Below are positions 1 through 36,626 of a DNA stretch of 36,626 nucleotides, in pieces. The stretch covers positions 1 through 36,626 of the forward strand of contig LUQU01000049.1 of assembly GCA_001628005.1 (NCBI GenBank). The letters are read 5' to 3'. The DNA comes from SAR86 cluster bacterium REDSEA-S09_B4 (lineage in GTDB: Bacteria; Pseudomonadota; Gammaproteobacteria; Magnimaribacterales; Magnimaribacteraceae). The first letter of the stretch is position 1. Each line of letters starts with the position of its first letter. Position numbers and translations under genes: made by a program. The notes beneath the pieces were generated by a model. It did not search any database and had not been told where the DNA came from. It saw only the letters and a list, made by a program, of their open reading frames with translations.

Positions 1-237
<237 letters not shown>

Positions 238-238
238 T

Positions 239-1054
239 TTAGGCCTGACATTTAGGACAATAGACACTGCTTCTTTGAGATAAACGTATTTCTTTTAAAT
301 GGGAAGAACACTTCTTACAAGCCTTTCCTGCTCTACCATAAACCATTAATTCATTTTTAAAATAACCTGGCTTATTATCGCTTCCCACAAAATCTTTTAA
401 GGTGGTGCCTCCTTTGTCTATGGAGTTTTGTAGTAGCTCCTTAATTGAAAACGCCAGAAGGTCATATTGCTTGCGACTAATATTACCGGCTTTTTTTTGT
501 GGTCTAATCCCTGCTATGAATAAAGCTTCAGAAGCGTAGATATTACCCACACCAGCAAGCACTTTTGCATTCATAATAAAATTTTTTAATGGAACTTTTC
601 TTTTTCTAGAAACTTGAAATAAATATTCTCCTGAAAAAGAATTACCCAAAGGCTCTGGTCCAAGATCTTTTAAAAGAGGGTGAACTTCAGGATCTTTAGC
701 CCACAAAAAAGATCCAAACTTTCTAGGGTCAGTAAATCTAAGAAGACAATTGTTTTTGAAGACAATATCTATATGGTCATGTTTTTGAGGTTTAACTTCT
801 TCAAACAGAATCCTCAAAGAGCCTGACATTCCCAGATGTATGAGTAGAGAGCCTTTCTTACTATTTAAGATTAAATATTTAGCTCTTCGCTTAATAGATG
901 AGAAATAATTATCGAGAAGATTCTCCTTAAGATCTTTTTTAGGAACCTTCCATCTTAACTTTGATTCTCTAATTGAGATCCTCTCTATAGGAAGGTTTAA
1001 TATATGAGGTTCTATGCCTCTTAAGGTTGTCTCAACTTCAGGGAGTTCCGGCAC
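239..1054 (-). CDS. mutM: Formamidopyrimidine-DNA glycosylase (Fpg/MutM)
   Basis: A 271-aa base-excision repair enzyme that removes oxidised purines such as 8-oxoguanine and cleaves the abasic site. The start is GTG and the protein opens PELPEVETTLRG, so after Met removal Pro becomes the catalytic N-terminal nucleophile and Glu3 follows it. Other family marks are Lys59 in RRAKYL, the HLGMSGSLR block, the GVGNIYASEALF helix-turn region, and a C-terminal zinc finger with Cys246, Cys249, Cys266 and Cys269 plus Arg261. The length is typical. The GTG is chosen because the conserved P-E-L-P must follow it directly; a purine-rich AAGAG lies almost against it. It is 6 nt downstream of the tolC stop on the same strand, so the two are probably co-transcribed. 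All key residues are present. Confidence 0.97.
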   Translation of the reverse strand: MPELPEVETTLRGIEPHILNLPIERISIRESKLRWKVPKKDLKENLLDNYFSSIKRRAKYLILNSKKGSLLIHLGMSGSLRILFEEVKPQKHDHIDIVFKNNCLLRFTDPRKFGSFLWAKDPEVHPLLKDLGPEPLGNSFSGEYLFQVSRKRKVPLKNFIMNAKVLAGVGNIYASEALFIAGIRPQKKAGNISRKQYDLLAFSIKELLQNSIDKGGTTLKDFVGSDNKPGYFKNELMVYGRAGKACKKCSSHLKEIRLSQRSSVYCPKCQA

Positions 1055-1060
1055 CTCTTA

Positions 1061-2346
1061 TTATTTCATCTGAGAACTTACATTAAATAAGTCTTCTGGA
1101 CTCAGTGAGCCTACGGATAATTTAAGTCTAAGTACTGAGATTACGTAATCGTAACGTGATTTAGCATAATCTCTTTGAGCTGCATAAAGCCCTCTCTCTG
1201 ATTGCAACAAATCTACTACGTTTCTAGTACCCACCTCAAATCCAATTTGGGTTGCTTCCAGAGCTGAATTTGCTGATTTAAGTGCTTGTTTTCTTGCTGT
1301 TACATTGGCCTTTCGGTAAATAAAGTTTGTTCTTTGCTTCTATCATACTGGGCATAGGCTTGCCTGCGAGCTGAACTAACTGCACCTCCAGAAAAAATAG
1401 GCATGCTAACTTGAATAGCATACTGTCGGTTATCAGATTCTAATCCATATAAAGGATTTTGAATAAATCCACCAAATTTTCCTTGCCTGCTGGTGCTTTT
1501 AGTAACTCTACCAACAATATCAATTTTAGGTAAATGAGCAGAACCGCTAGCTCTGGCACTACTTTTTGCTGCTGTAGTATTTAAGTGAGCCGCTTTGAGT
1601 TGAAAATTGTTAGCTAAACCGATCTTTACCCACTGCTCTCTATCTATTGGATCAGGTGGGGGGGTAGGGTAATCATCTATTAAAGGTGATAACAATGGTA
1701 ATTTCCCACCAATAATTGCTGAGAGAGCTTCTCTAGAAGAATCTAGTTGAGCTTCTCTTGTAATTCTTCCAACTACACTTAAATCGTAAGCAGCTTGAGT
1801 GTCTTGGACTTCTGTAATAGATGCCAGTCCTACATCAAACCTCTTTTTTGCTTGGTCCCTTTGTCTTCCAATCGCTTCTACTTCAGCCTTAGCAGCACTT
1901 AAACTATCCATTGCATAAAGTACATTGAAATAGCTAGTAGCTACTCGGATCATAGTTTCTTGTTGTTGGTAGGCAAATTCAGCCGTTGCACTTTGAGTTA
2001 AAGCTTTACCTTGTCTGAATTGAAACCACCTATCTAAACGGAAAAGTGGCTGTTGGAGCGAACCCGAATAATTGTTTGAGTTATACTCGTCCAACAAGGT
2101 TTCTTCTAATCTGTATTCGTTCCATCCTGTTGAACCAGAAATACTGAGCGAGGGCAATAACCCTGCTCTTCCTTGCACCTTGTATTCTTTTCCTGCTCTA
2201 AAGGAAGCCTCTGCAGCTTTAAATGTTGGATCGTTTATGAGTGCAAGTTCATAGATATCCTTTAAATCTTCAGCCCAAGTTTGAGATATAGATAACCCAA
2301 CGATACTGAAAATAACTAATAGTTTCTGTAATTTTGTTTTTATCAT
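1061..2346 (-). pseudogene. tolC: TolC-family outer membrane efflux channel, frame broken by internal deletion
   Basis: TolC forms the trimeric outer-membrane channel of efflux pumps and type I secretion. The ATG at 2346 follows a GAGG ribosome site and opens a signal peptide (MIKTKLQKLLVIFSIVG, probable cleavage after TWA). The first frame runs to a TAA at 1300 and carries the first repeat (DLKDIYELALINDPTFKAA) up to RRQAYAQYDRSKEQTLFTER. The remaining C-terminal repeat is in another frame, from about 1310 down to a TAA at 1061: KQALKSANSALEATQIGFEVGTR, then LYAAQRDYAKSRYDYV and LSPEDLFNVSSQMK. Compared from memory with E. coli TolC, about 50-60 nt (length 1 mod 3) are missing at the junction near 1300-1325. 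This is either a genuine null allele or an assembly error. A full-length product cannot be made as read. It is followed by mutM after 6 nt. Confidence 0.85.
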
Positions 2347-2363
2347 CTTTAAACCTCGTTTAG

Positions 2364-2391
2364 TAGGTGTATTACTCAAGTATAACACCTA
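2364..2391. repeat. 28-bp imperfect palindrome over the tolC promoter
   Basis: The arms TAGGTGT (2364-2370) and ACACCTA (2385-2391) are exact inverted copies, and the inner core TACTcaAGTA (2373-2382) is also symmetrical. Only the base pairs between arms and core and the two central bases mismatch. It covers the proposed tolC -10 box and transcription start, so it could be an operator for a dimeric repressor. Alternatively it could form a hairpin at the 5' end of the message. No regulator gene is adjacent. Confidence 0.5.
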
Positions 2392-2407
2392 ATCGTCTTT
2401 TACCCAA
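2379..2407 (-). promoter_or_regulatory. tolC-mutM sigma70-type promoter
   Basis: On the minus strand a -35 box TTGGGT (2402-2407) is separated by 17 bp from a -10 box TATACT (2379-2384). The start of transcription would fall near 2372, about 26 nt before the tolC ATG, which leaves room for the visible GAGG ribosome site. It is read by eye, without experimental support. Confidence 0.5.
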
Positions 2408-2457
2408 TTTTTTTGCTATTTAGTGCTAAAACAACACTCTTTTAATGCCTAGATGGA

Positions 2458-2463
2458 TATAAT
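2458..2463 (+). promoter_or_regulatory. thiC -10 box; short leader without a TPP riboswitch
   Basis: A perfect TATAAT lies 22 nt before the thiC ATG, so the predicted leader is only about 16 nt. I see no convincing -35 box at 16-18 bp. The space between thiC and the divergent tolC is about 140 bp and contains none of the conserved TPP-riboswitch strings (CUGAGA, or GAACCUGAUC-like). No good Shine-Dalgarno sequence precedes the ATG; an AGGG is about 13 nt away. Confidence 0.45.
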
Positions 2464-2485
2464 ACTTAGGGTAAATAAATCTTAA

Positions 2486-4381
<1,896 letters not shown>

Positions 4382-4399
4382 TTTTTAAAAGGAGAAACT

Positions 4400-4882
4400 A
4401 TGACTATACAAGTAGGGGATAAGCTGCCTCAAATTACAGTGAGTACCATGACCGATGAGGGGCCTAAACCAGTATCAATGGAAGAACTTTGTGCTGGGAA
4501 AAAAGTAGTTCTATTTGCAGTTCCAGGAGCATTTACGCCGACCTGCAGTGTTCAACATCTACCTGGTTTCGTTACTAATGTGGGTAGTCTAAAAGATAAA
4601 GGGGCTGATGTTGTAGCCTGTATTTCTGTAAATGACCCTTTTGTAATGGCAGCTTGGGGTAAGGATAGGAATGTCGGTGAAGATGTTCTGATGCTTTCTG
4701 ATGGTAATGCTGAGTTCACTTCCGCAATAGGTTTAGAGATGGATGGTTCTGGTTTTGGGCTGGGAACCAGATCTCAACGCTATGCGATGATTATTGACGA
4801 TGGTGTGGTTTCTACCTTAAATGTAGAAAACGGTCCTGCCCTTGAAGTAAGTTCCGCAGAAGCAATTCTTGAAGTTTTATAA
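4400..4882 (+). CDS. Peroxiredoxin, Prx5 (AhpC/TSA, redoxin) type
   Basis: A 160-aa cytosolic thiol peroxidase that reduces hydrogen peroxide and organic or lipid hydroperoxides. The peroxidatic Cys49 sits in the Prx5 signature VPGAFTPTC. The following HLPGFV block and the later LMLSDGNAEFTSAIGL and RSQRYAMIIDDG blocks match the Prx5 subfamily. Cys31 and Cys74 are the other cysteines; which one, if any, resolves the sulfenate is not clear. There is no fused glutaredoxin domain. The ATG has a good ribosome site (GGAG at 4391-4394). It lies 18 nt after thiC and 6 nt before the P450, so it may protect the cell from peroxide leaked by the monooxygenase; that link is inference from position. Confidence 0.93.
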   Translation: MTIQVGDKLPQITVSTMTDEGPKPVSMEELCAGKKVVLFAVPGAFTPTCSVQHLPGFVTNVGSLKDKGADVVACISVNDPFVMAAWGKDRNVGEDVLMLSDGNAEFTSAIGLEMDGSGFGLGTRSQRYAMIIDDGVVSTLNVENGPALEVSSAEAILEVL

Positions 4883-4883
4883 T
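4878..4883 (+). promoter_or_regulatory. Possible leaderless promoter (-10 box) of the P450 gene
   Basis: A perfect TATAAT overlaps the stop codon of the peroxiredoxin gene and ends 5 nt before the ATG of the P450 gene. Initiation 6-7 nt after the box would start the message at or next to the A of the ATG. No Shine-Dalgarno sequence is visible before this ATG and no clear -35 box is seen. Read-through from the peroxiredoxin gene is the alternative. Confidence 0.4.
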
Positions 4884-4888
4884 TATTT

Positions 4889-6127
4889 ATGACAAAGCCT
4901 GTTTACGACATAGGTCAGATATGTGAGCTAGATCGATGGGAAACTTTTCTAAATGGACAACCCCATGATATTTTCACAAGATTAAGAAAAGAAGCACCAA
5001 TTTATTGGCATGAAGAACAGCTTCCTTTTGAACATGGCTTCTGGGCTCTAACTAAGCATGAAGACATAGTAAGGGTTTCAAAAGATCCACAGACTTTTTC
5101 TTCATCTCAGCCGGGTATTTTAATGACTTACGGAGATCCTGAAGTTGCTGATCCCGCAGCCACTGCAGCATTAGTTAGCAATATGATTGCCATGGATCCA
5201 CCACAACACACTGTTTATAGAAAGATGGTTTCACCTAAATTTAGTCCTAGGTCTTTAAAGGATATGGAAGATGGATTAAGAAATAAGGTTAAAGAATTGC
5301 TTGATGAAGCATCCAAACAAAAGGAGTTTAACTTTGTAACTGAAATATCAGAAAAAATTCCTTTATGGGTTTTGTGTGAAATGATGGGAATAGAGGAATC
5401 GCAAAGACAAAGAGTAAGAGAAATAGTAAATAAACTGACAGACGCCTCTTCAAATCAAAATCCAGATAATGCCATAGAAATATGGGTGAATTACATGGAG
5501 CTTTTCAAAATGGGTAGGGATATGATCGAGGAAAGGCGCAAGAATCCAACAGACGACTTAATGAGTCTTGTTGCTAATACTGAGGTTGAGGGAGAGGGAT
5601 TACCGCAAGAACTACTAGATGGCTTTATGTTGCTTATGGTAATTGCTGGAAATGAAACCACTCGTAACACTATAACAGGTGGCTTAATAGCTCTGAGTCA
5701 GAACCCTGAGGAGAGACAAAAATTAATAAATGATCCAAGTTTAATATCTAATGCTGCTGATGAAATGCTTCGCTGGGTGAGTTCAGTTATCTATATGAGA
5801 AGAACTGCTGCTTGTGATACTGAAATAAGAGGTCAATCAATAAAAAAAGGAGATAAACTTATTATGTGGTACGGAGCAGCCAATAGAGATGAAGAAGTTT
5901 TTAAAGATGCTCATCTCTTTAAGGTAGACAGAGAGGATGCGGCGAAACATATAGCCTTTGGTGCAGGTCAACATCTCTGTCTAGGGCACCGGCTTGGAAA
6001 GCTACAAATAAAGATTCTCTATGAAGAGTTGTTAGCACGTTTCCCCAATATAGAAGTTATTTCAGAACCAACGAGAATCCCATCAAATTTCCTCGATGGT
6101 ATTTCTCATTTAAAAGTCAGAATTTAA
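4889..6127 (+). CDS. Cytochrome P450 monooxygenase (soluble bacterial class)
   Basis: A 412-aa soluble P450 that would insert one oxygen atom from O2 into an unactivated C-H bond, using electrons from a ferredoxin partner. The heme-thiolate signature FGAGQHLCLG is intact with ligand Cys364. The I-helix oxygen-binding motif is A253-G-N-E256-T257-T258, and the K-helix ExxR is in DEMLRW. The overall form (no membrane anchor, about 410 residues) resembles bacterial class I P450s acting on terpenes, sterol side chains or fatty acids; the substrate cannot be read from sequence. No ferredoxin or ferredoxin reductase gene is in the window. It is followed by a CrtC/AttH-like protein (10-nt gap) and a kinase, suggesting one catabolic unit. 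Confidence 0.95.
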   Translation: MTKPVYDIGQICELDRWETFLNGQPHDIFTRLRKEAPIYWHEEQLPFEHGFWALTKHEDIVRVSKDPQTFSSSQPGILMTYGDPEVADPAATAALVSNMIAMDPPQHTVYRKMVSPKFSPRSLKDMEDGLRNKVKELLDEASKQKEFNFVTEISEKIPLWVLCEMMGIEESQRQRVREIVNKLTDASSNQNPDNAIEIWVNYMELFKMGRDMIEERRKNPTDDLMSLVANTEVEGEGLPQELLDGFMLLMVIAGNETTRNTITGGLIALSQNPEERQKLINDPSLISNAADEMLRWVSSVIYMRRTAACDTEIRGQSIKKGDKLIMWYGAANRDEEVFKDAHLFKVDREDAAKHIAFGAGQHLCLGHRLGKLQIKILYEELLARFPNIEVISEPTRIPSNFLDGISHLKVRI

Positions 6128-6137
6128 GCCAAGGTTA

Positions 6138-7229
6138 ATGTTAACCAAAGCAGACGATTATCCTATTCATCAACTCCCAATACCTATTTCAGAAGTTGGT
6201 AGTGAAAGAAATTTCTACGATAGGTACTTTTTCAATGGGTATAACCAAGAAGGCGATATCTTTTTCGCTGTCGCACTATGTCTTTACCCCAATCTAAATA
6301 TTATGGATGGGTCTTTTGTTTTCATTTATGAAGGCATTCAACACAATTTCAGATACTCAAGAATCCTTGATCAAGAGAGGCTCAATACCAAGGTAGGTGC
6401 TTTAGAGGTTCAAGTCATAGAACCTTTAAAAAAACTTAAGGTTTCTGTTGAAGATAAAGAGAAAAACTTTTTTGCAGATTTAACCTTTAATTCTAGGTTT
6501 GAAGCTATGCAGGAGCCTAGGATGACAATGAAATCCGGTCCAAGAATAACTATGGATAGCACTAGGCTAACGCAACATGGAAGATGGAAAGGAAAAATTC
6601 AATTCCAAGAGGAAAAAATAATAATTGAACCAGAAACCTACATGGGTTCAAGGGATAGGTCTTGGGGAGTAAGGCCTGTAGGATTGCCAGATAGCCAGCC
6701 TTCGGCTCCAGCACAAATGCCACAATTCTATTGGCTGTGGTGTCCTGCAAACTTCAAAAAATTCGCTAGCCATACTTTCTTTGTAGATGATGAAAAAGGA
6801 AACCCAATTAACAGCCATGCCGTTATTCAAAAAAACCAAACAGATGTCCTGGTTAATCTTTCAAAGGAAGTTACTTATAAATCAGGAACTAGAAGGGTTT
6901 CAAAAGCAACCTTTGTAGCAGAAAATTCTGAGGGAACTCAAGTCAAGACAATTATAGAGCCAAAATACAACATGTTTATGTGTGGTTTAGGTTACATGCA
7001 TCCTGAATGGGGTCATGGTCATTTCAAAGGAGAAAATGAAAGTCATTATGACTTTTATGATTTAAAAAGTGATCCTCATGATCCACCTTTTTTGCATATT
7101 CAGGCAATTAGCAAAATCCAGATTATTAAAGAAGGGACAACAACAGAAGGGTGTGGAGTTTTAGAGCAGTTGCTTATTGGCAGGCATAAACCAAGTAATT
7201 TTGAAGACATTCTAGATCTAGCTAAATGA
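6138..7229 (+). CDS. Uncharacterised 363-aa protein, possibly lipocalin/CrtC-AttH-like fold
   Basis: I do not recognise a defined function. The protein has no signal peptide or membrane segment. It is rich in alternating beta-like stretches with aromatic and polar residues (RYFFNGYNQEGDIFFAVAL near the N-terminus, GSRDRSWGVRPVG in the middle, HPEWGHGHFKGENE towards the C-terminus). The pattern 'D-R-SWG-R' in the middle recalls the two-domain beta-barrel proteins related to hydroxyneurosporene synthase CrtC and AttH, and the DUF7064/DUF7065 families often found beside P450 and lipid-degradation genes. That assignment is from memory and moderate at best. Its last bases overlap the next gene's ATG by 4 nt (ATGA), which indicates translational coupling with the kinase. 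It may bind or isomerise a hydrophobic substrate; this is inference. Confidence 0.75.
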   Translation: MLTKADDYPIHQLPIPISEVGSERNFYDRYFFNGYNQEGDIFFAVALCLYPNLNIMDGSFVFIYEGIQHNFRYSRILDQERLNTKVGALEVQVIEPLKKLKVSVEDKEKNFFADLTFNSRFEAMQEPRMTMKSGPRITMDSTRLTQHGRWKGKIQFQEEKIIIEPETYMGSRDRSWGVRPVGLPDSQPSAPAQMPQFYWLWCPANFKKFASHTFFVDDEKGNPINSHAVIQKNQTDVLVNLSKEVTYKSGTRRVSKATFVAENSEGTQVKTIIEPKYNMFMCGLGYMHPEWGHGHFKGENESHYDFYDLKSDPHDPPFLHIQAISKIQIIKEGTTTEGCGVLEQLLIGRHKPSNFEDILDLAK

Positions 7230-8251
7230 TTCATGGAACAAAACAAGATAAAATTTTAGGACAAGAATTTTCAGTTTTTTTATCCAAGAAACTTAAAAAA
7301 AAATTTTCATTCTTAACTATTCAAAGAATTTTTGGTGGGGCTTCTAGAGAGACTTATCGTGTTGCATTAAAAGATGAAGATCAAAGCACCGCTAACTTCA
7401 TTTATCGTAGATCTCAGAATAGCTCTCTTATAGAAACTGACCAAAAAACAGAATATTTTGCTTATTCTGATTTTCAGGAAACAGAAGTTCCTGTCCCAAG
7501 ACTTGTAGTCCTTGAAGAGTCTTCAGATGTATTAGGAGCACCTTTTATGGTGATGGAAGAGTTACCAGGGAAGGTAGCTAGCCCTTTTGATAAAGAGGCT
7601 TATATACCCCATGAGGATGAAATAGGCAGACAGTTCTGGAAGATTCTTGGAAAAATAGCTTCTCATGATTTAACAAACTCTAAATTAAAAGAACTTTCAG
7701 AAGTAAAGACTTTACACGATTGTTGGAAAGAGCAGTTGGAATATTGGGTTGAGGTTATTCGTAAAGATTCTCTTGGTGTGGAGCCTATACTTGAAGCAGC
7801 AATCAGGGAATTACAAAGATCTGAACCCTTACCCGCTACTCGGTTAAGTATTGTTCATGGCGATTACAGGAATGGAAATTTCTTATTTGAAGGAAAACGG
7901 ATTACAGGAATACTTGATTGGGAAATGGCCCACATTGGTGACCCTTTAGAGGATTTGGGATGGGCTCTATCAGAAATTTGGTGTTGGGAAAAGAAAGAAA
8001 CTCCAGCTTATTTAATAAAAAGAGAAGAAGCTTTAGATATTTGGTCCCAGGAAAGCAAAATAGAAATAAATAAAGATTCTCTGTTTTGGTGGGAACTTTT
8101 TGCTTGTGTAAAAGGATTAGCTATTTGGATATCAGCGGGACATGAATTTTCTACTGGAAGTAATACAGACCCAGTTAATCTTTTCTCAGCCTGGGTACCA
8201 GGAGATATACATTTAGAAATTATTTTAGATAAGCTTGAATCCTTATTGTAA
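7226..8251 (+). CDS. APH-family phosphotransferase, ACAD10/11 kinase-domain type
   Basis: A 341-aa protein-kinase-fold small-molecule phosphotransferase. The catalytic loop is H211-G-D213-x4-N218 (HGDYRNGN) and the metal-binding Asp is D231 in ILDWEMAHIGDP, with ATP-loop residues around FGGASRETYR near the N-terminus. The sequence style (GILDWEMAHIGDPLEDLGWA) matches the phosphotransferase family that includes the N-terminal domain of mammalian ACAD10/11 and LvaA of the Pseudomonas levulinate pathway, rather than true aminoglycoside-resistance enzymes. In those systems the kinase phosphorylates a hydroxyacyl-CoA so that phosphate can be eliminated. Here the 4-nt overlap with the preceding gene and the nearby P450 suggest it acts on a hydroxylated product. 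The substrate is unproven. Confidence 0.88.
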   Translation: MIHGTKQDKILGQEFSVFLSKKLKKKFSFLTIQRIFGGASRETYRVALKDEDQSTANFIYRRSQNSSLIETDQKTEYFAYSDFQETEVPVPRLVVLEESSDVLGAPFMVMEELPGKVASPFDKEAYIPHEDEIGRQFWKILGKIASHDLTNSKLKELSEVKTLHDCWKEQLEYWVEVIRKDSLGVEPILEAAIRELQRSEPLPATRLSIVHGDYRNGNFLFEGKRITGILDWEMAHIGDPLEDLGWALSEIWCWEKKETPAYLIKREEALDIWSQESKIEINKDSLFWWELFACVKGLAIWISAGHEFSTGSNTDPVNLFSAWVPGDIHLEIILDKLESLL

Positions 8252-8255
8252 AAAT

Positions 8256-8705
8256 ATGAAACCTGAGATAAATAAAACATTACAAACTTTAGCTCAAGAA
8301 TTAATTCAAAGATTTTCTCCTCTATTAGAAGATGAATATGAACAATCAAGATTAAATTCTTGGGGTACTTTACTTTTTTTGGCTTCCATGGATTTAGATG
8401 AAGCAGTAAAAAATCTTATTGAAGAAAATAATATGATTAAGGATTTTCTAGAAAAGTACGTTAAAAATACAAAAGACAAAAAACTTATTCAAGAAGCAAA
8501 CGTTCTTATTGGACAAAAAGATTTTGACTACAACATGTCTAGTCTTGATGAGTTAAATCAAAGGTATAGAGGTTTACTGGTCAGAGCTCAAACTCATTTT
8601 GAAAAAGAACAAAATCTAGTAGCTTTAAAAGATTCTTGGAAGATCTTACGAATAATGCATGGCCATAGAAAAGTAAGCCATTTATTAACTTTGCTAAGGG
8701 GGTAG
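8256..8705 (+). CDS. Hypothetical 149-aa mostly helical protein
   Basis: No family is recognised. The ATG at 8256 is preferred over an in-frame TTG at 8235, which would overlap the kinase gene; the ATG leaves a 4-nt gap. The product is soluble, rich in charged residues and Leu, and looks almost entirely alpha-helical, with no signal peptide, cysteine motif or membrane span. A run of charged helix precedes a C-terminal block NLVALKDSWKILRIMHGHRKVSHLLTLL cut here only for description of its Trp and His residues. Its position directly after the APH-type kinase makes it the last gene of the thiC-P450 run and a possible accessory subunit of that kinase. That role is inferred from position alone. 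Confidence 0.75.
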   Translation: MKPEINKTLQTLAQELIQRFSPLLEDEYEQSRLNSWGTLLFLASMDLDEAVKNLIEENNMIKDFLEKYVKNTKDKKLIQEANVLIGQKDFDYNMSSLDELNQRYRGLLVRAQTHFEKEQNLVALKDSWKILRIMHGHRKVSHLLTLLRG

Positions 8706-8749
8706 GGGTAGTATTAATAAAATATTAAATAAACTTAGAAAAAATATAT
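8706..8749. other. Short gap between convergent genes (start of the 347-nt gene-poor stretch)
   Basis: From 8706 to 9052 there is no long reading frame. This first part holds G-rich bases after the stop of the 149-aa gene and an A/T-only inverted repeat (TTAATA at 8714-8719, TATTAA at 8723-8728), too weak to be called a terminator. The rest of the stretch contains a probable small gene (8750-8905) and an AT-rich promoter-like region (8906-9052), described separately. Confidence 0.5.
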
Positions 8750-8905
8750 TTATAGATAAGAAACCACAAATGCTACTGAACCTAACATAGAAACAAAGAC
8801 AAGACTATTTGCATAATGTTCAGTTCTTTTTGCTCTAGAATTCCTCTTAAAGTCTTTACGACCAATTCTAGATTTATGCTTTTCTTTTAAAGATGTGTAT
8901 ATCAT
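8750..8905 (-). CDS. Probable 51-aa basic single-span membrane protein
   Basis: An ATG-started frame of 51 codons ends at TAA (8750-8752). The first 30 residues are strongly basic (KEKHKSRIGRKDFKRNSR, then AKRTEH). The last 18 form one hydrophobic segment (SLVFVSMLGSVAFVVSYL) that ends at the stop, so it would be a tail-anchored or inverted single-span protein with a positive cytosolic side. The split between a charged half and a hydrophobic half is not expected from random sequence and supports coding. The ribosome site is weak (AAGAAA). A TATAAT on the minus strand at 8944-8949 could give a leader of about 32 nt. I know no family for it; function unknown. Confidence 0.55.
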   Translation of the reverse strand: MIYTSLKEKHKSRIGRKDFKRNSRAKRTEHYANSLVFVSMLGSVAFVVSYL

Positions 8906-8943
8906 TTTCTTGTTTTTTTATTTAGTAATTAAAGACTAGAATC

Positions 8944-8949
8944 ATTATA
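8944..8949 (-). promoter_or_regulatory. Possible -10 box for the 51-aa gene
   Basis: A perfect TATAAT on the minus strand lies 38 nt upstream of the ATG at 8905, in a very AT-rich segment. The surrounding A/T bias makes chance matches common and no -35 box is convincing. Confidence 0.25.
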
Positions 8950-9006
8950 TCATTAAAATTTATATATATAAATAGATTATATGAATATATTGTGAAAACC
9001 CGCGTA

Positions 9007-9032
9007 TTATTAGTCTTTTCTGATACTAATAA
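9007..9032. terminator. AT-rich hairpin downstream of the glycosidase-like gene (weak)
   Basis: TTATTAGT (9007-9014) and ACTAATAA (9025-9032) form an exact 8-bp stem with a 10-nt loop, 21 nt after the stop of the minus-strand gene at 9053. The stem is nearly all A/T and no clean U-run follows, so termination activity is doubtful. It is the only clear inverted repeat between the two minus-strand genes. Confidence 0.25.
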
Positions 9033-9052
9033 GTGACAAATTAAGGAATTAT

Positions 9053-10108
9053 TTAATTTATAAGTAAATCAGCAATGGCAATACCGTTCTCTCCTCGAAC
9101 TGAATAAAGAAGATAAAGCTTTCCATTTTCTTCAAAAATAGCGGGATCACGTACTTGATTAACAGGAATATTAATTGCACTCCTAGAAGAGGGCTGCAAG
9201 GGCAAGTTACCTCCTTCCCATTCCTTCTCAGGCCTTAAAACTTCTACAGGTTCAGTTGCGTTCCACTCTTCTGGGTTTTTTTTAAGATTTATGGTTGAAA
9301 GCAAGATGCTCTCAGGATTATCACCCACATTGCTATAAAAAATTAACAGCGTATCAAGGTGGACTAGAAGAGCGGCATGTCTCATCTTGTCATCAAACAG
9401 TCGGTGAATAATTTTAAATTCTTCAATACCTCCCTCCCTTTCATAAAAAATGCCTGGCATGGACATTGCGTAGTCTTTTCCCTTGTATGAAAAGGCTCTG
9501 AAATAAGGCCAACCAACAATCTTATCTCTTGAAGAAAAAAGTATACCGTCTGTTGAAGTAGCTACTCTCGTTTGTTGCCGTCCAAATTTTTCCAACCCAT
9601 GGTAATACATAATAATTTCTTGCCTGGCTTCATCGACATGAACGTCTGGTGAAGCAATATGGGGTATCGTCATGTCATCAATTCTTGTTGGTATAGCATG
9701 TGCTTGATCAGGATGAGGCTCGTAGCCACTAACGGTGAATTTGGAAACATCAAAATTTTCAGGTTCTTCAGGTATTGTTGTAAGCAATTTGGATTGCTCA
9801 AGCTTCAAAGATCCTCCTGTATGAATCTTCCATGGACCCTCAAGATGATCTGAATAGGCTAATCTAATATGGTCGCCTTTATGATCAGCAAAATAGAGAT
9901 AATAATTACCTAAAGGGTTATCTAACCAGTCGGGCACTTTTATTAATGAAGGACCTTGTACATTATTACCAACTTCGTTGGTTATTCCTGGTGGGATTAT
10001 TAACCCATTTTCCCATTTGACTACCTTTACTTCCAACTCTTTCCCTTCTTTAGCAAATCCTGTGATAAGTAAAAATAAACAATAAGTAAAAAATAATTTC
10101 TTCGACAT
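9053..10108 (-). CDS. Secreted five-bladed beta-propeller glycosidase-like protein (GH43/GH32-like)
   Basis: A 351-aa exported protein with a signal peptide (MSKKLFFTYCLFLLITGF). It has repeated propeller-blade signatures: QGPSLIKVPDW followed by YYLYFADHKGD and YSDHLEGPWKIH (residues 51-96), IASPDVHVDEARQEIIMYYHG in the middle, and VRDPAIFEENGKLYLLYSV near the end. This 'P-[SD]-..-Y-LYY-....-S-GPW' style is that of family 43/32/62-type five-bladed propellers, which act on arabinan, xylan, fructan or other glycans. The exact family and catalytic acids cannot be fixed by eye. The ATG has an AGGG ribosome site close by. It stands alone, divergent from parE, with no transporter or other glycan enzyme near, so the substrate is open. 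Confidence 0.7.
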   Translation of the reverse strand: MSKKLFFTYCLFLLITGFAKEGKELEVKVVKWENGLIIPPGITNEVGNNVQGPSLIKVPDWLDNPLGNYYLYFADHKGDHIRLAYSDHLEGPWKIHTGGSLKLEQSKLLTTIPEEPENFDVSKFTVSGYEPHPDQAHAIPTRIDDMTIPHIASPDVHVDEARQEIIMYYHGLEKFGRQQTRVATSTDGILFSSRDKIVGWPYFRAFSYKGKDYAMSMPGIFYEREGGIEEFKIIHRLFDDKMRHAALLVHLDTLLIFYSNVGDNPESILLSTINLKKNPEEWNATEPVEVLRPEKEWEGGNLPLQPSSRSAINIPVNQVRDPAIFEENGKLYLLYSVRGENGIAIADLLIN

Positions 10109-10127
10109 TTACCCTACTGACTACCTG

Positions 10128-10133
10128 TATAAT
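10128..10133 (+). promoter_or_regulatory. parE-parC -10 box
   Basis: A perfect TATAAT ends 14 nt before the parE ATG, giving a predicted leader of about 8 nt and no room for a Shine-Dalgarno sequence; none is seen. The same AT-rich bases read on the minus strand (TATTAT, 10129-10134) could serve the divergent glycosidase-like gene. No good -35 box is seen. Confidence 0.4.
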
Positions 10134-10147
10134 ACGCGAAAACCTCA

Positions 10148-12034
10148 ATGGTTAGAGAATATACCGCAGAATCTATTGAAGTCCTTTCTGGATTAGATCC
10201 GGTTCGCAAGAGGCCGGGAATGTATACCGAGACTTCAAGGCCTAACCATCTCGCTTTAGAAGTTATAGACAATAGTGTTGATGAAGCACTTGCAGGTTAT
10301 GCAACAAAAATAGATGTCCAACTTCATAAAGATGGATCTTTAAGTGTAGTAGATGATGGAAGGGGGATGCCAGTTGATGTTCATCCCGAGGAAGGGATTC
10401 CGGGTGTGGAGTTAATTTTTTCTAGACTGCATGCCGGGGCAAAGTTTTCTAATGTAGATTATAAATTTTCAGGGGGATTACATGGAGTTGGTGTTTCGGT
10501 AGTTAATGCTCTTTCAAGTAAACTTTCTGCAGAAATAAAACGAGGCGGGAAAAAATATTTAATTGAATTTAAGAACAGTGAAAAATCCAAAGAATTAAAA
10601 GAGATTGATAAAGTTGGTAAGAAAAACACTGGAACAAAAGTAACTTTTTTACCGGATCCAGACTTTTTTGATTCCGTAAAAATTTCTGCTAATCAATTAA
10701 TTTTAGCGTTGAAAGCCAAAGCAGTTTTATGTCCAGGCTTAACGATATCTTTTAAAGATGAAGCTAGCGGGAAGAAAGAGAGTTGGTGTTTTCTGGAAGG
10801 GCTAGCAGCTTATCTCGTAAACAGTAACAAAGGTGGTGAGCTTATTCCGACGGAGCCTTTTGAAGGTGAACATATGACTGAAGAGGGCGGGATGACCTGG
10901 GCAATTCAGTGGGTTCAAGGTATCGAGAATCCGATTTCAGATAGCTATGTAAACTTAATTCCTACTCCACAAGGCGGTACTCATGTAAACGGGTTACGTT
11001 CTGGTTTAACCGATGCATTAAAAGAATTTTGTGAATTTCGTAATCTCGTCCCAAGAGGCGTTAAATTAACGGCTGACGATATTTGGGTTAATTGCAGCTC
11101 AATTCTTTCAGCCAAATTAAAAGATCCACAATTTACTGGACAGACAAAAGAGAGGCTTTCTTCAAAGGAAGTGACCGGATTTATTTCGACCATCATAAAG
11201 GATGCTTTTAGTCTTTGGTTGAATCAGCACACGGCTGAAGGAGAGGAAATAGCTCAGCTTTCCATTCAGAATGCACATAAAAGACAGCAAGCAAGTAAAA
11301 AAGTAACCCGAAAGAAAATCACTTCAGGCCCTGTATTGCCAGGAAAGCTAACGGATTGCACTACCGATGATTTTGAAGAAGGAGAATTATTTTTGGTTGA
11401 AGGAGATTCAGCTGGAGGTTCAGCTAAACAGGCTCGTGATAGAACTTTTCAAGCTGTTATGCCCTTAGGGGGCAAAATACTGAACACTTGGGAAGTAGAC
11501 ACTGGAGAAATACTGAGTTCTCAAGAAGTGCATAACATTTCTATCGCTTTAGGTGTGGAACCGGGCTCAAATAATTTAAGTAAATTAAGATATGGCAAAG
11601 TCTGTATTTTAGCCGATGCAGATCCGGATGGTTATCACATTGCCGCTCTTCTTTGTGCCTTGTTTTTAAAACATTTTAGACCCCTGGTAGAAAGTGGAAG
11701 AATTTACGTAGCTATGCCTCCACTTTATCGCATAGACCAAGGAAAGGATGTTTATTATGCACTTGATGATAAAGAAAAAGATTCCTTAGTTAAAAAGTTA
11801 AAGGGCTCAAAAAAGAACGCCAAGATTGGTATTCAGAGATTTAAAGGGTTAGCAGAAATGAATGCTTCTCAGTTAAGGGAGACGACCATGATCCCAGGAG
11901 CGAGAAGATTGGTTCAATTAACAGTTAAGAAAGGCGATAAGTCTTTAAAAACTATGGATATGTTGTTGTCTAAAAAGGCAGCTAATGACAGAAAAGAGTG
12001 GCTCGAAGAAAAGGGGGATTTAGCTAATGGTTAA
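10148..12034 (+). CDS. parE: DNA topoisomerase IV subunit B
   Basis: A 628-aa ATPase subunit of topoisomerase IV, which with ParC decatenates replicated chromosomes. The GHKL ATPase domain shows the catalytic Glu38 and Mg-binding Asn42 in [11 protein letters not shown], the DDGRGMPV loop, the [15 protein letters not shown] lid and the QTKERLSS switch-Lys block. The TOPRIM domain has [15 protein letters not shown] and the DADPDG acidic triad. The length (about 630, without the GyrB insert of about 170 residues) separates ParE from GyrB. The parC ATG lies inside its last codons (8-nt overlap), so the two subunits are translationally coupled. The gene has an almost leader-free predicted message. 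Confidence 0.97.
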
Positions 12035-14288
12035 AGAAAATGAAAAATTACCTTTAAGTAAATTTACTGAACAGGCTTATCTGGATTACTCAATGTATGT
12101 AATTCTGGATAGGGCTTTACCTAACATAGGTGATGGACTCAAGCCTGTACAAAGGCGAATAATTTATGCAATGTCTGAATTAGGTTTGAATTCTTCTGCT
12201 AAGTTTAAAAAAAGTGTAAGAACTTCAGGTGATGTTGTAGGAAAGTTTCATCCGCATGGAGATGCAGCTGTGTATGAAGCCATGGTTCTTCTTTCACAAT
12301 CCTTTTCTCTTAGATATCCATTAATTGATGGACAGGGGAATTGGGGTACAGTCGATGATCCAAAATCGTTTGGAGCTCAAAGATACACAGAATGTAGATT
12401 AGATGGTTACGCTCAGACACTACTGCAAGAATTAGGTCAAGGCACGGCTGATTGGCAAGGTAATTTTGACGGTACTTTATTGGAGCCCTCAGTTTTACCT
12501 GCAAGACTACCAAATGTTATTTTGAATGGAGCCACTGGAATTGCCGTAGGTATGGCTACGGACATACCTCCCCATAATCTTCAAGAAGTGGTAAAAGCAT
12601 GTATAAAATTATTGAAAGAGCCAAAAACATCTATCGAGGAGCTCTTCAAAATTATACCCGGACCTGATTTTCCAACAGAAGCAGAAATAATTACTCCCAA
12701 AGAAGAAATACTTGAGGCTTATAAAACTGGCAAGGGATCTATAAGAATGAGGGCTACCTATGTAGTTGAGGATGGAGAAATAGTTATTAATGCTTTACCT
12801 TATCAAACTCCCAGCACAAAAATTCTTGAACAAATTGCCTCTCAAATTGAAGCTAAGAAACTACCTATGATAGTTGACCTGAGAGATGAAAGTGATGAGG
12901 AAAATCCTACTCGTTTGGTATTAGTCCCTAGATCTAATCGTATCGATAAAGAAGCTGTTATGAATCATCTCTTTGCCACAACTGATCTACAAAAAAATTT
13001 CAGGGTCAATATGAACATGATAGGTCTAAACGGGAAACCTCAAGTCTTAGATATCAAATCAATTTTAAAAGAATGGTTGAAGTTTAGAACTAAAACAGTC
13101 ACCAGGAGATTGCAGCATAGACTTGACTGGGTATTGGATAGGCTGCATATCTTGGAAGGGTTAATGATTGTCTATTTGAACATTGAAGAAGTAATCAAAA
13201 TTATAAGGAAAGAAGATGAGCCTAAGAAAGTTCTTCAAAAGAAATACAAACTGAGTTCTGTTCAAGTCGACTCAATTCTAGAAATAAGATTAAGGCAATT
13301 AGCCAAGCTAGAAGAGGAAAAAATAAGAGCAGAACAAAAAGATCTAGATGGTGAGAAAGCTGAGCTAGAAAAGATTCTTAATTCGAAAGCGCGTCTAAAA
13401 ACTTTGGTTAAGAAAGAGTTGACTGAAGATGCTGAAAAATATGGCGACGAAAGAAAAAGTCTTCTGGTTGAAAGAGAAGAGGCTACTGCTTTTGATGAAA
13501 CTGAACTTATTTCTTCAGATCCTGTAACAATCATACTTTCTGAAAGGGGATGGGTAAGGGTTGCTAAAGGGCATGATATAGATCCCGAAGGAATGAGTTA
13601 CAGAGAAGGAGACAGTTTTCTTTCTTCTGCAAAAGGCAGAAATAATCTGAACGCAGTTTTTATAGGATCGCGAGGAAAGGCCTTCACATTACCTTGTCAT
13701 AGCCTGCCTTCAGCTCGAGGTCAGGGAGAGCCGCTTACCGGCAGACTAAACATAGAGTCAGGTGAAACTTTTGCAGGAGTAATGTCAGGAAAGGATGACC
13801 AAAATCTTGTATTAGCGTCTGATGCTGGATACGGTTTTGTTGCGAAGAGTGGTGATCTACAAACAAAAAATAAATCTGGGAAAGCTGCTTTGAAGGTTCC
13901 AGAGAATGGAAAAGCGCTTTCTCCACAGCCTGTGATTACAACCGAGGACAACATAGCAGCGATAAGTAGTGAAGGGAGAATGTTAGTGTTCCCAGTTAGT
14001 GAATTACCTGAATTAGCCAGAGGAAAGGGTAATAAAATTATCAACATACCGAAGAAGAGGTATCAAGCAGGAGAAGAAGCGCTTAAAGCTATTGCTGTTT
14101 TAGGAGGAGGTAGAGAATTAAAACTTGTAAGTGGGAAACGGCATTTCACGATTAAGTCTAAGGATTTAGAAAACTTCAAAGGGTCTAGGGGCCTTAGAGG
14201 TAATCTTTTACCTAAGGGGTTTCGCAAGGTTGACTCTGTTGAAGTGGTGTCAAAACCAGGTAAAGAAAATAAACCTGAAGAAGAGTAA
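12027..14288 (+). CDS. parC: DNA topoisomerase IV subunit A
   Basis: A 753-aa DNA-cleaving subunit. The catalytic Tyr120 is in [12 protein letters not shown] and the winged-helix region is [12 protein letters not shown]. At E. coli position 80, the usual Ser of the quinolone-resistance region, this protein has Ala80; Glu84 is kept. Ile-containing DNA-intercalation and tower regions and a coiled coil (about residues 380-490) follow. The C-terminal domain has ParC-style beta-pinwheel blades ([19 protein letters not shown] and similar) and lacks the GyrA box, which supports ParC over GyrA. It overlaps parE by 8 nt. A thioesterase gene starts 9 nt after its stop. Confidence 0.96.
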
Positions 14289-14297
14289 CTTTAAATC

Positions 14298-14768
14298 ATG
14301 AAAGAAAAATTTCCATACCCTGGAAAACCAGTAAAAGTCACTTCAGAGATGTGTGATATGAATGGTCATATGAATGTGGCTGATTATGCCCGAATCTTTG
14401 ATGATGGCTCTGTTGAACTCTACAACGACATGGGGTTCGGACAAGAATATTTTAAGAAAGGATTTTCTTGTTTTACTTTAGAGATGAATATTCAGTATTT
14501 AGAAGAATTAATTGAAGGTCAAACCGCTTTTCCTTACTACAGGATAATTGATATAAATCCGAAGTTAATTCATTACGGCGGTATATTGTTAACCGAAGAA
14601 GGAAAACTTTCTGCTACCAATGAACAAATGTTAGTTCATATAGATATGTCAAAAAGAAAGTCATCAGAAATGCCAGAAGAAATGTATAACAACTTGAAGT
14701 TGATGTGCGAAGAGCACAACAAATCAGGTGGTGTAGATTTTGATCTTAGATTAAAAATCAAGAAATGA
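14298..14768 (+). CDS. Acyl-CoA thioesterase, hotdog fold (4HBT-2 type)
   Basis: A 156-aa single hotdog-domain protein that would hydrolyse a small or medium acyl-CoA thioester. The start of the fold shows the motif CDMNGHMNVADYARIFDD, where 'D-x-NGHMN-x3-Y' is the active-site helix signature of the 4-hydroxybenzoyl-CoA thioesterase-like group. The remaining strands (FTLEMNIQYLEEL, then LIHYGGILLTEEGKLSATNEQMLVHIDMS) fit a full domain. It most resembles the thioesterases linked with carnitine/betaine metabolism, but that is not certain. It follows parC by 9 nt and converges on the aldo/keto reductase with only 4 nt between the stops. Confidence 0.85.
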   Translation: MKEKFPYPGKPVKVTSEMCDMNGHMNVADYARIFDDGSVELYNDMGFGQEYFKKGFSCFTLEMNIQYLEELIEGQTAFPYYRIIDINPKLIHYGGILLTEEGKLSATNEQMLVHIDMSKRKSSEMPEEMYNNLKLMCEEHNKSGGVDFDLRLKIKK

Positions 14769-14772
14769 TTTG

Positions 14773-15712
14773 TTAGATACCAGCTAATTTTCTCTGTACA
14801 TCCTCCGTAAGAAGAGGGACAACTTCTAAAGCTTCAAGATTTTCTTTTAATTGGTCTACCTTTGATGCTCCCAATATAACAGTAGATACATTTGGGTTTA
14901 ACAAACACCAAGCTACGGACATTTTTGAAAGACTAACTCCTAATTCATCGGCAATAGGTTTCAAGTTCCTAACCTTATCCATTCTTGCTTGTCCTCTTTC
15001 AGAATCAATCATATGTTTTTTCAGCCATTCATAACCTTTTAATGTAGCTCTTGAACCTTCAGGTATGCCATCCAAATACTTTCCTGTTAAGGCTCCTGAA
15101 GCAAGAGGAGACCATATGGTTGTACCCATTTGATATCTTCTAAAAATAGGATCGTACTCAACCTCGAATCTTTTTCTATCCAAGAGATTGTATTGAGGCT
15201 GTTCCATAGTAGGGGGTGTTAAATGATTCTTTTCAGCAAATTCATAAGCTTCCGTTATCTCCTCTGCTGTCCATTCTGAAGTCCCCCAATACAAAACTTT
15301 TCCTTGTGTAATTAGATTGTGCATTGCCCAAACAGTTTCTCCAATGGGGGTATCCGGATCTGCTCGATGACAAAAATACAGATCCAAATAGTCTACCTGC
15401 AATCTTTTCATGGCTTGATGGCAGGCTTCAGTTACGTGTTTTTTACTTAAGCCTAATTGGGTAGGTTTAGGGTTAGGTGACGAGCTGAAAAAAACCTTAG
15501 ATGAAACACAATAACTGTCTCTAGGTTCATTAATACTTTTAAGGGCTTGGCCCATCACTTCTTCAGATTTTCCTCGATCGTAACCTTCTGCATTGTCAAA
15601 AAAGTTTATTCCTGAGTCGAAGCAAACCTTAAACATGTCTTCAGCTAATTTTGTATCTACCTGGGTATTAAAGGTTACCCAAGATCCATTTACCTAATTT
15701 TCTATATTCCAT
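14773..15712 (-). pseudogene. Aldo/keto reductase (Kv-beta/YghZ type), 5' end broken by small deletion
   Basis: The protein from residue WVTFNTQVD onward is a nearly complete Kv-beta/AKR6-type NADPH-dependent reductase. It has the tetrad Asp/Tyr in FFDNAEGYDRG, Lys in SSKVFF, CHRADPDTPIGETV, YWGTSEWTAEEI, and WSPLASGALTGKY plus VILGASKVDQL for NADP binding. The natural start is ATG at 15712 (MEYRKLGK), but that frame stops after 14 codons. The conserved next segment, normally about ten residues of the type SGLKVS-x-LSL, is missing. As read, about 29 nt (2 mod 3) are lost between 15686 and 15690, which throws the first eight codons out of frame. Without the deletion this would be a 320-aa-class enzyme. 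An internal ATG at 15636 could give a truncated product lacking the first strand. A perfect TATAAT sits 6 nt before the ATG. Confidence 0.85.
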
Positions 15713-15718
15713 GGATTC

Positions 15719-15724
15719 ATTATA
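15719..15724 (-). promoter_or_regulatory. Leaderless-type -10 box of the aldo/keto reductase gene
   Basis: A perfect TATAAT on the minus strand ends 6 nt before the ATG at 15712, so transcription would start on the A of the ATG. No ribosome site is present. No good -35 box is found at 16-18 bp. Confidence 0.45.
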
Positions 15725-15769
15725 ATAAAAACAAAACTTCAACAGGATTAATTCAAAGACACTTCATAA

Positions 15770-16834
15770 ATGAAAAAATTTTTAATTTACCTTGTAGCAT
15801 CAATACTCATTATTACCATTGCAGCAATGGTTGGTTTGAGAAGCCCTTCTGTTCAGGACAGAATCATGGTGTCTGTTGTTTCTGGAATGATAAATGCTCC
15901 TAATAATCTTCCACAAGAAGATTCACTGAGCGCTGCAGTTTGTGGATCCAGGTCGCCAATACCCAGTCCAAGAAGAGCAGAGACCTGTGTCATGGTTAGG
16001 GCAGGCGAAAATATTTATATTGTTGATATTGGAGACGGTAGTGCTTCTAACCTAAGAAATTGGGGGATACCTTTCAATAAAATTAAATCTGTCCTTTTAA
16101 CTCACCTTCATTCAGATCACATTTCTGATCTAGCTGATTTGCACCTCGCTTCTTGGATTAATGAAAATAGGGAAGCAAAATTAGACGTCTATGGCCCAGA
16201 AGGAATAAATCTTGTTACAGAAGGTTTTGAAACTGCTTATGAAGCAGATTATTTTTTTAGGAATACTCACCATGGAGATCAAATTGCTCCTTTGGATGTA
16301 GCAGGATTTAATCCTCATACGGTAGATTTAAATCAACCCAAAGTTATCCATGAGGATGGTCTGATAGTAACTGCGTTTAAAGTAGTGCATGACCCTGTTA
16401 AACCAGCTCTCGGTTATCGTTTTGACTATAAAGGCAGGAGCTTGGTCATTAGCGGTGATACTTCTTATAGTGAAAATTTAATTGAGAAATCAAGAGAGGC
16501 AGATGTGCTCATTCATGAGGCACAAGCTAATCATATGATCAATATAATAAGAGATTTTAATTTACAAAGGGGAGCTGATTTAAATGCAAAACTTATGGAA
16601 GATATAACCACTTACCATACAACCCCTGTTGAGGCAGCGGAAATTGCAAACTTAGCAAATGTAAAACATCTTATCTTTTACCATTTGACGCCTGCTCCTA
16701 GAAACTACGTAACTGAGATTATGTTCTTAAGGGGTATAGACGAAGTTAGGGAAGAATGGACTCTTTCAAATGATGGAACAATGGTGGTTTTACCTGTGGG
16801 AACCGATGAAATAATTATTTCCAACATCAAATAG
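15770..16834 (+). CDS. Membrane-anchored metallo-beta-lactamase-fold hydrolase (RNase Z/arylsulfatase AtsA-like)
   Basis: A 354-aa protein with an N-terminal signal anchor (FLIYLVASILIITIAAMVG) that places the catalytic domain in the periplasm. The dinuclear zinc motif is H112-L-H114-S-D116-H117. Later ligands are likely in FKVVHDP, SGDTSYSE and the terminal YHL. The layout, with a 'CGSRSPIPSPRRAETCVMV' opening and 'ANHM' in the acidic loop, matches the RNase Z-related AtsA/arylsulfatase-like branch rather than beta-lactamases or glyoxalases. Being periplasmic, a tRNA-processing role is unlikely; hydrolysis of a sulfate, phosphate or ester is the better inference. It is divergent from the broken reductase and ends 2 nt before the argD stop. 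Confidence 0.85.
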   Translation: MKKFLIYLVASILIITIAAMVGLRSPSVQDRIMVSVVSGMINAPNNLPQEDSLSAAVCGSRSPIPSPRRAETCVMVRAGENIYIVDIGDGSASNLRNWGIPFNKIKSVLLTHLHSDHISDLADLHLASWINENREAKLDVYGPEGINLVTEGFETAYEADYFFRNTHHGDQIAPLDVAGFNPHTVDLNQPKVIHEDGLIVTAFKVVHDPVKPALGYRFDYKGRSLVISGDTSYSENLIEKSREADVLIHEAQANHMINIIRDFNLQRGADLNAKLMEDITTYHTTPVEAAEIANLANVKHLIFYHLTPAPRNYVTEIMFLRGIDEVREEWTLSNDGTMVVLPVGTDEIIISNIK

Positions 16835-16836
16835 AT

Positions 16837-18045
16837 TTAAAATCCTTTTAGTGCCTTATTTAATCTAAATAGACCTTCCTGAATATCTGAATCAGGGATA
16901 TTCAAAGCAGGAGCAAATCTTAGAGTAGATGTTCCTGCAGAGATTCCAATCAAACCTTCCTCATAACACAGGTCTAAAAGAGCGTTTACTTTATCTTTTT
17001 GATTCAAGTCACAACCGAACCAAAGCCCATTGGATCTAATCTGACTGAAAGTTTGGTGTTTATTTGATATCTCTTCTAGCCCTTGTTTAAGTAACTCTTC
17101 TTTTGCATTAACACCATCGAGAAAACTATCTTGTTTAACTAAATCTATGACTCTGATTGCAACGGCACAGGCTAGTGGGTTTCCTCCAAAAGTACTCCCG
17201 TGGCTACCTACAGTCAAAGCCTCAGCAAATTTATTTTTTGTTAATGTCGCACCAATGGGCATGCCACCACCAAGGCCTTTAGCACTGGTTAAAATATCTG
17301 GGATAACTTCGTATTTCATGTATGAAAATAGTTTCCCAGTTCTACCTATTCCGCTCTGAACCTCGTCAAAAATTAATAGAATTTCTTGTTGATCACAAAC
17401 TTCTCTAAGTCTAACCAGAAATTCCTGACCAGCAGCGTGCACTCCTGCCTCTCCCTGAATTGGTTCTATGATGATTGCAGCGGTCTTATCCGAGATACAT
17501 TTCTCCACAGAATCAAGATCATTAAATTCTGCTCTAAGAATGGATTGGTCCAAAGGTCCAAAGCCTTCCTTGTGCGGTTTTGAACCACCCAGTGAAATAT
17601 TCAGCATAGATCTTCCGTGAAACGCATTTTTGAAGGCAATTATTTCAACTTTATCGTTACCTTTTGAGTGATGATATTTTCGGGCTATTTTTATCGCTGT
17701 CTCGTTTGCTTCTGATCCGGAATTACTAAAGTAAACCTTTTCTGCAAAGGTTAAATCCACAAGTGCTTTTGCTAATTTAATTGAAGGCTCAGATGCCAAG
17801 TAATTACTGTGGTGCCAAATTTTTTTGGCTTGCTCTTCTAGAGCTTTCAGAAGTTCAGGATGAGAGTGACCCAAGCTGTTAACGGCTATACCGCCACCAA
17901 AATCAACATATTTTTTATCATTAACATCCCATACCGAAGATCCTATAGCCTTTTTAACTACAAAATTAGCGGGTGCATAGTTAGGCACCATTACCTCATG
18001 GTAATTTTCTAGCAGTTGATCGTTTATATTTTTTTCTTCATTCAT
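16837..18045 (-). CDS. argD: Acetylornithine aminotransferase (class III PLP)
   Basis: A 402-aa PLP enzyme of arginine (and possibly lysine, as succinyl-DAP transaminase) synthesis that exchanges the amino group between N-acetylornithine and 2-oxoglutarate. The PLP lysine is K256 in TSAKGLGGGMPIGA, matching E. coli K255. The Asp that pairs with the pyridine nitrogen is in LIFDEVQSGIGRTG, and the phosphate-binding SGSEANE block is present. The ATG at 18045 is chosen because it gives the family's length and has an AGG near it. The reading frame extends upstream to 18099, but that would carry 18 extra residues across the divergent promoter. Ornithine or GABA aminotransferase is the alternative; ArgD fits best by length and the LDLCYEEGLIGISAGTSTLRFAP ending. 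Confidence 0.9.
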   Translation of the reverse strand: MNEEKNINDQLLENYHEVMVPNYAPANFVVKKAIGSSVWDVNDKKYVDFGGGIAVNSLGHSHPELLKALEEQAKKIWHHSNYLASEPSIKLAKALVDLTFAEKVYFSNSGSEANETAIKIARKYHHSKGNDKVEIIAFKNAFHGRSMLNISLGGSKPHKEGFGPLDQSILRAEFNDLDSVEKCISDKTAAIIIEPIQGEAGVHAAGQEFLVRLREVCDQQEILLIFDEVQSGIGRTGKLFSYMKYEVIPDILTSAKGLGGGMPIGATLTKNKFAEALTVGSHGSTFGGNPLACAVAIRVIDLVKQDSFLDGVNAKEELLKQGLEEISNKHQTFSQIRSNGLWFGCDLNQKDKVNALLDLCYEEGLIGISAGTSTLRFAPALNIPDSDIQEGLFRLNKALKGF

Positions 18046-18070
18046 ACCTAACTTCTTTTGAAGGCGCGGT

Positions 18071-18099
18071 ATTGTATGTACTATTTGCTGATGATCCAA
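18071..18099 (-). promoter_or_regulatory. argD sigma70-type promoter
   Basis: On the minus strand TTGGAT (18094-18099) and TACAAT (18071-18076) are separated by 17 bp. Transcription would begin near 18064, about 20 nt before the argD ATG. The -35 box lies inside the first codons of the divergent DUF2244 gene, so the two transcription units overlap at their starts. Confidence 0.5.
18079..18084 (+). promoter_or_regulatory. Possible leaderless -10 box for the DUF2244 gene
   Basis: TACTAT (4 of 6 matches to TATAAT, with the key T1, A2 and T6) ends 6 nt before the ATG at 18091, and no ribosome site is visible. A TTGAAG lies 15 bp upstream. It has the same geometry as the aldo/keto reductase and mpl boxes but is a weaker match. 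Confidence 0.25.
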
Positions 18100-18573
18100 A
18101 TAGAATCTGATGAGAAGGACTCTCTTTTTACCATAACCTTAAGGCCTAATAAGTCCTTCTCTTGGAAATCAAACCTACTTTTTATTATGGCTATATCTTT
18201 AACTTGTGGTGCTATAGGTTTAGGTTTTTACATAGTCGGAGCTTCCTTAATTTTGCCTTTTGCTGGTCTTGAAATTATTTTAGTGGCAACTTGCGTTTAC
18301 TTTGTAGTTCAAAGAACTTACAAGCAAGAGATCATAACCTTAACTCCAGAAAGGTTGAAAATTGAAAAAGGGACCAGAAAACCTAACCAAGTTTGGGAAT
18401 ATTTTAGAATTTGGGCTTTTGTGGTTGTTGAAAAACCAAAACATCCTTGGTATCCGGCACATATACACATAACATCCAAAGGAGAAAAGGTTCCTATTGG
18501 TGATTTCTTAACTGAAGAAGAAAAGCTCAGTTTAGTAGAGAACCTAAGAAGTATTATTACTTCTTTAAAATAG
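18091..18573 (+). CDS. DUF2244-family integral membrane protein
   Basis: A 160-aa protein with two adjacent transmembrane helices (LLFIMAISLTCGAIGLGFYIV and LPFAGLEIILVATCVYFVV, residues about 30-75) and a cytosolic beta-rich C-terminal part. The opening 'LRPNKSFSW' and the end 'IHITSKGEKVPIGDFLTEEEKLSLVENLR' match the DUF2244 family of small alphaproteobacterial and gammaproteobacterial membrane proteins of unknown function, often encoded near cytochrome oxidase genes. No such genes are here. Start choices are TTG 18058, ATG 18076 and ATG 18091; the last gives the family's usual short N-terminus. It ends 2 nt before the stop of the convergent acyl-CoA dehydrogenase. Confidence 0.85.
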   Translation: MIQIESDEKDSLFTITLRPNKSFSWKSNLLFIMAISLTCGAIGLGFYIVGASLILPFAGLEIILVATCVYFVVQRTYKQEIITLTPERLKIEKGTRKPNQVWEYFRIWAFVVVEKPKHPWYPAHIHITSKGEKVPIGDFLTEEEKLSLVENLRSIITSLK

Positions 18574-18575
18574 AA

Positions 18576-19739
18576 TTATTTTCTCTGGTTAAATCTTCTT
18601 CCAACAAGGGAAGCTGCAATATTTATTTTTTGAATGTCTATTGTTCCTCCAGCTATACCCCATCCCCAGGCGTCTCTGAATCTTCTTTCCATTTGATATT
18701 CTTTGTTGTATCCATACCCGCCCATGAGCTGTATGGCTGTTCCAGTGACTTCTCTGGCCATCTCATTTGAAAAACATTTACCTACACTTGATTCAAATAT
18801 ACTGGGCAAGCCTTCCGCAGCATTGTGAGCCGCCCGATGAATTAATAGCCGACTTGCTTCTACTTTCATTGCCATTTCAGCTAATTTAAGTTGAACCGCT
18901 TGAAAATCCACTATTGGCTTACCAAATTGTTCTCTTTCTTGCACGTATTCAAGTACCTGTTCTAATGCTCCAGCTGCTTGGCCCAAACTCATGGTTGCAT
19001 TTCCGCATCTTTCTAAATCGAAAGCTTCCATTAGTTTCTTAAAACCACCGTTAGCTTCCACAACAATACTTTCTTTGGGAACTTTTACATTATCAAAAAA
19101 TATATCTGCTGACGGGACTCCATTAAAACCCATAAGTTCTTCCTGCTTTCCAAAAGTTAATCCTTCAGCATCTTTTTCGACATAGACTGCTCCAATTCCT
19201 TTTGCCCCGGGTTCATCAGACATTCTGCAATAAACTACGTAGCCTTGTGCATGCCCCGCACCTGAACACCATCTTTTCATGCCGTTTAATACCAGATTTC
19301 CATCTTTCTCTTCAGCTTTTGTGGTTAAGTCCGTTAAGGCTGATCCTGCATGCGGTTCAGACATACTGACCGCAACAAATAAATTACCTTTACAAACTTC
19401 AGGTATGACTTTTTGCTTTAAATCCTCATTGGCAAAATGCTCTATGGCCTTGATTGGACCAACGGCACTTTCGAAGATTGGCCAAGCTACTACTGAAGAA
19501 ACCTTGGCAAATTCTTCTAAAACCAACAAAGCGTCTATATTCGAAAGGCCTAAACCACCGTATTTTTTATTTATATTGATTCCTAAAAATCCCATCTCGG
19601 CATATCGACCAAACCATTCGTCAGATAAAAACTCCTTCTTCTCTTCTAATTCTTTGGCAACTGAAGTCATCTCCTTTTGCGCAAACTCTCTTGCTACAGA
19701 CTGTAATTCTTTTTGTTCTGGTGTTAATGAAAAGTCCAT
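18576..19739 (-). CDS. Acyl-CoA dehydrogenase
   Basis: A 387-aa FAD flavoenzyme that would oxidise an acyl-CoA to the trans-2-enoyl-CoA. The three domains are readable: helical N-domain (FSLTPEQKELQSVAREFA), FAD-binding middle domain (AVSMSEPHAGSALTDLTTKA, then MKRWCSGAGHAQGYVV) and C-terminal helices (EREQFGKPIVDFQAVQ, ELMGGYGYNKEY-like end). The catalytic Glu of the MCAD/SCAD position is replaced: the usual Y-E-G-T is A-G364-G-T. Instead Glu243 in FDLERCGNA occupies the helix-G site used by isovaleryl-CoA and long-chain dehydrogenases. A good ribosome site (AAGGAG) precedes the ATG, 11 nt after the CoA-transferase gene on the same strand. Confidence 0.93.
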   Translation of the reverse strand: MDFSLTPEQKELQSVAREFAQKEMTSVAKELEEKKEFLSDEWFGRYAEMGFLGININKKYGGLGLSNIDALLVLEEFAKVSSVVAWPIFESAVGPIKAIEHFANEDLKQKVIPEVCKGNLFVAVSMSEPHAGSALTDLTTKAEEKDGNLVLNGMKRWCSGAGHAQGYVVYCRMSDEPGAKGIGAVYVEKDAEGLTFGKQEELMGFNGVPSADIFFDNVKVPKESIVVEANGGFKKLMEAFDLERCGNATMSLGQAAGALEQVLEYVQEREQFGKPIVDFQAVQLKLAEMAMKVEASRLLIHRAAHNAAEGLPSIFESSVGKCFSNEMAREVTGTAIQLMGGYGYNKEYQMERRFRDAWGWGIAGGTIDIQKINIAASLVGRRFNQRK

Positions 19740-19750
19740 GGTTTCTCCTT

Positions 19751-20944
19751 TTAAACTATTCTTTTATCTCTTAGATTTGTAATTTCTTCATCAGAATATC
19801 CCAACTCTTCAAGTATTTGGTTTGTATGCTCACCCAATAATGGAGCCCGGGTCTTAATTTCTCCAGGATTTTCGGATAGTTCTAATGGTGAGACAACAAT
19901 AGGAACTGATTCTTTTATATTGGGGTAGGGAATTTTTTGAAAAAGATTTCTTGCTTCAATATGTGGCTCGTTTACAACTTCATTTGCTTTAAGTACTTCT
20001 CCTACTGGAATCCGTTCTTTATCTAATTCTTCTATAGCTTCTTTAGTAGTTCTTTCTGCGCACCACTCTGACATCCTTTGGCTTATTAATTCAGAATTGT
20101 TACCTCTACTTAAATCATCCTTAAATCTTTCATCTTCAAGCCATTGACTCTCACCAATTAGGTTAACCCATCTTTCAAATAACGGCTGACCAACGGTTGC
20201 AATCAAAATCCAGCCATCTTTAGTTTTGAATGTATCAGATGGAGCAGCAGTTTGACCCCTATTAAAAGTAGCTTCACGATTTACATTTAATAGTTCCTGT
20301 TCAATGATTAAGCCATTAGTCATTGTAAGGGCAGTTGCCAATAGAGAAGTCTGCACTCTTTGACCTTTACCTGTTTTCTCTCTCTCCATCAGAGCCATGC
20401 AAGTCCCAAAAGCTGCAAGTGAGGCACTACAAAAATCTACATAAGGAGCATAGTTCTTCGTCGGCAGATCTGGGCTGCCTGTCATATCCATTGAACCAGA
20501 CATAGCTTGAGCTACCCCATCAAAACCAACTCTGTCAGCGTATGGGCCCGAAGTTCCAAAGGCGGTGTTAGAAGTAAGGATAATTTTTGGATTTACCTTA
20601 GACAGAGACTCAAAATCTAAACCCATAGCCTCTAGAGTCTTTTCAGGAAGGTTAGCAATAACGACATCTGCTGTTTTAGTAAGTTTCGCTATTATCTCTT
20701 TACCCTCTGGCTTCATAGGATTCAAGGTAAAACCTAATTTATTTCTATTCATTTGTAGGAACATTGAGCCATCTTCCTCATCTGAAACAGGAGTGGTAAA
20801 TCTGTCCTCACTCCCTTTTACTCTCTCAACTCTAATAACCTCCGCCCCGAAATCAGAAAGTAGGGCACCGCAAAAAGGTCCAGCTATATATCTACCAAAA
20901 TCCAGAACTCTATACCCCTTCAGGATATCTTTTTGTTTAGACAT
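19751..20944 (-). CDS. CaiB/BaiF family III CoA-transferase
   Basis: A 397-aa enzyme that moves coenzyme A between carboxylic acids through an aspartyl-CoA anhydride. The catalytic Asp is D170 in NYAPYVDFCSAS. The opening LKGYRVLDFGRYIAGPFCG and LSDFGAEVIRVE, the NRNKLGFTLNP block and 'GPYADRVGFDGVAQAMSG' are hallmark family segments. The substrate acid is not identified. The gene starts with an AGGAGA ribosome site inside the 3' end of the lipoprotein esterase gene (8-nt overlap) and is followed after 11 nt by the acyl-CoA dehydrogenase. The trio therefore looks like one unit: an esterase releases an acid, the transferase activates it and the dehydrogenase oxidises it. Confidence 0.94.
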   Translation of the reverse strand: MSKQKDILKGYRVLDFGRYIAGPFCGALLSDFGAEVIRVERVKGSEDRFTTPVSDEEDGSMFLQMNRNKLGFTLNPMKPEGKEIIAKLTKTADVVIANLPEKTLEAMGLDFESLSKVNPKIILTSNTAFGTSGPYADRVGFDGVAQAMSGSMDMTGSPDLPTKNYAPYVDFCSASLAAFGTCMALMEREKTGKGQRVQTSLLATALTMTNGLIIEQELLNVNREATFNRGQTAAPSDTFKTKDGWILIATVGQPLFERWVNLIGESQWLEDERFKDDLSRGNNSELISQRMSEWCAERTTKEAIEELDKERIPVGEVLKANEVVNEPHIEARNLFQKIPYPNIKESVPIVVSPLELSENPGEIKTRAPLLGEHTNQILEELGYSDEEITNLRDKRIV

Positions 20945-22031
20945 TTTCTCTCCTATGTTTACTGAAGAATTCCCAGATTAATTCATTGCCCCAATTGATT
21001 TCTTTTCCATTATTATCAGTACATTCATTTTGATTGGGCATACTTTCGCTTTGTTTTTCAGATCTGCAATAACCCACACCTGGGTTTTGTCCAGGCCAGG
21101 CATGTCCTCCATTAGGAACGAGACAATTTGTTACTTCGAGAGTTTTTCCTTGAGCACACTTACTTCTTGAATTACAAACAAGGCTATTATTCTTTCCGGT
21201 TACCAAGTCAGCAACAACAACTTCTTTTGTGCAACCCATACTTTGAGCCCATTTATTAAAGGATACTTCCGGTTTTTCATAAAACCATCCATCTGCCGAA
21301 ACATCTCCATTTATTGGAGTTACCGTATCTTTATCGCCAAACACTTGAAGATAAGAGACAGGGATTTTTGGAGCACAACTTCTATCACGTGGTATGGATC
21401 CACTAATAGAAGCTGCAGCAGCTAATATTTCAGGGTGAATACATGCAAATCTATGAGCCATCGCTCCGCCATTGCTCATGCCAGACAGATATATTCTTGA
21501 CCTGTCTACAGAGTAATTTTCTGCAACCTCTTCTATAACTTTCTTAATAAATCCAATGTCGTCGTAACATCCTGTCCAAGCACAATGGCTGTATTCTTTA
21601 CATTCTTCAGGCTTTGGATATTCACCCCTTGATTTAATGCAAATGGGCCTTTCTCCTTCTCTTGGCGGAGCATTGCTTTCCAAATCATTCCATGAGCTGA
21701 CAAAAAAAGGCATTCCATTTACCTTACCCCAGAAGTTTACGCCCTGAGGATAAACCGCTATGTAATTTCGGTATTCAGCGTGTAGGTTCATCTCCTTAGT
21801 TGTTTCTTTCTCAAATCCACTTGCTGTTCCTGTATATCCATGTAAACCAACTACCAATGGAAGTTCTTCTTTAGAGGTATAGCTTGTTGGCAAAAAAATT
21901 AGGTATTCTCTATCAATACCCTGCCAGGGCATTGTTTTCTTTTCGAAATTTTCACTGGTATTAGTTTTTACACAGGAACTCAAAATACAGATAAAAATAG
22001 AGAGTAATAATATTTTTATTCTTACATTCAT
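20937..22031 (-). CDS. Secreted lipoprotein esterase, PHB-depolymerase/feruloyl-esterase-like
   Basis: A 364-aa alpha/beta hydrolase with a lipoprotein signal (ILLLSIFICILSSC, lipid-carrying Cys20) that would be held in the outer or inner membrane facing the periplasm. The oxyanion block is VVGLHGYTGTASGFE. The nucleophile is Ser186 in GMSNGGAMAH. The acid is probably in FGDKDTVTP and the His in NGGHAWPG. These match the LpqC/polyhydroxybutyrate depolymerase and feruloyl esterase family. Cys residues in ICIKSRGEYPKPEEC and CAWTGCYDD suggest disulfides, as expected for an exported enzyme. The ATG at 22031 is chosen over the TTG at 22037. It leads the minus-strand esterase-CaiB-dehydrogenase run. 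Confidence 0.88.
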   Translation of the reverse strand: MNVRIKILLLSIFICILSSCVKTNTSENFEKKTMPWQGIDREYLIFLPTSYTSKEELPLVVGLHGYTGTASGFEKETTKEMNLHAEYRNYIAVYPQGVNFWGKVNGMPFFVSSWNDLESNAPPREGERPICIKSRGEYPKPEECKEYSHCAWTGCYDDIGFIKKVIEEVAENYSVDRSRIYLSGMSNGGAMAHRFACIHPEILAAAASISGSIPRDRSCAPKIPVSYLQVFGDKDTVTPINGDVSADGWFYEKPEVSFNKWAQSMGCTKEVVVADLVTGKNNSLVCNSRSKCAQGKTLEVTNCLVPNGGHAWPGQNPGVGYCRSEKQSESMPNQNECTDNNGKEINWGNELIWEFFSKHRRENV

Positions 22032-22052
22032 GATCAATTATCTTCTTTGAAG

Positions 22053-22060
22053 ATTATAAT
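22053..22060. promoter_or_regulatory. Shared divergent -10 region (ATTATAAT)
   Basis: The self-complementary ATTATAAT contains TATAAT on both strands: 22055-22060 plus and 22053-22058 minus. On the plus strand it lies 8 nt before the thioesterase ATG, a near leaderless start. On the minus strand it would give the esterase message a leader of about 15 nt. RNA polymerase could not occupy both at once, so the two units may compete. Confidence 0.4.
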
Positions 22061-22068
22061 GAACTTCT

Positions 22069-22476
22069 ATGAGTAAAACAGAAATACCTCCAAAGGGTTA
22101 TAAGGCATTTAATATTTCGCAACCTCATATAGATCACTTGGGTCCTGGTTTTTACAAAAAAGAAGACGATGACCAGTTAGTACTTGGTTTTTATGTTAGA
22201 GAAGAACATTTAAATGGTTACGGTTCAGCACACGGTGGAATGCTAATGGCAGTAGCTGATTTTACTTTAGCTACTTCCGCCATGAGAAAATCAGATAAGC
22301 CAGTAACAACTGTTAGTTTTCATTCTGAATTTATTAGTCCTGCGCCCTTGGGTTCTCTGTTAGAAGTAAGAGCTAAGGTTACCAAAAAAGGAAAAACCCT
22401 GGCCTTTTCTAAGGGTAATATTAAAGTTGGTGATGAAGTAATTTTAAATTTTGGAGGCGTATTAAAAATACTGTAG
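22069..22476 (+). CDS. PaaI-family acyl-CoA thioesterase
   Basis: A 135-aa single hotdog domain. The segment NGYGSAHGGMLMAVADFTLATSA holds the PaaI 'HGG-x6-D' active-site signature, where the Asp (of AVAD) is the catalytic acid. TVSFHSEFISPAPLGSLLEVRAKV is the usual substrate-binding strand pair. PaaI-type enzymes hydrolyse acyl- or aryl-CoA that has stalled in a pathway, releasing free CoA. The gene has no visible ribosome site; a TATAAT is close upstream. It is 3 nt ahead of the saccharopine-dehydrogenase-like gene on the same strand, so the two are probably co-expressed. The physiological acyl group is not evident. Confidence 0.88.
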   Translation: MSKTEIPPKGYKAFNISQPHIDHLGPGFYKKEDDDQLVLGFYVREEHLNGYGSAHGGMLMAVADFTLATSAMRKSDKPVTTVSFHSEFISPAPLGSLLEVRAKVTKKGKTLAFSKGNIKVGDEVILNFGGVLKIL

Positions 22477-22479
22477 TTC

Positions 22480-23679
22480 ATGAGCAAAGATCTAGATATT
22501 GTCATTTACGGTGCTACCGGATTCACTGGAAAGTTGTGTGTTAAATATTTAACCGAAAACGCTAAAGACCTTAACTGGGCAATAGCTGGAAGAGATAGAA
22601 CTAGGTTATCTCAAGTAGCCATAAGATATTATCCTAAAATTGAGAGATTAGTTGCCGATGGAGATGATGAAGAGGCATTAGACTTAATTACCAAAAGAAC
22701 CAAAGTAATAATATCCACAGCTGGTCCATTTCATAGATATGGTTCAAAACTAGTTGCTTCATGTGTTAAAAATTCTACTCACTATGTAGATATCACTGGA
22801 GAAACCTTTTGGATTAAGGAGATGATAGATAAGCATCATTCCGAAGCCGTAACCAAGGGAGTAAGAATAATACCCTCCTGTGGTTATGATTCTCTTCCAT
22901 CGGATTTAGGGGTTTTCTTTGCTGCTAAGATGCTCCAAAAACCTATAAAAAGGGTGGAGTCTTTTCACACAGGGCAGGGAGGAGCATCCGGTGGAACCAT
23001 TGAAACAGGGTTTTCAATGGGAGATTTAAATCTAGGTAAGCAAATGCAAGATCCTTTTTTATTGAATCCTGAAGATTCTGTAACTCCTGAACAAAGAAGT
23101 CTGAGTTCTGACAAAGTTAAAATAAGGAAAAATAACCTCATTGATGCTTGGACAGGTCGGTTCATCATGGCAACTATGAATACTAGGGTAGTTAGGAGAA
23201 GTGCTGCCTTACTCGAGGCAAGACAAGAAACCTATGGAGTCGATTTTACGTATCAGGAACATGCTTTTTATCAGAAGTATCTCAATGCTTTCTTGGTATC
23301 TTTTGGCACTATATTTTCAATGATAATCATTGCGACTCCTCTCAGAAAACTTGTTAGAAGATTTTTACCTAAACCAGGAGAAGGGCCTAGTGAGGAAACC
23401 ATGCGGAAAGGGTTTTTTGATTGTTTGTTTACAGCAGAAGCAGAGGATAGTTCTATCAATATTTTCAGAATGCATGGAAAAGGAGATCCAGGTTACCGGG
23501 TTACCTCAAAGTTCGTGTGTGAAAGTGCTCTTACCCTAATCCATAGCGAAGACGATTTACCAGGAGGTAAGGAATACGGCGGCCTTTTAACACCGGCTTC
23601 AGGACTTGGTCAGCCTCTAATAGAAAGATTGTCAAAGGCCGGAATATTCTTCGAAGGCCCTTTAGATAAGCCAACTTAG
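22480..23679 (+). CDS. Saccharopine-dehydrogenase-like oxidoreductase (trans-acting enoyl reductase type)
   Basis: A 399-aa NAD(P)-binding protein. The N-terminal Rossmann motif is G11-A-T-G14-F-T-G17 in DIVIYGATGFTGKL. TAGPFHRYGSKLVASC, DITGETFWIKEM and IIPSCGYDSLPSDLG follow in the family's order. A possible hydrophobic helix (NAFLVSFGTIFSMIIIATPL, about residues 269-288) suggests membrane contact, as in the mycobacterial trans-acting enoyl reductase (Rv2953 type) and human SCCPDH. A role in reducing lipid enoyl intermediates is known for that mycobacterial enzyme; here there is no polyketide synthase near, so the substrate is open. The gene begins 3 nt after the PaaI thioesterase and ends 4 nt before the convergent phosphofructokinase stop. 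Confidence 0.85.
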   Translation: MSKDLDIVIYGATGFTGKLCVKYLTENAKDLNWAIAGRDRTRLSQVAIRYYPKIERLVADGDDEEALDLITKRTKVIISTAGPFHRYGSKLVASCVKNSTHYVDITGETFWIKEMIDKHHSEAVTKGVRIIPSCGYDSLPSDLGVFFAAKMLQKPIKRVESFHTGQGGASGGTIETGFSMGDLNLGKQMQDPFLLNPEDSVTPEQRSLSSDKVKIRKNNLIDAWTGRFIMATMNTRVVRRSAALLEARQETYGVDFTYQEHAFYQKYLNAFLVSFGTIFSMIIIATPLRKLVRRFLPKPGEGPSEETMRKGFFDCLFTAEAEDSSINIFRMHGKGDPGYRVTSKFVCESALTLIHSEDDLPGGKEYGGLLTPASGLGQPLIERLSKAGIFFEGPLDKPT

Positions 23680-23683
23680 AATT

Positions 23684-24949
23684 TTATTTTTTAGGAAGTC
23701 TGAAAGCTCCTAACTTTTTCTTTAAAAGTCTATTTTTTAAATTAGCTGTTAAAGGTATACCATTCCTATAAGGGGGATAGGCTTCTCCTTGAATGAGTGG
23801 GTTCAAATATTTTTTACATGACCCTGTGATACCAAAACCATCTTTTGTAATAAAACTTCTCGGCATTTTCTTTTCTTTATTGGCAACCCTACTGAGAGAA
23901 ACTTTATCTATTTCCCAAGAATATTTTTTTGTATTTTTCCTTTTTATAATTGGCATAACAGCATTTTGGCCTTTAAGTACTAATTCAATAGCAGCTTGTC
24001 CTACTGCATAAGCTTGTTCTAAGTCTGTTTGTGAAGCAATATGCCGAGCAGACCTTTGAAGGTAGTCTGATACAGCCCAATGATATTTATAACCTAAGGA
24101 AGAATTTATTATTGAGGCTATTTGAGGGGCTACTCCTCCCAGTTGTTTATGACCAAAGGCATCTTTAGTACCTGCGTCAGCTAAGAAATTACCTTTACTG
24201 TCTTGAACACCTTCAGATACAACAATGACGCAATAACCTTCTTCCTTAACGGTAGTTCTAACTTTAGAAATCATCTTCTTTTGATTAAAAGGTATTTCCG
24301 GAAAAAGAATTATGTGAGGAGGATCCGTTTGTTTTTCCTGAGCTAAGCCCGAAGCTGCAGCTATCCACCCAGCATGCCTTCCCATTACTTCCAAAATAAA
24401 AACTTTAGTAGAGGTTTCAGCCATGCTTGCTACATCAAGACCAGCTTCTTTAGTTGATATCGCTATGTATTTAGCAACTGAACCAAATCCGGGGCAGTTA
24501 TCAGTAAAAGGAATATCATTATCAACTGTTTTTGGAATGCCAATGCATCGAACAGGAAATCCCATGTCTCTGGTGAAATTAGCAATCTTATTGGCTGTAT
24601 CTTGTGAATCTCCTCCTCCGTTATAAAAGAAATGACCAATATTGTGGGCTACAAAAATATCCAATAATCGTTTGTACTCACTATTATTGTTTTCGGGATC
24701 TTGAAGCTTATACCTACATGAACCGAATGCTCCTCCTGGCGTATGTTTTAACTTAGCTATTTCTCTATCGGATTCGAAGCTGGTATCAATGAGCTCTTCA
24801 TGAAGAGCTCCAAGAATGCCATTTTTCGCAGCAAAAATTTTACCTATTTTTTTTGATTTTCTTCCTGCCTCTATTACACCCGCTGCCGTTGCATTTATTA
24901 CTGCAGTTACCCCGCCCGATTGCGCATATAGAACATTTCTATTCTTCAT
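23684..24949 (-). CDS. pfp: Diphosphate-dependent phosphofructokinase
   Basis: A 421-aa phosphofructokinase that phosphorylates fructose 6-phosphate. The two diagnostic positions are of the PPi-using type: Asp114 in the nucleotide loop (GGGDSQDT, where ATP enzymes have GGDGS) and Lys140 in PKTVDND (ATP enzymes have PGTIDND). The catalytic Asp is D143, and the sugar-binding block is MGRHAGWIAAA (from residue 189). GGVTAVINATAAG marks the start. A PPi enzyme works reversibly and saves ATP in glycolysis. The gene is divergent from mpl by 62 bp. Sugar-phosphate recycling is the alternative role. ATP use seems unlikely from the residues, though I cannot test it. Confidence 0.92.
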   Translation of the reverse strand: MKNRNVLYAQSGGVTAVINATAAGVIEAGRKSKKIGKIFAAKNGILGALHEELIDTSFESDREIAKLKHTPGGAFGSCRYKLQDPENNNSEYKRLLDIFVAHNIGHFFYNGGGDSQDTANKIANFTRDMGFPVRCIGIPKTVDNDIPFTDNCPGFGSVAKYIAISTKEAGLDVASMAETSTKVFILEVMGRHAGWIAAASGLAQEKQTDPPHIILFPEIPFNQKKMISKVRTTVKEEGYCVIVVSEGVQDSKGNFLADAGTKDAFGHKQLGGVAPQIASIINSSLGYKYHWAVSDYLQRSARHIASQTDLEQAYAVGQAAIELVLKGQNAVMPIIKRKNTKKYSWEIDKVSLSRVANKEKKMPRSFITKDGFGITGSCKKYLNPLIQGEAYPPYRNGIPLTANLKNRLLKKKLGAFRLPKK

Positions 24950-24999
24950 AAGTGCGATGTTACTTAAATCTTGACCAAGAGGGAATTAAAGGAGATGGG

Positions 25000-25005
25000 T
25001 ATAAT
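25000..25005 (+). promoter_or_regulatory. Leaderless-type -10 box of mpl
   Basis: A perfect TATAAT ends 6 nt before the mpl ATG, the same spacing as at the aldo/keto reductase gene, so the message would start at the A of the ATG. A GGAG is 17 nt upstream of the ATG, too far to serve it as a ribosome site. A TTGACC (24971-24976) is 23 bp upstream of the box, too far for a normal -35. Confidence 0.45.
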
Positions 25006-25011
25006 TAAAAT

Positions 25012-26364
25012 ATGTCAGTAAAAAAGATTCACATTTTAGGTATCTGTGGAACCTTTATGGGTAGCCTAGCTCTGCTTGCAAGGGAATTGGGGTTTGAAGT
25101 TTCAGGCTGTGATGAAAATATTTACCCACCAATGTCTGATCTTCTCCAAGAACAAGATATCAGAGTAAATCAAGGTTATAAAAAGACAGACCTACCTGAA
25201 GCTGACCTTTATTTAATAGGCAATGTAATTTCAAGAGGAAATGAATCTATCGAATACATTTTAGATTCAAAATTACCTCATACTTCTGGACCAGCATGGT
25301 TATCAGAGAATGTCCTTCAAAATCGAAGAGTTATAGCAGTCTCCGGAACTCATGGAAAGACTTCCACCACTGCGATGCTAACCTGGATGCTTGTTAATTT
25401 AGGACTTGATCCGGGTTTTTTAATAGCTGGTAGACCAAAAGACTTTTCTGTTTCAGCTAAATTAGGTAAAGGTGAGATTTTTATAATTGAAGCAGATGAA
25501 TATGACACAGCTTTTTTTGATAAACGGGCGAAACTCATTCACTACAACCCTGAAGTCTTAATCATTAATAATCTGGAGTTTGACCATGCAGACATATATA
25601 GAAATTTATCTGAGATTCAAAAACAGTTTCATAACTTGATTAGGACAATGTCTTCAGAAGATCGCATAGTATTTCCTTCAGACGATAAAAATATTAAGGC
25701 CGTGTTGGAATTAGGGGTGTGGAGTGGAAAATCAGAATTCAGTTCTAAAGGAAAAGATCTAAATTACTTTGATGCTATTAAAAAGGACCACTCTTCACTT
25801 AGATTTTTTATAAATAAAGAGAAAGTTGAAATAAATTGGAATATGTTAGGTGAACATAATGCTAGAAATGCAATGTCAGCTCTATTGGCACTACATCACT
25901 TTGATATTGCCTTATCTGATTCGGCTAAGTGGCTAGAAACATTTTCTGGGGTGCAAAGAAGATTAGAGACAATTATAGATCGAGAGGAACTTAAGCTTTT
26001 TGACGATTTTGCTCATCATCCAACTGCAATAGAAGAGACCTTAAAAGGTTTAAGAGCTCGTTTTAAAGATAATAGAATAATTGCTTTGATTGAAATAAGG
26101 TCAAATACCATGAAATCAGGATTACATGACAAAAGTCTTCTTAGTGCAACAAGTGAAGCAAATCTAGTTTTTTGGAAAGGGCCAGATGAAGATCAGTTAA
26201 ATAATTTAGTTAATCAATCACCTAAAAATCACAATATTATTGATTCAGTAGAGCTTTTCGCTGACGAACTAAAAAGATCTGTTGTTAATGAAAGGGATGT
26301 AATTATTATGATGTCAAACGGAAGTTTTGACGGACTTGCAGATCTTTTAAAATCAAAACTATAA
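25012..26364 (+). CDS. mpl: UDP-N-acetylmuramate:L-Ala-gamma-D-Glu-meso-DAP ligase
   Basis: A 450-aa Mur-ligase-family enzyme that joins the recycled murein tripeptide to UDP-MurNAc and so bypasses de novo peptide assembly. The N-terminal UDP-binding loop is ILGICGTFMGSLALLARELG, which is characteristic of Mpl rather than MurC. The ATP loop is SGTHGKTSTT (residues 111-120). Later marks are EADEYDTAFFDKR, INNLEFDHADIY, GEHNARNAMSALLA, GVQRRLE and FDDFAHHPTAI, all classic Mpl blocks. The length is that of E. coli Mpl. It is followed 4 nt later by a dipeptidase lipoprotein gene, which fits peptide salvage. The gene lies 62 bp from divergent pfp. Confidence 0.96.
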   Translation: MSVKKIHILGICGTFMGSLALLARELGFEVSGCDENIYPPMSDLLQEQDIRVNQGYKKTDLPEADLYLIGNVISRGNESIEYILDSKLPHTSGPAWLSENVLQNRRVIAVSGTHGKTSTTAMLTWMLVNLGLDPGFLIAGRPKDFSVSAKLGKGEIFIIEADEYDTAFFDKRAKLIHYNPEVLIINNLEFDHADIYRNLSEIQKQFHNLIRTMSSEDRIVFPSDDKNIKAVLELGVWSGKSEFSSKGKDLNYFDAIKKDHSSLRFFINKEKVEINWNMLGEHNARNAMSALLALHHFDIALSDSAKWLETFSGVQRRLETIIDREELKLFDDFAHHPTAIEETLKGLRARFKDNRIIALIEIRSNTMKSGLHDKSLLSATSEANLVFWKGPDEDQLNNLVNQSPKNHNIIDSVELFADELKRSVVNERDVIIMMSNGSFDGLADLLKSKL

Positions 26365-26368
26365 CTAT

Positions 26369-27571
26369 ATGAAACCTCTTTTTTTAATTTTCTTTTGTCT
26401 ACTTTTTCAGTCTTGTGCAGAAAATATAAAAAATTTAGATGCAGAACAGATAGCACAAGATTCGTTGATAATAGATTCCCATATAGACGTTCCTTATCGA
26501 CTATGGCGCCAGCACTTAGAAGGTTTAGAGATAGACGATATTTCAGGTTCTACTGATGGAGATTTTGACTTTATTAGAGCAAGAAAAGGAGGTCTTAATG
26601 TTCCATTCTTCTCAATATACCTGCCAGCAAGTACCCAAGAAGATGGAACTTCTCATCAAATGGCAAATGAATTAATTGATATGGTAGAAGATATAGTCAC
26701 TCTTCATCCAGAAAAATTTATTTTAATAAATTCTGTAGCTGACCTTGGTTCAATTACTAAAAAAAATATAGTTGGTATAGCCTTGGGTATGGAAAACGGA
26801 GCACCCATACAGGGTGATCTCTCTAGAGTTCAGTACTACTTTGATAGAGGCATACGTTATATAACTTTGACTCATTCCAAGACCAACCATATCAGTGATT
26901 CTTCTTACGATGAAAATATTCAATGGCACGGTTTGAGTGAATTTGGTAAAAACCTGATTGAGGAGATGAATAAAGTGGGCATCATGGTAGATATCTCTCA
27001 TGTAAACGATGAAGCTTTCTATCAGGCAATCGAAATAAGCCAGGTACCGGTGATAGCAAGTCATTCTTCTTTGAGGTATTTTACCCCAGGGTTTGAAAGG
27101 AATGTTGATGACGCCATGTTAAGTAAATTAGCTGAAAAAGGTGGTGTTATACAAATTAATTTCGGAAGTAGTTTTATTAGTAGCAGACCTCGGGATTATT
27201 TAGTCACAATGAATAGTTTCTTGGAATCAAGATTGGGTCAAAATTTAAAAGAAGTCTCTGAACAAGATATCAGAGAAACTAGAAGTGAATTTATTGCAAA
27301 CAACCCTTATCCTTATGCAAGTTTAGACGAAGTGCTAGATCATTTTGATAGAGTTGTGCAGTTAGTAGGAATAGACCACGTAGGAATAGGATCTGATTAT
27401 GATGGGGTGGGTGATACCCTTCCTATAGGTTTAAAAGATGTTTCGACTTACCCAACTCTTATTCAAGGTTTATTAGAAAGAGGTTATAGCCGGAAAGATA
27501 TTCAAAAGATTCTTGGAGGCAATCTCATAAGAGTTTGGAAAGAAGTCGAAGAATATGCCGAACGAAACTAA
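26369..27571 (+). CDS. Membrane (renal-type) dipeptidase, peptidase M19, lipoprotein
   Basis: A 400-aa zinc dipeptidase exported through a lipoprotein signal (FLIFFCLLFQSC, Cys16; the lipobox is relaxed). The M19 metal motif H38-x-D40 is in IIDSHIDVPYRLW. The bridging Glu is in LGMENGAPI, and His ligands are in ISHVNDEAF and ASHSSLR. IGSDYDG completes the site. Such enzymes split dipeptides, including D-amino-acid ones. Next to mpl, 4 nt downstream, a role in salvaging murein-derived peptides is plausible. The last codons overlap the next gene's start by 17 nt. No ribosome site stands out before the ATG, consistent with coupling to mpl. Confidence 0.9.
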   Translation: MKPLFLIFFCLLFQSCAENIKNLDAEQIAQDSLIIDSHIDVPYRLWRQHLEGLEIDDISGSTDGDFDFIRARKGGLNVPFFSIYLPASTQEDGTSHQMANELIDMVEDIVTLHPEKFILINSVADLGSITKKNIVGIALGMENGAPIQGDLSRVQYYFDRGIRYITLTHSKTNHISDSSYDENIQWHGLSEFGKNLIEEMNKVGIMVDISHVNDEAFYQAIEISQVPVIASHSSLRYFTPGFERNVDDAMLSKLAEKGGVIQINFGSSFISSRPRDYLVTMNSFLESRLGQNLKEVSEQDIRETRSEFIANNPYPYASLDEVLDHFDRVVQLVGIDHVGIGSDYDGVGDTLPIGLKDVSTYPTLIQGLLERGYSRKDIQKILGGNLIRVWKEVEEYAERN

Positions 27572-28163
27572 TTTATCAAAAGAAAACCCCATCTTTCCTT
27601 TGACAGTTAATGTCCTTCCAGGCGGTTATCTCCCTTTACAAATCTTTGAACCACGATATTTAGATATGGTTAAACGATGCATGAGTCAAGAAATGGGCTT
27701 TTGCATTGTTCTTCTAAGAGGTCAAAGCGAATCAAAAAGTACAAAGTTACCTGATCATTCACCTATAGGTACCTATGTCGAAATCGTTGACTTTAATCAA
27801 CTTGAAAATGGTCTCTTAGGCGTAACCGTACAAGGCCAATATCGAATCAAAATATTAGACAGAAAAGTTCAAAAAGATGGATTAATTATTGCAGACACCA
27901 TAGAAGAACCTGAAGAAGAAGAATCAATATCATTAGAACCACAATATGAAAATATTTGGAGAATTCTCAGAGAAATTTCAGACCATCCGGAAATAAAGAA
28001 ACTTCAATTAGTTATAGATTTTGATAACTCATCAAGTGTTGCTTATAGCTTAGCAAGTCTTTTACCGCTTACGCCTCCAGAAAGACAAAATATACTTGAG
28101 TTCCAATCCAATGTAGATAGATTTGACCATCTAAATAAAATAGTCAAACAGCTAGGAGGCTAG
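27555..28163 (+). CDS. Lon substrate-binding-domain (LON-SB/PUA-like) protein
   Basis: A 202-aa stand-alone N-terminal Lon domain. The diagnostic opening is IFPLTVNVLPGGYLPLQIFEPRYLDMV, followed by CIVLLRG and 'GTYVEIVDFNQLENGLLGVTVQG'. There is no AAA or protease domain, so it cannot be a protease. Such stand-alone proteins are widespread, and their function (perhaps as an adaptor or in protein quality control) is uncertain. The ATG at 27555 gives MPNETNLSKENP and lies 17 nt inside the dipeptidase gene. It ends 5 nt before the convergent reductase gene. Confidence 0.88.
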   Translation: MPNETNLSKENPIFPLTVNVLPGGYLPLQIFEPRYLDMVKRCMSQEMGFCIVLLRGQSESKSTKLPDHSPIGTYVEIVDFNQLENGLLGVTVQGQYRIKILDRKVQKDGLIIADTIEEPEEEESISLEPQYENIWRILREISDHPEIKKLQLVIDFDNSSSVAYSLASLLPLTPPERQNILEFQSNVDRFDHLNKIVKQLGG

Positions 28164-28168
28164 CCTTG

Positions 28169-29200
28169 TTAATCAGGATCCGAAATTTTAAGTAATTGTT
28201 TGCCGAAATTTTGTCCTGTAAAGAGCCTTACCAAAGTATCAGGTGCGTTCTCTATGCCTTCCTGGATATCCTCCAGATAAGTAATTTTTCCTTCTTCAAC
28301 CCAATTACTAAGACTGCTTATAGCTTCAGGAAATCTATCTAGATAATCAAGAACAATAAATCCCTCCATTTTTGCCCTCATTATTACTAAAGACATGTAA
28401 TTGGATGGTCCCGGTGCAGGACTCTCATTGTTGTAGGTTGAGATAGCTCCACAAAGCACTATCCTTGCATTCATATTAATTAACGTTAAGGCGGTATCAA
28501 GAAATTCACCTCCAACGTTGTCAAACACCAGATCTATTCCATTTGGGCAAAGTTCTCTTAAAGTTTCAGTTAAATCAGCACTTTTATAATCTATAGCAGC
28601 ATCAAAATTAGCTTCTTCAGTAAGCCAATTACATTTTTTGGTTCCTCCTGCAATTCCTATTACTCGACAACCTTTAATTTTAGCTATTTGTCCTGCGACA
28701 GAACCTGTAGCTCCTGCAGCACCAGAGATGACAACAGTTTCTCCTTCCTTAGGCTCTCCAACATCAAGTAAACCAAAATAAGCAGTTAAACCCGTTACTC
28801 CATAAACACTCAAGGAAGCGGTTGGAGGGATATTATCGGGAATTTTAGAGGCATTCATAAAACCCGCTTTACCGTCAGTAATCGCGAATTCTTGCCATCC
28901 AAAACTACCTTGCACAATGTCGCCTTCTATGAAATCAGGAATATTGGATTCAATTACCTGCGAAATAGTACTTGAACGCATAACTTCTCCAATTTGAACA
29001 GGAGGCATATAACTTTTCATATCATTAAGCCAACCTCTTTGGGTTGGGTCAAAGCCAAAATAGAGGTTTTTCAGCAGCATTTGGTTTTCTTTTAGTTCGT
29101 CTAACTCAGATTCTCGAAACTCAAAATTATCTTTGCTTACCATGCCTTGAGGTCTAGAAGACAAAACCCATTGTCTATTTTTTAAATTTTTTCTTGTCAT
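28169..29200 (-). CDS. NADP-dependent MDR oxidoreductase (leukotriene B4 dehydrogenase/CurA type)
   Basis: A 343-aa zinc-free medium-chain reductase. The nucleotide-binding Rossmann motif is VVISGAAGATGSVAGQIAK (about residue 155). LSVYGVTGLTAYFGLLDVGEP precedes it, and DYKSADLTETLRELCPNGIDLVFDNVGG and SLSNWVEEGKITYLEDIQEGIENAPDTL follow, the signature of the prostaglandin reductase/CurA group that reduces the C=C of enals and enones. The opening KNRQWVLSSRPQGMVSKDNFE is typical of the group. It begins 6 nt after the carotenoid oxygenase stop on the same strand, so the two are one unit. Reduction of apocarotenoid-type enones is my inference from that pairing. Confidence 0.92.
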   Translation of the reverse strand: MTRKNLKNRQWVLSSRPQGMVSKDNFEFRESELDELKENQMLLKNLYFGFDPTQRGWLNDMKSYMPPVQIGEVMRSSTISQVIESNIPDFIEGDIVQGSFGWQEFAITDGKAGFMNASKIPDNIPPTASLSVYGVTGLTAYFGLLDVGEPKEGETVVISGAAGATGSVAGQIAKIKGCRVIGIAGGTKKCNWLTEEANFDAAIDYKSADLTETLRELCPNGIDLVFDNVGGEFLDTALTLINMNARIVLCGAISTYNNESPAPGPSNYMSLVIMRAKMEGFIVLDYLDRFPEAISSLSNWVEEGKITYLEDIQEGIENAPDTLVRLFTGQNFGKQLLKISDPD

Positions 29201-29206
29201 AATTAA

Positions 29207-30610
29207 TTATTCTCCCTGTCGCCAGTTTCCATGAAAACCATAAGGTATTCTGTGAGGTAATTTAGCAGTGGCTATGGGTCCTGATGATACATCCATAGCA
29301 TTAAATATTAATAAATCGGATCTATTTTCAATTCCTCTATAAGCCAAGGCTATTAAGTACCCATCACCTTCTTCAGCTTCATTTGATGAAGGAATAAAAA
29401 CAGGTTCTCCAACAGCGTCTTCTTTATTTAGAGTATAGAATTCTTTTTTGTTTGTTTGATGATCATGATGAGCTACAGAGTTGAAGCTTATTCCTGGAGG
29501 ATGATCACCTATGCTTGCCGCATAAAATCCATGCCTATAATTAAGCATGCTAAACCTCTCATCCAATCTAGGAAATTCACCTATATCTTCATCTAGGCAG
29601 TTTTTATTTATCTTTCCTGAGTTTGAAGACAAATCTATTTCCCACCTATTAAGCCTGGCCTCAGCTTTCTTTGGATCCGGTGTAGACCCGTCAGCATGAG
29701 GAAATAATGGAGCTTCTTCAAATTGCATCATATCTGCAATGATCCTATCCCCATCTGTATAAGCATTCATTGGATGGAATACATAACAAGGATCATCTTC
29801 AATCCATTTAATATCTTCAACGGATCCATTTCTTGGCATAACACCAATATAGCTAGGTATCTGTCCATTCCAAGCAATAGGGGCATTACCCTTTATAGCC
29901 TCTTCAAAATCAATAATTAAGGGAAAGATAGGAAAGATTACATGTTCAGAGGTGACAATAAAATCATGAACCATACTTGAGTAAGGAGCGTTAAACTCAG
30001 AATAATTAGTTAATTTTCCTGCTGCATCTACAACAAAATAAGTCGTCTTTTTATCACCAAAGCCATAACTAAAAGCAACCATCTCTCCAGTTAAAGGATC
30101 AATCTTAGGATGTGCTGTCATAGGTGAAAGCAGTTTGCCTTCATAGTTATATGCTCCAATCGATTCCAGAGTTATTGGATCAATTTCAAATGGAGGATGT
30201 CCTTCTTCAAGAGCCAAAAGTTTATCTCCATGAAAGACAATATTAGTATTTGCGGTTCCATCTTCTCCCTCTGGGTTCCATTCAGGATCTGGGTCCATAG
30301 GGTTTAGCAAGTTCACTAAAGATCTTCCTGCTTTTCTCTCTTGTTTCCATTTAGAAGTTTGAACCCATCTATTTTTGTAAGAAACTTTTCCATTCTCAAA
30401 ATGAAAGGCATGAATCATTCCGTCTCCCCCAAACCAATGATAATGACCTCCTCTTGGAGGGAATTGGGGATCAGGACCATTCCTATAGTAGCTTCCAAAT
30501 AAATCTTGAGGTATTTCTCCCTCTACTACGAGATCATTCAGATCACATTCCATCCTCAAAGGTGCATAGTTTCCTTCTAAATTAGGATGGCTTGGGTAGG
30601 TAGTCGTCAT
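29207..30610 (-). CDS. Carotenoid oxygenase (RPE65/lignostilbene dioxygenase family)
   Basis: A 467-aa seven-bladed beta-propeller, non-heme iron(II) dioxygenase that cleaves a C=C bond. The four iron-binding histidines are readable: H167 (SPMTAHPKIDP), H215 (SSMVHDFIVTSEH), H279 (YVFHPMNAYTDGD) and H460 (YGFHGNW) at the C-terminus. YYRNGPDPQFPP and the HWFGGDGMIHAF block mark the N-terminus. Whether it cleaves a carotenoid, an apocarotenoid or a stilbene cannot be read from sequence. There is no signal peptide. A good ribosome site (AAGGAAG) precedes the ATG, 42 nt after the DedA gene. No carotenoid synthesis or opsin gene lies in the window. Confidence 0.95.
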   Translation of the reverse strand: MTTTYPSHPNLEGNYAPLRMECDLNDLVVEGEIPQDLFGSYYRNGPDPQFPPRGGHYHWFGGDGMIHAFHFENGKVSYKNRWVQTSKWKQERKAGRSLVNLLNPMDPDPEWNPEGEDGTANTNIVFHGDKLLALEEGHPPFEIDPITLESIGAYNYEGKLLSPMTAHPKIDPLTGEMVAFSYGFGDKKTTYFVVDAAGKLTNYSEFNAPYSSMVHDFIVTSEHVIFPIFPLIIDFEEAIKGNAPIAWNGQIPSYIGVMPRNGSVEDIKWIEDDPCYVFHPMNAYTDGDRIIADMMQFEEAPLFPHADGSTPDPKKAEARLNRWEIDLSSNSGKINKNCLDEDIGEFPRLDERFSMLNYRHGFYAASIGDHPPGISFNSVAHHDHQTNKKEFYTLNKEDAVGEPVFIPSSNEAEEGDGYLIALAYRGIENRSDLLIFNAMDVSSGPIATAKLPHRIPYGFHGNWRQGE

Positions 30611-30652
30611 ATTTTTCTTCCTTAAATTTTTATTAAGTTTAACAAGAGACAG

Positions 30653-31252
30653 TTATTTTTTGTTAAGTAAATATCTTGCAAATAAGAGAAAGGCAATTGC
30701 TAGAGCTATAAAGCCCGCTGCCAGAGTTAGGTTATCTGATCCTTCTAAAGCAGTCTTAGCCGCAAAATAACCTGGTAGTGTGTAGACGGGTGCCCAAATC
30801 AGACCTGAAATTAGATCTACAAAGATAAAAGTTCTCAAATCCATGGACAATGAACCAACTGTAATCGGAATTAAGGGCCTAATAGGCCCAACAAACCTAC
30901 CTAAAAAAACACCTGGTATACCATAACTTTTAGAAAATTTACGACCTTGTTCTAGCCAAGAAGGGTTGTTATTAAATGGCCAGATATGGTCAATTTTATT
31001 ACTTAAATACTTTCCTATAAGAAAACTACAAATATCTGCTAGACAGCTAGATAGATACACCAGAAGTACCACCTGAAAAATTGAAAGATCAGTTGAGGCA
31101 GCCAATCCTGATATAGCTGCTAATAAAACTACACCAGGAATAATTATTCCAATTAGTGCGAATGATTCTATAAATGCAGCCGAACATAATCCGAGTACTA
31201 TCCACTCAGGGTTTTGTTGTAACCAGACGGTTACTGCTCCAATATCAAACAT
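30653..31252 (-). CDS. DedA-family inner membrane protein
   Basis: A 199-aa polytopic membrane protein. The DedA/SNARE-associated signatures are present: AAFIESFALIGIIIPGVVLL near the start (acidic Glu in the re-entrant loop) and GRFVGPIRPLIPITVGSLSM (the conserved GRF-x-GP-x-R-x4-P motif). Several hydrophobic helices follow, up to IALAIAFLLFARYLLNK. DedA proteins help recycle lipid carriers (undecaprenyl phosphate) or flip phospholipids; the exact role here is unknown. The ATG at 31252 (MFDIGAVTVWLQQ) is preferred over an upstream frame reaching 31318, which would cross the divergent proA start. It leads a minus-strand run with the carotenoid oxygenase and the MDR reductase. Confidence 0.88.
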   Translation of the reverse strand: MFDIGAVTVWLQQNPEWIVLGLCSAAFIESFALIGIIIPGVVLLAAISGLAASTDLSIFQVVLLVYLSSCLADICSFLIGKYLSNKIDHIWPFNNNPSWLEQGRKFSKSYGIPGVFLGRFVGPIRPLIPITVGSLSMDLRTFIFVDLISGLIWAPVYTLPGYFAAKTALEGSDNLTLAAGFIALAIAFLLFARYLLNKK

Positions 31253-31298
31253 CTTATAATCCGTTTTTTGAATTCGCTTTCCTATAGAATATTTGATT

Positions 31299-32567
31299 AT
31301 GAAAGATAGTAAAGACATAAGTTCCTATATGGAATTGTTAGGGTCTGAAGCCAAATCAGCTTCAGAAGTTCTTTCTAACTTATCTAGTGAAAAGAAGAAT
31401 TCAGCACTAAGTAGTATTGCAAAAATTCTTGAAAAAGATAAAGAGATTATTCTAAAAGCGAATAACTTAGATTTGTCTAAAGCCAAATCAAATGCTGTAG
31501 AGGAAGCCTTAATTGATAGATTGGAGCTAACAAGTTCAAGAATTAATTCGATGATAGGTGGGCTTGTATCTGTAGCTGAATTGCCTGATCCTATAGGCTC
31601 CTTAACAGACTTAAAGCCAACTCCTTCTGGAATAAAAATAAGCCAGATGAGAGTCCCTTTAGGGGTTGTCGGAATTATTTATGAATCAAGACCGAATGTA
31701 ACTGCTGATGCTGCAGCTTTATGCCTTAAGTCAGGGAATGCTTGTATATTAAGGGGTGGTTCCGAAGCATTTAAAACTAATTCCGCTATTGCTAATAGTT
31801 TAAAAAAAGGATTATTAGAAGAGGGTCTACCTGAAGCATCTATGCAGCTTGTAGAGACTATAGATAGGGAAGCAGTTAAGGTCTTATTGAGTATGGATAA
31901 GTGGGTGGACATATTAATTCCAAGAGGTGGAAAAGGCTTGGTAAAACTTATTTCTGATGAAGCAAAAGTTCCTGTGATAAAGCATCTTGATGGCATTTGT
32001 CATGTTTATCTAGATGAAGAATGTGATCAGGAGAAGGCTATTTCAATTGCAGTAAATGCAAAAACTTATAGGTACGGAATTTGCGGAGCTATGGAAACTC
32101 TTTTAGTTAATAAGGACATAGCAGGAAAAATTTTACCTGTTATTTTCAAAGTGTTTGAAGAGAAAGAAGTTGAATTACGAGGATGTGATCGCACTTTGGA
32201 GTTTTTGAATATATCAAAGGCAGTTGAAGAAGATTGGGTAACTGAATATTTAGCACCCATATTATCGATAAAAATAGTCGATGATCTGAAATCAGCGATT
32301 GATCATATAAATAAGTTTGGTTCTGCTCATACAGACAGCATAGTTACTGAGAATATTGATAAGGCTAAAGTTTTCATGAGGAATGTAGACTCAAGTTCTG
32401 TAATGCATAATTTACCTACCTGTTGGGCTGATGGATTTGAATATGGTTTAGGGGCTGAAGTCGGTATATCAACAGATAAATTTCATGCCAGAGGTCCTGT
32501 AGGGTTAGAGGGATTAACCTCGCTTAAATATCTCGTTGAGGGTAATGCTGAACTACGAAAGAATTAA
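31299..32567 (+). CDS. proA: Gamma-glutamyl phosphate reductase
   Basis: A 422-aa NADPH enzyme that converts gamma-glutamyl phosphate to glutamate semialdehyde in proline synthesis. The catalytic Cys262 is in YGICGAMETLLVN. Other family blocks are VPLGVVGIIYESRPNVTADAA, CLKSGNACILRGGSEA, DILIPRGGKGLV, PVIKHLDGICHVY, and FGSAHTDSIVTEN plus the NLPTCWADGFEYGLGAEVGIST end. The start is ATG at 31299 (MKDSKDISSYMEL); a TTG two codons upstream is less likely. A TAGAAT ends 8 nt before the ATG and may be its -10 box. No proB is in the window. nadD begins 10 nt after its stop. Confidence 0.96.
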   Translation: MKDSKDISSYMELLGSEAKSASEVLSNLSSEKKNSALSSIAKILEKDKEIILKANNLDLSKAKSNAVEEALIDRLELTSSRINSMIGGLVSVAELPDPIGSLTDLKPTPSGIKISQMRVPLGVVGIIYESRPNVTADAAALCLKSGNACILRGGSEAFKTNSAIANSLKKGLLEEGLPEASMQLVETIDREAVKVLLSMDKWVDILIPRGGKGLVKLISDEAKVPVIKHLDGICHVYLDEECDQEKAISIAVNAKTYRYGICGAMETLLVNKDIAGKILPVIFKVFEEKEVELRGCDRTLEFLNISKAVEEDWVTEYLAPILSIKIVDDLKSAIDHINKFGSAHTDSIVTENIDKAKVFMRNVDSSSVMHNLPTCWADGFEYGLGAEVGISTDKFHARGPVGLEGLTSLKYLVEGNAELRKN

Positions 32568-32577
32568 ATTTTAATCA

Positions 32578-33222
32578 ATGCCAAGAATAATCGGTGTATT
32601 TGGGGGTACTTTTGATCCAGTTCATAATGGTCATGTACTGACTATCTCAGAACTGTTAGAAAAATTACCTTTTGAAAAGATTTTGGTTATTCCTAATTTC
32701 CAGCCACCCCATAGAGAGAGCTCTCAGGTCTCCTACAAACATAGATATGAAATGGCCTCTTTGGCATTTAAAGATATACCGAAAACTGAGGTTGATAGCA
32801 GAGAGTATCTTAGAGAGGGTCCATCATATGCAATCAAAACTGTTAAGGAAGTAATGTCTGAGGAAGAAGGAGCCAGGGTAGTTATGATAGTTGGTTCAGA
32901 CTCTTTTGTTGACATACATTCGTGGTATAAATGGAAAGAGCTTATTAATCTGGTAGATTTTGTGATCATGAAAAGACCAGATAGGCCACTTTCAAAAAAT
33001 AAGAAAGCACAAAATTTAGTTAGTTCTGAATGGTTTAAAAAAGACTTATTTGAAGACGGTCAATTAAATATTTTTGAAATTGAAGTTACTCCCCTTAAAA
33101 TTTCTTCCTCATCAATTAGAGAAAATATTGCCAAAGGTAAGAAAATTGATCATCTTGTTAATACGCTTGTTGAAGAATATATAAAAGAACATGGCTTATA
33201 TGGCACAGAAAGTTTTACCTAG
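32578..33222 (+). CDS. nadD: Nicotinate-nucleotide adenylyltransferase
   Basis: A 214-aa nucleotidyltransferase that makes deamido-NAD from nicotinate mononucleotide and ATP. The T/HxGH motif is in GVFGGTFDPVHNGH, and the second nucleotide motif is ISSSSIREN near the C-terminus. YKHRYEMASLAF and IVGSDSFVDIHSWYKWKEL are typical NadD blocks. It follows proA by 10 nt and overlaps rsfS by about 32 nt, a common proA-nadD-rsfS-rlmH gammaproteobacterial order. There is no sign of damage. Confidence 0.96.
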   Translation: MPRIIGVFGGTFDPVHNGHVLTISELLEKLPFEKILVIPNFQPPHRESSQVSYKHRYEMASLAFKDIPKTEVDSREYLREGPSYAIKTVKEVMSEEEGARVVMIVGSDSFVDIHSWYKWKELINLVDFVIMKRPDRPLSKNKKAQNLVSSEWFKKDLFEDGQLNIFEIEVTPLKISSSSIRENIAKGKKIDHLVNTLVEEYIKEHGLYGTESFT

Positions 33223-33544
33223 CAAATTAAGAGATCTTGTATCGGCGAGCCTTGATGAACTAAAGGCTGTTGATCCTGTCACAATTAATGTAAAAAAATT
33301 AAGCAGCTTTACAGACTATATGATCATTGCCAGTGGTACTTCTAATAGACATATTCAGTCTATTGGCGAAAAGGTTCTTGAAGATCTTAAAGCCAAGAAT
33401 ATTAAGCCTCTCGGACTGGAAGGAGAGGGAAGTGAGGAATGGGTCCTTATAGATATTGGAGATGTTGTTTTGCACCTAATGTCTTCTAAAGCAAGAACTT
33501 TTTATGATCTGGAAAGTCTTTGGGATCCTGATTTGGGTAGATGA
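33191..33544 (+). CDS. rsfS: Ribosomal silencing factor RsfS
   Basis: A 117-aa member of the Iojap/RsfS family, which binds L14 on the large subunit and blocks joining of the subunits when nutrients run low. The core SSFTDYMIIASGTSNRHIQSIGEKV and the end EWVLIDIGDVVLHLMSSKARTFYDLESLW are diagnostic. Two starts are possible: ATG at 33191 and ATG at 33200, both inside nadD; neither has a strong ribosome site, so translation is probably coupled to nadD. The last codon overlaps the rlmH ATG by 4 nt. Confidence 0.95.
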   Translation: MAYMAQKVLPSKLRDLVSASLDELKAVDPVTINVKKLSSFTDYMIIASGTSNRHIQSIGEKVLEDLKAKNIKPLGLEGEGSEEWVLIDIGDVVLHLMSSKARTFYDLESLWDPDLGR

Positions 33545-34008
33545 AGTTTCATATAATTGCAATAGAAGGTAAAAGACCTTTGTGGGCAAAAACTGCTTTT
33601 GAGGATTATCAACAAAGATTCGATCGGTCAATACAGATTAAATGGTCTGGTATTAGGCCAGATCGTAATACCAAGTCTCTAGACAGAAAGAAAAGAATTT
33701 CCAGGGAAGGTAAAAAGCTCCTTAAAGCTGTTAACAAAGACACCACAATCATTGCACTAAACAAAGAAGGCGTGAGCTGGACTACTTTAAAATTGAAAGA
33801 AAAATTCAACCAATGGTTAACCTCATCCAAAGATGTATCCTTTTTAATTGGAGGCCCTGAAGGCTTAAGTGAAGATTGTCTTAATACATCCAATGAGATC
33901 TGGTCACTATCACCTCTTACATTTCCTCATTCAATAGTCCCTATTATTCTTATTGAACAGCTTTATAGAGTTTGGTCAATTGAAAAGAATCACCCTTATC
34001 ACAAATAA
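33541..34008 (+). CDS. rlmH: 23S rRNA pseudouridine1915 N3-methyltransferase
   Basis: A 155-aa SPOUT methyltransferase that methylates pseudouridine 1915 of 23S rRNA. The knotted SAM site is FLIGGPEGLSEDC and the C-terminal block SLSPLTFPHSIVPIILIEQLYRVW ends in the family's terminal YHK. It opens MKFHIIAIEGKRPLW. The start overlaps the rsfS stop (ATGA) and mrdA begins 3 nt after its own stop, so these genes are one operon. No anomalies are seen. Confidence 0.97.
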   Translation: MKFHIIAIEGKRPLWAKTAFEDYQQRFDRSIQIKWSGIRPDRNTKSLDRKKRISREGKKLLKAVNKDTTIIALNKEGVSWTTLKLKEKFNQWLTSSKDVSFLIGGPEGLSEDCLNTSNEIWSLSPLTFPHSIVPIILIEQLYRVWSIEKNHPYHK

Positions 34009-34011
34009 AAA

Positions 34012-35856
34012 ATGTCAGAATTTTTGAATTTAGATAGAGAAAAAGAAGCTCAAACTAAGCTTACTAAGAGGTCAATATTTTTGTTTTTATTGATAGGCTT
34101 ATTTGGGATTATGACTCTTTTTCAGATAGTTAAGTTAACCGTTATAGATTCAAGCCTATACACAACAATCTCAGATGAAAACAGAATTGTTCGTGTTCCC
34201 ATTTATCCCTCGAGAGGACTGATAAGACTTTCCGATGGTGAAATAGTTACTGAAAATATAGTCTCTCAAGCCTTAACAATATCTCCTTCCAAGATAAAAA
34301 ATATTGACCAAACACTAAGAGAATTAAAGAAGAGTTTCATCATCAATGAAAAACAACTCTTAGCTTTTAAAGATAAATCCACTAGTAAAAAACCTAAGTA
34401 TGAAAGGCTTGTTATTGCTCAAAACTTATCTCAAGAACAAATAGCAAGGTTCTCTGTAGAGGGTGATAGATGGCCAGGTTTGTCTATTGAGGCAAGACTA
34501 ATGCGTTTTAATTTATTTGGACCCATCTTTTCACATGTACTAGGTTACGTAGGACAGGTAAACCTTGAAGAAATAGAAGATAGTGTGAACTTTTCCTACC
34601 CTCTTTCTTTTCAAATAGGGAAATCTGGAGTTGAAAAGTCTTATGAAGAACAAATGAGAGGGGGCATAGGCTATAAGACTGTTGAAGTAGATGTTCACGG
34701 AAAGGAAATAAGAGAATTAACAAGAATTATTCCAAAAAAGGGAAGTGATATTTATCTTACCTTGGATAAAGATCTGCAAGAGCTTGCAAGAAATGAGTTG
34801 GCGGGTAGAAAAGGAGCTATTGTAGCCTTGGATCCGAATAATGGATTTATAAAAGCACTTGTTAGTGGTCCCGACTTTAATCCTAATATTTTAAATAAAA
34901 CTGAGATGGGTGATTTAGATATCATCCTTAACGATCTAGAAAGTCCTCTTTTTAATAGAGCTATTTCAGGGAGTTATCCTCCTGCTTCAACCATTAAACC
35001 CTTTATAGGACTTCTTGGGCTAAAAGAAGGTGAGATAGATTGGAATACTACAATCGAAGATGAAGGCTTCTTTCAATTAAATGAAGAAGGGAGAAAGTAC
35101 AGGGGGTGGAAAGAAGAGGGGCATGGTCAAGTAAATTTAACAAAATCTATAATTGAATCTTCTGATGTTTTCTTTTATCAACTTGCTACCCAGCTAACAG
35201 TTGATCGCATAGCTGTCTTTTTAAAAAAATTTGGTTTCGGTCTTAAAACTGGAGTGGATCTATATGCTGAAGCAGAGGGCATATTACCTGATAGAAAATG
35301 GAAATTAGGAGCTGTAGGAGAATCCTGGTTTGTGGGAGATACAGTAAACATAGGCATAGGGCAGGGTTATATTTCTAGTACACCTTTGCAACTTGCCTTA
35401 GCTGTCTCTTCAATTGCTACAAGAGGAAAGATTTATAAACCGAAAGTAGTATCTAAGGTAGAAGAAGAAATAATAGAAAAGGAAATTTTTCTAGAAATTA
35501 ATTCAATCAAAGAATCTGACTGGGAAAAATTAGAAAGTTCAATGGTTTCAGTCATTTCAGACTGGAGAGGAACGGCGTTTAATTTAACTGAAATAGCTAA
35601 GAATAAAATTGCTGGAAAAACAGGAACAGCTCAAATCAAAAGTCTTACTGATGAGGAGCTCACAGTAAAAGAAGAGTATGAAGACATAAGACAAGAAGTG
35701 AGTAATAGAGATCATGCTTTATTTGTCGGATATGGTCCTATCCCTGAACCCGAACTAACTGTGGTTGTCATAGTAGAAAACGGAGAATCTGGAAGTGCTA
35801 TTGCTGCTCCGATTGCTCAGAGATTAATTGATAAGTACTTGTCAAAGAATAATTAA
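34012..35856 (+). CDS. mrdA: Penicillin-binding protein 2 (elongation transpeptidase)
   Basis: A 614-aa class B PBP that crosslinks peptidoglycan during rod elongation. It has one N-terminal membrane span (IFLFLLIGLFGIMTLFQIV), a pedestal region with the R1/R3 blocks (PIYPSRGLI, FSHVLGYVGQV, GKSGVEKSYEEQMRGG) and a transpeptidase domain. The active-site motifs are S326-x-x-K329 (PASTIKP), S383-S-D385 and K536-T-G538, all within a few residues of the E. coli positions. It starts 3 nt after rlmH, and rodA begins on the next base after its stop, so SEDS polymerase and transpeptidase are made together. All catalytic residues are intact. Confidence 0.96.
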   Translation: MSEFLNLDREKEAQTKLTKRSIFLFLLIGLFGIMTLFQIVKLTVIDSSLYTTISDENRIVRVPIYPSRGLIRLSDGEIVTENIVSQALTISPSKIKNIDQTLRELKKSFIINEKQLLAFKDKSTSKKPKYERLVIAQNLSQEQIARFSVEGDRWPGLSIEARLMRFNLFGPIFSHVLGYVGQVNLEEIEDSVNFSYPLSFQIGKSGVEKSYEEQMRGGIGYKTVEVDVHGKEIRELTRIIPKKGSDIYLTLDKDLQELARNELAGRKGAIVALDPNNGFIKALVSGPDFNPNILNKTEMGDLDIILNDLESPLFNRAISGSYPPASTIKPFIGLLGLKEGEIDWNTTIEDEGFFQLNEEGRKYRGWKEEGHGQVNLTKSIIESSDVFFYQLATQLTVDRIAVFLKKFGFGLKTGVDLYAEAEGILPDRKWKLGAVGESWFVGDTVNIGIGQGYISSTPLQLALAVSSIATRGKIYKPKVVSKVEEEIIEKEIFLEINSIKESDWEKLESSMVSVISDWRGTAFNLTEIAKNKIAGKTGTAQIKSLTDEELTVKEEYEDIRQEVSNRDHALFVGYGPIPEPELTVVVIVENGESGSAIAAPIAQRLIDKYLSKNN

Positions 35857-36626
35857 ATGTCAAATAAAACACCCCTTGATTATCAGCTAAACACCTCTTT
35901 TGGAACAAAAAAGTTTACTTTATCAAAACTATTAATAGACCCAATTTTAGTTTTCTCATTGCTAACTATTCTAATTTTTGGTCTTTTCGTTCTTTTTAGT
36001 GCAAGTGGGCAAACTACAGTTATGGTTATGAAACAATCCATTTATGTAGCTATCGGTCTATTTCTAATGTTTTTTATCTCTAGATTAGATCAGAGTGTTT
36101 ATAAGAGTTTTTTAATGCATCTTTTTTGGTTTGGATTAATACTTTTAATCTGGGTTTTATTATTTCCTGCTGAGGGGTATAAAACAGATCGTTGGATTGA
36201 TTTGGGTTTTATAAGCTTTCAACCATCTGAGGTCATTAGGCTTCTATTGCCTTTAGCAGCTGCTTCTTATTTAACTAGAAATCAGAAAAGAAATACTATA
36301 AAAGACTGGTTTGTTGTATTAGTAGCAATTCTAAGCAGCAGCTTTCTTATTTTTAAACAACCAGACTTAGGTACTGCATTAATAGTACTGGCATCAGGAT
36401 GTATTCCAGTTTTTTTAGCAGGATTCCCTTTACTAATCTTAATAATTTTAATGATGGTGGTGATAGTCTCTTCTCCACTCCTTTGGGCTAGCCTAACTCC
36501 ATACATGCAACAGAGGGTTATCACCTTATTTAATCCAGAATCTGATTTACTTGGTGCTGGATGGAATATCTCTCAATCTAAAACAGCTATAGGATCAGGT
36601 GGATTTTGGGGAAAGGGTTACTTAAA
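35857..36626 (+). CDS. rodA: Rod-shape SEDS glycosyltransferase RodA, N-terminal part (3' end cut by window)
   Basis: The frame opens at ATG 35857, the base after the mrdA stop, and stays open to the window end (256 full codons). RodA polymerises glycan strands from lipid II together with PBP2. The hydrophobic segments (PILVFSLLTILIFGLFVLF and others) give at least six spans. The signature QPSE block is FISFQPSEVIRLLLPLA, with Arg where E. coli has Lys two residues on. KQPDLGTALIVLASG and GWNISQSKTAIGSGGFWGKGYL match the catalytic-Asp and C-terminal SEDS blocks. The order mrdA-rodA is the usual one. The remaining C-terminus lies outside the window. Confidence 0.95.
   Translation, partial: MSNKTPLDYQLNTSFGTKKFTLSKLLIDPILVFSLLTILIFGLFVLFSASGQTTVMVMKQSIYVAIGLFLMFFISRLDQSVYKSFLMHLFWFGLILLIWVLLFPAEGYKTDRWIDLGFISFQPSEVIRLLLPLAAASYLTRNQKRNTIKDWFVVLVAILSSSFLIFKQPDLGTALIVLASGCIPVFLAGFPLLILIILMMVVIVSSPLLWASLTPYMQQRVITLFNPESDLLGAGWNISQSKTAIGSGGFWGKGYL

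What the first reader, a model, noticed from the sequence alone, without database searches (positions are those of the whole stretch)
4889..8705. P450, unknown barrel-like protein, ACAD10-type kinase and unknown partner as one 'oxidise-then-phosphorylate' unit
The P450 gene is followed by a 363-aa unknown protein (10-nt gap), a kinase of the ACAD10/11-LvaA type (4-nt overlap) and a 149-aa unknown (4-nt gap). ACAD10/11 and the levulinate pathway phosphorylate hydroxyacyl-CoA so that phosphate can be eliminated. A P450 upstream would make the hydroxyl group. This suggests a compact route in which an inert hydrocarbon or terpenoid chain is hydroxylated, phosphorylated and deoxygenated. The acyl-CoA dehydrogenase at 18576 could supply the elimination step, but it is about 10 kb away. 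The two unknown genes would be new parts of such a system.
Basis: partly seen in the sequence, partly recalled or inferred. Interest (0 to 1): 0.6.

Follow-up and report, generated by a model that had tools for sequence, protein, structure and literature searches.

The report
P450–phospholyase–kinase alcohol dehydration operon (SAR86)
A marine SAR86 bacterium carries a compact operon that very probably turns an unreactive alcohol on a greasy branched molecule into an alkene by adding a phosphate and then removing it, using a lyase of a family solved only in 2026, and here it is paired with an oxygen-using P450 that may make or further oxidise that alcohol.

Summary
In detail: P450 (4889-6127), 363-aa protein (6138-7229), APH-type kinase (7226-8251) and a 149-aa protein (8256-8705), with the gaps and overlap stated. 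The genome is SAR86. The 363-aa "unknown" is not unknown. It belongs to the Rv3169 family (E 1.8e-103), matches solved 25-phosphosteroid lyase over its full length (Z 36.7), and 21 of 22 comparable family-invariant residues are shared. It is therefore the probable phosphate-eliminating enzyme, and no acyl-CoA dehydrogenase is needed. The lyase sits next to an APH kinase in 21 of 26 loci of a broad alphaproteobacterial-type sample and in most SAR86 clades. At least three separate kinase clades were recruited, which fits a phosphorylate-then-eliminate pair. The 149-aa protein follows one kinase clade and is remotely related to DUF6285, a small protein found directly after other kinases of this type. 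The P450 is a lineage-specific addition: 30 of 31 orthologues, all in one SAR86 family, lie directly before the lyase. The substrate is open: the steroid-ring enzyme KshA is missing here and in 33 of 35 genomes of the family, so a non-steroid isoprenoid or branched lipid is likelier than a sterol. A new, P450-linked variant of a known reaction pair.

The parts
4400..4882 (+). peroxiredoxin (Redoxin/AhpC-TSA), first gene of the tightly spaced run; membership of the functional unit uncertain
   Evidence: Pfam Redoxin E 2.9e-39; 6-nt gap to the P450; same order in all SAR86 family f1 loci read in full
4889..6127 (+). cytochrome P450, 412 aa; 42% identical to a reconstructed CYP125 ancestor, next CYP153/CYP126/CYP124
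   Evidence: orthologues only in SAR86 family f1, 30 of 31 directly before the lyase
5957..5986 (+). P450 heme-ligand motif FGAGQHLCLG
6138..7229 (+). 363-aa phosphate lyase of the Rv3169 / 25-phosphosteroid lyase family
   Evidence: NF053593 346 bits against cut-off 150; PDB 9fzn E 2e-44; full-length fold match Z 36.7, rmsd 3.1 over 335 residues
6645..6683 (+). lyase signature GSRDRSWGVRPVG (aa 170-182), identical in 25-PSL
7226..8251 (+). APH-type small-molecule kinase, 341 aa
   Evidence: Pfam APH E 8.9e-33; one clade with the kinases of other lyase-kinase-149aa triads, support 96/97
7856..7879 (+). kinase catalytic loop HGDYRNGN
7916..7924 (+). kinase metal-binding DWE
8256..8705 (+). 149-aa helical protein; probable divergent relative of DUF6285, proposed kinase partner in the manner of LvaB
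   Evidence: directly after this kinase clade in SAR86 and alphaproteobacteria; profile link to DUF6285; all-helical model pLDDT 80

Best explanation
The operon encodes an ATP-dependent dehydration module. The kinase (helped by the 149-aa partner) phosphorylates a hindered, probably tertiary, alcohol on a hydrophobic isoprenoid or branched-lipid substrate. The 363-aa lyase then eliminates phosphate to give an alkene. The P450 acts in the same route: either before, putting the hydroxyl on the tertiary carbon (net desaturation), or after, hydroxylating the new allylic carbon. It would thereby replace one or both of the water-using molybdenum hydroxylases of the anaerobic Sterolibacterium cascade. 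Shown here: identities, fold, conserved residues, gene linkage, intact motifs, selection. Inferred from characterised relatives: the kinase and lyase reactions. Inferred only from linkage: P450 membership, order of steps, role of the 149-aa protein. Open: the substrate, which is probably not a steroid degraded through the canonical ring pathway.
For: Lyase identity by sequence, full-length fold and 21 of 22 comparable invariant residues. In S. denitrificans 25-hydroxysteroid kinase phosphorylates tertiary alcohols and phosphate is then eliminated to an alkene (PMC8449060). The lyase is next to an APH kinase in 21 of 26 loci of a broad sample and at unrelated genome positions in different SAR86 groups. 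Different kinase clades pair with the same lyase, with at least 4 switches on the lyase tree, as expected if the lyase needs some kinase's product. G000 has only 5 APH matches, so adjacency by chance is unlikely. P450 orthologues are nearly always directly upstream (30 of 31).
Against: Identity to 25-PSL is only about a third (97 of 295 aligned residues), so specificity cannot be transferred. Gene order around the operon is conserved throughout SAR86 f1, so P450 linkage there is weaker evidence than a recurrent one; elsewhere a P450 is near the lyase in only two loci (L081, L100). Some SAR86 genera carry a 37%-identical lyase homologue with no kinase beside it. The paper on 25-PSL itself is not in the library, so the conserved residues are not checked against its mechanism.
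Confidence: 0.72

Rival explanations
1. Steroid version: the operon is an aerobic copy of the sterol side-chain cascade, with the P450 hydroxylating C25 or allylic C26 of a sterol.
For: Lyase relative acts on 25-phosphosteroids; P450 best match is a reconstructed CYP125 ancestor; three SAR86 draft genomes were reported to hold a steroid (testosterone/cholate) pathway (PMC4810484).
Against: KshA_C is absent from G000 and from 33 of 35 genomes of its family, and found mainly in other SAR86 genera where the lyase homologue stands alone. No other ring genes were tested.
Confidence: 0.2
2. The kinase-lyase pair deals with alcohols that are already tertiary when taken up (for example terpenoid alcohols or photo-oxidised isoprenoids), and the P450 acts only later or independently.
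For: The pair exists without an adjacent P450 in most genomes; aerobic bacteria can hydroxylate the terminal carbon directly and would not need the detour (PMC8449060).
Against: 30 of 31 P450 orthologues are directly upstream of the lyase, 10-nt gap in the window.
Confidence: 0.3
3. One reading: the kinase phosphorylates hydroxyacyl-CoA as in LvaA/ACAD10-11 and an acyl-CoA dehydrogenase eliminates phosphate.
For: Kinase is distantly similar to ACAD11 and to DUF6285-linked kinases; the 149-aa protein resembles the small gene after such kinases.
Against: A dedicated lyase homologue lies between P450 and kinase; the nearby dehydrogenase is medium/short-chain type; the genome has another, DUF6285-linked kinase on contig C1 better placed for that role.
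Confidence: 0.08
4. The 363-aa protein has drifted to another reaction of its fold (hydratase or cyclase, as in kievitone hydratase or Fsa2/CghA) and the kinase pairing is coincidental.
For: Same fold as a hydratase and Diels-Alderases, Z 22-24.
Against: Far closer to 25-PSL (Z 36.7), 21 of 22 invariant residues shared, recurrent kinase pairing.
Confidence: 0.06

Closest known systems
25-hydroxysteroid kinase / 25-phosphosteroid lyase of Sterolibacterium denitrificans (PMC8449060; PDB 9fzn, 9g2i, 9g4c)
   Same: APH-type kinase plus lyase of the same family and fold; expected ATP-dependent dehydration of a tertiary alcohol
   Different: Here the two genes overlap in one operon (no lyase candidate lay near the kinase gene in S. 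denitrificans), a P450 stands in for Mo-hydroxylases, a 149-aa partner is added, the kinase is only weakly similar to 9fsg (presumed 25-HSK), and the steroid-ring marker KshA is missing
Rv3168/Rv3169 gene pair of Mycobacterium tuberculosis (3ats is Rv3168 from own knowledge; NF053593 is named after Rv3169)
   Same: APH kinase and lyase-family genes with neighbouring numbers
   Different: Not read here directly; the one actinobacterial locus with an adjacent kinase (L087) has a kinase of another clade and no P450 or 149-aa gene; function of the Rv pair not found in the library
LvaA/LvaB/LvaC levulinate operon and ACAD10/ACAD11 (PMC11342911, PMC6692424)
   Same: APH kinase with a small partner gene; phosphorylation used to make a leaving group
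   Different: Elimination there is by an acyl-CoA dehydrogenase acting on acyl-CoA; here by an unrelated beta-barrel lyase
Kievitone hydratase / AttH / Fsa2-CghA fold
   Same: Same fold; kievitone hydratase (own knowledge) makes a tertiary alcohol on a prenyl chain, the reverse type of change
   Different: No phosphate chemistry; about 12% identity

Membership tests
Rv3169 family / 25-phosphosteroid lyase (NF053593) | profile score above curated cut-off over full length | tested here: met
   346 bits against 150, residues 2-347
Rv3169 family / 25-phosphosteroid lyase (NF053593) | full-length fold of 25-PSL | tested here: met
   Z 36.7, 335 residues, rmsd 3.1; model pLDDT 84
Rv3169 family / 25-phosphosteroid lyase (NF053593) | family-invariant residues shared with 25-PSL | tested here: met
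   21 of 22 comparable positions; which of them are catalytic was not known here
Rv3169 family / 25-phosphosteroid lyase (NF053593) | phosphate elimination from a 25-phosphosteroid | not testable with these tools
   needs an assay
25-hydroxysteroid kinase | same kinase clade as 25-HSK | tested here: inconclusive
LvaA / ACAD10-11 kinase | groups with DUF6285-linked (LvaA-like) kinases | tested here: not met
   two separate groups, both with support 96/97; LvaA itself was not in the tree
LvaA / ACAD10-11 kinase | partnered with ACAD11-type dehydrogenase | tested here: not met
   none in the operon; the 18576 gene is medium/short-chain type
DUF6285 (PF19802) | 149-aa protein scores above Pfam cut-off | tested here: not met
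   no hit; window member 2.3 bits on the session's DUF6285 profile
DUF6285 (PF19802) | remote homology through intermediates | tested here: inconclusive
   alphaproteobacterial members up to 27 bits, shuffled maximum 10.2 in 2250; profile-profile probability 66%, block-shuffled maximum 26%
CYP125 | membership of the CYP125 family | tested here: inconclusive
   42% identity to a reconstructed ancestor but natural CYP125s score lower (about 222-245 bits) than CYP153-type (up to 274) and CYP126 (257); no tree built

The most novel reading that the evidence does not exclude
An oxygen-dependent counterpart of the anaerobic sterol side-chain cascade, in which a P450 makes a tertiary alcohol and a kinase (with an LvaB-like partner) and lyase convert it to an alkene on a non-steroid isoprenoid, in one of the ocean's most abundant bacterial groups; the kinase-lyase pair would be a general, widely distributed route for dehydrating hindered alcohols.
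Probability: 0.4. Interest if true: 0.75.

Novelty: new variant of a known kind. Interest (0 to 1): 0.6.

Why it matters
In the papers held here the kinase-lyase reaction is known from a single denitrifying sterol degrader. If the pair seen here works the same way, dehydration of hindered alcohols through a phosphate ester is a widespread aerobic strategy (98 of 199 sampled SAR86 genomes and 25 of 289 genomes of an alphaproteobacterial-type class carry the lyase family over its cut-off). It would give a testable function to Rv3169-family proteins, to the APH kinases beside them (easily mistaken for aminoglycoside phosphotransferases) and to a 149-aa protein without annotation, and would point to an unrecognised carbon source for SAR86.

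Tried and rejected
Direct Pfam, NCBIfam and PDB searches of the 149-aa protein gave nothing convincing; its weak NCBIfam hit to CiaI (E 5e-6, far below cut-off) was set aside as helical resemblance. Foldseek with its model found no match below E 0.85. No solved relative of a DUF6285 protein was found in the PDB copy. The paper describing 25-PSL was sought four ways and is not held; Rand et al. 2017 is not held, so LvaB facts come from PMC6692424. Considered and rejected: kinase as an antibiotic-resistance APH (all NCBIfam resistance models far below cut-off); acyl-CoA dehydrogenase at 18576 as the eliminating enzyme. A first column-shuffle control failed to parse and was redone.

Full report
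Observation. Sequence motifs of the P450 and kinase are intact. All four genes evolve under purifying selection; the 149-aa gene is the fastest, dN/dS 0.15-0.19. A peroxiredoxin gene ends 6 nt upstream of the P450, so the run is at least five genes long.

Host. Close relatives by name are SAR86 cluster bacteria; the closest named locus, L056, is 93-99% identical over the operon genes it holds. The genome is 1.67 Mb in 107 contigs, 88% complete. Below, f1-f4 and g-numbers are the unnamed family and genus labels of the search tool within this order.

The 363-aa protein. It scores 346 bits on NCBIfam's Rv3169 family (cut-off 150) and hits the solved 25-phosphosteroid lyase entries at E 2e-44. An AlphaFold model from 25 relatives (pLDDT 84) matches 25-PSL over nearly the whole chain, Z 36.7, with the next group at Z 22-24: AttH, kievitone hydratase and the Fsa2/CghA/Phm7 cyclases. 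Of 26 residues invariant across 38 family members, 22 can be compared with 25-PSL and 21 are the same, including the GSRDRSWGVRPVG stretch. Entries 9fzn, 9g2i and 9g4c were released in January 2026, so the family's function is very recent knowledge.

The known chemistry. In S. denitrificans a tertiary C25 alcohol is phosphorylated by an APH-type kinase, and phosphate is eliminated by a then-unknown lyase to give an alkene (PMC8449060). The authors saw no lyase candidate near the kinase gene. In the window the kinase and lyase genes overlap.

Kinase-lyase linkage. Lyase loci were gathered from SAR86, the phylum, named genomes and the class of genome G485 (unnamed, taken to be Alphaproteobacteria because its loci resemble the named alphaproteobacterial ones). 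In the G485-class sample an APH kinase lies within the 1.5-kb flanks in 21 of 26 lyase loci. All SAR86 f1 loci, nearly all f3 loci and the f2/g15 loci examined have it, in different genomic settings. Exceptions are SAR86 genera g16, g18 and g20, whose 37%-identical homologue stands alone next to a leucyl-tRNA synthetase-like gene, and one g9 genome (neighbours named by eye). The window genome has five APH matches in all, so this is not chance. The kinases belong to several separate clades: the window/alphaproteobacterial clade, a SAR86-f3 clade, and a DWQ clade of sphingomonads and actinobacteria. On the lyase tree the kinase type changes at least four times. Replacement of one kinase clade by another beside the same lyase is what a phosphorylate-then-eliminate pair predicts.

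The 149-aa protein. In SAR86 it occurs only in f1 (32 of 35 genomes). Outside SAR86 it directly follows the kinase in many alphaproteobacterial-type lyase-kinase loci. Its model is all-helical without a match in the PDB. DUF6285 proteins also directly follow kinases of this fold, and in one genome the two are fused in one ORF (L113). Alphaproteobacterial 149-aa relatives score up to 27 bits on a DUF6285 profile, against a maximum of 10 for 2250 shuffled sequences; profile-profile probability is 66%, against at most 26% for block-shuffled controls. The window protein itself scores only 2.3 bits, so homology is likely but unproven and rests on intermediates. In P. putida the 12-kDa LvaB binds the kinase LvaA and both are needed (PMC6692424). 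A role as kinase partner is the best guess; whether LvaB is itself a DUF6285 protein was not tested.

The P450. Its nearest solved relative is a reconstructed CYP125 ancestor (42% identity), then alkane-hydroxylase (CYP153-type) P450s, CYP126 and CYP124, which suggests a hydrocarbon or isoprenoid-chain hydroxylase without fixing the family. Orthologues (71-99% identity) exist only in SAR86 f1; 30 of 31 lie directly upstream of the lyase, and the last is a fragment of 261 residues. The other SAR86 matches listed are 35-43% identical. A P450 next to the lyase elsewhere was seen twice (L081 same strand, L100 opposite strand). So the P450 is a stable but lineage-specific addition.

Substrate. SAR86 draft genomes have been reported to hold a steroid pathway (PMC4810484). 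KshA_C is, however, absent from the window genome and from all but two of 35 f1 genomes, and present mainly in f2 genera whose lyase homologue is solitary. Incomplete genomes are unlikely to explain so even an absence. A sterol broken down by the canonical ring route is therefore unlikely; a non-steroid isoprenoid or branched lipid is preferred by inference.

The acyl-CoA dehydrogenase at 18576 is a medium/short-chain type and not ACAD11-like. The genome has a separate DUF6285-linked kinase on contig C1, a better candidate for acyl-CoA-type chemistry.

Verdict. What is new is the P450-linked arrangement, the kinase swapping, the 149-aa partner and the spread into abundant marine bacteria without KshA.

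Noticed in passing
G000:C75:24618-25358 (L005:1009-2019): A second, distant lyase-fold relative (DUF7064+DUF7065, weak match to the Rv3169 family) recurs in many f1 genomes, here beside a luciferase-like monooxygenase gene; no kinase seen in the fetched flanks.
   Followed up: partly
L051, L052, L053 (SAR86 genera g16, g18, g20): A 37%-identical lyase homologue sits alone next to a leucyl-tRNA synthetase-like gene in SAR86 genera that do carry KshA; its partner kinase was not found nearby.
   Followed up: partly
L113:337-1794: APH kinase and DUF6285 are fused in one ORF, a hint that DUF6285 proteins are physical kinase partners.
   Followed up: no
L055 (G007:C1:523889-524930): The lyase gene is split into two ORFs while the kinase remains, a possible recent loss or a sequencing error.
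   Followed up: no
window 4400-4882: A peroxiredoxin precedes the P450 with a 6-nt gap, in the same order in the f1 genomes read in full; it might protect against peroxide from P450 uncoupling.
   Followed up: no
L002 (G000:C102): Another P450 is followed directly by a 106-aa ferredoxin-like gene (by eye), a possible electron donor for the window's P450, which has none beside it.
   Followed up: no
window 9053-10108: A 351-aa protein with no Pfam match, on the opposite strand, present at the same place in several but not all f1 genomes.
   Followed up: no
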